This document shows, piece after piece, positions 1-57,007 of a stretch of 57,007 bases of DNA. A model generated the notes under the pieces. That model was not told where the DNA came from and searched no databases. It saw only the letters and a program-made list of their open reading frames with translations. The stretch is from Candidatus Nitrotoga sp. CP45. Its GTDB lineage: Bacteria > Pseudomonadota > Gammaproteobacteria > Burkholderiales > Gallionellaceae. A program made the translations under genes and the position numbers. The DNA lies in assembly GCA_945874105.1 (NCBI GenBank), contig CAMCFJ010000017.1:1-57007 (forward strand), written 5' to 3'. The stretch's first letter is position 1; the number at the start of each line of letters is the position of its first letter.

Positions 1-633
1 ATGAGCGCGGTGGATTTCATTCATGCTCTGCACGAGAAATTGGCGGCGAAGTTTGTGTTGATTGGCGATGATTTTCGTTTTGGTAACAGACGCAGCGGCG
101 ATTTTGCGTTGATGGAGAAGATAGGCGGCCAGCAAGGTTTTAAAGTGGAGGTGATGCATAGGGTGTCGCACGATGGCATACGCATATCCAGCACGGCGGT
201 GCGCGCTGCGCTGGGTGAAGGTGATCTGCGCGCGGCACAGCGTTATTTGGGGCGACCTTATAGCATCAGCGGGCGTGTGGTTCATGGCGACGGTTTAGGC
301 AGGCAGCTGGGGTTCCCGACCGCAAACATCCAGTTGAAGCACAATCGGCCGCCGCTTACCGGTATTTTTGTAGTAAGGGTGCAGGGAGATGGTCTGCCGC
401 CAATGCAGGGCGTAGCGAGCCTGGGTGTACGTCCCACGGTTAAACAAAATGGCAAGCCAGTATTGGAAGTGCATCTTTTCGATTTTTCGGGCGAAATTTA
501 TAACAAACATTTGCGCGTGGATTTTTTGCACAAGCTGCGCGATGAAGTGAAATACCTCGATCTGCAAAGTTTGACGCAGCAGATTGAGCTCGATGTGTGC
601 AATGCAAAGCAATGGTTTATACAACATGATTGA
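1..633 (+). CDS. ribF: Bifunctional riboflavin kinase/FAD synthetase, 3' part
   Basis: RibF phosphorylates riboflavin to FMN and adenylylates FMN to FAD in the cytoplasm. The visible 210 residues start inside the FAD synthetase domain: GDDFRFG (about residues 22-28) and ISSTAVR (62-68) are typical nucleotidyltransferase motifs. They continue through the whole C-terminal riboflavin kinase domain ([20 protein letters not shown], about 91-110). Family members are about 310 residues, so roughly 100 N-terminal residues with the HxGH-type ATP site lie upstream of the window. The ATG at position 1 is therefore an internal Met, not the start. The end overlaps the ileS start by 8 bases. The ribF-ileS-lspA-ispH order is common in proteobacteria. 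Confidence 0.95.
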
Positions 634-3436
634 CTATAAAAAAACTCTTAATCTTCCCGATACGCCTTTCCCCATGCGCGGCGATTTGGCCAAGCGCGAA
701 CCGCAGATGCTCGCCCAATGGCAGGCACAGAAACGCTATGAAAAAATACGCGCCACCAGCCTGGGACGCCCAAAGTTTATCCTGCATGACGGCCCGCCAT
801 ACGCTAACGGTGACATCCATATTGGCCATGCGGTGAACAAGGTGCTCAAGGACATCATTGTCAAAAGCAAGACTTTGTCCGGCTTTGATGCGCCGTATGT
901 TCCCGGCTGGGATTGTCACGGTCTTCCAATTGAGTTGCAGGTAGAAAAAAAGCATGGCAAGGAAATGCCGCCTGCCCGCTTTCGCGAGCTGTGCCGCGAA
1001 TACGCCGCCGAGCAAATCGAGAGACAGAAAAAAGATTTTATTCGTCTGGGTGTGTTGGGTGATTGGGACAATCCCTATCTCACCATGAATCACCAAACCG
1101 AGGCGGATATCATCCGCGCCTTGGGAAAAATATTTGAGCGCGGCCATCTTTATCAGGGGCGCAAGCCTGTGAACTGGTGTCTGGATTGTCAGTCTGCGCT
1201 GGCCGAGGCAGAAGTCGAACATGAGGACAAAACGTCATCCGCGATTGATGTGGGTTTTGAAGTCATCAGTAGCGATTCATTGGCTAAGGCTTTTGGCGTG
1301 TCTTTGCCGAGTGATGACAAAGCCTATGCGGTCATTTGGACTACCACGCCATGGACGTTGCCCGCTAATCAGGCAGTCAGCGTACATCCTGATTTTGACT
1401 ATGTGCTGGTACGAACACCACGCGGATTGCTGATACTGGCTGCTGATCTGAAACAAGCATGCCTGGATCGCTATGACATTGATGGAGAAACACTCGCCAC
1501 CTGCAAGGGCGTTGCACTGGATGGGTTGCCATTACATCACCCATTCGATGAACGTGGGGTAAAAATTATTTGTGGTGACCATGTAACACTGGAAGCGGGT
1601 ACAGGCTTGGTACATACCGCCCCGGCACATGGCCTGGACGATTATTTTGTTGGTCAGAAATACGGGCTGCCTAATGACAGCCCGGTGGGTGACGATGGCA
1701 AGTTCCTCGCCAGCACGCCGCTGGTTGGCGGATTGTTCGTATGGAAGGCGAATGATGTGGTGGTTGCCACGCTTCAGTCCAGCGGGCATCTGCTGCACCT
1801 GGAAAAAATACAGCATAGCTATCCGCACTGCTGGCGACACAAAACTCCTATCATTTTTCGTTCCACACCGCAGTGGTTTATCGGCATGGAACACGTTCAC
1901 TCCACACAGTCCATTCAGAAGAAGGAAAAGGGGGTGAACTTGCGTGACCTCGCCAATAATGCGGTCGAAGCCACCCAGTTCTACCCGGCATGGGGCAAAG
2001 CGCGACTGAAAGCGATGATTGCAAACCGCCCGGACTGGTGTGTGTCGCGCCAGCGTAATTGGGGCGTGCCGATGCCATTCTTCGTCCACAATGAAACCAC
2101 GCAGTTGCACCCACGCACGCTTGAGTTGATCGAGCAGGTCGCGCAGCGCGTCGAGCAGCAGGGTATTGAAGCGTGGTTTTCGTTGGATGCCAAAGAATTA
2201 TTGGGTGAAGAAGCGGCGCAATACCGCAAGCTTTCCGACACGCTGGACGTGTGGTTCGATTCCGGTACTACCCATGCGTCGGTATTGCATCGACGCAAGG
2301 ATTTGTCATTCCCGGCAGATTTGTATCTGGAAGGATCGGATCAGCATCGCGGCTGGTTTCAGTCTTCACTGCTGACCTCCTGCGCCATGAATGATCGTGC
2401 GCCCTACAACGCATTGCTCACCCATGGTTTTGTGGTGGATGGCCATGGTCATAAGATGAGCAAATCCAAGGGCAATGTCATCGCGCCGCAGAAAGTTTTT
2501 GATACGCTGGGTGCTGACATTTTGCGCCTGTGGGCTGCGTCCACTGACTACTCCGGCGAGATGACCATCTCCGACGAGATACTTAAGCGTGTGGTGGAAA
2601 GCTACCGTCGCATCCGCAATACTTTACGGTTTTTGCTGGCGAACACGGCTGATTTCGATGTCCAGCGAGATGCCTTGCCAGTGGAAGAATGGCTGGAGAT
2701 TGATCGCTATGCACTGGCGCTGCTAAGCCGCTTGCAGATAGAGATTACAGGCGATTATGCACGCTACGAATTTCATCTTGTAGCACAGAAATTGCAGACT
2801 TTTTGTTCCGAGCAACTGGGTGGATTCTATCTGGATATTCTCAAAGATCGTCTATACACGACGGCGCAAAATTCGCACGCACGACGCTCAGCACAGAATG
2901 CGCTGCACCATATTAGCCATAGTCTGGTGAGATTAATGGCGCCGATACTCAGCTTCACCGCAGAAGAAGCGTGGGAAATATTGAGTGGCCAGCAGGACGT
3001 GAGCGTGTTTCAGCAGGGTTGGCTTTCCTTGCCGGATTTGCCTAAAACAGACGATCAAGTGTTAGTGCAAAACTGGACGATAATTTGCAATTGGCGTGCC
3101 AGAATAAACAAGCACATCGAAGAGGTGCGCGCTGCCGGGCTGATTGGTCAGGCGTTGGCCGCCGAGGTGGAAATTTATGCAGCGGATGAAAGTTTTGATG
3201 TGCTGGCTCGTTTAGGGGATGACCTGCGATTTGTGCTAATAACATCGCGTGCCACCATCCATCGCGTCACATCTGAAGCGGAAGAGCGCATTGAAGTGAC
3301 GCCGAGCAAAAATATCAAGTGTGAACGTTGCTGGCATTATCGCGCCGACGTAGGCATTGATCCTCACAACGCTACGCTGTGTGGGCGTTGCGTCAGTAAT
3401 TTATCGGGTGACGGCGAGGTGCGGAAGTATGCTTAA
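626..3436 (+). CDS. ileS: Isoleucyl-tRNA synthetase
   Basis: Class I aminoacyl-tRNA synthetase that charges tRNA-Ile and edits Val-tRNA-Ile in the cytoplasm. The 936-residue product has the HIGH signature at residues 65-68, KMSKS at 610-614 and the CP1 editing domain between them. The C-terminal zinc site uses Cys899/Cys902 and Cys919/Cys922, as in the bacterial type with a zinc-finger tail. I chose the ATG at 626 because it gives the usual N-terminus [19 protein letters not shown]. An in-frame GTG at 584 would add 14 residues inside ribF with no family match. It overlaps the ribF stop, so translational coupling is likely, and it is followed 40 bases later by lspA. Confidence 0.97.
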
Positions 3437-3475
3437 TCAAAAACTTTATTTCCCTCTTTTTCTTACGAAAAAAAA

Positions 3476-3961
3476 ATGACGAAGCCGGTTGAGAGAGGTG
3501 TGGGGTTGATACACTGGTTAAGCTTGGCAACGGTAATAATCATCCTCGATCAGATCACCAAGCTGTGGGTAAGCCAGAGTTTTGCCTACGGCGAGAGCGT
3601 GGCGGTGACAGACTTTTTTAACTTGGTACTCGTGCATAACAGTGGTGCGGCGTTCAGTTTCCTCAGTAATGCTGGAGGCTGGCAACGTTGGTTATTCAGC
3701 GCCATCGCCGTGATTGCTTCGGTATGGATAACTTGGCTACTGCGCAAACATAAGCAGGAAAAACTGTTTTGTTTTGCGCTGACATTGATACTAGGTGGTG
3801 CACTGGGTAACCTGATAGACCGCACTGCTTACGGCTATGTGGTGGACTTTCTGGATTTTTACTGGAACACTTATCACTTCCCGGCATTCAACATTGCAGA
3901 TTCAGCTGTTACCTGTGGCGCGGGTTTGTTGCTGTGGGAAAGTTTTACAAAAAAAACATAG
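3476..3961 (+). CDS. lspA: Lipoprotein signal peptidase
   Basis: Signal peptidase II, an inner-membrane aspartyl protease that removes signal peptides from diacylglyceryl-modified prolipoproteins. The 161 residues contain four hydrophobic segments (about 11-29, 67-88, 97-113 and 138-155). The catalytic pair is Asp115 in GNLIDR and Asp142 in FNIADSA. The conserved VHNSGAAFSF block is at 53-62. The ATG follows an A-rich run with no strong Shine-Dalgarno sequence. It lies between ileS and ispH, a conserved order. One lipoprotein in this window, YnbE, should be a substrate. Confidence 0.96.
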   Translation: MTKPVERGVGLIHWLSLATVIIILDQITKLWVSQSFAYGESVAVTDFFNLVLVHNSGAAFSFLSNAGGWQRWLFSAIAVIASVWITWLLRKHKQEKLFCFALTLILGGALGNLIDRTAYGYVVDFLDFYWNTYHFPAFNIADSAVTCGAGLLLWESFTKKT

Positions 3962-4007
3962 GATGTGTTTCTGCTTTCAAGAATAGCAAATTTACTGAAG
4001 AGATGGA

Positions 4008-4931
4008 ATGGAACTATTACTCGCTAATCCCCGTGGTTTCTGTGCTGGCGTTGATCGCGCCATTGAAATGGTCGAGCGTGCGCTGACCTTGCATGGTGCC
4101 CCAATCTATGTGCGCCATGAGGTGGTACACAACGAGTTCGTGGTTGCTAACTTGCGAAAAAAAGGCGCAGTGTTCATTGATGATTTAGCCGCTGTGCCTG
4201 CGGGCAGCATCCTCATTTTCAGCGCACATGGTGTATCGCAAGCGGTACGAAGCGAAGCCGCAGCACGTGGGTTCACAATATTTGACGCAACTTGCCCGCT
4301 GGTAACCAAGGTGCATGCCGAAGTTGCGCGCCTGCGTGAGCGGGGCAAGGAAATTATAATGATTGGACATGCCGGACATCCCGAAGTGGAAGGCACGATG
4401 GGGCAGGGTGACGGCAGCATGTATCTGGTGGAATCGCCTGCAGACGCGCAGCTTTTGGAAGTGAAAGACCCAAATAATATCGCCTTCGTCACTCAGACTA
4501 CTCTATCCATGGATGATACCGCTGCCATCATCGCGGTGCTCAAGACACGTTTCCCAAGTATTGCTGGCCCCAGGAAGAATGACATTTGCTATGCAACGCA
4601 GAACCGTCAGGATGCGGTCAAGCTTCTGGCTAGCCAATGCGATGTAGTAATCGTGGTGGGGTCGCCCAGCAGTTCTAATTCCAACCGCTTGCGCGAAGTG
4701 GCGCACAACATGAACATTCCAGCCTACCTGGTTGATAATGCGGGAGAATTGCAAGCAGAATGGCTGTCCGGAAAGTTGCATATCGGTATTTCGGCTGGAG
4801 CTTCCGCCCCGGAAGTGCTGGTGCAGGACGTGATTGCACGGCTACAAGAGCTAGGTGCAAAGAGTGTGCGTGAATTGGATGGCATTAGTGAAAATGTAGT
4901 ATTCCCAATTCCCAAAGGGCTTGCCTTGTAG
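4008..4931 (+). CDS. ispH: 4-hydroxy-3-methylbut-2-enyl diphosphate reductase
   Basis: Last enzyme of the MEP isoprenoid pathway; it reduces HMBPP to IPP and DMAPP with a [4Fe-4S] cluster. The 307-residue protein carries the three cluster cysteines Cys12 (GFCAGVDRA), Cys96 (DATCPLV) and Cys194 (DICYATQ), plus the substrate-binding motif [10 protein letters not shown] (121-130). Length is normal. It ends the ribF-ileS-lspA-ispH run and converges with prmB with only two bases between the two coding regions. No separate terminator fits between them. Confidence 0.97.
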
Positions 4932-4933
4932 TG

Positions 4934-7357
<2,424 letters not shown>

Positions 7358-7439
7358 CTTGCTGAATTAATAAGTATATTTAAATATTATGTTGATAAGT
7401 TTGCCATTGCCGAAGCCGCCTGCAATCTGACGTGGTGGA

Positions 7440-8495
7440 CTATGAGTAATAGATCAAGGACGACAAATTGCTGGCCGAGTCAGCGTTCAGTAAAGCATCT
7501 TCCTTGGTGATATCACCATTTTTGAACAGCTTGTACAACGCCTGTTCAAAGGTCTGTGAGCCGGGCGATACGCTTTGGTCGATAGCGTCGCGAATTTTGT
7601 CGATCTCATCATTTTTAATCAGCTCTGAGATAAGTGTTGTATTGAGTAAAATTTCCACAGCAGGCACCAACGTGCCATGCACGTTGGGTACCAAACGTTG
7701 AGAAATTACTGCCCGCAAACTCATTGCTATGTCAGCGAGTACTGCTTGACGAGTATCTCGTGGAAAGAGATTTACGATGCGGTTCAATGCATGGTAGCTA
7801 TTATTGGCGTGTAGCGTGGACAGGCATAAATGGCCGCTCTGGGCAAATACCAGCGCATGTTTGAAGGTTTCACGGTCGCGAATTTCACCTATCATCAGTA
7901 CATTAGGTGCCTCGCGCATGGCACTTTCCAGTGCGTTGCCATAGGAAAGCGTGTCGGTACCAATTTCACGCTGATTAATAACGGATTTATTATGTTCAAA
8001 CAGGTACTCGATGGGATCTTCAACGGTCAGGATATGGCCAGAGACAGTGATGTTGCGATGCTCAATCATGGCCGCCATTGTGGTGGATTTGCCCGATCCA
8101 GTTGCACCCGCAACCAATACCAGGCCACGCTTTTCCATAATAAGTTGACTCAATACCGGTGGCAGATTCAGCTCCTCGATATTAAGAATGTTAAACCGAA
8201 TATAACGAATGACAATGGAAATGTTGCCTCGTTGGCGGAAAATATTTACCCGATAATTTCCGGTATCCAAGACGCGATAGGAAAAATTCATTTCCATGCT
8301 GGATTCGAAGGTCGCGATTTGTTCCGGTGTCATTATTTCATAGGCGATGCGCACAATGGTTTCGCCTTTAAGTTTCTCTGCGTTCACCGGCATAACCACG
8401 CCATTGATCTTGATGTTGACTGGAGCACCGGCAGAGAAGAAAAGATCAGAAGCCTGTTTGTCGGCAGCCAGCTTCAGAAAAGGTGTAATGATCAT
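7440..8495 (-). CDS. pilU: PilT/PilU-family type IV pilus retraction ATPase
   Basis: Hexameric secretion-type ATPase that powers pilus retraction at the inner-membrane base of type IV pili. The 351 residues show an N-terminal PAS-like half, Walker A GATGSGKS (130-137), the Asp box TVEDPIEY, Walker B VLMIGEIRDRET and the His box STLHANN. The C-terminal tail beyond the ATPase core and the wording GHLCLSTLHANN favour PilU over PilT, but the split is not certain. It is embedded between dapD (15-base gap) and the arsC-like gene, an arrangement I recall from other betaproteobacteria. No other pilus gene is in this window. Confidence 0.88.
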   Translation of the reverse strand: MIITPFLKLAADKQASDLFFSAGAPVNIKINGVVMPVNAEKLKGETIVRIAYEIMTPEQIATFESSMEMNFSYRVLDTGNYRVNIFRQRGNISIVIRYIRFNILNIEELNLPPVLSQLIMEKRGLVLVAGATGSGKSTTMAAMIEHRNITVSGHILTVEDPIEYLFEHNKSVINQREIGTDTLSYGNALESAMREAPNVLMIGEIRDRETFKHALVFAQSGHLCLSTLHANNSYHALNRIVNLFPRDTRQAVLADIAMSLRAVISQRLVPNVHGTLVPAVEILLNTTLISELIKNDEIDKIRDAIDQSVSPGSQTFEQALYKLFKNGDITKEDALLNADSASNLSSLIYYS

Positions 8496-8510
8496 AATCT
8501 TTGCCCCGGG

Positions 8511-9332
8511 TTAAATCCCACGCAGTAGCTCATTAATACCGACTTTTGCCCGGGTTTTTGCATCCACCTTCTTGACGATCACGGCGCAGTAAAGGCTGTA
8601 GCTGCCATCCTTGGAGGGCAAGTTGCCGGAAACTACCACTGAGCCTGCCGGTACACGGCCAAAATGCACTTCGCCAGTTTCGCGATCGAAAATCTTGGTA
8701 CTTTGCCCGATGTACACACCCATCGAAATCACTGCACCTTCTTCAACAATGACACCTTCGACAATTTCAGAGCGCGCACCGATGAAGCAGTTGTCCTCGA
8801 TAATAGTCGGGTTGGCCTGCACCGGTTCCAGCACACCGCCGATACCGACCCCGCCACTCAAGTGCACGTTCTTGCCAATCTGCGCGCACGAACCAACCGT
8901 TGCCCAGGTATCCACCATGGTGCCTTCATCCACATAAGCGCCAATGTTGACGTAAGACGGCATCAAGACCACGTTCTTGGCTATGAATGAACCTTTGCGC
9001 GCCGCAGCTGGCGGTACTATGCGGAAGCCGCCCTCACGAAAATCGCGCGAGTTGTAATCGGCAAACTTGGACGGAACCTTGTCGTAATAATTGGTAAAGC
9101 CACCCTTGATGAATGCATTGTCTTCCATGCGGAAAGACAATAGCACTGCTTTTTTCAGCCATTGATGGGTTACCCACTGACCCTCTATTTTTTCCGCCAC
9201 TCGCAGAGTGCCGGTGTCGAGGTGGCCGATAACGGTGTCCACCGCATCTTTCAGTTTCGCATCTACGTTGCGTGGTGTAATTTCGGCACGGCGTTCAAAA
9301 GCGGGTTCGATGATCTGTTGCAGTTGTTCCAT
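8511..9332 (-). CDS. dapD: Tetrahydrodipicolinate N-succinyltransferase
   Basis: Transfers succinyl from succinyl-CoA to tetrahydrodipicolinate, opening the succinylase DAP route. The 273-residue product has the helical N-terminus ([20 protein letters not shown]) and a left-handed beta-helix of hexapeptide repeats from about residue 110 to 230 (for example [19 protein letters not shown]). Length is standard. It lies 7 bases downstream of dapC and is cotranscribed with it by position. Confidence 0.97.
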
Positions 9333-9339
9333 GATTTTC

Positions 9340-10530
9340 CTAGTCTAGTTTGCGGGTAAATTCGGCGATGCGATGTGCGGCTTCCAAAGTTTCGCTCAGC
9401 TCTGCTACCAAGGCGATGCGGATAAAATTTTCGCCTGGATTTACGCCATGTGCATCACGCGCCAGGAAACTGCCGGGCAGCACGGTGACATTATAGTCTC
9501 GATGCAGATATTGCGCGAAGCGGGTGTCAGCTATGGGTACCCGCAGCCACAGGTAAAAACTGGCATCCGGCGGCGCCACTGGCAGCAAGGGTTTCAGGAT
9601 GCTGATAACCTGTGCAAATTTCTCCGCATACAGGCGGCGGTTTTCGGCGACATGTTCTTCATCCTGCCAAGCGACCGCGCTGGCGGCCTGCACTGCCGGA
9701 TTCATGGCGCAACCGTGGTAAGTGCGATACAGCGTAAATTTCTCAACTATTTTTGCTTCACCCGCCACAAAACCGGAGCGCATGCCGGGTACGTTGGAGC
9801 GCTTGGACAAGCTGAAAAAAGATACCAGATTGCGGTAATCGCTGCGTCCCAGTTGCTGCGCTGCTTGTAGCGCACCGAGCGGTGGCGTATCAAAATAGAT
9901 TTCAGAATAGCATTCATCGGCAGCGATGATAAAGCCGTAACGGTCGGCCAGATCGAATAGTGTTTTCCATTCTGCAAGTTCAAGTACACGCCCGGTCGGA
10001 TTGCCAGGCGAGCACACATAAATCAGCTGCGTGCGCTGCCAAACATCTTGCGGCAATTGATCAAAATTCAACGCGTAGTTATCTTCCGGCAGGGTGTTGA
10101 TGAAATAGGGTGTGGCACCAGCCAGCAGAGCTGCGCCTTCATATATCTGATAGAACGGATTAGGACAAATCACGGTGGGGTTGTCGCACGTACGGTCAAT
10201 CACCGCTTGTGCGAAAGCAAATAGCGCCTCACGACTGCCGTTCACTGGCAGGACTTGTGATTTTGCATTCAGTGCAGGAAGATCATAACGGTGCTCAAGC
10301 CAGCTGGCGATGCTGCCACGTAACGCGTCACTGCCTGCGGTTGTGGGATAATTAGCAAGTCCCGACAAGTTGGCGCTTAATGCGTCACTAATGAATCGCG
10401 GAGTGGCATGCTTTGGTTCCCCAATGTGCAGGTTGATAGGCCGGTAGGCTGGGTTGGGTGCAACCGAGCTGAATAAATTGGCGAGTTTCTGGAACGGGTA
10501 GGGCTGCAGACGATCAAGATCAGGATTCAT
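9340..10530 (-). CDS. dapC: Succinyldiaminopimelate aminotransferase
   Basis: PLP-dependent class I/II aminotransferase that forms N-succinyl-LL-DAP. The PLP lysine is in [15 protein letters not shown], and CSPGNPTG and [11 protein letters not shown] are typical of fold type I enzymes. The start at 10530 ([16 protein letters not shown]) fits the family and gives 396 residues. In-frame upstream starts at 10542 (ATG) and 10557 (GTG) are possible but lack a Shine-Dalgarno sequence and approach the predicted -10. It is the first gene of the DAP operon, and its neighbours dapD and dapE make the DapC role more likely than a generic aminotransferase. Confidence 0.94.
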
Positions 10531-10558
10531 AATTTTTTGCATAAGCTGAATAGGCACA

Positions 10559-10586
10559 ATTATAAAGGCGTAGCGAGTGGCATCAA
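10559..10586 (-). promoter_or_regulatory. Predicted sigma70 promoter for the dapC operon
   Basis: On the minus strand, TTGATG (10586-10581) is followed after 16 bases by a perfect TATAAT (10564-10559). Transcription would start near 10552 and run into dapC at 10530. The promoter overlaps the GTG start of the divergent DMT transporter gene at 10577. Seen by eye only. Confidence 0.5.
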
Positions 10587-11461
10587 AACAAAAAGTTTTG
10601 TCGGTGATAGGCCTGTTGAGCGGTGCGCTGGTGTGGGGGCTGATGTGGTATCCCTTTCGCGCATTGCAAAATATGGGGGTAGGCGGCGAATTATCTACGC
10701 TGCTCAGCTATTCTATGGCAATGATATTAGGCCTGCTGTTATTGGGGCCGATATGGCGCGAGCTAAAAGTTGCCGGGTGGCTGAGTATTGCTTTGATGGC
10801 GAGTGCGGGCTGGACTAATGTAGGCTATGTGCTGGCGATGTTGGACGGCGAAGTAATGCGTGTGTTGCTACTGTTCTATCTCGCGCCATTGTGGACGGTA
10901 TTCTTTTCATACTGGCTGCTTGGTGAAAAATTAAATCATTACGGCTACGCCATTATTGCGCTGTCATTGGGTGGCGCGTTCGTTATGCTGTGGGATACGC
11001 AGCATGGATTGCCGCTACCGCAAAATCAGGCGGAATGGATAGGTCTTTCAGCGGGGATTAGTTTTGCTTTGTTGAATGTAATGGTGCGTCGCACGCAACA
11101 TCTGAGCGTGAATTTCAAAGTTGCCAGCGTATGGTTGGGCACAATATTGTTCACTACCGTGTTGCTATTGTTCCAAGGCAATGTCATGTCGCAATTGCAG
11201 AGCATCACGCCGGATGCGTGGTGGTTTCTATGGCTGGTTGGATTGGTGTTATGTGCCGTTAGTTTTGCGGTGCAATACGGACTGACTTATCTGCCCGCCA
11301 ACCAGGCTATTGTTCTGTTTCTTTCCGAACTAGTGTTTGCAGCCGTATCCTCATATTTATTGGCGGATGAGGAAATGGAACTGCGGGAAATTATCGGAGC
11401 AGTGCTGATAGTTTCGGCCAGCTTGCTGTCTGGAAAATGCACACCACACCATGAAAAATAA
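10577..11461 (+). CDS. DMT-superfamily (EamA) transporter
   Basis: A 294-residue inner-membrane protein with about ten hydrophobic segments arranged as two EamA repeats (about 5-140 and 150-287). This is the layout of drug/metabolite transporters such as RhaT/YdcZ relatives. The C-terminal repeat shows the usual LFLSELVFAAVSSYLLADEE stretch. The start is GTG at 10577 with AAAGG about 9 bases upstream. Substrate cannot be told from sequence. It is divergent from dapC, and tmk follows after 22 bases. Confidence 0.88.
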   Translation: MASKQKVLSVIGLLSGALVWGLMWYPFRALQNMGVGGELSTLLSYSMAMILGLLLLGPIWRELKVAGWLSIALMASAGWTNVGYVLAMLDGEVMRVLLLFYLAPLWTVFFSYWLLGEKLNHYGYAIIALSLGGAFVMLWDTQHGLPLPQNQAEWIGLSAGISFALLNVMVRRTQHLSVNFKVASVWLGTILFTTVLLLFQGNVMSQLQSITPDAWWFLWLVGLVLCAVSFAVQYGLTYLPANQAIVLFLSELVFAAVSSYLLADEEMELREIIGAVLIVSASLLSGKCTPHHEK

Positions 11462-11483
11462 TTTCTTTGGGGAAGCAATTTAA

Positions 11484-12092
11484 ATGAGCAAAGCAAAATT
11501 TATTACCTTTGAAGGGGTGGATGGGGCAGGCAAAAGCACCCATCTGGCCTGGTTTGCCGAGGCCTTGCGCAAGCGCGGCAAGGAGGTGCTTGTAACGCGT
11601 GAACCGGGCGGCACCCCATTGGGTGAATGCCTGCGTGACATTCTGCTAAACCAACCCATGCACGCGGAAACGGAGGCTCTGTTAATGTTTGCCGCTCGCT
11701 TTGAACATATCGAACAGGTTATCAAGCCAGCTTTGCAACGGGGGACCTGGGTGGTATCCGACCGTTTTAGCGATGCCAGTTTTGCCTATCAGGGTGGGGG
11801 CAGGGGGATGAACGTGGCGAAGCTGGAACAGTTGGAATGCTGGGTACATGAAAATTTTCAGCCGGATTTGACATTGTTGTTTGACCTTCCGATTGAGGTG
11901 GCACGCCAACGATTGTCGAGGAATATAACGCTGGATCGCTTCGAAAAGGAAAAAGACAGCTTTTTCGAGAAGGTGCGGCTAGCGTACTTGGAGCGCCGTA
12001 AGAAACATCCAGATCGCATTATGTTGATTGATGCTTCCCAAACACCAGACCACGTTAAAGTGAATTTAGAGAAAATTGTTATATCAATTTGA
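11484..12092 (+). CDS. tmk: Thymidylate kinase
   Basis: Phosphorylates dTMP to dTDP for DNA synthesis. The 202 residues carry the P-loop GVDGAGKST (11-19), the DR motif in [17 protein letters not shown] and a lid region near [15 protein letters not shown]. Length is normal. In many proteobacteria holB follows tmk. Here it is followed by a 164-base non-coding stretch and zipA, so the usual neighbour has moved. Confidence 0.96.
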
Positions 12093-12164
12093 ATTAATTA
12101 ATAATTGTAAATTAATCATGATAGCAAATTCGAGTTGAGCGAAACCAGCAAAGTTCAGTGACCT

Positions 12165-12193
12165 TTGCCATTTCTCGGCTCTCTTGCGATAAT
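12165..12193 (+). promoter_or_regulatory. Predicted sigma70 promoter for zipA-ligA
   Basis: TTGCCA (12165-12170), a 17-base spacer and GATAAT (12188-12193). The predicted start near 12200 leaves a leader of about 57 bases before zipA. The rest of the 12093-12256 gap holds no gene I can recognise. Confidence 0.5.
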
Positions 12194-12256
12194 CCAACAA
12201 CAATGGCGTAACGTGCCCACGCATGCAGAAAATTAATCTACCGCATTATTCTCAAT

Positions 12257-13333
12257 ATGAGTGAACTACAAATTAGCTTGCTCGGCATCGGCATAACCGT
12301 GGTGCTGACGATATATATTTATAACTGGTGGCAGCAGCGCCAATATCGACGCAAGTTCAGTGCGGCGTTCAAGCATAGGCATGAGGATGCACTGTATCGC
12401 TCCGCAGTAGAAATGCCGACAGAAGAATTGCTGGACGAGAAGATGGAGCAGGACATGTCCATTAGTATGTTGCCGAATGAATCGCAGCACGGGTATCCAG
12501 TAGATGCGATGTGTGCGTTGCTGGATGAGGAAACCGATTACATTGCAGTGATATCGCCTAAAAGCCCGGTGGGTGCAAATGCACTCACATTGCTGTGGCA
12601 GCAACGCTTTGATTTTGGTAAAAACGTCCATGTATGTGGCTTAAGTGCGGCGAGCGGCGAATGGGGGAAAGTGATTGCGGATAGTCCATCGGCCTACACC
12701 TCATTTAAACTGGCGTTACAACTCGTTAATCGCTCCGGCGCGGCGAGTGAAGCTAAATTGATGGATTTTCGCGAACTGGCGCGGATAATTGCAGCACAAT
12801 TGCATGCCGCTGTGGTATTGCCGGATGTGGCGGAAACTGCCGCGCGCGCGCTTGAGTTGGATAAGTACTGCGCAGCTGTAGATCTAATTATCGGTCTTAA
12901 TATTTTACCCAGCAATGAACACATGCTGTCTGGCAACGATATCGCGCGCGTGGCTGAACAATATGGGTTTCGTTTGCAAGCGGACGGTACGTTCCACTTA
13001 ATTGATACGCATGGACTTACTCTGTTCAGTTTGTGCAATGAAGACAACACACCATTTCAACACCATACCTTAGATCAGTTGCATGTAGACGGCCTGACTT
13101 TGTTGCTGGATGTGCCACGTGTGGAGCAGCCCTCACTAGGTTTTGATCAAATGGTGACTTTGGCACGGCAACTGGCTAAGGAACTGCATGCAACCATAGT
13201 GGATGCGCACCATGTTGCATTAAGCGAAGGTAGTATTACGCTAATCAGTGAGCGGATTGCTGCTGTTGAGGCTGAAATGCGGGCAAGCCACATTATTGCT
13301 GGCAGTGTCCAGGCGCGCAGGCTGTTTTCCTAG
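12257..13333 (+). CDS. zipA: Cell division protein ZipA
   Basis: Inner-membrane anchor that tethers FtsZ to the membrane at the division site. The 358-residue protein has one N-terminal membrane segment (about 6-25, LGIGITVVLTIYIYNWW), a basic juxtamembrane stretch, a variable linker and a C-terminal FtsZ-binding domain. That domain ends with the conserved FDQMVTLARQLAKEL region and SEGSITLISERIAAVE. Sequence conservation is modest, but zipA directly before ligA is a strong contextual marker. The smc gene that often precedes zipA is not present here. The ATG has no clear Shine-Dalgarno sequence. Confidence 0.85.
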   Translation: MSELQISLLGIGITVVLTIYIYNWWQQRQYRRKFSAAFKHRHEDALYRSAVEMPTEELLDEKMEQDMSISMLPNESQHGYPVDAMCALLDEETDYIAVISPKSPVGANALTLLWQQRFDFGKNVHVCGLSAASGEWGKVIADSPSAYTSFKLALQLVNRSGAASEAKLMDFRELARIIAAQLHAAVVLPDVAETAARALELDKYCAAVDLIIGLNILPSNEHMLSGNDIARVAEQYGFRLQADGTFHLIDTHGLTLFSLCNEDNTPFQHHTLDQLHVDGLTLLLDVPRVEQPSLGFDQMVTLARQLAKELHATIVDAHHVALSEGSITLISERIAAVEAEMRASHIIAGSVQARRLFS

Positions 13334-13356
13334 ATTTTTCTTTCAGATTAGGTTAA

Positions 13357-15402
<2,046 letters not shown>

Positions 15403-15453
15403 ATCGTAATTGTTTTTTGAAAGTCTTTAACCGGAGAGTTATGGAAAAATATT

Positions 15454-16320
15454 ATGAATAAAATTACTAAAGCTGTATTTCCGGTAGCCGGACTGGGCAG
15501 CCGTTTCCTGCCTGCCACCAAGGCCAGTCCCAAGGAAATGATGCCAGTGGTCGACAAGCCGTTAATCCAGTATGCGGTGGAAGAGGCGGTGGCAGCTGGC
15601 ATTACTGACTTGGTGTTCATCACTGGTCGCAACAAACGCGCTATTGAGGACCATTTCGACACGGCTTATGAAATTGAAGCTGAACTTTTCGCGCGCGGCA
15701 AGAGCGAGTTGTTACGTGTAGTTCAGGAGGTGACTCCCAAGCATGTGAATTTCATCTACATCCGCCAGTCAGAAATGCTTGGGCTCGGTCATGCGGTCCT
15801 GTGCGCGCAACCGGTGGTGAACAACGAACCGTTTGCGGTAATTTTGGCCGATGACTTGATCGCCGGAGATGTATCCGTTATCAAGCAGATGGCAGACGTA
15901 TACCAGCGCTATCAATGTTCCGTGCTCGGCGTGGAGGATGTGCCTCGTTCACAGACGGGGAGCTATGGCATAGTCAGTAGTAGTAATCTGGAACAGAATC
16001 TCGAGCAGGTACATGCTATCGTTGAAAAGCCCAGCCCGTCAGATGCGCCTTCCACTTTGGCGGTGGTGGGGCGCTATGTGTTGACGCCGCGTATTTTTCA
16101 TCATCTGGCGCAGTTACAGGCGGGTGCGGGCGGCGAAATTCAGCTGACCGATGGGATTTCAGCGCTGATAAAGGAAGAGAAAGTGCTGGCGTACAGGTTT
16201 AATGGTACTCGTTACGATTGCGGCTCCAAGCTGGGCTATCTCAAGGCAACAGTAGCATTCGGCCTTAAGCATCCAGAACTGGGTGAAGACTTTGCCGCTT
16301 ATCTGGCAACGATCAAGTAA
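15454..16320 (+). CDS. galU: UTP-glucose-1-phosphate uridylyltransferase
   Basis: Makes UDP-glucose for LPS core, capsule and nucleotide-sugar synthesis. The 288 residues begin with the nucleotide-binding [20 protein letters not shown] (about 11-30) and contain the [16 protein letters not shown] and LADDLI blocks of GalU/GtaB. Length is typical. The stop overlaps the start of the next gene by one base, so the two are coupled. It may supply the glycan genes at 33765-37733. Confidence 0.95.
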
Positions 16321-16868
16321 TGCTTTCTAATCAGCAGGCGAACGATGTCCTGAATCAAGCCGAGTTGATTATTTCAGCTGAAGAAGTGCAGGCTGCTGTA
16401 ACGAGTGTCGCGCGGGAAGTAAATGCGGTATTGGCTGACAAACATCCACTAGTGCTATCCGTGATGGGCGGTGCGGTGGTGTTTACCGGGCAGTTGCTGC
16501 CGTTGCTTACTTTTCCGCTCGATTTTGATTATGTGCATGTATCGCGTTATGGCAGTAACCAACAGGGCGGGACATTGCACTGGAAAGTCGAACCGCACGA
16601 CAATGTAATCGGCCGCGTGGTGTTGGTGGTGGACGACATTCTCGACGAAGGCGAGACGCTGGCCGCAGTTAAGCAGCGTGTGCTGGATTTAGGTGCCGCC
16701 AAGTTTTACAGTGCGGTGTTTGCGGATAAACGGATTGGAATGGTTAAGCCAATACGTGCTGATTTTGTCGGGGTAGAATTGCCTGATCGTTTTGTATTCG
16801 GCTTCGGCATGGATATACATGGCGCGTGGCGTAATCTACCTGCGATTTACGCAACGAGGGAAAAATAG
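16320..16868 (+). CDS. Hypoxanthine-guanine phosphoribosyltransferase
   Basis: Type I phosphoribosyltransferase of 182 residues with the PRPP-binding loop VVLVVDDILDEGET (about 100-113) and the flanking SVMGGAVVFTGQLLP motif. The family salvages hypoxanthine or guanine to IMP or GMP. The start overlaps the galU stop (TAATG). The next gene, a thioinosine phosphorylase, releases hypoxanthine, which this enzyme could reuse. That pathway link is an inference from proximity. The exact base preference cannot be read from the sequence. Confidence 0.9.
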   Translation: MLSNQQANDVLNQAELIISAEEVQAAVTSVAREVNAVLADKHPLVLSVMGGAVVFTGQLLPLLTFPLDFDYVHVSRYGSNQQGGTLHWKVEPHDNVIGRVVLVVDDILDEGETLAAVKQRVLDLGAAKFYSAVFADKRIGMVKPIRADFVGVELPDRFVFGFGMDIHGAWRNLPAIYATREK

Positions 16869-16897
16869 AAAAAAATATCATAAGGTATTACATTAAT

Positions 16898-16927
16898 TTT
16901 ACAGGTTAATTATTTATTTTGTATACT
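16898..16927 (+). promoter_or_regulatory. Predicted sigma70 promoter for the MTIP-def pair
   Basis: TTTACA (16898-16903), an 18-base AT-rich spacer and TATACT (16922-16927), in the 150-base gap before the phosphorylase gene. The leader would be about 85 bases and contains a CCGCAT/ATGCGG inverted repeat with a long loop (16944-16980). Confidence 0.5.
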
Positions 16928-17018
16928 ATATGTGAGCATTAAACCGCATTTTCTGAATTGCTTAATTTCCGGTGATGCGGGAATATCGATTAGTAGGTTT
17001 TAAAAAAGGTAATAGCAA

Positions 17019-17765
17019 ATGTTAGCGATTATTGGTGGCACGGGGCTGACGCAACTGACCAATTTAGTAATATCGCATCGACAGGTGATGCGCACGCCAT
17101 ATGGTGAGCCTTCCGGAGCGATTACCTTTGGTCACTTGCGCCAGCATGAGGTGATGTTTATTGCCCGTCATGGCTACGGTCATAAGATCCCACCGCATGA
17201 CGTGAATTATCGCGCCAATCTGTGGGCGTTGAAAGAACAGGGAGCGCAACGCATCATTTCTGTCGCGGCAGTTGGGGGGATCCGTGCTGACCTGTTGCCC
17301 GGTGTGATTGTGCTACCTGACCAGATTATTGATTATACCTATAGGCGCGAGTTCACCTACTTTGATGGGCGCGATTGCTCGGTAACGCATATTGATTTTA
17401 CCGAGCCTTATAGTCAGGAACTACGCCAACAAATTCTGGATGCTGGAAGATGTGCCGACACTCCTTGTCTGGATGGCGGAGTATATGCCGCCACACAGGG
17501 GCCGCGCCTGGATACAGCAGCGGAGATTAATCGCCTGGAGCGTGACGGTGCCGATATGGTGGGCATGACCGGTATGCCTGAAGCCGCCTTGGCCAAAGAG
17601 CTCGGCTTGAAGTACGCCGCCATCGCGGTGGTGGTGAATCATGCCGCCGGGCGCGGTAGCAGCCGCGATGGTGTGCATTTGGAAAACATCAGTGCAGTGG
17701 CGCAACCTGCCATGGCGCGTGTGCGCAATATCCTTGAATGCGTGGTGGATTCTGATGTCGATTAG
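17019..17765 (+). CDS. S-methyl-5'-thioinosine phosphorylase (MTAP family)
   Basis: Purine nucleoside phosphorylase family 2 enzyme of 248 residues. [29 protein letters not shown] and [19 protein letters not shown] are the phosphate- and substrate-binding blocks of MTAP and MTIP proteins. The purine site reads VVNHAAGRG rather than the Asp-containing TDYDCW of MTA phosphorylases. This fits preference for 6-oxopurines and hence methylthioinosine, the MTIP activity described in Pseudomonas. That specificity is inferred. AAAAAAGG precedes the ATG by about 9 bases. It overlaps def by 11 bases. Confidence 0.88.
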
Positions 17766-18342
17766 GGAAGTATTGCGTATGGGCGATGCACGCCTGTTGC
17801 GTTGCGCGGAGGAAGTCATTGATTTCGATACGCCAGAACTGCACGCCTTGCTGGTCGACATGCGCGACACCATGCAGGCGCTGGACGGCGCGGGACTGGC
17901 AGCACCTCAGATAGGCGTGAATTTGCGTGTAGTGATCTTTGGTGTGCAGTTTAATTCACGCTATCCCGATGCCGAAATAGTGCCAGAAACAGTATTGATC
18001 AACCCCATTATCACGCCGCTAACAAAATCAGGTAATCCATTAAGCGTAGTAGATTCGCCTCTGGGATTGACATTGAATCCGGATAGTGTGGAAGGATGGG
18101 AAGGTTGCTTGAGTGTGCCGGGACTGCGCGGGCTGGTACCGCGTTTTCAATCCATCCATTACCAGGGGCGCGATGAATACGGCGTATTGATAGACCGCAC
18201 GGTAAACGGTTTTCATGCTCGCGTGGTGCAGCATGAGTGCGATCATCTGGACGGGATTCTTTATCCCATGCGTATCCGTGACCTAAGCCAGTTTGGCTTT
18301 ACCGATGTGCTGTATCCTGACCAACATCTGGTGGATGAGTAG
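17755..18342 (+). CDS. def: Peptide deformylase
   Basis: Metalloprotease that removes the formyl group from nascent proteins. The three family motifs are present: [18 protein letters not shown] (metal Cys) and HECDHLDG (two metal His and catalytic Glu). The start at 17755 gives [15 protein letters not shown] and 195 residues. It overlaps the end of the phosphorylase gene by 11 bases. It is not next to fmt, so it may be a second deformylase gene; the rest of the genome would be needed to tell. Confidence 0.94.
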
Positions 18343-18414
18343 GGGAAATGCAAAATTGAACAGCATGGGTTTTGAGCTGTGCGAGGGCTTAGTACATTAA
18401 GAGTTTCAGATAGA

Positions 18415-19797
18415 TCAAGTCATCTTTGCTGGCTGCACCCAGCAGTCGAATTCTTCTTCCGTAACATAGCCCAGAGCTAATGCCGTCTGTTTTAGCGTGC
18501 CGCCATCCCGGTGTGCTTGCTTGGCGATTTCGGCGGCCCGATCGTAGCCGATATGCGGAGTTAAGGCGGTCACAAGCATTAGCGAGCGTTCCAGTAGTTC
18601 CGCAATACGCTCGTGGTTGGCTTGGATGCCGACCGCGCAATGTGTCTCGAAGCTTGCCATTCCGTCAGCAAGCAGGCGCACGCTTTGTTGGAAATTGTGA
18701 ATGATGAGCGGCTTGAAAACATTGAGTTCAAAATTTCCCGAAGCGCCACCTATATTGATTGCAACGTCATTGCCAAATACTTGGCAACACAGCATGGTGA
18801 GTGCTTCGCACTGTGTGGGATTAACCTTGCCTGGCATGATTGAGCTGCCCGGTTCATTCTCGGGAATGCTGATTTCCCCAAGGCCAGAACGCGGACCCGA
18901 AGCCAACCAGCGGATGTCGTTGGCGATTTTCATGAGAGCGGCAGCGAGTGTTTTGAGCATGCCATGTGCAGCCACTAGAGCGTCATGTGCGGCCAGAGCC
19001 GCAAACTTGTTGGCAGCACTTTTGAATGGCAAGCCGGTGTTGCGAGCCAGTTCCGCAGCAACTCGCTCCCCGAATTCGACGTGTGTGTTAAGTCCGGTAC
19101 CGACTGCAGTCCCCCCGGCTGCAAGTTCGCAAAGCGAGGGCAGGGTAGTCTTGATCATGGATTCTGCATAATCCAACTGCGCCACATAAGCGGAAAATTC
19201 CTGCCCAAGCGTTAGCGGAGTAGCATCTTGCAAGTGCGTGCGCCCAATCTTGACGATGTCGTTAAAATTGCGGGATTTCTCTTCCAATGTCGAGCGCAGT
19301 TTGCGTAGCGCAGGAAGCAGGGACTGAGTGACGCCGAGGCTGGCTGCGACGTGCATTGCAGTGGGGAAAATGTCATTTGATGATTGACCTAAATTAACAT
19401 CATCATTGGGATGTACCAGCCGGTCTTTGCCCCATTTTCCGCCAAGCAGTTCAGAGGCACGGTTAGCGAGCACCTCGTTCAGGTTCATATTGGTCTGAGT
19501 ACCCGAACCTGTCTGCCAAACAGAAAGTGGAAACTCTTGCGTATGCTGGCCAACCAGTATTTCGTCCGCCGCCCGCACAATGGCATCCGCCTTGGCCGTG
19601 CTTAACAAATTTAAATCGCGATTGACCAGCGCGCAAGCACGCTTGACCATGGCGAGTGCAAGGATGAGTTCCTCCGGCATGCGCTCGGATGAGATATGGA
19701 AGTGTTCAAGCGAACGTTGCGTTTGCGCGCCCCACAGCCGATCTGCTGCAACCTCTATGGGGCCGAATGTGTCGTGCTCTATTCTGGTTTGAGTCAT
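18415..19797 (-). CDS. fumC: Class II fumarate hydratase
   Basis: Iron-independent fumarase of the TCA cycle, 460 residues, tetrameric in the family. The signature [15 protein letters not shown] holds the catalytic serine loop, and [19 protein letters not shown] and [19 protein letters not shown] are active-site blocks. Length is standard. It lies 11 bases downstream of the methyltransferase gene on the same strand, with no obvious promoter of its own between them. It converges with def. Confidence 0.96.
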
Positions 19798-19808
19798 GCA
19801 ATATGCTT

Positions 19809-20594
19809 TTATTTGGTAACAATATAAGCCTGCTGAATGCCAAAGCCACCGCCAGAAAAGTCTTTCTCAATATCATAAAAAATGCGGTTGATCGGATTGA
19901 AGCCAGGGTAGGATGCCGGGTCTGTTACCAACTCTCTCAAAAATCTTGATCCCAGGTAATAAATTGATGAAAAATCATTTACCTTAAACGTCAAACCCTT
20001 TTGCGTGAGAAAGTCCTCTAATACAGCTTTTTTAAAGAATCGATTTGAGTCATGCTCGATCAGTGGAGCCATATCCTTAAGTTGCCTCATTGCATTGAGC
20101 AATGTAAATGGCTCCAAAAAAGGCTCGGAAAAAATCGCCTTGCCGCCTGGCTTAACAACCCGCAGACATTCATTGATAGCAATTTGTTGCTCTTCCCAAG
20201 TGGACATAAGGGTAACCACTCGTGTGGCATAAGCTACATCAAAAGTATCATCAGGAAATTGCAGGGAATTAATGTCACCTACTTCAAACTTAATAATATC
20301 GCCTACCCACTGAGCTTTTTTCAGCATATTGGCCTGTTTAATCATGTTTTCAGCAAAATCAACACCTGTAATCGAACCAACATCTTTGTGTCGTTCCAAT
20401 TGTTGGAATGCGGAATAGCCATTGGCACAACCTACATCAAGAACATGATCCCCACTTGAAATGTGCTCTCCTACGGCATCGATTTCAAGTTCAATCATGA
20501 AGTTATCGCTCCAAGATGCCAGATGTGAGCCTTTATGGGTTTTAGCCTGATTTTCCCAATAGTCTTTAGCAACATCCTTTTCAATCTTTTCCAC
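19809..20594 (-). CDS. Class I SAM-dependent methyltransferase, unknown substrate
   Basis: A 261-residue protein with the SAM motif [11 protein letters not shown] (about 51-61), an acidic residue after strand 2 (TGVDFAENM) and the post-motif [16 protein letters not shown]. This places it in the Methyltransf_11/UbiE-like group. The substrate is not recognisable. The GTG start at 20594 follows AAGGAG at a good distance. Its base composition is clearly more AT-rich than fumC or rluB, which suggests transfer. It lies head-to-head with the rmuC-hsd unit across a 335-base AT-rich gap, so it may belong to the same acquired block. Confidence 0.8.
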
Positions 20595-20929
20595 TCTGTC
20601 TCCTTATAGGCTAAGTACTATTGCCTGTTTAATGATTTATGTTGCATTTCGCATAAGATTTATTTCTAGCAATACTTAATTGGCTTTACTTATACAAAGT
20701 GAGGTCAGTATTCTAAACAATTCAAAAATAATTGCCAAACAATGCGCTAACTAACTAAAATTGCATAGAATGGCTACTTTGTGATTCGTCATTTTTGAAA
20801 AATTCTTGTGGGTAGGGTGTGTAATATTCTGTGGATGCATTGAGCATTATCCCGAATGGCCATGATTGAAAAACTTCGCCCATCCGGTCATGGTATTTAA
20901 TACTCGTAAGGGTAAGGAAATCAATATTT
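20595..20929 (-). other. AT-rich divergent intergenic region
   Basis: A 335-base stretch with no convincing gene, separating the methyltransferase gene (-) from rmuC (+). It must hold promoters for both directions. A 70-codon minus-strand open frame (20755-20967) runs into the antisense of rmuC and matches nothing I know. No tRNA, direct repeat or integrase marks an insertion end here. Confidence 0.6.
20685..20714 (+). promoter_or_regulatory. Possible promoter for the rmuC-hsdM-hsdS operon
   Basis: TTTACT (20685-20690), an 18-base spacer and TATTCT (20709-20714). A start near 20721 would leave a leader of about 210 bases. The match is moderate and AT-rich sequence throws up chance matches. 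Confidence 0.3.
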
Positions 20930-22312
20930 ATGGATCTACTAATTGATAGCCTTGTTTCACTGTCCATTGGATTATTAGTCGGTGCAGGCGTTGTTTGGCT
21001 GATTCTGCGTGTCCGTATTTCTGCTGCCGAATTGCGGGCAAAAAGCGAACGCGATCAGCTTGATGTAGCGAGAGAGGACCGTGCGCAGTTGTCCGAACGT
21101 GCGGATCGTGTTCCTACACTTGTGGCTGATCTTGTAAAGGCAAATGATGAGATCAAGAATTTAATTGCGCAGGTATCCAGGCTTACTGCGAATCTGGATG
21201 CTGAGCACAAGCAGTCACAAGAAAAATTGCAATTATTGAATGACGCCCGCGAGCAGCTTTCGAATCAGTTCAAGTCCCTGGCCGGAGAAATTCTGGAAGA
21301 TAAAAGCAAGCGTTTTACCGATCAGAATAAAACGAACATTGGCGAGTTGCTTGGGCCATTGAAGACTCAAATTCATGAATTCAAAATCAAGATTGAAGAT
21401 ATTCATCTTGAGGATACAAAGCAACAAGCAACGCTAAAGGCCGAGCTAAATCAGTTGAAAGATTTAAACCGGCAGATTACCGAGGAGGCTCATGGTCTGG
21501 CAACAGCACTTAAGGGCCAATCCAAGATGCAGGGGAATTGGGGGGAAATGGTATTGGAAAATATCCTGGATCGTTCAGGATTGAGATCCGGTAAAGAGTA
21601 TCGTCGCGAAGTCAGCTTTAACACCGAGACGGGCAGAAGCCGCCCAGATGTAATTATTTATCTTCCGCAAGAGAAACATCTAGTCATCGATTCCAAGGTA
21701 TCCCTCAATGCCTATACCCGGTATGTTAATGCAGAAGGTGAAATTGATCGGCAAGTGGCGCTGAAAGAGCACGTTGCAGCAATATCCAGCCGAATTAAGG
21801 AGCTGTCAGATCGCAATTATTTCGAGCTGCCCGGCCTGAACTCCCCTGAGATGGTCTTCATGTTCATTCCCATTGAATCCGCTTTTGTGGAAGCGCTACG
21901 TGCAGATGAAACGTTATTTCAAAAAGCTATTGAACAGAATGTGCTGGTTGCGACGCCGACTACTTTGCTTACCAGCCTCAATATCGTGCGCCAACTCTGG
22001 AGATTTGAAGTGCAAAACGCTCATACCGTGGAACTCGCGAAACGTGCAGTCATGGTACACAAAAAGCTTTGCACCTTCATATCCTCAATGGAAGGAGTCG
22101 GCAATCAGCTCGATAAGGTCAAGGAGTCATATAAAATAGCAATGGATCAATTTACTCATGGAAGAGGTAATCTGATTCAGCAAGCCAACGATTTCAAAAG
22201 ACTTGGCGTTGCAGTGCAAGCGACATTCTCTGAGGATATGCTGGCCAAGGCAGAACTCGAATTAGAGCACCTGCCTGAATTACCCGCACACGAAAATGGT
22301 CCATTGGAATAA
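20930..22312 (+). CDS. rmuC: RmuC-family DNA recombination protein
   Basis: A 460-residue protein with an N-terminal membrane segment (about 7-27), a long coiled coil (about 35-195) and the RmuC domain from about 200 (MQGNWGEMVLENILDRSGL). Within that domain RPDVI (Asp240) and VIDSKVS (Asp254, Lys256) form a PD-(D/E)XK-like nuclease core, a feature of the family. E. coli RmuC limits DNA inversions at short repeats; the mechanism is not settled. The stop is two bases before hsdM, so here it is the first gene of a modification/defence operon, which is unusual. AAGGAAA precedes the ATG. A housekeeping RmuC merely lying upstream is the alternative. Confidence 0.92.
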   Translation: MDLLIDSLVSLSIGLLVGAGVVWLILRVRISAAELRAKSERDQLDVAREDRAQLSERADRVPTLVADLVKANDEIKNLIAQVSRLTANLDAEHKQSQEKLQLLNDAREQLSNQFKSLAGEILEDKSKRFTDQNKTNIGELLGPLKTQIHEFKIKIEDIHLEDTKQQATLKAELNQLKDLNRQITEEAHGLATALKGQSKMQGNWGEMVLENILDRSGLRSGKEYRREVSFNTETGRSRPDVIIYLPQEKHLVIDSKVSLNAYTRYVNAEGEIDRQVALKEHVAAISSRIKELSDRNYFELPGLNSPEMVFMFIPIESAFVEALRADETLFQKAIEQNVLVATPTTLLTSLNIVRQLWRFEVQNAHTVELAKRAVMVHKKLCTFISSMEGVGNQLDKVKESYKIAMDQFTHGRGNLIQQANDFKRLGVAVQATFSEDMLAKAELELEHLPELPAHENGPLE

Positions 22313-22314
22313 GC

Positions 22315-23838
22315 ATGATTGATAACCAAGTCAAAAGTGACATAGACCGACTCTGGCTGGATTTTGCTACGGGAGGAATATCCAACTCGCTCATAATCAT
22401 CGAACAGATTTCCTTTCTGATGTTTGCCCGCCTGCTGGATATAGAAGAATCACAACATGAGAGAAATGCTTCACGTACTGGCGAATCCCCATATCATATT
22501 TTTCGGGTCGATCAGCAAACACTGCGCTGGAAAAACTGGAGCCGGATGAGTGATGGTGAGGCCATGCTCAAGTTCGTGCGCGACGAGGTTTTTCCCCATT
22601 TACGCATTCTCGGCAGCAAAAAATTCACATTTGGCGAATACATGAAAAACGTTTCGCTCCAAATCTCAAAGGCCAGCCTGCTGGTCTCGGTGGTGGAGCA
22701 GATCGAAAAGTTGCCGCTGGGCAATAGTGACACCCAGGGTGATTTATATGAGTATTTGCTGAGCAAGCTCACCACGGCAGGAATACATGGCCAGTTTCGC
22801 ACGCCGCACCACATTATCAAGCTTATGGTGGAGCTTATAGACCCCAAGCCGTTTGAAACAATTGGTGACCCAGCTTGCGGCACGGCTGGTTTTCTGGTGG
22901 CAGTAATGGAATACCTGCGCAAGACTTTCCCTGCAACGGAGTTCGCCGAAACGCTCGAAGGTGGCAGCAAAAGCTGCTCTGGTGACCAGCTCGAACTTAA
23001 TCAGGGAAATATTCAGCACAGCATGTTCTACGGTTTTGATTTCGATGCCACCATGCTGCGTTTGGCTGCCATGAATTTGATGCTGCATGGGGTGAAAAAT
23101 CCGGATCTTCACTACATGGATACGCTTTCAAATGCATTTCCGGAAAAATTCCCGGCCATTGCTGACGGCGACAATGGCGGGCTGGATATCATCCTCTCCA
23201 ACCCGCCGTTTAAGGGCTCACTGGCAGAAGATGTGGATCCTTCTTTACTCAAAATTGCCCAAACCAGAAAGTCCGAGTTGCTTTTTATCGTCCTTATTCT
23301 GCGCATGCTCAAAAGTGGTGGCCGTTCCGCTACCATCGTCCCCGATGGGGTTCTGTTTGGCTCAAGTAAAGCCCATTTGGCCGTACGTGAGTATTTGCTT
23401 GATCATAATCAGTTGGAAGCGTTGATTTCGCTGCCATCCGGCGCATTTAGATCTTTTGCAGGACTTTCTACCGCCATTTTGTTGTTTACCAAAGGTGGAC
23501 GAACTCAGGATGTATTTTTTTACGACGTACAAGCCGACGGACTTTCAGAGCAAGAAAAGTGTCAAGAAATTGCCGACAATGATCTGTCCGACGTGTTGAT
23601 CCAATATCGTCGCTGGCGCAATGGCGAGAGTGATTTTTCTGATCGAACTGCAAATGCTTTCAAGGTATCCGCCGCAGACATTCGAGCCCATAATTTTGAG
23701 CTTTCAATAAACCGCTACAGGCAAACCAGGCATCAGGAAATGACGTGCGAGGAACCCAAGGTGATTCTGGCGCACATGCAAATGCTTGAGGCCGAGATTC
23801 AACGAGATATGGCTGAGTTGGAGGCATTGCTTCGATGA
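22315..23838 (+). CDS. hsdM: Type I restriction-modification system methylase subunit
   Basis: N6-adenine DNA methyltransferase subunit of 507 residues. It has an N-terminal helical HsdM_N region, QFRTPHHIIKLMV before the SAM motif DPACGTAGF (185-193), and the catalytic NPPF (296-299). The downstream VPDGVLFGSSKAHLAVREYL stretch is typical of HsdM. In type I systems two HsdM bind one HsdS to methylate a bipartite site. The start is two bases after rmuC and the stop overlaps hsdS by four (ATGA). No HsdR gene lies upstream, downstream or anywhere in the window. Confidence 0.95.
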   Translation: MIDNQVKSDIDRLWLDFATGGISNSLIIIEQISFLMFARLLDIEESQHERNASRTGESPYHIFRVDQQTLRWKNWSRMSDGEAMLKFVRDEVFPHLRILGSKKFTFGEYMKNVSLQISKASLLVSVVEQIEKLPLGNSDTQGDLYEYLLSKLTTAGIHGQFRTPHHIIKLMVELIDPKPFETIGDPACGTAGFLVAVMEYLRKTFPATEFAETLEGGSKSCSGDQLELNQGNIQHSMFYGFDFDATMLRLAAMNLMLHGVKNPDLHYMDTLSNAFPEKFPAIADGDNGGLDIILSNPPFKGSLAEDVDPSLLKIAQTRKSELLFIVLILRMLKSGGRSATIVPDGVLFGSSKAHLAVREYLLDHNQLEALISLPSGAFRSFAGLSTAILLFTKGGRTQDVFFYDVQADGLSEQEKCQEIADNDLSDVLIQYRRWRNGESDFSDRTANAFKVSAADIRAHNFELSINRYRQTRHQEMTCEEPKVILAHMQMLEAEIQRDMAELEALLR

Positions 23839-24572
23839 AGTTCGTCAGGCTGGGAGATGTGGCACGAATCGTTGGTGGAGGGTCGCTAGTCCGTTCAAAC
23901 TCTGCATGCTGGAATGGGTCGATTCCTTGGGTTACTGTGATGGATATTCGCGGCGCACGCATTAATGATCCGTTGGCAAGGATTACAGAATTTGGCCTGA
24001 AAGAGTCAGCATCCAATTTATTGCCGGTCGGAAGCATACTAGTGCCAGCGAGCATGACTTTCGAAAATGTTGTCATCAACGATGTGCCGGTTGCCATCAA
24101 TAAAGATTTAACGGCAATTATTGTAGAATCCCCTGCTATTGACAGGAATTACATTCAACTATTCTTGCTATCAAAGACAAACAATCTTGAGTTGTACGGC
24201 AAAGTGGGGATGAAAAATGGGGGGGATGCAACTGAAGTTCTGGCTGATATTGATATCCCGCTTCAGCCCCTGGAAGAGCAGCGGCGTATCGCCTTGATCC
24301 TCGACAAATCTGATGCTATCCGTAAAAAACGTCGTGCCACACTCAACCTGGCAGACAGCTTTTTGCATTCGATATTTTTGGATAAGTTTGGCGAACCGGT
24401 GATGAATCCGAAAGAATTGCCAGTTCCTCCAATTGCTGTTCAAAAACGTTATACACAAATTCATAATAAGATGATTTCCATTAAGGAAAAGCTTGCAAAT
24501 GAGCTGGTTCAATCAAATATTCTTTTCGACAGTCTTGCCGCATCTGTCTTTACATCGTCTGAGGCAGCCTGA
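23835..24572 (+). CDS. hsdS: Type I specificity subunit, short (one target-recognition domain)
   Basis: DNA-recognition subunit of 245 residues; full HsdS proteins are about 400-450. Residues 1-143 form one target-recognition domain (VRLGDVARIVGGG, IPWVTVMDIRG, MKNGGDATEVL). Residues 144-193 form the first conserved helical spacer (PLEEQRRIALILDKSDAIRK, FLDKFGEPVMNPK). Immediately after NPK the sequence continues with LPVPPIAVQKRY (195-206) and a second helix, which in full-length HsdS follows the second recognition domain. The second domain therefore looks cleanly missing at about 24413. Half-size HsdS proteins can pair to restore a symmetric site, so it may still work. Confidence 0.85.
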   Translation: MKFVRLGDVARIVGGGSLVRSNSACWNGSIPWVTVMDIRGARINDPLARITEFGLKESASNLLPVGSILVPASMTFENVVINDVPVAINKDLTAIIVESPAIDRNYIQLFLLSKTNNLELYGKVGMKNGGDATEVLADIDIPLQPLEEQRRIALILDKSDAIRKKRRATLNLADSFLHSIFLDKFGEPVMNPKELPVPPIAVQKRYTQIHNKMISIKEKLANELVQSNILFDSLAASVFTSSEAA

Positions 24573-24592
24573 GCAATGAGGATAAATAAAAT

Positions 24593-26293
24593 ATGAGTGC
24601 ACCGACCGCTAGTAGTCAGACGGGTCTGACCAAAATTTTTATTGAGAATTTTAAAGGGATCGGTTCCGAAATTCGGATTGACCTAAAACCGATTACCCTG
24701 CTTTTCGGTGCAAACAGCGTAGGAAAAAGCACTATCATGCAAGCGCTGCAGTATGTGCGTGAAGTACTGGAGCGCAACAACGCTAACCCAGACCGCACTA
24801 TGCAGGGTGGAAATTTTGTTGATCTGGGAGGATTTCGCAATCTTGTTCATCTGCGTGATACAACCCGTCATATTGCCATTCAGATTGAGTTGTCTTTAGG
24901 TGGCAAAGGGCTGCCCGATTTGGTGCCGGAAGCCTTTGACGATTGGCAAACAGATGATTCCAAGGTATGGGCTTTTTACAACCTGTTGCATGAAACACGG
25001 AATCGCGTTGAATCGGTAAGCGTGAAGTTGGTGATTGCCTGGAGTCATCTTCGCGATAAAGCGGTGGTGATCGGCTATCAAGTCGGTGCTAATGGCGAAT
25101 GGCTGGCCGAAATTAATGCTACGGATGATGGTCGGGACGTCAGCATCAGCATTAACGAGATCAATCCCATATTTATGCGCCAGTTCACGCAGGAAGATCT
25201 GGACAGTAATCTAGAATATTATTTGCGATCGAATGCGAGTTCGGTCGCGTCCGGCGACTCCGTAGCCCCCAACATTGAAACTCACTATACGATATGGCCG
25301 CACATTATCGAGACGGTAACGGATGCGGGCATGGAAAAGACCGGCGAGGGCTTGCGCGAGTGGCTTTCAGGTTTTGATAGCGCGTTACCTCGATTGGGCG
25401 AACTGCTGCATATTCCGGCCCCAGATGTAATCGGGGCGGAGAATGTTTATATCGCCCGAGAGTTCACCGCCTTTATTTCATCTCTGATTGTTGGCCCCGG
25501 TTTGCTGGTGCGCGATGAATTGCGCAAAATGCGCTATGTCGGACCGATTCGGCATGTGCCCGCACGCGATTTTGATGCCAGCTTGACTAAGGACGAGGCA
25601 GGCTGGGCAGACGGTTTGGCTGGATGGGAAGCTTTGCTGACTGGACAGCAAAGCCTGATCGATGATGTCAGTCGCTGGATGGCTGACGAAGATAAACTCA
25701 ATACTGGTTATGCAATTGAACGCCGCTGGGTGCGTGAAGTGCGCTCGGAGTGGCTGGATTTGATTGGCTCTGAAGAATTGAACCCCCAGCGTAAGTGGAT
25801 GCTGAATAAAGCAATTGAAGCCTTGCTGACCAAGCCCCGCATTGGTTTGATCGATACTAAATCCGGTCTGGAAATGCAGTCACGAGATGTCGGAATCGGC
25901 ATCTCGCAAGTACTGCCAGTGGTGGTGGCTGCGCTGGAGTCTTCTGCAAGCCTGGTGACTATCGAGCAGCCAGAGCTTCATATTCACCCTTCGGTGCAGG
26001 TGGGTCTGGGTGACCTGCTAATTTATAGTGTACTTCGCCATGAAATGAGTTTTTTGATCGAAACGCACAGCGAGCATCTGATTTTGCGCTTGCTACGCAG
26101 GATTCGCGAAACATCGGAAGGTAATTTACCGTCTGGCTTTCCATCTGTTTCTCCAGAAATGATCGGGGTTTATTATGTGGGTCGCGGAGAAAATGGGGTT
26201 CAGATTAAATCCTTGCCCGTAGATGAAGCAGGTGAATTTACGGAAAGCTGGCCTAAAGGATTCTTTGATGAACGAGCCGGAGAGCTATTCTGA
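24593..26293 (+). CDS. SMC/OLD-like AAA ATPase with DUF3696 tail
   Basis: A 566-residue predicted ATPase. Walker A is GANSVGKST (39-47). The ABC-like signature region is SRDVGIGISQVLPVVVAAL, Walker B is LVTIEQPELHIHP, and the H-loop is FLIETHSEHLILRLLRRI. The C-terminal FTESWPKGFFDERAGELF is the hallmark of DUF3696. The layout matches AAA_21-type ATPases found in many phage-defence operons (OLD/Gabija/Septu relatives), but no TOPRIM nuclease domain is visible, so any nuclease would be a partner. GAGG lies upstream of the ATG. It starts 20 bases after hsdS and overlaps the next gene by one base, which points to a two-protein module. Function is inferred. Confidence 0.85.
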   Translation: MSAPTASSQTGLTKIFIENFKGIGSEIRIDLKPITLLFGANSVGKSTIMQALQYVREVLERNNANPDRTMQGGNFVDLGGFRNLVHLRDTTRHIAIQIELSLGGKGLPDLVPEAFDDWQTDDSKVWAFYNLLHETRNRVESVSVKLVIAWSHLRDKAVVIGYQVGANGEWLAEINATDDGRDVSISINEINPIFMRQFTQEDLDSNLEYYLRSNASSVASGDSVAPNIETHYTIWPHIIETVTDAGMEKTGEGLREWLSGFDSALPRLGELLHIPAPDVIGAENVYIAREFTAFISSLIVGPGLLVRDELRKMRYVGPIRHVPARDFDASLTKDEAGWADGLAGWEALLTGQQSLIDDVSRWMADEDKLNTGYAIERRWVREVRSEWLDLIGSEELNPQRKWMLNKAIEALLTKPRIGLIDTKSGLEMQSRDVGIGISQVLPVVVAALESSASLVTIEQPELHIHPSVQVGLGDLLIYSVLRHEMSFLIETHSEHLILRLLRRIRETSEGNLPSGFPSVSPEMIGVYYVGRGENGVQIKSLPVDEAGEFTESWPKGFFDERAGELF

Positions 26294-27153
26294 TGATCAA
26301 GGAATTTGCATTGGATCCGGATGCCATCACTTCGTCTTATCGCGAGTTCTGCTACTTCACAGAGAAGTTCGGCGTGAGCCAGGGGCGGGTTATTTCCGCA
26401 TTTCCAAAGAAGTGGAGAATGCTGGTTTGTGACTCGGCCTTGCGCGAGCATAAGGGTAAAGTCGAGTTTTCCAGAATTGTGGAACGCCTGAATAAATTTG
26501 GAAATGATACTGTTTTTGATACGGGTCGACCGAGTGGCGAAGGTTCTCAGACGTGGATTGATCGGGCATTAGTAGAGCATGCACGCAAACCCTTTGCGGC
26601 GATTATCTCAGCTACTGCTGTAGATCACCCGGATGTGCTGCTAAAAGATGAAATTGATGAAGAAAACCCGCGCTTCAAAGCCGCTCGACAGTGCGCTGTT
26701 CCTCGGACAGCTCAAGCCCTGATTGGCTGTGCTGAATTTTTGATTCGGCACGCTAAAATAATTAAACTGGTTGATCCGCATTTTGACCCTACCAAGCCTC
26801 GCTACCAGCGACCGCTAGAGCAAATATGTACATTATTGCCCGGCAGCAAAGCCACTGTGGAAATACATCGCAGCGATGAGATCGCAAACGACGAACTGAT
26901 TCGACGTTTTCAGCAGAGCGTTTCCATATTGCCCTCAGGAGTGAAGATGCAATTGCATATTTATGAGAAAGCGCAAATGCACAACCGTTTTATCATTACC
27001 GAAAGTGGCGGACTGATTTATGGGGTGGGCCTTAGTGACAATGAGGACGGTGGTGGTGCGCCGGATGAAGAGGTCACCTTGATGGAAACAGCAGTCAAAA
27101 ATACTCGCTGGAATGACTACAGCAAAGTTTCGCCTGTGGCCATATGGCCATGA
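26293..27153 (+). CDS. Unknown protein with PLD-like HxR motif, ATPase partner
   Basis: I do not recognise this 286-residue protein as a named family. Its C-terminal half (about 150-285) resembles a phospholipase D-like fold: IKLVDPHFDPTKPRY (157-171) as an early strand and acidic loop, then MHNRFIITESGGLIYGVGLS (229-248). The latter is an HxR/HxK-type catalytic strand (His230, Arg232) followed by a 'report' strand. The N-terminal half has no visible motif and no signal peptide. The start overlaps the ATPase stop (TGATG), so the two are translationally coupled. A nuclease or effector role is likely but unproven; only one HxR motif is seen, so activity would need dimerisation. Confidence 0.6.
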   Translation: MIKEFALDPDAITSSYREFCYFTEKFGVSQGRVISAFPKKWRMLVCDSALREHKGKVEFSRIVERLNKFGNDTVFDTGRPSGEGSQTWIDRALVEHARKPFAAIISATAVDHPDVLLKDEIDEENPRFKAARQCAVPRTAQALIGCAEFLIRHAKIIKLVDPHFDPTKPRYQRPLEQICTLLPGSKATVEIHRSDEIANDELIRRFQQSVSILPSGVKMQLHIYEKAQMHNRFIITESGGLIYGVGLSDNEDGGGAPDEEVTLMETAVKNTRWNDYSKVSPVAIWP

Positions 27154-27238
27154 TTTAATTATTTGTGCGGGTGATTTCAGTTGGAAAAAATTAACATATA
27201 CAGCCTATTGACTAACACTATTAACAATTTACTTTGAA

Positions 27239-29194
27239 ATGACAAATCAGAAATTTATTGATCTTCCTCCCATACTGAGCGCGCAAGGTACTGTGCGACT
27301 TCCTGGTTCCAAAAGTATCTCCAACCGCATGCTATTGCTCTCTGCGTTGTCTCATGGGGTTACTGAAATCCGTGATCTTTTGCATTCGGATGATACCGAG
27401 CACATGCTGAACGGATTGCGCACTTTGGGCGTATCAGTGGAAGCATTGGGCGGCCATTCTTATCGCGTGCAAGGGTGTGCTGGTGATTTTCCGGTTAAGG
27501 ATGCGCAGCTGTTTCTCGGCAATGCGGGTACTGCTTTTCGGCCTTTGACAGCTGCGCTGGCATTGGTGGGAGGGCATTATCATCTGTCAGGCGTGCCGCG
27601 TATGCACGAGCGCCCAATCGCTGATTTAGTGGATGCGTTGCGTGGGTTGGGTGCGGATATTCGTTATCTGGGTACGGAAGATTTTCCGCCGCTCGAAATA
27701 CATCCTGCGACGCAACTTGGCGGCAACCGCATTGCGGTGCGCGGTGATGTTTCCAGCCAGTTTCTCAGCGCATTATTAATGGCGCTGCCATTAATGCATA
27801 GCGCAACCACGGTGGAGGTGAAAGGCGAGTTGATTTCCAAGCCGTATGTCGAAATCACGCTGGCGATGATGGCGCGTTTTGGTGTGCAGGTTGAGCGAGA
27901 CGGCTGGAGTTCATTTACGGTTCCTGCTGCTAGCCGCTATGTCGCGCCGGGTTTGATTCATGTCGAGGGAGATGCCTCATCCGCTTCATATTTTTTGGCT
28001 GCGGGTGCCATCGGTGGCGGCCCAGTGCGAGTTGAGGGTGTAGGTCGCGATAGTATTCAGGGCGATGTGCGCTTTGCCGAAGCATTACAGCTGATGGGCG
28101 CACGCATTGCAATGGGGCCGAGCTGGATGGAAGTACGCGCACCGGAAAATGGCAGAATGAAAGGCATAGACTTGGATTGCAATCACATCCCCGATGCGGC
28201 GATGACGCTGGCGGTGTGTGCTTTGTTTGCCGATGGAGTAACTACGCTGCGGAATATCGCCAGTTGGCGTGTAAAGGAAACTGATCGCATCGCAGCGATG
28301 GCCGCTGAATTGCGCAAACTTGGCGCAACGGTGGAAGAGGGCGCGGATTACATTCGCATCACGCCTCCTGATTCATCGAGCTTGGCTTCTCAACGCTCGA
28401 TTGATACTTACGATGACCATCGCATGGCAATGTGTTTCTCGCTTGCTGCATTTAGTCAGACGGGAGTGCGTATCAACGATCCTCAATGCGTAGCCAAAAC
28501 TTTTCCGGATTACTTTGAAAATTTTGCCAGCGTGGTTAAGGCTGTGCCAGTCATTGCCATTGATGGCCCTTCTGCTTCCGGCAAGGGCACCGTTGCGCAA
28601 TTGGTTGCAGCGCAGCTTGGATTTCATTATCTGGATAGCGGTGCTTTGTACCGCCTGTTGGCGCTAGCTGCACAACAAAATGGAGTAGCGTTGGATGCGG
28701 AAGACCAATTGGCTGATCTGGCGGCGCGCATGGATATACGCTTCGAGGGAATGGATTCCTGGCTGGATGGTGCGCAGGTAAATGATGAGTTGCGTTCCGA
28801 GCAATCAGCAATTGCGGCGTCCAGAGTGGCGACATTGCCAGCGGTGCGTAACGCATTATTGGGCAAGCAACATGCTTTTCGTCGGGCACCGGGGTTGGTT
28901 GCAGATGGTCGCGATATGGCGTCAGTGGTGTTTCCTGATGCGGCTTTGAAAATATTTCTGATTGCCAGTGCAGAGGTTCGCGCTGAACGGCGTTATAAAC
29001 AGTTGATGGGTAAAGGAATAGGTGCTAGTATTGCCGACCTTTTGGAAAATATTCGTGCGCGCGATGAGAGGGATAGTCAGCGTAGCGTGGCTCCATTGCA
29101 ACAGATACTCGGAGCCAGTTTGCTCGACACTACCGACTTGACTATCGAGCAGGCGGTGCAGGAAGTGCTGGCACGTTACCATTCCATGCATTAG
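27239..29194 (+). CDS. aroA-cmk: Fused EPSP synthase / cytidylate kinase
   Basis: One 651-residue frame encodes two enzymes. Residues 1 to about 433 are 3-phosphoshikimate 1-carboxyvinyltransferase (shikimate pathway): [10 protein letters not shown] (21-30), [17 protein letters not shown] (91-107), RVKETDR (344-350), DDHRMAM (392-398). Residues from about 436 are cytidylate kinase (CMP to CDP): P-loop GPSASGKGT (443-451), LDSGALYR and [13 protein letters not shown]. The join [20 protein letters not shown] has no stop or internal start in the right place. Separate aroA and cmk genes are the commoner state. It precedes rpsA, as cmk usually does. Upstream, the expected tyrA/hisC genes are replaced by the hsd block. 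Confidence 0.94.
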
Positions 29195-29243
29195 ATCCCG
29201 CGCATGAGTTCGATATGAAAGTGATTGATATACGTTTTATAGC

Positions 29244-29272
29244 CCCGCAACGATCTATCGTTCGGGTTTTTT
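29244..29272 (+). terminator. Hairpin with U-tract between aroA-cmk and rpsA
   Basis: CCCG, a bulged C, then AACGA, loop TCTA, TCGTT, CGGG and six T's. This is a short rho-independent terminator or attenuator shape. It sits 45 bases before rpsA, so it either ends the aroA-cmk transcript or acts inside the rpsA leader. Confidence 0.6.
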
Positions 29273-29279
29273 AATCAGC

Positions 29280-29294
29280 CCCGCCAAAAACGGG
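29280..29294 (+). promoter_or_regulatory. Second hairpin in the rpsA leader
   Basis: CCCG, a seven-base loop CCAAAAA and CGGG, directly after the U-tract hairpin and 22 bases before the rpsA ATG. Sequential stem-loops upstream of a start codon without Shine-Dalgarno sequence are how E. coli rpsA is autogenously controlled. The comparison is by analogy. Confidence 0.4.
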
Positions 29295-29316
29295 TTTGTC
29301 TTGGGTGTATTTATAA

Positions 29317-31050
29317 ATGAATGCTAACGCTGCTGTAGTTGAAAATGATCTGGAAAGTTTTGCCTCCCTGTTTGAAGAAAGTCTGACGCGCAAGGAAATG
29401 CGCGCGGGTGAGTTGGTCACTGCGCATGTTGTGCGCATTGATCATAATGTGGTGGTGGTGAATGCCGGTCTGAAGTCTGAAAGCTTTATCCCCGTCGAGG
29501 AATTCTTCAACGCCGCAGGCGAGCTTGAAGTAAAGGCTGGCGATTTCGTCACTGTGGCGATTGAATCGTTGGAAAATGGTTACGGTGAAACCAAGCTGTC
29601 GCGCGAAAAGGCCAAGCGCCTCGCTGCATGGATCGAGTTGGAAGAAGCGATGAAAGAAGGCAGAATCGTTGAGGGTTATGTCAGTGGTAAAGTTAAAGGT
29701 GGCTTGACTGCCATGGTTAATGGCATACGCGCATTCTTGCCTGGTTCGCTGGTGGATATCCGTCCGGTCAAGGATACCGCGCCATATGAAAACAAGACCA
29801 TGGAACTCAAAATTATCAAGCTGGATCGTAAGCGTAACAATGTGGTTGTTTCGCGCCGTGCGGTGCTGGAAGCAAGCCATGGAGCAGACCGTCAGGCCAT
29901 GATGGAAAACCTCAAGGAAGGCGCAATTGTTAAAGGTATTGTAAAGAACATTACCGACTACGGCGCATTTGTGGACTTGGGCGGTATTGATGGCCTGCTA
30001 CATATTACCGACTTGGCTTGGCGTCGCGTCAAACATCCTTCTGAAGTACTGGCAGTAGGCGATGAAGTGGAAGCAAAAATTCTTAAATTTGACCAAGAGA
30101 AAAACCGTGTTTCTCTCGGTATCAAGCAGATGGGCGATGATCCATGGACTGGATTGGAACGCCGTTACCCACAAGGTACCCGGCTGTTTGGCAAGGTGAC
30201 CAACCTGACTGACTATGGCGCGTTCGTGGAAATTGAACAGGGCATTGAAGGTCTGGTGCACGTGTCCGAAATGGATTGGACTAACAAGAACGTTCATCCT
30301 TCCAAGGTGGTGCAACTGGGTGATGAAGTTGAGGTCATCATTCTGGAAATTGATGAGCAGCGCCGCCGTATCTCCCTTGGCATGAAACAGTGCAAATCCA
30401 ACCCATGGGACGACTTTGCCTTTAATCATAAAAAGGGCGATAAGGTAAAAGGCCAGATCAAGTCGATTACAGACTTTGGTATTTTCATCGGTTTGGAAGG
30501 TGGAATCGATGGTTTGGTACATTTGTCTGATCTTTCCTGGTCTGTGCCTGGCGAAGAAGCTGTTCGCAATTACAAAAAAGGTGATGAACTCGAGGCCGTG
30601 GTGCTGGCAATTGATGTGGAGCGCGAACGCATTTCATTAGGCGTCAAACAAATGGACGGCGACCTCTTTAATGGTTATATCGCAACGCATGATAAGGGCA
30701 GTGTAGTAAACGGAGTGGTTAAGACAATTGATGCGAAAGGCGCAACAATTACCCTGGATGGAGATGTTGAGGGCTTCCTCAAAGCTTCTGAAGTGTCTGC
30801 CGATCGTGTTGAGGACATGCGTAATCATTTGAAGGAAGGTGATACAGTTAAGGCTTTGATTATTAATGTAGATCGCAAGAATCGCGGCATTAACCTATCG
30901 ATCAAGGCCTTGGACAAGGCCGATGAAGTGGTAGTAACGCAGAAGTCTGCTCCACCACCTGCGGTAGACAACACCTCTACGGCCGGAACGACCAACTTGG
31001 GTGCCTTGCTCAAGGCCAAGATGGACACCAGCAAGACTGACGCACCATAA
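29317..31050 (+). CDS. rpsA: 30S ribosomal protein bS1
   Basis: mRNA-binding protein of the small subunit, needed to start translation on weak or structured sites. The 577 residues contain six S1 OB-fold repeats (about 20-85, 105-170, 190-260, 275-345, 362-432 and 449-518) with repeating DYGAFV and DFGIFI strands. A low-complexity Thr/Ala-rich tail of about 40 residues makes it slightly longer than E. coli S1 (557). No Shine-Dalgarno sequence precedes the ATG; the upstream bases read GGGTGTATTTATAA. It is 122 bases after the aroA-cmk fusion and 12 before ihfB. Confidence 0.97.
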
Positions 31051-31062
31051 GGAGTGATAGGA

Positions 31063-31350
31063 ATGACCCGTTCTGATCTTATCGCAAAGTTGGCGGAGCG
31101 TTATCCGCAACTATTGGCCAAGGATGCCGATCTGGCAGTCAAAGTGATCCTTGATGCCATGACGGGAACCTTGGCGCGGGGAGGACGTATTGAAATCCGC
31201 GGTTTCGGTAGCTTTGCGCTGAACTATCGTCCACCGCGGATAGGACGCAATCCAAAGTCTGGTGATAAGGTGCAGGTTCCGGCCAAGTATGTGCCACATT
31301 TCAAGGCAGGGAAAGAGTTACGTGAGCGGGTCGACTTCACGTCTTCCTGA
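31063..31350 (+). CDS. ihfB: Integration host factor subunit beta
   Basis: DNA-bending nucleoid protein, partner of IhfA. The 95 residues carry the HU/IHF core ending in [20 protein letters not shown], with the intercalating-arm proline in RPPRIGRNP. The start at 31063 ([10 protein letters not shown]) has AAGGAG eight bases upstream. A GTG at 31054 would add three residues and leave no space for that site. It follows rpsA closely, as in E. coli. Confidence 0.97.
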
Positions 31351-31414
31351 TATCTGTCCTGAGCTTTTTGGAGAACTCAGGATAGTCAAGTTGTAATCAT
31401 TATTTTGCAGTAAT

Positions 31415-31455
31415 AAAATTGGCGGCCTGTCGCAAGATGGTGCCGTCAATTTTTT
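31415..31455 (+). terminator. Rho-independent terminator after ihfB
   Basis: A 12-bp stem AAAATTGGCGGC / GCCGTCAATTTT (one G-U pair) around a 15-base loop, ending in a T run. A second inverted repeat, TCCTGAG/CTCAGGA (31357-31382), lies just upstream but has no T tract. Confidence 0.7.
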
Positions 31456-31502
31456 GCCCATTCGTGTTATTGTCGCAGCGAAAAAATTATTGCAGGTGGA
31501 TT

Positions 31503-31790
31503 ATGCGCTATATGATTTGGTTGTTGCGTGCAGTATTGTTTCTGATTCTTTTTGGTTTTGCCATGAAGAATGATCAACCCGTGGTGTTGCACTATTTTTT
31601 TGGCCATGAATGGCAAACATCACTAATACTCATTCTGTTGCTGTTTTTTGCCGTGGGCGTAAGTGTAGGTGTGCTCGCCGTGCTGGGCAATATTTTTCGG
31701 CAGCGCAGGGAAATTGCCATTCTAAAGCGTGAGTTGCGTCTAAAAAACAAACTTGCCAGTGTTGGCGGCATTAACCCGGATATTCCATGA
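31503..31790 (+). CDS. lapA: LPS assembly protein LapA (DUF1049)
   Basis: Small inner-membrane protein of 95 residues with two membrane segments (about 5-19 and 41-65) and a basic, coiled C-terminal tail (RQRREIAILKRELRLKNKL). This is the LapA/YciS pattern. In E. coli LapA partners LapB in FtsH-dependent control of LpxC and LPS synthesis. The start at 31503 (MRYMIWLLRAVLF) has AGGTGG upstream. A frame opening at 31419 lies in the terminator and is rejected. lapB follows after an 87-base gap that has its own promoter. Confidence 0.85.
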   Translation: MRYMIWLLRAVLFLILFGFAMKNDQPVVLHYFFGHEWQTSLILILLLFFAVGVSVGVLAVLGNIFRQRREIAILKRELRLKNKLASVGGINPDIP

Positions 31791-31806
31791 ATTGATATAC
31801 GCTAAG

Positions 31807-31840
31807 AGTATTTCACATTTTATGAAATACTTAATATAAT
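31807..31840 (+). promoter_or_regulatory. Near-consensus promoter with operator-like inverted repeat upstream of lapB
   Basis: TTCACA (31812-31817), a 17-base spacer and a perfect TATAAT (31835-31840), 37 bases before lapB. The -35 and most of the spacer lie in a perfect 9-bp inverted repeat, AGTATTTCA (31807-31815) and TGAAATACT (31823-31831), separated by 7 bases. There is no T tract, so it is not a terminator. The position is right for a dimeric repressor. Which regulator would bind is unknown. Confidence 0.6.
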
Positions 31841-31877
31841 TAATAACATATAACCATTTTAATCTGATCTATCGTTT

Positions 31878-33053
31878 ATGGAATTTGAGTTGTGGATGCT
31901 GTTGGTGTTTCCGCTGTTTTTCGGCATGGGCTGGCTGACAGCGCGTATAGATATCAGGCAAATGTTGTTTGAATCTAGTGCTCTACCTCGGTCCTATTTT
32001 CAGGGGCTGAACTTTTTGCTCAATGAGCAACAAGATAAAGCTATCGAAGCGTTTATTGAGGTAGTTAAGGTTGATCCACAGACAATTGAACTGCACTTTG
32101 CGCTAGGAAGTTTGTTTCGCCGTCGCGGCGAGGTAGATCGCGCCATTCGCATGCATCTGAATTTGATTGAACGCGTCGACCTGGATGAAGACAAAAAACA
32201 ACAGGCTTTATTTGAACTGGCACAAGATTACCTTAATGCCGGAATATTAAATCGTGCCGAAGAGTTGTTTTTTAAATTGCAAGCCACCTCTTATGCCAAT
32301 GCCGCGCTAAATTTTCTACTCGAGTTGTACCAAAAAGAAAAGGATTGGGTCAAGGCGATAGACGTGACAAAGCGCCTGACTGTGTTAAGCGGTCAATCGC
32401 ATGGCAAGGAAGCTGCATTTTTCTATTGCGAACTGGCTGCCGCAGAATTGACTCATCAGCAAATCGATGCCGCGAGCAGTCATCTGGAGCAGGCGCTGGA
32501 AGCCAATCCTCAGTCGGTGCGCGCCACCATGATGCTGGGCGACATGGAATATACGGCGCAGCATTTTTCAAGCGCCATTGAAATCTGGCAGCGCATCGAA
32601 CAACAAAATCAGCAGTATCTGCCCTTGGTGGCTGAACGTTTGCTACAGGCTTACCGTCAGACTGGGCGCGTAGATGCAGGCATAGACATGTTGCAGGGCT
32701 ATCTGATTAAAAACCCATCATTGGATTTGATGAACGTGTTGTTTGATGCCATCCTGCAACGTGATGGTGCTGAAGCGGCTTATAGGCTGGTGCGTGATGA
32801 ACTGCAGCGCAACCCTACATTACTTGGTCTGGATAAGCTGCTGGAGGCGCAGTTGCTGGGAGTATCAATTGAGCACCGCCCTGATGTGGAGATGGTGAAG
32901 AATTTGGTTCATCAACGCACGCGTACACTGGCAATGTACCGTTGCGCCAATTGCGGTTTTAAGGCGCGCCAGTTTTATTGGCATTGTCCGGCATGTCATG
33001 GTTGGGAAACCTATTCGCCACGCAGAAGCGAAGAAAACGGACTAAAAATATGA
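31878..33053 (+). CDS. lapB: LPS assembly protein LapB
   Basis: Membrane-anchored TPR protein that recruits FtsH to degrade LpxC and so sets the rate of LPS synthesis. The 391 residues have a short N-terminal anchor (about 1-20), TPR repeats from about 45 to 330, and a C-terminal rubredoxin-like metal site with Cys356, Cys359, Cys370 and Cys373. All are hallmarks of LapB/YciM. Length matches E. coli (389). It overlaps pyrF by four bases; lapB-pyrF is also the E. coli order. Confidence 0.95.
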
Positions 33054-33760
33054 GTGATCCTAAAATAATTGTCGCGCTTGATTACTCGGATGCACAGCCT
33101 GCACTGGAATTGGTGGCTCGGCTGGAGCCTACGCTGTGTCGCCTGAAGGTGGGCATTGAATTGTTCACCACAGCAAGGTCACGATTGATCGAACAGCTAA
33201 TGCAGCGTGGGTTTGACATATTCCTTGATTTGAAATTTCATGACATTCCCAATACTACGGCGCAGGCATGTAAAGCTGCCGCTGAATTAGGAGTATGGAT
33301 GGTCAACGTGCATGCGCTGGGTGGACGCAAGATGATGGAAGCGGCGCACGAGGCAATGAGTCTGTATACCCAATCACCTAAGCTGATTGCCGTGACGTTA
33401 CTTACCAGCATGGCGCAGGAAGATTTGGCCGATCTGGGGGTTACAGCACCTCCCGCCGATATGGTGCTGCGTTTGGCTAGACTTGCGCGCGATAGCGGGC
33501 TGGACGGTGTCGTATGTTCTGCGCGGGAGGCTGCTTTGCTGCGCCAGCACTGTGGAAGCGAGTTCTGTTTGGTTACCCCTGGTATCCGTCCGGCCGATGC
33601 TGCTGCCGATGATCAATCGCGCATCATGACGCCTTGCGCCGCGCTGGATCAAGGTGCGGACTATCTGGTAATTGGCCGTCCCATCACCCGCGCCGCCGAT
33701 CCGTTGCTGGCATTGCAGAACATTATCAAACAGATAAAATTTGAATCCAAACATCCATGA
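33050..33760 (+). CDS. pyrF: Orotidine 5'-phosphate decarboxylase
   Basis: Final step of UMP synthesis. The 236-residue TIM barrel has the catalytic [10 protein letters not shown] (Lys and two Asp), the N-terminal IIVALDYSD and the phosphate-binding [12 protein letters not shown]. The start at 33050 overlaps the lapB stop (ATGA). Longer frames would lie within the LapB zinc site and are rejected. The O-antigen ligase gene begins four bases after its stop. Confidence 0.96.
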
Positions 33761-33764
33761 AATC

Positions 33765-34964
33765 ATGAATTCTGTATTCCGGCGAAATTTATTGCCCCAA
33801 ACGGTTCTATCTTTTCTTCCGCTGACACTATTTTTTCCTGTTGGTATAATTTACACCGGCATCTTCTTGTTTTTATTTAGCTTGTTATATTCAGGAGATT
33901 ATCGGACGAAATGGCTGACAGTCAAAGCGAGTCCACTTTTTTGGCCTATTATTGGATTGTCAGCAATAACATGCTGTGCCGCAATTTTATTGGAGCGGCC
34001 TCAAGATTCATTTTGGTCTGGCTTTGCCCACTATCAAATTTATATTGTCTTGTTGTTTTTCATTAGTGTTGGATCAGGAGATTGGCAAAAACGGGCAGTC
34101 ACGGTCTTTTTTGTTGGCGCGTTCTATGCCGCAACGTTGTATTACCTTAACCTATTGCAGATACTTCCAAAGATGGGAATATTCGCAAATTTTCTGTTTT
34201 ATCGCGGAAACAAGTCTATTTTGCTTGGTATCTTGCTGGCAATCGCTGCTGGCTGGATGCTTTACGAAATGGCATCACTCGCTGATCGCCGATGGCTTTG
34301 GTTGAGGGTGCCAGCATTTTTATATGTTGTAATCGCGCTGCTGTTCCTCGCCAAATCGCGCACTGCCAGTCTGATTTTTATATTGTTATGTCTAATGTTT
34401 TTTTTGAAATATCTCACTATGTCTTGGCGTAGTGTGCTGTGGATGCTTGGTTTAGTCTTGATGTTTGCGGTCGCATGGCTATCTGCATCGGATTTGCGTC
34501 TGCGTGTTATTGGTACGGTAGATGACATTAATGCCTTTTCGCAAGGTCAGCATATCAGTGATGATGGCATTCGATTGGAAATGTATAGCGTCACCTCAAA
34601 AATTATTGCCGAGAAGCCATGGATGGGGCATGGGATAGCGACTTTCTCATCCCGGTACAAAAAATATTCAGAAGGTTTACCCAGTAATGGAACACGTACG
34701 CCGCACAATGATTACCTCTTTTATGCTGCCGAAATCGGATTGATCGGACTTGCTGCCTTGTTGTGGATATGGCTGACCCAATTGACTGTTGCATGGAAAA
34801 TTGGTGGTGCCCACGGGATGTGGCTGGGCATGCTGGGGGGGGCAATCATGGTTGGTGGCATGTTTAATGCTGTCTTGCGAGATGCCGTATTCGGCTTGCC
34901 ATTTATGATTTTGCTTGCTATTCCGCTGGCTGGTGTGACGCGTAACCCCATACGAAAAGCATGA
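33765..34964 (+). CDS. O-antigen ligase family protein (Wzy_C)
   Basis: Polytopic inner-membrane protein of 399 residues with about ten to twelve hydrophobic segments. A large periplasmic loop (about residues 250-310) contains WMGHGIATFSSRYKKYSEG and TRTPHNDYLFYAAEIG, the Wzy_C motif shared by WaaL ligases and Wzy polymerases. It would join O-antigen or another undecaprenyl-linked glycan to lipid A-core, or polymerise it. Ligase is likelier because it follows lapB and precedes core-type glycosyltransferases. The ATG at 33765 is chosen over a TTG at 33741 that overlaps pyrF. The stop overlaps the next gene's start. Confidence 0.82.
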   Translation: MNSVFRRNLLPQTVLSFLPLTLFFPVGIIYTGIFLFLFSLLYSGDYRTKWLTVKASPLFWPIIGLSAITCCAAILLERPQDSFWSGFAHYQIYIVLLFFISVGSGDWQKRAVTVFFVGAFYAATLYYLNLLQILPKMGIFANFLFYRGNKSILLGILLAIAAGWMLYEMASLADRRWLWLRVPAFLYVVIALLFLAKSRTASLIFILLCLMFFLKYLTMSWRSVLWMLGLVLMFAVAWLSASDLRLRVIGTVDDINAFSQGQHISDDGIRLEMYSVTSKIIAEKPWMGHGIATFSSRYKKYSEGLPSNGTRTPHNDYLFYAAEIGLIGLAALLWIWLTQLTVAWKIGGAHGMWLGMLGGAIMVGGMFNAVLRDAVFGLPFMILLAIPLAGVTRNPIRKA

Positions 34965-35737
34965 TGCAAAAAACTGAAAAATCAGTAACCATGATGCCCT
35001 ATGTTGGCACGGACGAGCGCGTTATTTTGTGTATGAAATGGGGCGTTAAGTACGGCCCTGAATACGTCAACAGGTTATATGCGATGGTGACACGGCATCT
35101 GCGTGGGCCGTTTCGTTTCGTTTGTTTAACTGATCGAAACGAAGGTGTGCGCACCGAAGTGCAGTGCTTGCCTATTCCTGATTTGGCTTTGCCAGAAGGT
35201 ATACCTGAGCGCGGTTGGAAAAAGCTTACTACCTTCGAGGCCGACCTGCACGGATTACAGGGAACCGCGCTGTTTCTCGACCTTGATGTAGTGATCGTCG
35301 ATGACATTGACTGTTTTTTCGAGCAACCAGGCGAGTTTCTGATCATCCACGATTGGAAGCGACGCTGGCGCATCACCGGCAATTCATCGGTTTACCGCTT
35401 TCGCCTCGGCGCACATGCTGATCTGTTGGCCGAATTCCGGGCCAAACAGGCTGATGTCCGACGTAATTTCCGGCATGAGCAGGCATTTCTCTCTGACTGG
35501 TTGCATCGCCAGGGCACGATGAGCTATTGGCCTGACGCTTGGTGCCGTAGTTTTAAATATCATTGTATTCCGCATTGGCCCTGCAACTACTGGCGTGCCC
35601 CAACGATCCCGGAGGGCGCGCGCATCCTGATTTTTCATGGCGAAATAAACCCGCCCGACGCGCTGGTTGGACGGCGTAACCGAAGATTCCGTTACGTGCA
35701 GGCCGCTCCCTGGATATCTGAACACTGGACCGAATGA
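34961..35737 (+). CDS. Putative glycosyltransferase with DxD motif
   Basis: A 258-residue cytoplasmic protein with GTAILFLDLD-like sequence (TALFLDLDVVIVDDID, about 105-120), whose DLD triad fits metal and nucleotide-sugar binding in GT-A enzymes. VILCMKWGVKYGPEYVNRLY and FRFVCLTDR at the N-terminus resemble capsule/LPS glycosyltransferases of uncharacterised type. A run of Trp-rich sequence (HWPCNYWRAPTIPEGARIL) follows. Two ATGs at 34961 and 34964 are equally possible. It overlaps the ligase stop. Sugar donor and acceptor cannot be told. Confidence 0.7.
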   Translation: MMQKTEKSVTMMPYVGTDERVILCMKWGVKYGPEYVNRLYAMVTRHLRGPFRFVCLTDRNEGVRTEVQCLPIPDLALPEGIPERGWKKLTTFEADLHGLQGTALFLDLDVVIVDDIDCFFEQPGEFLIIHDWKRRWRITGNSSVYRFRLGAHADLLAEFRAKQADVRRNFRHEQAFLSDWLHRQGTMSYWPDAWCRSFKYHCIPHWPCNYWRAPTIPEGARILIFHGEINPPDALVGRRNRRFRYVQAAPWISEHWTE

Positions 35738-35841
35738 AATCTCCATGATGTGTATGCTTTTCCCTTGGAAGCTGAACTTTCATCCGAATCAATGTCTACT
35801 TCAATATTGCCCAAGCCACGCCGTGATCGGATGGCATAGCC

Positions 35842-36717
35842 ATGAGTAACCCGACTGCGACTATCGTGCGTACCGAAGTAATCGTTTCAACTTACAACAA
35901 TCCGGTGGCACTGAACTATGTGCTGCTAGCGCTGGCCAGTCAGCGTGACGCCGACTTCAGTGTGTGCGTAGCAGACGATGGATCCGACAAAGTGACGCAT
36001 ACGCTACTTGAGAGCTGGAGCCACCGTCTCAGCCCGATTCCGCTGCGCCATATTTGGCAGCCTGATGACGGATTTCGTAAAAATACCATCTTGAACAAAG
36101 CAATCGAAACGTCAAAAGCGGATTACCTGATTTTCATTGATGGTGACTGTATTGCTCGCCCCGACTTCATTGCCTGCCACATTGCACGCCGCACCGAGGG
36201 TGCCTTTCTTTCCGGCGGGATGATACGCCTGCCAGATAGGTCAACATTAGCACTGTCGGAGCAAGCTATTGCCAGTGGCAAGGTTTTCCGACTGAGCTGG
36301 ATCGTCGCGCAGATAGGACTGCGAAAGCTCAGCGTGCTGCTCAAGGCTGCGGTATTGCCGATGACGTTAGCGCGCATGCTTGAATGGCTCACGCCGGTCA
36401 AGCGTACTTGGAACGGCGCTAACAGTTCGGCTTGGCGGCGCGACCTGATTGCAGTTAACGGTTTCGACGAGTCGTTAAGATACGGCGCCGAGGATGTTGA
36501 GATGGGAGTGCGCCTGAACAACCACGGTATTATCGGGCAGCATATTCGCTACAGCACTTGCCTGCTGCATATTGAACATTTACGTGGTTATGCCGACGCT
36601 AACATTGTGCAGCGTAACAAGGCATATGTGCGTGAAGTGAGGAAGAGTGGTATCGACTGGACCGCTAATGGCATTGTCAAGCTCGCCGCACGACCAGCAA
36701 AAGGTGACAACGCATGA
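35842..36717 (+). CDS. Family 2 glycosyltransferase
   Basis: GT-A fold enzyme of 291 residues. EVIVSTYNNPVALNYVLLAL (about 11-30) and VCVADDGSDKVT form the nucleotide-binding part. DYLIFIDGDCIARPDFIACH carries the DGD motif, and NGANSSAWRRDLIAVNGFDE plus GAEDVEMGVRLNNHG form the acceptor and catalytic-base region typical of galactosyltransferase-like GT2 enzymes. It is separated from the previous gene by 104 bases with no recognisable gene and overlaps the next by four (ATGA). It probably builds LPS core or O-antigen. The exact linkage is unknown. Confidence 0.87.
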   Translation: MSNPTATIVRTEVIVSTYNNPVALNYVLLALASQRDADFSVCVADDGSDKVTHTLLESWSHRLSPIPLRHIWQPDDGFRKNTILNKAIETSKADYLIFIDGDCIARPDFIACHIARRTEGAFLSGGMIRLPDRSTLALSEQAIASGKVFRLSWIVAQIGLRKLSVLLKAAVLPMTLARMLEWLTPVKRTWNGANSSAWRRDLIAVNGFDESLRYGAEDVEMGVRLNNHGIIGQHIRYSTCLLHIEHLRGYADANIVQRNKAYVREVRKSGIDWTANGIVKLAARPAKGDNA

Positions 36718-37733
36718 AGTACGCATCAATCATAGTTGGCAGGCATAAGCGGAACGAGATTTTCAAGCCCGGCGCAGGCTCTAATGGAGGCGAGTTCCAT
36801 TTGCCGTACCGCCAGTTGCGCGAATTGTTTCTGGAATTCGGGATCGAGCTTTCAACCGCCGATATGAACATTGGCCGCGAAGTGGTTTTCGAGCTGCATA
36901 TCAACGCGCGGCGCCGCTTGCCAAAATGTCCAGCCTACGCATATTTATACGAAGACCCGATTATTCGGCCACTCAATAGCGAGATGGCACAGCTGCGTCG
37001 CTACCGTAAGGTATTTACATCGAATGAAACGCTAATCGATGGCAAACAAATTTTGCGCTTGGACTACCCTAACGATTTAAGTCTGCGGCCAGTGCCGAGC
37101 TTTGCCGAGCGTGATTTGTTTTGTGTGATGATTGCGTCAAACAAAGCGCTGCTACACCCTCATCCCCGTAGCTTGCATGGTAATCGTATTGAAATTATTC
37201 GCTTTTTCGAAGCGCAGGCGCCTGAACTGTTTGCGCTATATGGCAAGGGTTGGGACATCCCGGCGGTGCGCCATGGCCTAATAGGACGTCTTATCAAGCG
37301 TGTGAATGAATGGCGTGCCCGCATTGCTCCCAGCCGACCATTTCCGAGTTATCGCGGGACGGTATACACAAAATCAGAAGTTTTGGATCGCGCCAAATTC
37401 TCAATCTGTTACGAGAATTCACGCGGCAGCCCAGGTTATTTGACCGAGAAAATATTTGATTGCTTTACCAGCGGCTGCATACCGATTTATATCGGTAGCA
37501 CTCACAGAACAGCGCTTGTTCCAGAGGGTTGCTACATTGATGGCGATCGTTTTAAGAGCCCTGCCGAGATGTTGCAATTCTTGCAATCAATCGACGCCGT
37601 CAGTTACGCGCGCTATCAGGCGGAAATTCAGCGCTTCCTGGCCGATCCAGACAGCGTGCGTTTTACCAACGCGCATTTTTGCCAAGTGCTGGTGAACTGT
37701 GTAATGGCTGATCTCAAGGCAGCATGTCCATAA
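36714..37733 (+). CDS. Glycosyltransferase family 10 (fucosyltransferase-like)
   Basis: The C-terminal half of this 339-residue protein has the GT10 pattern: AKFSICYENSRGSPGYLTEK, then IFDCFTSGCIPIYIG (about 250-265), the GDP-sugar-binding motif of alpha-1,3/1,4-fucosyltransferases. The N-terminal half is variable, as is usual in GT10 acceptor domains. No fucose synthesis genes (gmd, fcl) are in the window, so the donor could be another GDP-sugar made elsewhere. It overlaps the GT2 gene and ends the glycan cluster. It is convergent with the DUF455 gene. Confidence 0.8.
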   Translation: MKYASIIVGRHKRNEIFKPGAGSNGGEFHLPYRQLRELFLEFGIELSTADMNIGREVVFELHINARRRLPKCPAYAYLYEDPIIRPLNSEMAQLRRYRKVFTSNETLIDGKQILRLDYPNDLSLRPVPSFAERDLFCVMIASNKALLHPHPRSLHGNRIEIIRFFEAQAPELFALYGKGWDIPAVRHGLIGRLIKRVNEWRARIAPSRPFPSYRGTVYTKSEVLDRAKFSICYENSRGSPGYLTEKIFDCFTSGCIPIYIGSTHRTALVPEGCYIDGDRFKSPAEMLQFLQSIDAVSYARYQAEIQRFLADPDSVRFTNAHFCQVLVNCVMADLKAACP

Positions 37734-37763
37734 ACCAATATTATCTAAAAAACTGAGTAGCCG

Positions 37764-38579
37764 TCATTTAACAGCCATCAAAGCCATCAGCTCGCTTTCA
37801 CTAAACCCCGCCGCTCGTCGAGCTTCAATATTAAAAGGACCGCGCAGCGTTGGTGCCCGGTAAATTTCTGCAAGCGAGGCATAAGTCGAAACAGGCTCGA
37901 GGCCGCGTGTTTCGCAAATCCAGTTATACCAACGATTGCCTATCAATACGTGGCCAATCTCATCTGCCAGAATGATGTCGATGATTTCAGCGGCCGCAAT
38001 TTCGCCTGCTTGCGCAAGCTTGGCTCGCAGAGGCGGGGAGGCATCCAGGCCGCGCGCTTCCATAGTGCGCGGAACCAGTGCCATGCGGGCGAGGATGTCA
38101 TCCGTGGTTTTTTCGACCATATCCCACAGACCGTTGTGCGCTGCAAAGTCGCCGTAGGCATAGCCTTTCGTAACCAGATGGGCAGACAGCAGAGAGAAAT
38201 GTCGGGCTTCTTCGGCTGCGACTTTTAGCCAGTCAATATAATATTCGCGCGGCATTTCCGGGAAACGCCAGATAGCATCCAGGGCCAGGTTGATCGCATT
38301 GAATTCAATATGTGTCAGCGCATGAATCAGCGCAGCGCGGCCTTCTTCAGTGCGCATAGACCTGCGTGGCACTGACAGATGTGAAACCAGCTCAGGAAGC
38401 AGCGGGTGGCCGGGGATGGGTTGCAGCGTTGTCAGGGAAGCATCGACCTCCAGGCAAACTTTGCCTTTTTTCCAAGCTTGGGCCAGGGTGATTACTCCAG
38501 CGGATTTCAGAACAGGATCCGGCTCTGCCAGCCAATGAAGCGCTGCTGAACGCAGTTCTTTGGGAACATCAAGCAGCAT
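37764..38579 (-). CDS. Ferritin-like DUF455 protein
   Basis: A 271-residue four-helix-bundle protein. Metal-ligand candidates are spread as in diiron ferritin-like proteins: ALTHIEFNAINLALDAIWRF, VAAEEARHFSLLSAHL and ILADEIGHVLIG (ExxH motifs). The conserved YGDFAAHNGLWDMVEKTTDD and RTMEARGLDASPP blocks identify DUF455. The reaction is unknown; the fold is related to MiaE-like hydroxylases. It begins three bases after rlmD and is the last gene of the exonuclease-VanZ-rlmD run. Confidence 0.88.
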   Translation of the reverse strand: MLLDVPKELRSAALHWLAEPDPVLKSAGVITLAQAWKKGKVCLEVDASLTTLQPIPGHPLLPELVSHLSVPRRSMRTEEGRAALIHALTHIEFNAINLALDAIWRFPEMPREYYIDWLKVAAEEARHFSLLSAHLVTKGYAYGDFAAHNGLWDMVEKTTDDILARMALVPRTMEARGLDASPPLRAKLAQAGEIAAAEIIDIILADEIGHVLIGNRWYNWICETRGLEPVSTYASLAEIYRAPTLRGPFNIEARRAAGFSESELMALMAVK

Positions 38580-38582
38580 GTG

Positions 38583-39908
38583 TTATGCCTGCGTCTTTTC
38601 AAACAAGGCGATGGATTCGACATGAGAGGTGTGCGGAAACATATTCATCACGCCTGCAGCCTTTAGTACATAACCTTTCTGGTGCACTAATATCTCGGCA
38701 TCACGCGCCAGCGTTGCCGGGTTGCATGAGACATACACGATGCGACCCGGCGCATCAGCACCCAGCGCCTTGACCAGTTCAAACGCGCCGTCGCGTGGCG
38801 GGTCAATCAGCATTTTGTCGAAATGGCCTAACTGCGCCAATGCTGCTTCGTCGATCTCAAACAAATTCATCGCGCTGAATTGGGTGTTGCCCGTCAAGCC
38901 ATTAAACGCGGCATTCTGCACGGCACGCTGCACTAGCGCCGCGCTGCCTTCGATGCCCACTGCTTGAGCACCGCTGCGCGCTATGGGTAGTGTGAAGTTG
39001 CCTAGTCCGCAGAATAAATCAGCGATGCGTTCATTCGGCTGAGGATCAAGTAAACGCATGGCACGGCGTACCATGACGCGATTCATATCCGCATTGACCT
39101 GGGTAAATTCGGTCGGTGCAAACGGCATGGTAACCCCGAACTCTGGCAGGCTGTATGTCAGCGGCGCTGCGTCCAGCGGGTAAAACGGCACTGCCGTTTC
39201 CGGCCCTTTTGTTTGCAGCCAAAACTGTACCGCATGGGTATCGGCGAACAGTTTGATTGCCTCTTCGTCAGCCGGCGAAAGCGCCTGTAAAATGCGCAGC
39301 ACCAGCACCTCCACGTGCTCGCCGACCGCCACTTCTATTTGCGGCAACGCATCGCGAGTTGCAAAGCATTCATTCAACTGTCCCAACAGCGGCAATAGCT
39401 TGGCAATTTTAGGTGTCAGGATTTCACAATGCTGCATGTCCGCCACATAGCCGCCACGCTTTTCGCGAAAGCCTACAAGTGTCTTGCCCTTCTTCAATAC
39501 ATGGCGCACCGAAAGCCGCGCTCGCTGTCGATATCCCCACGACTGCCCATAGATCGGCAGCAACATAGTCTGGGCCTTGACCTTGCCGATGTGCCACAGG
39601 TTGTCTTCCAGAATGCGCTGTTTGGCGGCAACCTGTGCACGTGTATCCATATGCTGCATGGAACACCCTCCGCACACGCCGAAATGCTTACATTTCGGCT
39701 GGACGCGCATGAAAGTTTGTTTGATAACCTGGCCGAGTTGCGCTATCTCGAAGCTGGGTTTTTTACGATAGGACGAATAGGTGACGCGTTCACCCGTCAG
39801 CGCACCTTCAATAAAAATTACTTTACCGTCTGCATGCGCAATGCCGCGACCTTCGTAGTCAAGCGATTCAACAACAACACTGTTTGCGTGTACGGGTTTA
39901 TCAGTCAT
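38583..39908 (-). CDS. rlmD: 23S rRNA (uracil-1939-C5)-methyltransferase
   Basis: SAM- and Fe-S-dependent rRNA methyltransferase (RumA). The 441 residues have an N-terminal TRAM domain, the cluster cysteines Cys73, Cys79 and Cys82 ([11 protein letters not shown]) and a fourth in MQHCEIL. The SAM motif is [14 protein letters not shown] and the catalytic cysteine is in [12 protein letters not shown]. The start at 39908 ([12 protein letters not shown]) gives the expected N-terminus; a longer frame to 39953 lies within the VanZ-like gene. One base separates it from that gene's stop. Confidence 0.93.
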
Positions 39909-39909
39909 C

Positions 39910-40296
39910 TCACTCTGCAATTTTAAAAAATTTAGTTTCCAGCATGATGCCAATCCGTCCCAGGCCCATGCCTATAAAAATCACGCTCAATAGCACACCC
40001 GCACCATTTGCCAGCATGTCGGCATAATCAAAAACCCGGTAAGCGGTCATGCGCTGCAAATATTCTATTCCGACACCCAAGGCGACCAGCAGACCCCCTA
40101 CAAGAAGACGGGGTACATGTTGTTGATAGACCTGACAGAACCATAGCATCATAAAACCGTATGCCAGTGCGTGTTCCAGCTTGTCAGCATATAAAAAATC
40201 CATCGGTTCCGGTGGATGAGGCATGAGAGAAAGATACATGACCGTGGCCACCCAACCCGCCCCCAGCGCAAGCCAGATCCGACGAAGCTTGACCAT
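39910..40296 (-). CDS. VanZ-like membrane protein
   Basis: A 128-residue protein with four hydrophobic segments and the VanZ-family pattern [27 protein letters not shown] near the N-terminus (polar pair DKLEH) and [19 protein letters not shown] in the second half. VanZ confers low-level teicoplanin resistance in enterococci; the role of proteobacterial relatives is unknown, and nothing here suggests antibiotic resistance. The start at 40296 (MVKLRRIW) overlaps none of the exonuclease gene but lies two bases after its stop. Confidence 0.75.
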
Positions 40297-40298
40297 GG

Positions 40299-41084
40299 TT
40301 ATGTCTTTACGATAGGCCAAGCAGCGAGATATTCCATCCAGTGCGATTCGGGGTGTTTGCTCAAGGTATTGCGTACCAATTCACATTCCTGCTCGTAACG
40401 GGCGTGGGTGAATTGACCACGCATCAACTGGAAGCGCGCATAGACCAAATAAGTATTTACCACATCGGTCTCACAGTAATTGCGGATTTCATTCAGCTTG
40501 CCCTGCTGATAAGCACTCCACACCTTGCTGCCGTCCATTCCCAGTTTTCCGGGAAAACCGATTAACTTGGCCAGATCGTCCAGCGGGGCGTTGGCGCGGC
40601 CTGTATACATTGCCAGCACATCCATTAAATCAAGATGACGAGAATGATAACGGCTGATGTAATTATTCCATTTAAAATCCTTGTCATCCCCTCCTGTATC
40701 CCAATAGCATGCGCACTGAACACCGTGAATCAGGCCACGATAGTGCAGCACCGGCAGGTCAAAGCCACCGCCGTTCCATGACACTAATTGCGGGGTATAT
40801 TTGTCAATGCCGTCAAAGAAACGTTGAATGAGGGCACTCTCGTCGTCTTCCAGGCTGCCCAGCGACCACACACGAAAATTGTCTCCCTCGCGCAATGCGC
40901 AGGAAATGGCCACCACGCGATGCAGATGATGTTGCAAGAAATCACTGCCTGTCTTCTGGCGACGCATCTGAAAGGCCATCTCCGCTACATCCCCATCGCT
41001 CACCTGTGCATCAAGTCCATACAGGGTACGAAGCCCGGCAATGTCGGGGATGGTTTCGATATCAAAAACAAGAACAGGGGTCAT
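40299..41084 (-). CDS. Predicted 3'-5' exonuclease (PolB-type, DNA_pol_B_exo2)
   Basis: DEDD-superfamily nuclease of 261 residues. Exo I is VFDIETIP (Asp8, Glu10), Exo II is LVSWNGGGFDLPVL and Exo III lies near YCETDVVNTYLVY. This is the stand-alone exonuclease domain related to DNA polymerase B. The family is widespread in proteobacteria and its cellular task is not defined. The ATG at 41084 is chosen because it gives MTPVLVFDIET; an upstream TTG at 41090 would add two residues. It is the first gene of the exonuclease-VanZ-rlmD-DUF455 unit. Confidence 0.87.
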   Translation of the reverse strand: MTPVLVFDIETIPDIAGLRTLYGLDAQVSDGDVAEMAFQMRRQKTGSDFLQHHLHRVVAISCALREGDNFRVWSLGSLEDDESALIQRFFDGIDKYTPQLVSWNGGGFDLPVLHYRGLIHGVQCACYWDTGGDDKDFKWNNYISRYHSRHLDLMDVLAMYTGRANAPLDDLAKLIGFPGKLGMDGSKVWSAYQQGKLNEIRNYCETDVVNTYLVYARFQLMRGQFTHARYEQECELVRNTLSKHPESHWMEYLAAWPIVKT

Positions 41085-41176
41085 CAACACCGATGGTATT
41101 GAAAAGTTGGAATGAATGAAAACACTAAAAAGCTCCTCTGGAATTATAAAATCAGCGAGTATTTACGAGACAAAAA

Positions 41177-41259
41177 CCCTCTCTCCAACTCTCTCCCGCA
41201 AGCGGGAGAGAGAGTGACCGTCCCCTCTCCCGCTTGCGGGAGAGGGTTAGGGAGAGGGT
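41177..41259. repeat. Inverted pair of REP-like palindromes
   Basis: Two related palindromic units in opposite orientation. The left unit (about 41177-41214) contains CTCTCTCCCGC AA GCGGGAGAGAG. The right unit (41223-41259) contains CCCTCTCCCGC TT GCGGGAGAGGG followed by TTAGGGAGAGGGT. The left unit is nearly the reverse complement of the right, so the pair can fold into one large cruciform. Elements with this CCCTCTCCC core are common intergenic repeats in many proteobacteria. It lies between the end of ydbL and the start of the exonuclease gene, in a 290-base gap with no gene, and could stop transcription. Confidence 0.85.
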
Positions 41260-41374
41260 AATTACCACAATTCAGCTGCCATGCTGCGGGTAAATCCAAA
41301 ACAATTTGTTTCGTTATTTACGATTTGCAATACTGGTGAGTGAAGGAATTATCAGTTTTACTAACTCTCGACAG

Positions 41375-41791
41375 TCATTTTTTTGACCAACTGCCGCCGC
41401 TCTGTATCCACCAACCCGCTTGGGCTCGCTGTATCCAGCGTTGTGCGAATGTATTTCGGATGTCACCTTCCCACTCGGGATGTGCGTTAGCGCGTGCAAT
41501 CTCGGCATACAGCGCCTTACGATCCTGATTCTCCGCTGCAACCAGCCCATTGACCTTTTGACGTGCGGCCAGTGGGACTGCATTGGCATCGCGCAGGGCA
41601 ACCAACCCGTCAGAAGTCAGGCCGACTGCGCCGCTGGCATAGAAGTCTGCCAACTGTGCATGACGCGTCTGCATTGACTGCTTCAAAGCAACAACGCCGG
41701 GAGTGTTAATTTCGATGTTTACCTGTGCCGATGCAACGGCAGAAACACTCAGTACAAACAGCGCAAAACAAATCCTAATCAAGTTATTCAT
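41375..41791 (-). CDS. ydbL: YdbL-family periplasmic protein (DUF1318)
   Basis: A 138-residue exported protein with a signal peptide (MNNLIRICFALFVLSVSAVASA, cleavage after about residue 22). The mature DUF1318 domain includes MQTRHAQLADFYASGAVGLT and VNGLVAAENQDRKALYAEIA. It is the third gene of the ydbH-ynbE-ydbL operon, which in E. coli acts in outer-membrane phospholipid transport with YdbH. YdbL is thought to act as a helper of YnbE assembly. It overlaps ynbE by four bases. Confidence 0.87.
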   Translation of the reverse strand: MNNLIRICFALFVLSVSAVASAQVNIEINTPGVVALKQSMQTRHAQLADFYASGAVGLTSDGLVALRDANAVPLAARQKVNGLVAAENQDRKALYAEIARANAHPEWEGDIRNTFAQRWIQRAQAGWWIQSGGSWSKK

Positions 41792-41997
41792 ATTGCTTTC
41801 TCCTTTTTAATTTCAGGTGCAGCAGATGGGGATTTATCAGATTTTGGGGCCGTAACAGATTTCTCGGTTTGCCAAACTTCGTCGATTATCTTGTCAGCTG
41901 CCTTTTCCGCTGCGGCGGCGGGAAAATAAATATTGATGGTGACACAGGCGCTCAGTGCCATACCTGCCAAAGGTAGTACGGTCCAAATTTTTTTCAT
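41788..41997 (-). CDS. ynbE: YnbE-family outer-membrane lipoprotein
   Basis: A 69-residue lipoprotein with a signal sequence and lipobox LSAC (lipidated Cys18), followed by VTINIYFPAAAAEKAADKIIDEVWQ, the conserved YnbE segment. The Ser/Lys-rich tail is variable. In E. coli YnbE sits in the outer membrane and caps the YdbH bridge. The gene is 12 bases after ydbH and overlaps ydbL. Confidence 0.9.
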   Translation of the reverse strand: MKKIWTVLPLAGMALSACVTINIYFPAAAAEKAADKIIDEVWQTEKSVTAPKSDKSPSAAPEIKKEKAI

Positions 41998-42009
41998 CGT
42001 GCCCCTCCT

Positions 42010-44025
42010 TTATTTGATCACAGCTTTATTGTCCTGCGATACCCGCTTCAAGCGGGTTATCAGCTCACTCCAGTCAACTTTGCGATTGTAGCCCATCACA
42101 GTGATGGCGGGAATGCCGCCACCTTTTACTATCGTATAAGCGTTGCCATTGTCTTCCACTCCCGCCATGGTGCATATGTCATTGCGCAGCACACAACTCA
42201 ACCCGATGCGGTTATAGCCGAAGTTTTCAAAAATGCGCAAAAAACTGCGCTGCAACGCAGCAACCCCGCCTGCTCCGCCCAGCGAAGAAATATTTTCAAC
42301 AGCCTTTTGGCTGATTCTCTTGCGATATTTTCCAGGACTGCTTGCCAGCTTGGCATCAAAACGTACCGGAACCCATTGCACCAGTTCGAGATTGTTCACT
42401 CCCAAATCAATACGCCCCTGGATATTGCCGAAAGAAAAAGTGCGCGTAAGCAAGTCAAGATCCAGTTCGCGCATATCCAAATTTCCCGACAGACGCGGTG
42501 CGCGACCGAAGGGATCAAATAGCTCCAAGTGATTTGCCAGCACCGTGCCATCAAATACCCGAAACAATAAAGTGCCATCTACCTTGAGCAATTTGTCCTG
42601 ATAACTCACCTTTGGAATAGAGCCGGATAGCGAGCCATGCATCTCCGGCCAATGTAATGCGGCACTGAGCTTCTGCATGGAAATCGATGTCAGCGAGCTG
42701 GAAAAATTCCACTGCCACATGTCATTCACATTTTGCATGTGGAAATCGCTCACTTCCAACTTGCCGTCGAGTATGGGCAGTGTGGCTGTTGGCATAATGA
42801 AATCCTGCCCACGCATCTGAATTTGCCATTGCGTCGCACCCAATGACAATCCCATCAGTTCGCCGTCGGCAAAAGCCACATGCGCTACATTCAGCTCTTG
42901 GGCGTGCCACGGAATGTCTGCGTTAATGCCGTGCAGGGCAAAGCGTTTCTCGCCATCCACTACAGCTACATCGCGCAGCTTAACCAATAAAGACTGGGTG
43001 GCACCATTGCGGTATTGCCAGTCCACATCGGCGTTCCCGGTCAGCTCTGTCGCCGACAAAGCGCTCTTTTCCAGAAATGGTTTGGCGTAATCAGTGAAGC
43101 CTTTAGCCAGTGACAAATTCTTTCCAAGCAAACGGCCTTCCAATAAATCGCTCTTCTTGACATCCCACAATGCGTTCAGCTCAACCTTGCCCACTCCTGG
43201 CAGAGTGGCCACAGCCTGCGTCACTTTTAGTTGTGCACCATCCCACTGACCAAAGGCTTGTAGCGTATGCCCGCCGCGCAAATACAACGGTTGCCAGAAC
43301 AGTTCGCCACTCTGCCAATCGAGTGCGCCACGCCAATCCCATTTTTGGCCTGTGCGAGCAGCATCTACATGCAACGTGCCTGTCATTTTTTCGGCAGCAT
43401 GCAAACCACTGGCATCCGCAGCAGCCACATCGGCTAACTGCAGATCAGCATTGATTCGGCTTACCCCCGCTTTATCACCCTGCACCTCCAACTTGCCATT
43501 CAGGGCACCCTGTGTAGGCAGTGGCCAATTCGGTGAAAGAAAATCTGTCAGGCGCTTGCCTTGTGCATTGCGTAACAATGCTGTGGCACGCCACGGCTGC
43601 GCGCGGAAATCAGCGTTTACCTGCCACAATTCATTTGCTTTAGCGGCAAACTGCAACTCCAGCCGTTGCGAGGCAAACTCGTAATTGAGTGTGAATGGCA
43701 AGTCTGGAATCGCATCCAGCTTGCCTTTACGGCATGTCACGCGAGCTGAACTAAGCAAAAATTCCGCACAGTGCACGTGCACCTTGCGCCATGTCTTTTC
43801 CGCCATGTGCAATTCGTCTATGCTGAATTCAGCCGAACCCTCTTGCGCCAATACCACTTTAATTCCGCGTGCGGTAAAGCTCGGTGCGGTAACGTCTGCC
43901 ACGTTTAATGTAATTTGCACGGCATAGAGCGGCGCAGGCAAAAATATCAGACAAAAACTCAGCAAGCCGGACAGGCAGCAACTTTGCAGGCGGATTGTGG
44001 TATAAATAAGCGTCTTGTTTAACAT
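42010..44025 (-). CDS. ydbH: YdbH-like AsmA-type intermembrane transport protein
   Basis: A 671-residue protein with an N-terminal membrane anchor or signal (LSGLLSFCLIFLPAPLYA) and a long, repetitive beta-rich body typical of AsmA-like bridges (repeated alternating strands such as GKLEVQGDKAGVSRINADLQ). It ends with ILELDG-free DUF748/YdbH-like sequence including NIQGRIDLGVNNLELVQWVP. It is shorter than E. coli YdbH (about 880). The ynbE-ydbL neighbours identify it. The first ATG could be 44025 or 44043; neither has a strong Shine-Dalgarno sequence. It is divergent from the DUF192 gene. Confidence 0.85.
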   Translation of the reverse strand: MLNKTLIYTTIRLQSCCLSGLLSFCLIFLPAPLYAVQITLNVADVTAPSFTARGIKVVLAQEGSAEFSIDELHMAEKTWRKVHVHCAEFLLSSARVTCRKGKLDAIPDLPFTLNYEFASQRLELQFAAKANELWQVNADFRAQPWRATALLRNAQGKRLTDFLSPNWPLPTQGALNGKLEVQGDKAGVSRINADLQLADVAAADASGLHAAEKMTGTLHVDAARTGQKWDWRGALDWQSGELFWQPLYLRGGHTLQAFGQWDGAQLKVTQAVATLPGVGKVELNALWDVKKSDLLEGRLLGKNLSLAKGFTDYAKPFLEKSALSATELTGNADVDWQYRNGATQSLLVKLRDVAVVDGEKRFALHGINADIPWHAQELNVAHVAFADGELMGLSLGATQWQIQMRGQDFIMPTATLPILDGKLEVSDFHMQNVNDMWQWNFSSSLTSISMQKLSAALHWPEMHGSLSGSIPKVSYQDKLLKVDGTLLFRVFDGTVLANHLELFDPFGRAPRLSGNLDMRELDLDLLTRTFSFGNIQGRIDLGVNNLELVQWVPVRFDAKLASSPGKYRKRISQKAVENISSLGGAGGVAALQRSFLRIFENFGYNRIGLSCVLRNDICTMAGVEDNGNAYTIVKGGGIPAITVMGYNRKVDWSELITRLKRVSQDNKAVIK

Positions 44026-44087
44026 ATGGCAACTCAATTCCATGTTACAAAACCATGTTTTTTTCTGCTAAATTTATTCTACTAACT

Positions 44088-44528
44088 ATGACTCCCATGA
44101 GATTTTTTTCCGCGCTATCCCTGTTCTGTTTGTTTGCCCTGCAACCCGCCTGGGGCGAAAATATTTCACTCAAGATAGGCAAACACAGCATTCATGCCGA
44201 GATCGCCAACACCCCGCAAAGCCGCGAACAGGGACTCATGCAGCGCGGTCCTTTATGCGCTAATTGCGGCATGTTATTTATCTTTGAAAAAGCTGACCGG
44301 TATAGCTTCTGGATGAAGAATACGCCACTGCCGTTAAGCATCGCCTTCATCGCCGCCGATGGCTCCATTCTCAACATTGAGGAAATGCAGCCTAACACCA
44401 CAGTTGCGCATCACGCCCAAAGCGATGCATTGTATGCGCTGGAAATGAATAGCGGCTGGTTTACCCGGAATGGCATCAAGCGAGGAATAATAGTTCAAGG
44501 ATTAAGGCAAGCTCCCCCAGGGCATTAA
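44088..44528 (+). CDS. Exported DUF192 protein
   Basis: A 146-residue secreted protein with a signal peptide (MRFFSALSLFCLFALQPAWG, cleavage near Gly-Glu) and a DUF192 domain: ANTPQSREQGLMQRGPLCAN, GMLFIFEKADRYSFWMKNT and ALEMNSGWFTRNGIKRG. Function of DUF192 is unknown. The start may be ATG 44088 or 44097; both keep the signal peptide. It is followed by a strong bidirectional terminator that separates it from the convergent sodB. Confidence 0.87.
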   Translation: MTPMRFFSALSLFCLFALQPAWGENISLKIGKHSIHAEIANTPQSREQGLMQRGPLCANCGMLFIFEKADRYSFWMKNTPLPLSIAFIAADGSILNIEEMQPNTTVAHHAQSDALYALEMNSGWFTRNGIKRGIIVQGLRQAPPGH

Positions 44529-44543
44529 CCTCTCTGAATTAAT

Positions 44544-44573
44544 AAAAAATCCCGGCGAATCCCGGGATTTTTT
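44544..44573. terminator. Bidirectional rho-independent terminator
   Basis: A 12-bp perfect stem AAAAAATCCCGG / CCGGGATTTTTT around the loop CGAATC, with A and T tracts on either side. It serves both the DUF192 gene (+) and sodB (-), which end 15 and 21 bases away. Confidence 0.88.
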
Positions 44574-44594
44574 ATTTCGCTCAATCTTTAATAA

Positions 44595-45173
44595 TTACGC
44601 GCAGTTCTTGGCTACGAAATCCCAGTTCACCAAGCCCCAGAAGGTTTCGACATACTTGGCGCGGGCGTTGCGGTAATCAATATAGTAGGCGTGTTCCCAC
44701 ACATCACAGGTCAATAACGGCTTGTCCGCGCCGGACAATGGTGTGGCGGCATTGCTGGTGTTAACGATGTCCAGCGAGCCATCAGCTTTCTTCACCAGCC
44801 ATGTCCAGCCAGAGCCAAAATTTCCCACGCAAGAAGCCGAAAATGCTTTTTTAAAATCTTCGAAACCGCCCCATTTCTTGTTGATGCCATCCGCCAGCGC
44901 TCCAGTCGGTACACCGCCACCGTCAGGCTTCATGCCATTCCAGTAAAAGGTATGGTTCCACACTTGGGCGGAATTGTTGAAAATGCCACCGCTGGATTTT
45001 TTGACTATCTCTTCCAGCGTGGCGTTCTCAAATTCAGTGCCTTTAATCAAATTATTGAGATTGGTCACATAGGTTTGGTGATGCTTGCCATAGTGATATT
45101 CCAGAGTTTCCTTGGAAATGTGCGGCGCGAGTGCATCCATCGCATAAGGTAGTGCAGGTAAAGTATGTTCCAT
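44595..45173 (-). CDS. sodB: Iron superoxide dismutase
   Basis: Converts superoxide to hydrogen peroxide and oxygen in the cytoplasm. The 192-residue protein has the metal ligands in [13 protein letters not shown] (His), [11 protein letters not shown] (His) and [14 protein letters not shown] (Asp, His). [10 protein letters not shown]-like and GSGWTWLV stretches fit the Fe-type. AGGAG precedes the ATG. It is 53 bases after ettA on the same strand. Confidence 0.95.
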
Positions 45174-45226
45174 TTAGTTCTCCTCAATTTAAGTTTAGAG
45201 TGGTTCAAAATTACAGTCGACAAAAC

Positions 45227-46891
45227 TCAACGACTAATCGGTTTATATCGAATTCGCTTCGGCTTCGCACCTTCCTCACCCAAACGTTTCCTTTTATCCG
45301 CTTCGTATTCCTGATAATTGCCATCGAAAAATGTGACCTGCGAGTTGCCTTCAAAGGCGAGAATATGAGTCGCTATGCGATCCAAAAACCAGCGATCATG
45401 CGAGATAACCAGCACACAACCGGCGAATTCCAGCAGCGCGTCTTCAAGCGCACGTAGCGTTTCCACGTCGAGGTCGTTGGAGGGTTCATCCAGTAGCAGG
45501 ACATTGCCGCCCGAAATAAGCGTTTTCGCCAAGTGCAGACGTCCGCGTTCGCCACCTGAAAGATTACCGACCAGCTTTTGCTGATCTGCGCCCTTGAAAT
45601 TAAAGCGGCCGATGTAGGCTCGTGATGGCGTTTCAAACTTGCCCACGGTGAGTATGTCGTTGCCACCGGAAATAACATCGAACACGGTTTTATCGCTCTC
45701 AAGCGCATCGCGCGATTGATCAACATGCGATATTTTGACTGTTGATCCAATTTTTATTTCGCCAGAATCCGGTTTTTCTATTCCAGTCAGCATGCGGAAC
45801 AGCGTCGACTTACCCGCGCCGTTGGGTCCAATAATGCCGACGATAGCGCCGGGCGGAATCTTGAGACTGAGATTGTCAATAAGCAGTCGGTCGCCATAAG
45901 CTTTGGAAACATTGTTAAACTCTATGACTTCATTACCCAGCCTGTCGGCCACGGGAATAAAGATTTCCTGGGTCTCATTACGCTTTTGATATTCCTGTGA
46001 ATTTAATTCTTCAAAGCGGGCGATACGCGCCTTTGATTTTGCCTGCCGTCCCTTTGGATTCTGGCGCACCCATTCCAACTCCTTGCTCAGTGCCTTTTGG
46101 CGCGCGGACTCAGAGGACTCTTCTTGCTTGAGCCTGGCTCCTTTCTGTTCCAGCCAACTTGAATAGTTTCCCTTCCACGGAATGCCGTGGCCACGATCGA
46201 GTTCCAAAATCCACTCGGCGGCATTGTCAAGGAAGTAGCGATCATGCGTCACCGCCACCACAGTCCCTGGAAAGCGCAATAGAAATTGTTCCAGCCATTC
46301 TACCGACTCAGCATCCAAATGGTTGGTCGGCTCATCCAGCAGCAACATATCCGGTTTCGACAGCAGCAATTTGCACAGCGCAACGCGACGTTTCTCGCCA
46401 CCCGAAAGATTCTTGACCACGGCATCCCATTCGGGCAGACGCAATGCATCGGCGGCAATTTCCATTTGTTGATCCGCATTCCCGTCACTAGCCGCGATGA
46501 TGGCTTCAAGTCGCGCCTGCTCGGCGGCCAACGCATCAAAGTCGGCATCAGGATCAGCATAGGCGGCATACACATCATCCAATTTTTTCTGCGCGCTGAA
46601 AACCTCGCCCAGCCCTTCCTGCACTGCTTCACGGACGGTCTGTTCCGGGTTAAGTTGTGGCTCTTGCGGCAGATAGCCGATATTCAAGTTCGGCATCGGA
46701 GTGGCTTCGCCTTCGAAATCCTTGTCCACTCCAGCCATGATCTTCAGCACGGTGGATTTGCCCGAGCCATTCAATCCCAGCAGACCGATCTTGGCACCAG
46801 GGAAAAAGCTGAGGGAAATATCCTTGATAATTTGGCGCTTGGGCGGAACGACCTTGCCCACGCGATTCATGGTAAAAACATATTGGGCCAT
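45227..46891 (-). CDS. ettA: Energy-dependent translational throttle protein EttA (ABC-F)
   Basis: Cytoplasmic ABC-F ATPase that binds the ribosomal E site and gates the first elongation steps according to ADP/ATP ratio. The 554 residues have two nucleotide-binding domains with no membrane part: Walker A GLNGSGKST and GPNGAGKST, signatures LSGGEKRRV and LSGGERGRL, Walker B LLLDEPTNHLD and LLLDEPSNDLD. A charged linker lies between them (KEQ-rich arm region, ELEWVRQNPKGRQAKSKARI). MAQYVFTMNRVGKVVPPK is the EttA N-terminus. Length matches E. coli (555). Confidence 0.96.
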   Translation of the reverse strand: MAQYVFTMNRVGKVVPPKRQIIKDISLSFFPGAKIGLLGLNGSGKSTVLKIMAGVDKDFEGEATPMPNLNIGYLPQEPQLNPEQTVREAVQEGLGEVFSAQKKLDDVYAAYADPDADFDALAAEQARLEAIIAASDGNADQQMEIAADALRLPEWDAVVKNLSGGEKRRVALCKLLLSKPDMLLLDEPTNHLDAESVEWLEQFLLRFPGTVVAVTHDRYFLDNAAEWILELDRGHGIPWKGNYSSWLEQKGARLKQEESSESARQKALSKELEWVRQNPKGRQAKSKARIARFEELNSQEYQKRNETQEIFIPVADRLGNEVIEFNNVSKAYGDRLLIDNLSLKIPPGAIVGIIGPNGAGKSTLFRMLTGIEKPDSGEIKIGSTVKISHVDQSRDALESDKTVFDVISGGNDILTVGKFETPSRAYIGRFNFKGADQQKLVGNLSGGERGRLHLAKTLISGGNVLLLDEPSNDLDVETLRALEDALLEFAGCVLVISHDRWFLDRIATHILAFEGNSQVTFFDGNYQEYEADKRKRLGEEGAKPKRIRYKPISR

Positions 46892-47037
46892 AGTGTCTGT
46901 TTTGTATTGAATTATTAATCAGGGGTGCAAGCTTACCCCAAGGCACCCAATTTTGGGAGTATGTAAAGCGACGAAAAGGTAATGACGAATATTTTGGCTA
47001 GCTCTCAGGCTCTTACCACATCGGGCAATGCTGAGTT

Positions 47038-47066
47038 TTGCCAGCCGATTCATTTGATAGTATTAT
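47038..47066 (+). promoter_or_regulatory. Predicted sigma70 promoter upstream of the SRP RNA
   Basis: TTGCCA (47038-47043), a 17-base spacer and TATTAT (47061-47066). Transcription would start near 47073, about 158 bases before the SRP RNA 5' end. It could serve an RNA precursor and pagL-dnaX. The rest of 46892-47230 holds no gene I can support. Confidence 0.45.
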
Positions 47067-47230
47067 AACAAGACATAAGTAGTTCAATAACTGCAACAAG
47101 TATCGCCAAAACAAGACGCATAGGGATGAAACCGAAATGCGCAGTTTTATAAAAATATATGAGTGTTTTAATGGCCTGATAACACCATTTTGGTGGCGCT
47201 CAGTTGGCTGTTGGGCAGCTTTAAAGAATT

Positions 47231-47326
47231 GGCGGGCCTCCCCGCATTGCAAGGTGGTGAACCTGGTCAGATCCGGAAGGAAGCAGCCATAACCATTTAC
47301 TGCAAGTGCCGGGGGCAAGGCTCGCC
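47231..47326 (+). ncRNA. ffs: Signal recognition particle RNA (4.5S type)
   Basis: Scaffold RNA of the bacterial SRP, binding Ffh for co-translational targeting. The apical loop consensus GGTCAGATCCGGAAGGAAGC (47275 region) and GCAGCCATAA are intact. The ends pair: GGCGGGCC (47231-47238) with GGCTCGCC (47319-47326), allowing one G-U. The size, about 96 bases, is right for the short form. ffs close to dnaX is a common proteobacterial order; here pagL stands between them. Frames on both strands across this RNA are spurious. Confidence 0.95.
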
Positions 47327-47350
47327 TCCTTATTCGAAATGGGAGTGGCC

Positions 47351-47881
47351 ATGAAAAAAATCTGTGTACTGATCGGTGCGATATTGTTGAATGGGAATGT
47401 GTGGGCCATAGATGGTGTTTCCGCTGAGATTGGCAGTGGCGATAAAACCAATATGGCGCGTATTGGCGCCCAATGGGATTGGGGAAAAAAGTGGTTTACC
47501 GAGGGCAACTGGTTGGTGACCGGCTATTGGGAAGCTTCAGCTGGAAGTTGGAACGGCCCAAATAATGCGGGTAACAAATACAACATTACTGATATCGGTT
47601 TTACGCCAGTATTTCGTTTGCAACAGAAAAATCTTTCCAGCTTCGCGCCTTATCTGGAAGCAGGCATTGGAGTTCATCTGATTTCGCATGTACAAATCAA
47701 TGCCAATCGTAGATTCAGCACTGCGTTTCAATTTGGCGATCATCTTGGCGCAGGTCTGCGTTTCGGTGATCGGAAACAATACGATCTGGGCTATCGTTTT
47801 CAGCATCTGTCTAATGCTTCAATCAAGGATCCAAACCCGGGTATCAATTTCAGCCAAATTCGCCTTGCCTATCATTTTTGA
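47351..47881 (+). CDS. pagL: Lipid A 3-O-deacylase, PagL family
   Basis: Outer-membrane beta-barrel hydrolase that removes the 3-position acyl chain of lipid A, which in other species lowers innate immune recognition or tunes envelope stability. The 176 residues start with a signal peptide (MKKICVLIGAILLNGNVWA). The catalytic FQHLSNASI motif (His152, Ser154) is followed by Asn-rich sequence and a terminal aromatic residue (AYHF), the outer-membrane barrel signature. The ATG at 47351 has GGGAG upstream; a longer frame would start inside the SRP RNA. It ends 13 bases before dnaX. Confidence 0.9.
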   Translation: MKKICVLIGAILLNGNVWAIDGVSAEIGSGDKTNMARIGAQWDWGKKWFTEGNWLVTGYWEASAGSWNGPNNAGNKYNITDIGFTPVFRLQQKNLSSFAPYLEAGIGVHLISHVQINANRRFSTAFQFGDHLGAGLRFGDRKQYDLGYRFQHLSNASIKDPNPGINFSQIRLAYHF

Positions 47882-47894
47882 GACAGCGTAAATT

Positions 47895-49532
47895 TTGTCA
47901 GCAACTTCTGTTCTAGCGCGTAAATGGCGGCCTAAGAACTTCGCGCAATTGGCGGGGCAGCAACATGTCGTGCAGGCATTGAGCAATGCGCTGACACAAA
48001 ACCGTTTGCATCACGCCTATTTATTCACTGGCACGCGCGGCGTGGGGAAAACCACCATTGCACGCATTTTTGCAAAATCCCTGAATTGCGTCAGTGGTAT
48101 TACCGCTACTCCGTGTGGAATTTGTAGCGCTTGCACGGAAATCGACAGTGGGCGTTTTGTTGATCTCATTGAATTGGATGCGGCGTCTAATACCGGCATC
48201 GATAATATGCGCGAAGTACTGGATAACGCGCAATATCTGCCAACTTTGGGACGTTACAAGGTTTATTTGATTGACGAAGTTCATATGCTTTCCAAGCCGG
48301 CTTTTAACTCGATGTTAAAAACATTGGAAGAGCCGCCCGCACACGTCAAATTTATTCTCGCCACCACCGACCCGCAAAAAATCCCCGTCACGGTATTGTC
48401 GCGTTGCTTGCAGTTCAATCTGAAACAGTTGCCGCCTGCGTTAATCGTCACACACTTGGAGTATGTGCTGGGACAGGAAGGCATCACCTTTGAAATCGCT
48501 GCGCTGGCGCTGCTGGCGCGTGCGGCTCAAGGCAGTATGCGCGATGCGCTAAGCCTGCTCGATCAAGCCATTGCCTATTCCGATTCCAGAATCGATGAAG
48601 CAACGGTTCGCAATATGTTGGGCGCGATTGACCAGAGTTATCTGTATGACGTGTTGCAAACTTTGCTGGCGCGGGACGGAGTCGGTTTGCTGCGTGTTGC
48701 TGACGATATGCTAAGTCGCAGCTTGGCGTTTGATGCTGCTTTGCAGGACTTGGCGACCTTGTTGCACCGTGTTGCTCTGGCGCAGACGGTGCCGCAAGCC
48801 ATCGCAGAAGATGAGCCGGAGCGAGTGCGTTTGCTGGAACTGGCGCAGAGTTTTAGCGCGGAAGAAATTCAGTTGTATTATCAGATTGCCATACACGGGC
48901 GTAATGAAATTGATCTTGCGCCCGATGAATATGCTGGTTTCACCATGACGTTGTTGCGCATGTTGGCATTCAGGCCAGCTGGCGCCAAGGCGGTGTCTGA
49001 ACAACGCACAGCTGAAGTGATCGTTACGCCAGCGATAGTTGCGCCGCTAAAGGCTCCTGCTACTGCGCTACCCGTGTCGCAGCCGAAGCAACAATCGCAA
49101 CCTGCTCAGGCTATTTCACAGCCAATTCACCCAGCAGCATCTACTTCTGTGGCGCTGGATTGGAGCGCATTGCTGGCGCAACTGAATGTGCAAGGTATGG
49201 CGCGCGAATTGGCAAAACATTGCACGCTGGAAAGTTATGTTGATGGGCGCTTAACTTTAAATTTAGCGCCGCAACACAAACATTTATTGACCAATAAAAT
49301 GGCCCAGGAAAAATTGCAGTCGGCCCTTGCCGATTATTTCGTCCAGCCAGTGCGATTGGTGGTTATGTTAGGTGCGAACAACGTGGCCACCCCAGCCGCA
49401 GTCGAGCAGCACGTAAAACAGACACGTCAGCAACAAGCAGTTGAGGCCATCACGCAAGACCTGTTCGTACGTGAAGCACAGACACAGTTAGGCGCGCAGA
49501 TAGTTGAAGAAACCATTAAATCAATACCGTAA
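47895..49532 (+). CDS. dnaX: DNA polymerase III subunit tau/gamma
   Basis: Clamp-loader ATPase and replisome organiser. The 545 residues have Walker A GTRGVGKT (46-53), a zinc module with Cys65, Cys74, Cys77 and Cys80, Walker B LIDEVHML, and sensor ATTDPQKIPVTVLSRC. A Pro/Gln-rich linker (about 385-415) leads to a C-terminal tau domain. The only start giving the standard N-terminus (SVLARKWRPKNF) is a TTG at 47895 without a clear Shine-Dalgarno sequence. I see no slippery A-run for making gamma by frameshifting. dnaX-ybaB-recR is a conserved order. Confidence 0.95.
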   Translation: MSATSVLARKWRPKNFAQLAGQQHVVQALSNALTQNRLHHAYLFTGTRGVGKTTIARIFAKSLNCVSGITATPCGICSACTEIDSGRFVDLIELDAASNTGIDNMREVLDNAQYLPTLGRYKVYLIDEVHMLSKPAFNSMLKTLEEPPAHVKFILATTDPQKIPVTVLSRCLQFNLKQLPPALIVTHLEYVLGQEGITFEIAALALLARAAQGSMRDALSLLDQAIAYSDSRIDEATVRNMLGAIDQSYLYDVLQTLLARDGVGLLRVADDMLSRSLAFDAALQDLATLLHRVALAQTVPQAIAEDEPERVRLLELAQSFSAEEIQLYYQIAIHGRNEIDLAPDEYAGFTMTLLRMLAFRPAGAKAVSEQRTAEVIVTPAIVAPLKAPATALPVSQPKQQSQPAQAISQPIHPAASTSVALDWSALLAQLNVQGMARELAKHCTLESYVDGRLTLNLAPQHKHLLTNKMAQEKLQSALADYFVQPVRLVVMLGANNVATPAAVEQHVKQTRQQQAVEAITQDLFVREAQTQLGAQIVEETIKSIP

Positions 49533-49550
49533 ATTAAGGAGGGTAGGCAC

Positions 49551-49877
49551 ATGATGAAGGGCGGATTGGCCGGGATGATGAAACAAGCCCAGCAGATGCA
49601 ACAGAACATGAAGAAGGCGCAGGGCGAACTCGCTACAGTCGAGGTGGTAGGTCAAGCCGGTTCCGGCATGGTGAAAGTTGTTATGACCTGTGCGCATGAT
49701 GTGCGCCGCGTGATATTGGATAACAGCCTGTTATCAGACGATAAGGAAATGCTGGAAGATCTGATCGTGGCGGCAATGAATGATGCGATGAAACAGGTTG
49801 CTGCAGTGACCCAACAAAAAATGGGTGGTTTCACAGCGGGTATGAATTTACCGCCCGGCATGAGTTTGCCGTTCTGA
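49551..49877 (+). CDS. ybaB: YbaB/EbfC nucleoid-associated protein
   Basis: Small DNA-binding protein of 108 residues that forms tweezer-like dimers. It starts with a Met/Lys/Gln-rich helix ([20 protein letters not shown]), then the strands [16 protein letters not shown] and the [16 protein letters not shown] helix. AAGGAGGG lies nine bases upstream of the ATG. An ATG one codon later is also possible. It is between dnaX and recR. Confidence 0.95.
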
Positions 49878-49902
49878 ATGCCCTAATGTTTTTACTACCT
49901 GG

Positions 49903-50502
49903 ATGAACACGCTTTCCAGTCTGGAAGAAATGATAGCCGCCTTGCGCTGTCTGCCTGGTGTTGGGCCGAAATCTGCGCAGCGTATGGCATACCATTTGTT
50001 GCAACGCGACAAACCTGGCGCATTGCGGCTGGCGAAAGCGCTTGGCCAGGCTGTGGAAAGTATCCATCATTGCGTCAAGTGTAATAATTTTTCCGAAGAA
50101 GAAATTTGCGCCTTATGCCGTTCGTCCAAGCGTGATACCAGCCTGCTGTGTGTGGTGGAAATGCCGGCAGACTTGCTCATGATGGAACAGGCGCAGTGCT
50201 ATCGCGGTATGTATTTTGTGCTGATGGGACGGCTTTCTCCACTGGATGGCATCGGCCCGCGTGAATTGCACCTGGATCGGTTGGTTAGTCGGGCGCAGGA
50301 AAATACATGTGAAGTGATACTCGCCACTAATTTCACCGTAGAAGGTGATGCCACTGCACACTACATTACTATCCTGCTATGTGCGCAGGGCATCAAAGTG
50401 TCGCGCATTGCGCGTGGGTTGCCAGTGGGTGGCGAACTGGAGCATGTGGATAGTGGTACGCTGGCGCAAGCCGTGTTGGAGAGGCGAGAGGTTACCGGAT
50501 GA
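49903..50502 (+). CDS. recR: Recombination mediator RecR
   Basis: Works with RecF and RecO to load RecA at single-strand gaps. The 199 residues have an N-terminal helix-hairpin-helix ([20 protein letters not shown]), a four-cysteine zinc finger ([16 protein letters not shown]) and a TOPRIM domain ([27 protein letters not shown]). The C-terminal Walker B-like end is also present. It overlaps the next gene by four bases. Confidence 0.95.
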
Positions 50503-51470
50503 ACGAGCAGGCAAAGCAACCAGAACAACAAGGCGAGCGCTTGCAGAAGGTATTGGCGCAGGTTGGCCTGGGTTCCCGTCGTGCCATGGAAGAATGGATT
50601 TCCGCTGGGCGCATAACGGTGAACGGGGAAGTGGCGACGCTGGGTATGCGTGTGACCGAAGATGACGTAGTGCGCGCCGACAAGCGCATGGTCAACATTA
50701 GAACAAGTAACAATAATTTGCCGCGTGTATTGCTGTATCACAAGCAGGAAGGCGAAATTGTTAGTCGTGATGATCCGGAAAAGCGTGCAAACGTATTCGA
50801 CAAATTACCCAAGTTGCGGGGCATGAAATGGATTGCCATTGGACGGCTCGATTTTAATACCAGTGGACTGCTGATTTTTACTACCTCGGGTGATCTGGCT
50901 AACCGTCTTATGCACCCGCGTTTTGAAGTTGAACGCGAATACGCTGTGCGCGTGCAGGGCAGCATGACCGATGAGCAGATGGAACAGATGGTGAAGGAAG
51001 GCATCACCTTGGAAGATGGCCCGGTGAAGTTCGAGAGGCTTACCGACGAAGGAGGGGAGGGCTACAACCACTGGTATCGCCTGATGTTGAAGGAAGGGCG
51101 CAATCGCATTGTGCGTCGTACTTTTGAGGCATTGGGTTTGCCCATTAGCCGTTTAATACGTGTGCGCTTCGGCATCGTTAATCTGCCGCCTCGCTTGAAG
51201 CGAGGCACGTTGGCAGAACTTGGCACGGGAGAGGTAAGCCAAATTCTTGACTGGGTGGGCATGGAATCGAAACCTGTCACGGAAAAAGCCGCTGAATCGA
51301 CTGGAAGCAAGGCTGGGAAATTTGATAATGGAATGACGGATGCAGGGCATAAAAACAGAAAACCAGGCACTGGCGTGAGTACCGCTCCACATGGCAAGAT
51401 AGATGGACGCCATGGCAAGACAGACGGGCGCCGCAGCGCAACACCGTCTAAAAATAAAGTGCGTCCCTGA
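50499..51470 (+). CDS. rluB: 23S rRNA pseudouridine synthase RluB
   Basis: Isomerises uridine 2605 (E. coli numbering) in 23S rRNA. The 323 residues have an N-terminal S4 RNA-binding domain ([20 protein letters not shown]), the catalytic aspartate in [16 protein letters not shown], and the RluB-type block EREYAVRV. A basic, low-complexity tail of about 60 residues (Lys/Gly/Arg/His-rich) follows, as often in RluB. scpB, its usual partner, is absent; recR precedes it instead. RluB versus RluE/F is assigned by the S4 domain and tail. Confidence 0.9.
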
Positions 51471-51528
51471 AATAGACGCCAAGCTCTGATTATTCATTCC
51501 GAATATTTCAAGTTGCCAGGAAGTAACC

Positions 51529-51945
51529 ATGCAACGGCAATTTAATCTTCAACCTTCCATTTATTTTACTATCGCATTAGTTGCTTCGCATGGCGTTGCG
51601 CTCGCGGTTCTGGCGCCATTGGCTTTGCCATTATGGGCGAGGACACTACTGGCCTCGCTTGTATTAGTCAGCCTGCTGTATCACGTATGGCACGATGCCT
51701 GGTTGTTAGCGCTTTCCTCCAACAAAACGCTACTGCTGGATGGAGACATGGTCCAGTTGGTTGCGCGCAATGGGGATCAAGTGACTGCGCGGGTATTGGC
51801 CGATAGTCTGGTTACTCCCTATATCACAGTACTGAATGTGATGCCGCAAGGGTCGCACTTGGCGCGTAGCGTCATTATTCTGCCGGACAGCCTGGACGCT
51901 GAATCTTTCCGTCAGCTTCGAGTGTGGCTCAGTTGGGGGAGTTAG
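51529..51945 (+). CDS. YgfX/CptA-like membrane protein
   Basis: A 138-residue protein with two adjacent N-terminal membrane segments (about 15-33 and 36-53) followed by a cytoplasmic domain: NKTLLLDGDMVQLVARNGD, TPYITVLNVM and SVIILPDSLDAESFRQLRVW. This is the layout of YgfX (CptA), which in E. coli pairs with the antitoxin-like SdhE. No sdhE homologue is adjacent here. The activity in betaproteobacteria is uncertain. No clear operon with rluB; the gap is 58 bases. Confidence 0.72.
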   Translation: MQRQFNLQPSIYFTIALVASHGVALAVLAPLALPLWARTLLASLVLVSLLYHVWHDAWLLALSSNKTLLLDGDMVQLVARNGDQVTARVLADSLVTPYITVLNVMPQGSHLARSVIILPDSLDAESFRQLRVWLSWGS

Positions 51946-51959
51946 CGTTTAACCCATCA

Positions 51960-52067
51960 TATTTGCAAGTTCACCGAATTCTCTGAATTGCCGTAGCGCT
52001 TTTTGACGCGCAAATCCTGCTTGATCCTTTTGATAAACAATACCACTTGTCGGCGACGCTTGAATCG
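51960..52067 (-). pseudogene. Remnant of an IS4-family transposase C-terminus
   Basis: Minus-strand reading gives RFKRRRQ followed by VVLFIKRIKQDLRVKK and YGNSENSVNLQI. This is close to the conserved C-terminal block of IS4-type transposases (RWQVELFFKWIKQ..L.IK.F.GTSENAV..QI). The family's next residue is usually Trp; here it is a TGA stop. Only about 36 codons remain and no terminal repeats are seen. It lies in the gap between the YgfX-like gene and bufA. Confidence 0.6.
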
Positions 52068-52129
52068 AGGATGCAATTCGACTTCTGTGAGGTCATTAAG
52101 GAAATAAATTTGAATCCGTGAATTTAGTT

Positions 52130-52155
52130 GTAAGAAAGCCTGACTTTCTCCGACC
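52130..52155 (+). promoter_or_regulatory. Possible ECF-sigma-type promoter for bufABCD
   Basis: GTAAGA (52130-52135), a 15-base spacer and CGACC (52151-52155), about 56 bases upstream of the bufA start. Related DUF2282-DUF692-DUF2063 operons (for example the SigF regulon of Caulobacter) use GTAAC...CGAA promoters. The spacing is one base short, so this is tentative. No sigma factor gene is in the window. Confidence 0.3.
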
Positions 52156-52210
52156 AACGATTCAGGAGACAGAATCTCCCGAATTATCCACCAACAAAAG
52201 GAGTTTTACT

Positions 52211-52474
52211 TTGAACAATCGTCAAATCTTATCAGCAGCAATCGGTAGTCTGTTAGCCCTTGGACTGGTCAGCAATGCCAGTGCTGCAGGCAAAAAAATG
52301 GATATGGAACAATGCTATGGTGTCGCCAAGGCAGGCCATAATGATTGCTCCAGCAACAAGAGCGCGCATTCTTGTGCGGGCCAAGGCACTAAAAACAATG
52401 ATCCTCAGGACTTCGTCGCCGTACCCAAAGGCACGTGTGACAAGATTGCTGGTGGCACTCTGAACACCATGTAA
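52211..52474 (+). CDS. bufA: Bufferin precursor BufA1 (DUF2282)
   Basis: Small exported copper-buffering RiPP precursor of the bufferin type. From the TTG at 52211 the product is 87 residues with a signal peptide (about 1-26, ending SNASAA). Four cysteines follow at 35, 46, 55 and 76 in the DUF2282 pattern ([23 protein letters not shown]). The TTG has AAAAGGAG seven bases upstream. An in-frame ATG at 52118 would lie upstream of the candidate promoter and add a non-signal extension, so I reject it. In the family some cysteines are converted to thiooxazoles by BufB/BufC. The stop overlaps bufB. Confidence 0.9.
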
Positions 52475-53331
52475 TGGGACAGCCCGCAAACGATTATTTG
52501 CCGTTCACCGCTGGTATCGGGTTGCGGGCGCCTCACTATTGTAAGGTGCTGGAAAAACTGCCCAAGCTCGGCTGGGTGGAAGTGCATAACGAGAATTTTT
52601 TCGGAGGTGGTGCGGCTCTGCATACCTTGCTCAAGGTGCGCGAGCATTATCCCGTCAGCCTGCATGGCGTTGGGATGGGGCTGGCTTCGACTGCGCCGCT
52701 GGATCAGGCGCATTTATCTGCTTTGTATCGTCTTTGTGATGCGGTGCAACCCGCTGCCGTGTCGGAACATTTGTGCTGGAATTCAGTGCCAGACATATCT
52801 ACCAACGGTTCCATGGCCATCAACGACCTGCTCCCGTTTCCCTATACCCAAGAGGCCCTTTCCCGCGTGGCAAGACGCGTTGATCAGGTGCAGGAAAAAC
52901 TTGGTCGCCGACTGCTGGTGGAAAATCTCTCCAGCTACTTGTCTTTCACGAGCAGTGAAATGACTGAGGGCGAATTTCTGTCTGAATTATCATGGCGCAC
53001 TGGCTGTGCCATTCTGTTCGATGTCAACAACCTGTATGTGAATGCTCGAAACCTGGGCGTGGATGCCAAGGCTTTCATACATGCACTTCCGGCTGAAGCG
53101 GTGGCGGAATACCACCTCGCTGGGCACAGCATAAGGGATGGCTGCCTGGTAGACACGCATAGCACTCAGGTATGCGCCGAGGTGTGGGAGTTGTATGAGT
53201 TTGCCTTGCAGCACATCGGGCCGCGCCCCACGCTGATCGAATGGGATAGCGATATACCCGCGTTGGCAGTATTGAAGGGTGAGGCGGAAAGGGCGCAGCA
53301 ACGGCTGGAGGAATACACATGCTTGAGTTGA
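52474..53331 (+). CDS. bufB: DUF692 multinuclear iron oxidase, BufB-type
   Basis: TIM-barrel enzyme of the MbnB/TglH/BufB family; with a partner protein it uses iron and oxygen to modify cysteines of a precursor peptide. The 285 residues show the metal-ligand blocks in order: SLHGVGMGL, SEHLCWN, LLVENLSSYL, FDVNNLYVN, EYHLAGH, VDTHS and LIEWDSDIP. The ATG overlaps the bufA stop (TAATG), so precursor and enzyme are translationally coupled. The end overlaps bufC by 13 bases. Confidence 0.92.
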   Translation: MGQPANDYLPFTAGIGLRAPHYCKVLEKLPKLGWVEVHNENFFGGGAALHTLLKVREHYPVSLHGVGMGLASTAPLDQAHLSALYRLCDAVQPAAVSEHLCWNSVPDISTNGSMAINDLLPFPYTQEALSRVARRVDQVQEKLGRRLLVENLSSYLSFTSSEMTEGEFLSELSWRTGCAILFDVNNLYVNARNLGVDAKAFIHALPAEAVAEYHLAGHSIRDGCLVDTHSTQVCAEVWELYEFALQHIGPRPTLIEWDSDIPALAVLKGEAERAQQRLEEYTCLS

Positions 53332-54101
53332 ATGACGACCTGTCCGATTTTGCCCGCGCCATCTTGCGTGGCGAGGAGCCGTCGTCGCGGATCAACACGA
53401 GTTACCAGAATTATTCTGTCGCCATCGCCATCGAAGTTTATCGCAATAATTATCGCGGCAATCTGCATGACACACTTACAGGCGCGTATCCGGTCATAGA
53501 GCAATTCGTGGGCAAGGATTTTTTCCGGCTGTTGACGCGGCAATTCATCGGGCAACATCTTTCGCGCAGCGGCAATCTGCATCACTATGGCGCGGAGATG
53601 GCAGGCTTTATAGCGGCCTTCGAACCTGCGCAAGGACTACCTTATCTGCCGGATGTCGCGGCGCTGGAATGGGCCTGCCATTGTGCCTATTTTGCAGACG
53701 ATGCCGCCACACTGGACCTTGGAAAGCTGGCGCAAATACCACCCGATCAATATCCAGACATGATCCTGAACATCCACCCGGCATGTTATCTGGTGCGCTC
53801 ACGCTATCCGATCTCTGCCATCTGGCATGCCCATCAACCCGGTGCGTCCAGTGACTTTAAGATTGACCTGGATAGCGGTTCCAGCAACGCTCTGGTTAGC
53901 CGCAAAAATGATGCAGTCTTAGTTAGCGAGCTGACGGAAGCCGAAGCTGCATGGCTGCAAAGCATACAAGTTGGAACTAAGCTGGAAGATGCAACTGCCG
54001 CCACGCTAACGAATTATCCGGATTTCGATTTACAAGCCGTGCTGTTAAATCTGGTTGCGCAAAACGTTCTTGCAAACTTTAACCTGGGAGCGGCACCATG
54101 A
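53319..54101 (+). CDS. bufC: DUF2063 partner protein, BufC-type
   Basis: A 260-residue protein with an N-terminal DUF2063 DNA-binding-like domain (IEVYRNNYRGNLHDTLTGAY, VGKDFFRLLTRQFIG, about 40-80). A C-terminal domain with LEWACHCAYFADDA and the ending LNLVAQNVLANFNL follows. In bufferin and methanobactin-type systems this partner presents the precursor to the DUF692 enzyme. It overlaps bufB by 13 bases and bufD by four. Confidence 0.9.
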   Translation: MLELNDDLSDFARAILRGEEPSSRINTSYQNYSVAIAIEVYRNNYRGNLHDTLTGAYPVIEQFVGKDFFRLLTRQFIGQHLSRSGNLHHYGAEMAGFIAAFEPAQGLPYLPDVAALEWACHCAYFADDAATLDLGKLAQIPPDQYPDMILNIHPACYLVRSRYPISAIWHAHQPGASSDFKIDLDSGSSNALVSRKNDAVLVSELTEAEAAWLQSIQVGTKLEDATAATLTNYPDFDLQAVLLNLVAQNVLANFNLGAAP

Positions 54102-54544
54102 CACAGTTATCACGCTTGGCAAGGTGTTACTACAAAGTATCACACCTGCCGGAATATCTGGCGCCTCTGATTGATTTGGGGCTGAGGTTGTATCTTGCGA
54201 ATATTTTCTTCAAATCCGGCCTGACCAAGGTGCTAAGTTGGGACAGTACGTTGTACTTGTTCAGCGATGTCTACAATGTGCCGCTACTGCCACCTGAGGT
54301 GGCAGCATCTATGGCGGCCGGTGCAGAACTAGGGCTGTCCATGCTGCTTGTATTGGGGCTATTCGGACGGTTTGCCGCTGCCGGCTTGTTCATCCTCAAT
54401 GTGGTCGCGGTTATTTCTTATGCTGACTTAAGCGCTGCGGGTATCAATCAGCACTTGTCCTGGGGAATTCTGCTCGGCGTATTGTTGATATTGAGTCGCG
54501 TCAACTGGTCGGTTGATGCATGGTTGGAAAAACGATTGCAGTAA
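54098..54544 (+). CDS. bufD: DoxX-family membrane protein, BufD-type
   Basis: A 148-residue inner-membrane protein with four hydrophobic segments and the DoxX start LIDLGLRLYLANIFFKSGLTK (about 24-44). Later parts are AASMAAGAELGLSMLLVLGL and AAGLFILNVVAVISYA. DoxX proteins often end DUF2282-DUF692-DUF2063 operons; the task, possibly redox or metal handling at the membrane, is not established. It overlaps bufC (ATGA). Confidence 0.88.
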   Translation: MTQLSRLARCYYKVSHLPEYLAPLIDLGLRLYLANIFFKSGLTKVLSWDSTLYLFSDVYNVPLLPPEVAASMAAGAELGLSMLLVLGLFGRFAAAGLFILNVVAVISYADLSAAGINQHLSWGILLGVLLILSRVNWSVDAWLEKRLQ

Positions 54545-54592
54545 TTCAGCTTGTGGTTTTGCAATCTGTCGACAGCCATGCGGGAAGCTGAA
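54545..54592 (+). terminator. Possible hairpin terminator after the buf operon
   Basis: TTCAGCTT (54545-54552) pairs with AAGCTGAA (54585-54592), with a nested CTGTCGACAG palindrome in the loop and CGTTTATTTCC after it. The T content is modest, so rho-independent activity is uncertain. lysS converges from the other side. Confidence 0.4.
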
Positions 54593-54633
54593 CGTTTATT
54601 TCCTAATCTATTTCACATAGAGCCGTTGCTTTG

Positions 54634-56139
54634 CTATCTTTCGGGACGCATTTGCGGAAACAAGATTACATCACGGATGCTGGGGCTATCGGTGAGCAGC
54701 ATTACCAGGCGGTCTATTCCGATTCCTTCTCCAGCGGTGGGCGGCAGGCCATATTCCAGTGCGCGTATGTAATCACTGTCCTTGAACATGGCTTCTTCGT
54801 CTCCTGCCTCCCTGGCCTTTACCTGTGCATCAAAGCGCGCCTCCTGGTCTTCCGGGTCATTCAACTCGGAGAAGCCATTGGCGATTTCACGTCCAACCAT
54901 AAACAGTTCGAAACGCTCGGCAATTTCCGGGCGCGTATCGCTGCGCCGCGCCAGTGGTGAAGCTTCTGCCGGGTAGTCAATGATGAAAGTTGGTTCGAAT
55001 AGCTGATGCTCGGCCAGCTCTTCAAACAGCGAAAGTTGCAGCCCGCCCACGCCATCCGCCGCCCTGTATTTGGCCTTCAGATCTTGTAATTCGTTGATGA
55101 GAAAATTGCGGTCATTCAACTGCTCTTCAGAAAACTGCGGATGATATTTCCGGATTGCCTGTGACATGGTCAGGCGATGGAACGGTTGCCCCAAGTCGAG
55201 CTCACGTCCCTGATAAGTGAGCACAGTGGTGCCCAGCACCTTGCGCGCCACTTCGCTAAACAGCTTCTCGGTAAAGTCCATCAGATAACGATAATCCCGA
55301 TAGGCTTCATAAAACTCGATCATGGTGAACTCGGGGTTATGTCGCGTTGAAAGCCCCTCGTTGCGAAAATTGCGGTTGATTTCGAATACCTTCTCAAAGC
55401 CGCCCACCACCAACCGCTTGAGATATAACTCGGGCGCAATGCGCAGATACAGCTGCATGTCCAATGCATTGTGATGCGTGGTAAAGGGTTTGGCTGATGC
55501 ACCGCCCGGAATGGAATGCATCATCGGTGTCTCGACTTCGAGGTAATTGTGGCGCAGGAAAAATTCCCGTATGGCCTGGATTACCTTGGAGCGAATGATA
55601 AATGTATTACGCGTGTCCTCATTGGTGATGAGATCTATATGCCGCTGGCGGTATTTTTGTTCCTGATCGCTCAGGCCGTGAAACTTTTCCGGTAGCGGGC
55701 GTAGTGCTTTAGTCAGCAGACGCAGTCCGGTCACACGCACAGAAAGTTCACCGGTCTTGGTTTTAAACAGTACTCCAATTGCACCCAGAATGTCGCCCAG
55801 ATCATGGTGCTTGAATGCATCATGCGCTGCTTCGCCGGTATCGTTATTGTTAATGAATAGCTGGATGCGTCCGCTCATGTCCTGCACGGTGGCAAAACTG
55901 GCTTTGCCCATTACGCGCTTCAACATCATGCGCCCGGCTACAGCCACGCTGACATGCGCGGCTTCCAGTTCGTCGTGGCTCATTGCTCCATAAGCAGCAT
56001 GTAAATCACCGGCCAGATTTTTGCGCTCAAAATCATTCGGGAAAGCGACGCCTTCTTGGCGAATTGTAGTGAGCTTGGCGCGGCGCTCGGTGATGATTTG
56101 GTTTTCGTCTTGCTGAGGGTTGGTTGGGTCGATAGTCAT
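54634..56139 (-). CDS. lysS: Lysyl-tRNA synthetase, class II
   Basis: Charges tRNA-Lys. The 501 residues have the N-terminal OB-fold anticodon-binding domain (about 60-170) and the class II motifs: motif 1 near [15 protein letters not shown], motif 2 [16 protein letters not shown] and motif 3 [15 protein letters not shown]. The ATG at 56139 ([16 protein letters not shown]) gives the usual N-terminus; a frame extending to 56202 is not supported. The end is 89 bases from bufD. Upstream, 140 bases without a recognisable gene separate it from the EAL gene. Confidence 0.96.
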
Positions 56140-56345
56140 GATGTTCGGGTTAATTATGATCAAGAATTCAGGAGTGCTTTCACAGGCGCGGGATTGTGTC
56201 ACAAATGCCGCATTACGCGCAATTTAAGCAATGGATATGCGATGAGGCGGGGGCATCAAAATGCATTAACCATTATCGCCGTGAAAATTTTAATAGCGCA
56301 AATCAGGATAGGGATAAGCTATCCCGTGGCACAAATAATGCGTCA

Positions 56346-57007
56346 TCAAACCCGCTGTGCAAACTCCTCAAAGCCCAGAACTGGCAATGGTCGGCTGAAG
56401 AAGTAGCCTTGGTAGGCATGGCAGCCTATACTGGCTAAAAAGTCGCGCTGCAGCTCGGTTTCAACTCCCTCAGCGATCACCCCCATTCCGAGGCTCTGAG
56501 CGAGCGTTACGATGGCCCGGGCGATGGCGGCGTCGTTGCGGTCGGTGAGCACATCACGAACAAACAGCTTGTCGATCTTCAATTGGTTCAGCGGTAGCCG
56601 CCTCAAGTAGGAAAGCGAAGAATAGCCGGTGCCGAAATCGTCCAGCGAAAAACCTATGCCACAGACTTTCAGCGCGATCATCTTGTCGATGATGTCCCCG
56701 ACATTGTCCACCAACAGACTTTCAGTCAGTTCCAGTTTGAGCCGGTTCGGATCGGCACCTGTTTGGCTGATTGCCGCCATCACTTTTTCCACAAAATCAG
56801 CTTCGCGGAACTGCTGGGCACTCACATTAACCGACACCGTGAGATGGGCCATTTCGGGCCGGATGGCCCATCGTGCCAGTTGGGCACAGGCGGTTTCCAG
56901 TACCCATTGACCCAATGGCAGGATCAACCCGGTTTCTTCAGCCAGAGGGATGAAGTCATTAGGCGGCAACATGCCGCGCTGGGGGTGCTGCCAGCGCACC
57001 AGCGCTT
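56346..57007 (-). CDS. EAL-domain c-di-GMP phosphodiesterase, C-terminal part
   Basis: The window ends inside this gene. The visible 219 residues cover most of an EAL domain, starting at ALVRWQHPQRG (just after the EAL motif itself, which lies beyond position 57007). The catalytic blocks are present: LTESLLVD (metal Glu), SLDDFGTGYSSL (DDFG), KIDKLFV, and VIAEGVET with the C-terminal QGYFFSRPLP. All metal and base residues visible here are conserved, so it is probably an active c-di-GMP hydrolase. The N-terminal sensor or GGDEF part cannot be seen. The apparent GTG near the edge is internal. Confidence 0.93.
   Translation of the reverse strand, partial: ALVRWQHPQRGMLPPNDFIPLAEETGLILPLGQWVLETACAQLARWAIRPEMAHLTVSVNVSAQQFREADFVEKVMAAISQTGADPNRLKLELTESLLVDNVGDIIDKMIALKVCGIGFSLDDFGTGYSSLSYLRRLPLNQLKIDKLFVRDVLTDRNDAAIARAIVTLAQSLGMGVIAEGVETELQRDFLASIGCHAYQGYFFSRPLPVLGFEEFAQRV

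Follow-up and report, generated by a model that had tools for sequence, protein, structure and literature searches.

Introduction

What purpose does a type I methyltransferase serve in a gene block that has no restriction motor, and which genes of that block are kept for their own sake? The question is raised by five genes, rmuC-hsdM-hsdS-ATPase-PLD, in the window, the 57,007-nucleotide stretch of Candidatus Nitrotoga DNA analysed here. The reading developed below, in which our confidence is evenly divided, is that the block derives from an hsdR-hsdM-hsdS-ATPase-PLD operon, has lost hsdR, is without a CARF-sigma54 regulator, and has the ATPase-PLD pair as its defence core.

Gene content and genomic setting

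An earlier note had described the five genes as one same-strand set, and this set is real. The first gene, rmuC (20930..22312, + strand), encodes 460 aa with an N-terminal hydrophobic stretch recognised by eye, a coiled coil and an RmuC domain. After 2 nt follows hsdM (22315..23838, +; 507 aa; motif I GDPACGTAGFL, motif IV NPPF), which is overlapped by 4 nt by a half-size hsdS (23835..24572, +; 245 aa). The ABC/OLD-type ATPase (24593..26293, +; 566 aa) carries Walker A, signature and Walker B motifs and a DUF3696 end, and the PLD-fold protein (26293..27153, +; 286 aa) closes the block. Outside it, an aroA-cmk fusion (27239..29194, +) is the constant downstream neighbour.

Of 19 genus genomes, 14 have the block, in every case with aroA-cmk adjoining it. 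The five genes do travel together, as the co-occurrence check proposed in the note had asked: all are retained, in one order, at 13 of these loci, which rules out chance juxtaposition. Five genus genomes, two of them more than 90% complete, lack the block. In the preferred reading its place upstream of aroA was fixed within a single Nitrotoga clade. Two putative promoter sites lie 5' of rmuC, against 2.0 in shuffles, and one putative terminator lies at the end of the PLD gene, against 0.3; repeats within the block are confined to weak two-copy and inverted matches.

The methyltransferase and the missing HsdR

The hsdM and hsdS genes are homologues of those of type I restriction-modification systems, including the 4-nt overlap, and the HsdR proteins of the block's relatives have the HSDR_N, ResIII and EcoEI_R_C domains. 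The window block differs from such systems in that it is without HsdR, has a half-size HsdS, and carries two extra conserved genes downstream and rmuC upstream. No HsdR profile match at E<=1 was obtained in the window or in the 13 related Nitrotoga loci; the case that the note named against its reading, an hsdR immediately beyond the window, has no counterpart at those 13. Supply in trans by another system of the genome was judged unlikely, because each of the genome's six HsdR-like matches adjoins another N6_Mtase and the HsdR of L092, an hsdR-bearing relative outside the genus, is matched at just three of these six loci, at 26-28%.

Motif IV of hsdM, NPP(F/Y/W), is present in 12 of 13 Nitrotoga copies (the exception, L035, has NPPL) and the motif I pattern in 11 of 13. 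HsdS of the window has one Methylase_S domain rather than two target recognition domains; it is likewise half-size in 10 of the 12 relatives that retain hsdS, and full-size in L035 and L036. According to the available text of PMC6158711, HsdM combined with an engineered half-HsdS gives an active methyltransferase whose target is palindromic. HsdM and the half-size HsdS of the block probably still methylate a palindromic site; this methylation would no longer license restriction, and the genes for it could be lost. One Nitrotoga locus, L030 (on the same contig as L091, of strain BS), is without hsdM and retains hsdS as a remnant, with rmuC, ATPase and PLD intact.

Relatives outside Nitrotoga

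Relatives were taken as the best 80 of 539 loci by ATPase similarity, so all shares below describe these loci and not the whole family. Counts of hsd and PLD genes cover the 61 loci outside Nitrotoga whose upstream DNA spans at least 8.5 kb, gene presence being scored anywhere within the locus; L141, whose ATPase frame is broken, was left out. Among these best-ranked loci, hsdM-hsdS-ATPase-PLD recurs across many phyla. A complete hsdR, hsdM and hsdS set is present in 46/61 and the PLD gene in 52/61, and the same gene order occurs on plasmids of Methylocella and Vibrio. At 13 of the 61 the ATPase is present but hsd genes are absent altogether, and 10 of these 13 have the PLD gene.

These relatives do not support the note's proposal that RmuC or the ATPase-PLD pair replaces HsdR: among the best 80 of 539 loci they mostly stand beside HsdR, and in L092, L119 and L135 rmuC sits between hsdR and hsdM. 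Since the pair elsewhere usually accompanies a complete type I system, the block looks like an operon minus its hsdR, not like parts substituting for HsdR.

ATPase and HsdM distances agree across loci (Spearman 0.69; 0 of 200 shuffles as high), whereas those of PLD and HsdM do so poorly (0.17; 6 of 200 as high) and those of PLD and ATPase only fairly (0.45). Within the best 80 of 539, the nearest ATPase and HsdM from outside the genus both belong to L092, which retains hsdR; the nearest PLD protein belongs to L097, that of L092 being just 23% identical. Together, the poor PLD agreement with HsdM, the fair agreement with the ATPase and the L097 match show that the ATPase-PLD pair has been reshuffled, a point against the preferred reading.

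A CARF-sigma54 regulator accompanies 34 of 76 relatives among the best 80 of 539 loci, similar to the RtcR-like CARF-NtrC family, whose link with restriction-modification systems is already reported in the available text of PMC4012209. The window and the Nitrotoga loci differ in that no such regulator was found in them.

Selection on the block

Selection was estimated from 12 or 13 genomes, each compared against the window. Median dN/dS is 0.027 for rpsA, 0.062 for the ATPase, 0.076 for the PLD gene, 0.135 for aroA-cmk, 0.186 for hsdM, 0.208 for rmuC and 0.324 for hsdS, the least constrained gene. The methyltransferase is thus still under selection in most species (hsdM 0.19), which counts against the preferred reading. 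That the ATPase-PLD add-on has been kept almost unchanged after the apparent loss of the motor suggests that it is useful by itself. On the preferred reading, the pair is the selected core of the block and methylation is not needed for its retention.

The ATPase and the PLD-fold protein

Walker A, signature and Walker B are kept in all 14 Nitrotoga ATPase copies. The best Foldseek match of the ATPase is GajA; VIA scores are 21-17 for SMC/Rad50, 17.6 for GajA, 17.3 for Eco8, 16.9 for OLD and 16.8 for AriA. VIA thus places SMC/Rad50 heads above the defence ATPases, an observation that counts against the preferred reading.

The PLD-fold protein matches no Pfam, PADLOC, NCBIfam or PDB family by sequence, its best matches being at chance level. 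By fold it matches NucT (11.0), SauUSI (10.6), Nuc (9.9) and R.NgoAVII (9.1). The usual motif of the phospholipase D superfamily is HxKx4D. The window protein has a single HxRx4E motif at H230/R232, with a conserved D161; the motif is HxRx4E in Nitrotoga and HxRx4D in several relatives. H230 and R232 are invariant among 56 sequences. Arg thus stands where Lys is usual and, in the Nitrotoga proteins, Glu replaces Asp, so that catalysis is uncertain. With score and length cut-offs, 55 of the 80 scan loci gave rows in alignment A5 and 47 in A7, plus the window; L032 was left out of alignments A1 and A2.

If the preferred reading holds, the SMC/Rad50/OLD-type ATPase would dimerise on ATP and sense a state linked to infection, such as DNA ends, invading DNA or a phage protein. 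It would then activate the PLD protein, and a dimer of the latter would cut nucleic acid. The mode of action would resemble that of PARIS, Septu or Gabija, the effector here being a putative PLD nuclease. Gene content, gene decay, selection and folds are observed, whereas nuclease activity, trigger, co-expression and a role in defence are inferred. PARIS (AriA-AriB), Septu (PtuA-PtuB), Gabija (GajA), OLD and retron Eco8/Ec83 share with the block an ABC/OLD-type ATPase by sequence and fold, and an ATPase gene that adjoins a nuclease-like gene. In OLD/PARIS/Septu-like pairs the effector is a Toprim or HNH protein, whereas the window partner has a PLD fold and the window ATPase ends in DUF3696; no Toprim or HNH family match was found in either protein.

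Among PADLOC candidates, the ATPase matches NsnB (6.2e-44), PDC-M55A (5e-42) and HEC-03B (1.2e-37). Unlike in these, the window PLD partner matches 0 PADLOC models, as do the PLD proteins of four of five distant relatives, that of L135 weakly matching BrxL (6.5e-5). HsdM and the ATPase also match MAD2 and MAD3 of MADS, and HsdS matches mad5, but the MAD2 and MAD3 scores, 135.5 bits against 720 and 34.3 bits against 420, fall far under the NCBIfam cut-offs.

RmuC

RmuC is known as a recombination protein. The window copy is the genome's only RmuC, and that it is an ordinary housekeeping protein, upstream of the block by chance, has only a little less than an even prospect of being right. Its dN/dS of 0.21 is unlike that of the pair, and the tree places Nitrotoga RmuC beside other RmuCs of the class, one of them without hsd neighbours, and away from those of L092, L119, L135 and L146. 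Against this stand the 2-nt gap to hsdM, adjacency to the block at 14/14 loci (directly before hsdM at 13), the different RmuC type carried by genus genomes without the block, and the presence of RmuC within four more such operons (4/75 other loci, among the best 80 of 539), where it apparently entered by separate recruitments. RmuC is probably co-expressed with the block.

A shared origin of the Nitrotoga and L092 RmuCs is not supported by the tree, which was built by a quick method with long branches flagged and omits L215, for which there was no profile match. UDG was a neighbour of RmuC at 1/88 loci only, L092 itself. Shield offers a likeness by domain, since its ShdA is a membrane-anchored protein that has an RmuC domain and acts in defence; the available text of PMC10270631 differs in mentioning neither HsdM nor "type I restriction".

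Alternative explanations for the pair

Occupation of a single site in 14/19 genus genomes, together with a very low dN/dS, is not what a defence module usually shows, and would suit housekeeping too. The pair and RmuC may accordingly have been domesticated for DNA maintenance (end processing, recombination control) and have lost any defence role; dN/dS of ATPase and PLD below that of aroA-cmk, the closeness of the ATPase to SMC and Rad50 heads by VIA and the single RmuC of the genome all favour this. It is nevertheless rather unlikely, given relatives that, among the best 80 of 539 loci, are spread over many phyla, occur on plasmids, lie mostly in restriction operons and often (34/76) have a CARF regulator alongside, and given five genus genomes without the block, two of them >90% complete.

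Two further explanations give the methyltransferase a working part. The pair could guard HsdM-HsdS and fire when a phage anti-restriction protein blocks them, as PrrC and PARIS are guards triggered by such proteins; an AriA-like ATPase fold, the agreement of ATPase and HsdM distances and the complete type I operons of most relatives (46/61, among the best 80 of 539) fit this. Retention of the pair in L030, where hsdM and hsdS are lost, and its occurrence without hsd genes (10/61, among the same 80) make it improbable. The note had raised the possibility of methylation-guided defence, in which HsdM-HsdS marks self and RmuC and/or ATPase-PLD destroys unmarked DNA. The five genes do stay together at 13/14 loci, with motif IV intact in 12/13 and hsdM under purifying selection; this explanation is quite improbable all the same, for L030 keeps rmuC, ATPase and PLD with only an hsdS remnant, 13/61 ATPase loci (10 with PLD, among the best 80 of 539) are without hsd genes, the pair elsewhere stands beside HsdR, and hsdS is the least constrained gene.

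A possible composite defence system

In the open-access literature searched, no description of hsdRMS-ATPase-PLD and nothing on DUF3696 with restriction-modification was found, and the ATPase-PLD pair has no name there, as far as these searches went; the available text of a type I enzyme review (PMC3874165) contains neither "RmuC" nor "phospholipase". A broader and distinctly tentative proposal is that CARF-sigma54 regulator-hsdR-(rmuC)-hsdM-hsdS-ATPase-PLD forms a composite defence system that has yet to be described. A nucleotide signal would co-activate its type I restriction enzyme and its SMC/OLD-type ATPase-PLD effector, and RmuC would be a repeatedly recruited third nuclease; Nitrotoga would have shed motor and switch, leaving the pair as constitutive core immunity.

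Gene loss in Nitrotoga naturally separates a recurrent ATPase-PLD pair from its usual restriction partner, which makes it answerable whether the pair protects alone or only together with restriction. Among these nitrite oxidisers a defence-type module has become almost part of the core genome, and RmuC, also the Shield effector, occurs inside several separate type I operons.

Gene content and genomic setting

The rmuC-hsdM-hsdS-ATPase-PLD block (window 20930..27153, forward strand) is best read as a type I system, accompanied by ATPase and PLD as an accessory pair, from which the motor has been lost. Re-reading the window confirmed the five frames, shared strand and gaps of +2, -4, +20 and -1 bases described in the earlier note. 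Pfam assigns the block proteins to RmuC; N6_Mtase with HsdM_N; a single Methylase_S; and AAA_15/AAA_21 with DUF3696. The fifth (PLD-fold) protein has no family match in Pfam, PADLOC or NCBIfam. The window spans all of contig C17, in a genome of 2.5 Mb. Six more HsdR-like motors, each close to an N6 methyltransferase other than that of the block, lie on contigs C4, C11, C33, C36 and C45.

The PLD gene occurs in 14 of 150 Gallionellaceae genomes, every one in Candidatus Nitrotoga (19 genus genomes examined), and in 13 of the 15 genus genomes with completeness of at least 90% and contamination of at most 5%. At all 14 compared loci (window counted) the block adjoins aroA-cmk and rpsA. The complete five-gene set is kept at 13 of the 14 Nitrotoga loci. 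The block may be an insertion at the aroA site, to judge from the longest frame before aroA at 20 family loci outside the genus (some taken from the wrong side owing to strand); five of the 20 share the same C-terminal ending and are prephenate dehydrogenase-like by eye. AroA and Cmk form one 651-aa frame (window 27239-29194), an arrangement common to many family genomes; the two are separate in some. At the most distant Nitrotoga-group locus (L036:12586-15911), frames resembling, by eye, a type III Res and Mod pair lie about 1.5 kb upstream of rmuC.

The pair outside Nitrotoga

Named genomes were scanned with the ATPase alignment, and of 539 relatives the best 80 were retained; 75 of the 76 non-Nitrotoga loci among them were scored, a gene counting as present anywhere in the locus. 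These 75 carry hsdR in 50 cases, hsdM in 53, hsdS in 53, all three in 49, PLD in 60 and RmuC in 4. For the 61 loci of this best-80 set in which 8.5 kb or more of sequence precedes the ATPase, the counts are 47, 48, 47, 46, 52 and 4, respectively. The earlier note placed RmuC or the pair in HsdR's position; with the full hsdR, hsdM and hsdS set at 46 of these 61 ATPase loci, this is not borne out. Its observation is real, conserved and informative, though the interpretation shifts to loss of the motor. Only one of the 48 hsdM-bearing loci among the 61 lacks hsdR above the cut-off (L150, with a weak HsdR match); hsdM and the pair without hsdR, as in Nitrotoga, is therefore the exception. No hsd gene was found at 13 of the 61 loci, and PLD is present at 10 of those 13.

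By profile, the PLD protein occurs in 3 of 369 Gammaproteobacteria genomes, including the window's, and type I genes adjoin it in both others. Five plasmid records also carry it, at 25-30% identity. Methylocella and Vibrio plasmids have the order hsdR, hsdM, hsdS, ATPase, PLD; an Azotobacter plasmid has fragmented hsdR and hsdM, then hsdS, ATPase and PLD; a Deinococcus plasmid has ATPase and PLD without hsd genes within the stretch read. Some loci show further arrangements: two tandem ATPase-PLD pairs (L108:6321-12534), an extra ATPase gene after the pair (L125), and SIR2 and HerA/DUF87-like genes next to the pair at two distant type I loci (L077:12714-16007 and L081:8067-11715; annotation, by eye).

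ATPase and HsdM distances correlate (rho 0.69; reached by 0 of 200 shuffles), as do HsdM and HsdR (rho 0.80); ATPase and PLD agree only fairly (rho 0.45). PLD tracks HsdM poorly (rho 0.17; reached by 6 of 200 shuffles). Among the non-Nitrotoga loci of the best 80 of 539, L092 is closest to the window in both HsdM and ATPase; the closest PLD is that of L097, the PLD of L092 having only 23% identity. This pattern indicates that the putative effector has been exchanged in some lineages.

RmuC

The window's RmuC is the sole RmuC of its genome. It has 460 aa there and in one other locus (L032); the other 12 align over 545 columns, with about 85 more residues in the coiled-coil part. Pfam-confirmed rmuC genes lie inside pair-carrying type I operons at L092 (hsdR, rmuC, UDG, hsdM), L119 and L135 (hsdR, rmuC, hsdM) and L146 (rmuC, hsdR, hsdM). 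In a 67-row tree these four RmuCs fall in three places, none next to Nitrotoga. Judged from these operons, RmuC recruitment to type I loci with the pair seems recurrent. The UDG of L092 (6302-6979), which separates rmuC from hsdM, belongs to the uracil-DNA glycosylase superfamily. RmuC and the pair share their operons with an AAA_13 protein and with an OLD-like TOPRIM ATPase at L119:6883-9138 and L135:6473-8302.

In the same tree, Nitrotoga RmuC is sister to two Gammaproteobacteria RmuCs (L175 and L191), and L175 has no hsd genes around its RmuC. Genus genomes lacking the block are represented in the tree by four, all with RmuC of the family's other type. RmuC was matched at 4 of 5 loci from blockless genus genomes, one of the four (L083) having a weak HsdS match about 6 kb off. 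Across 20 family and class loci, hsd matches number 0 of the 19 with an RmuC profile match, some stretches being short. Nine plasmid RmuC neighbourhoods (of 55 records) contain no annotated hsd gene, a weak control since several are chromosome-like stretches.

Selection and decay in Nitrotoga

dN/dS was estimated against the window's genes (Nei-Gojobori; stop-to-stop frames) in 13 genomes (12 for hsdM and hsdS), the pairs being non-independent. Medians are 0.062 for the ATPase, 0.076 for PLD, 0.186 for hsdM, 0.324 for hsdS and 0.208 for rmuC, with 0.027 for rpsA and 0.135 for aroA-cmk as neighbours; median dS is 0.34-0.49 across the compared genes. Selection still acts on hsdM, and far more strongly on the pair. 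Defence is judged the most likely use of the pair, at about an even chance; a housekeeping role, the main rival, is judged rather improbable.

ATPase patterns are present in 14 of 14 Nitrotoga copies (variants IETLSEH in L028 and FGSNSVGKS in L030), as is the PLD motif. All three RmuC patterns occur in 11 of 14 copies; L029, L033 and L034 lack one each. HsdM has NPPF in 12 of 13 copies (NPPL in L035) and matches the motif I pattern in 11 of 13. One Nitrotoga sp. BS locus (L030, contig shared with L091) has lost hsdM and keeps only hsdS remnants between intact rmuC and ATPase; the best HsdM match in its genome is distant (30%). Of the 12 relatives retaining hsdS, L035 and L036 encode a full-size HsdS and the other 10 a half-size one. 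A half-HsdS can, with HsdM, make up an active methyltransferase whose site is palindromic (PMC6158711), so most of the species compared here probably carry out orphan methylation.

A CARF-sigma54 regulator

A CARF-AAA-HTH regulator was found at 34 of 76 relatives (among the best 80 of 539), mostly adjoining hsdR; it lies on the opposite strand in L115 and L163 and is weak in L130 and L151. A search of the window and the Nitrotoga loci gave no such regulator. A link of RtcR-like CARF regulators with R-M is already noted in an excerpt of earlier work (PMC4012209). Elsewhere the regulator lies within 140 nt of a pair ATPase (L098, L101, L108, L122 and L126), and at some loci of L092-L167 (pair relatives outside Nitrotoga) it directly precedes a stand-alone ATPase-PLD pair. 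The regulator at L082:15031-16548 matches PADLOC RtcR_PspF2 at 657.6 bits.
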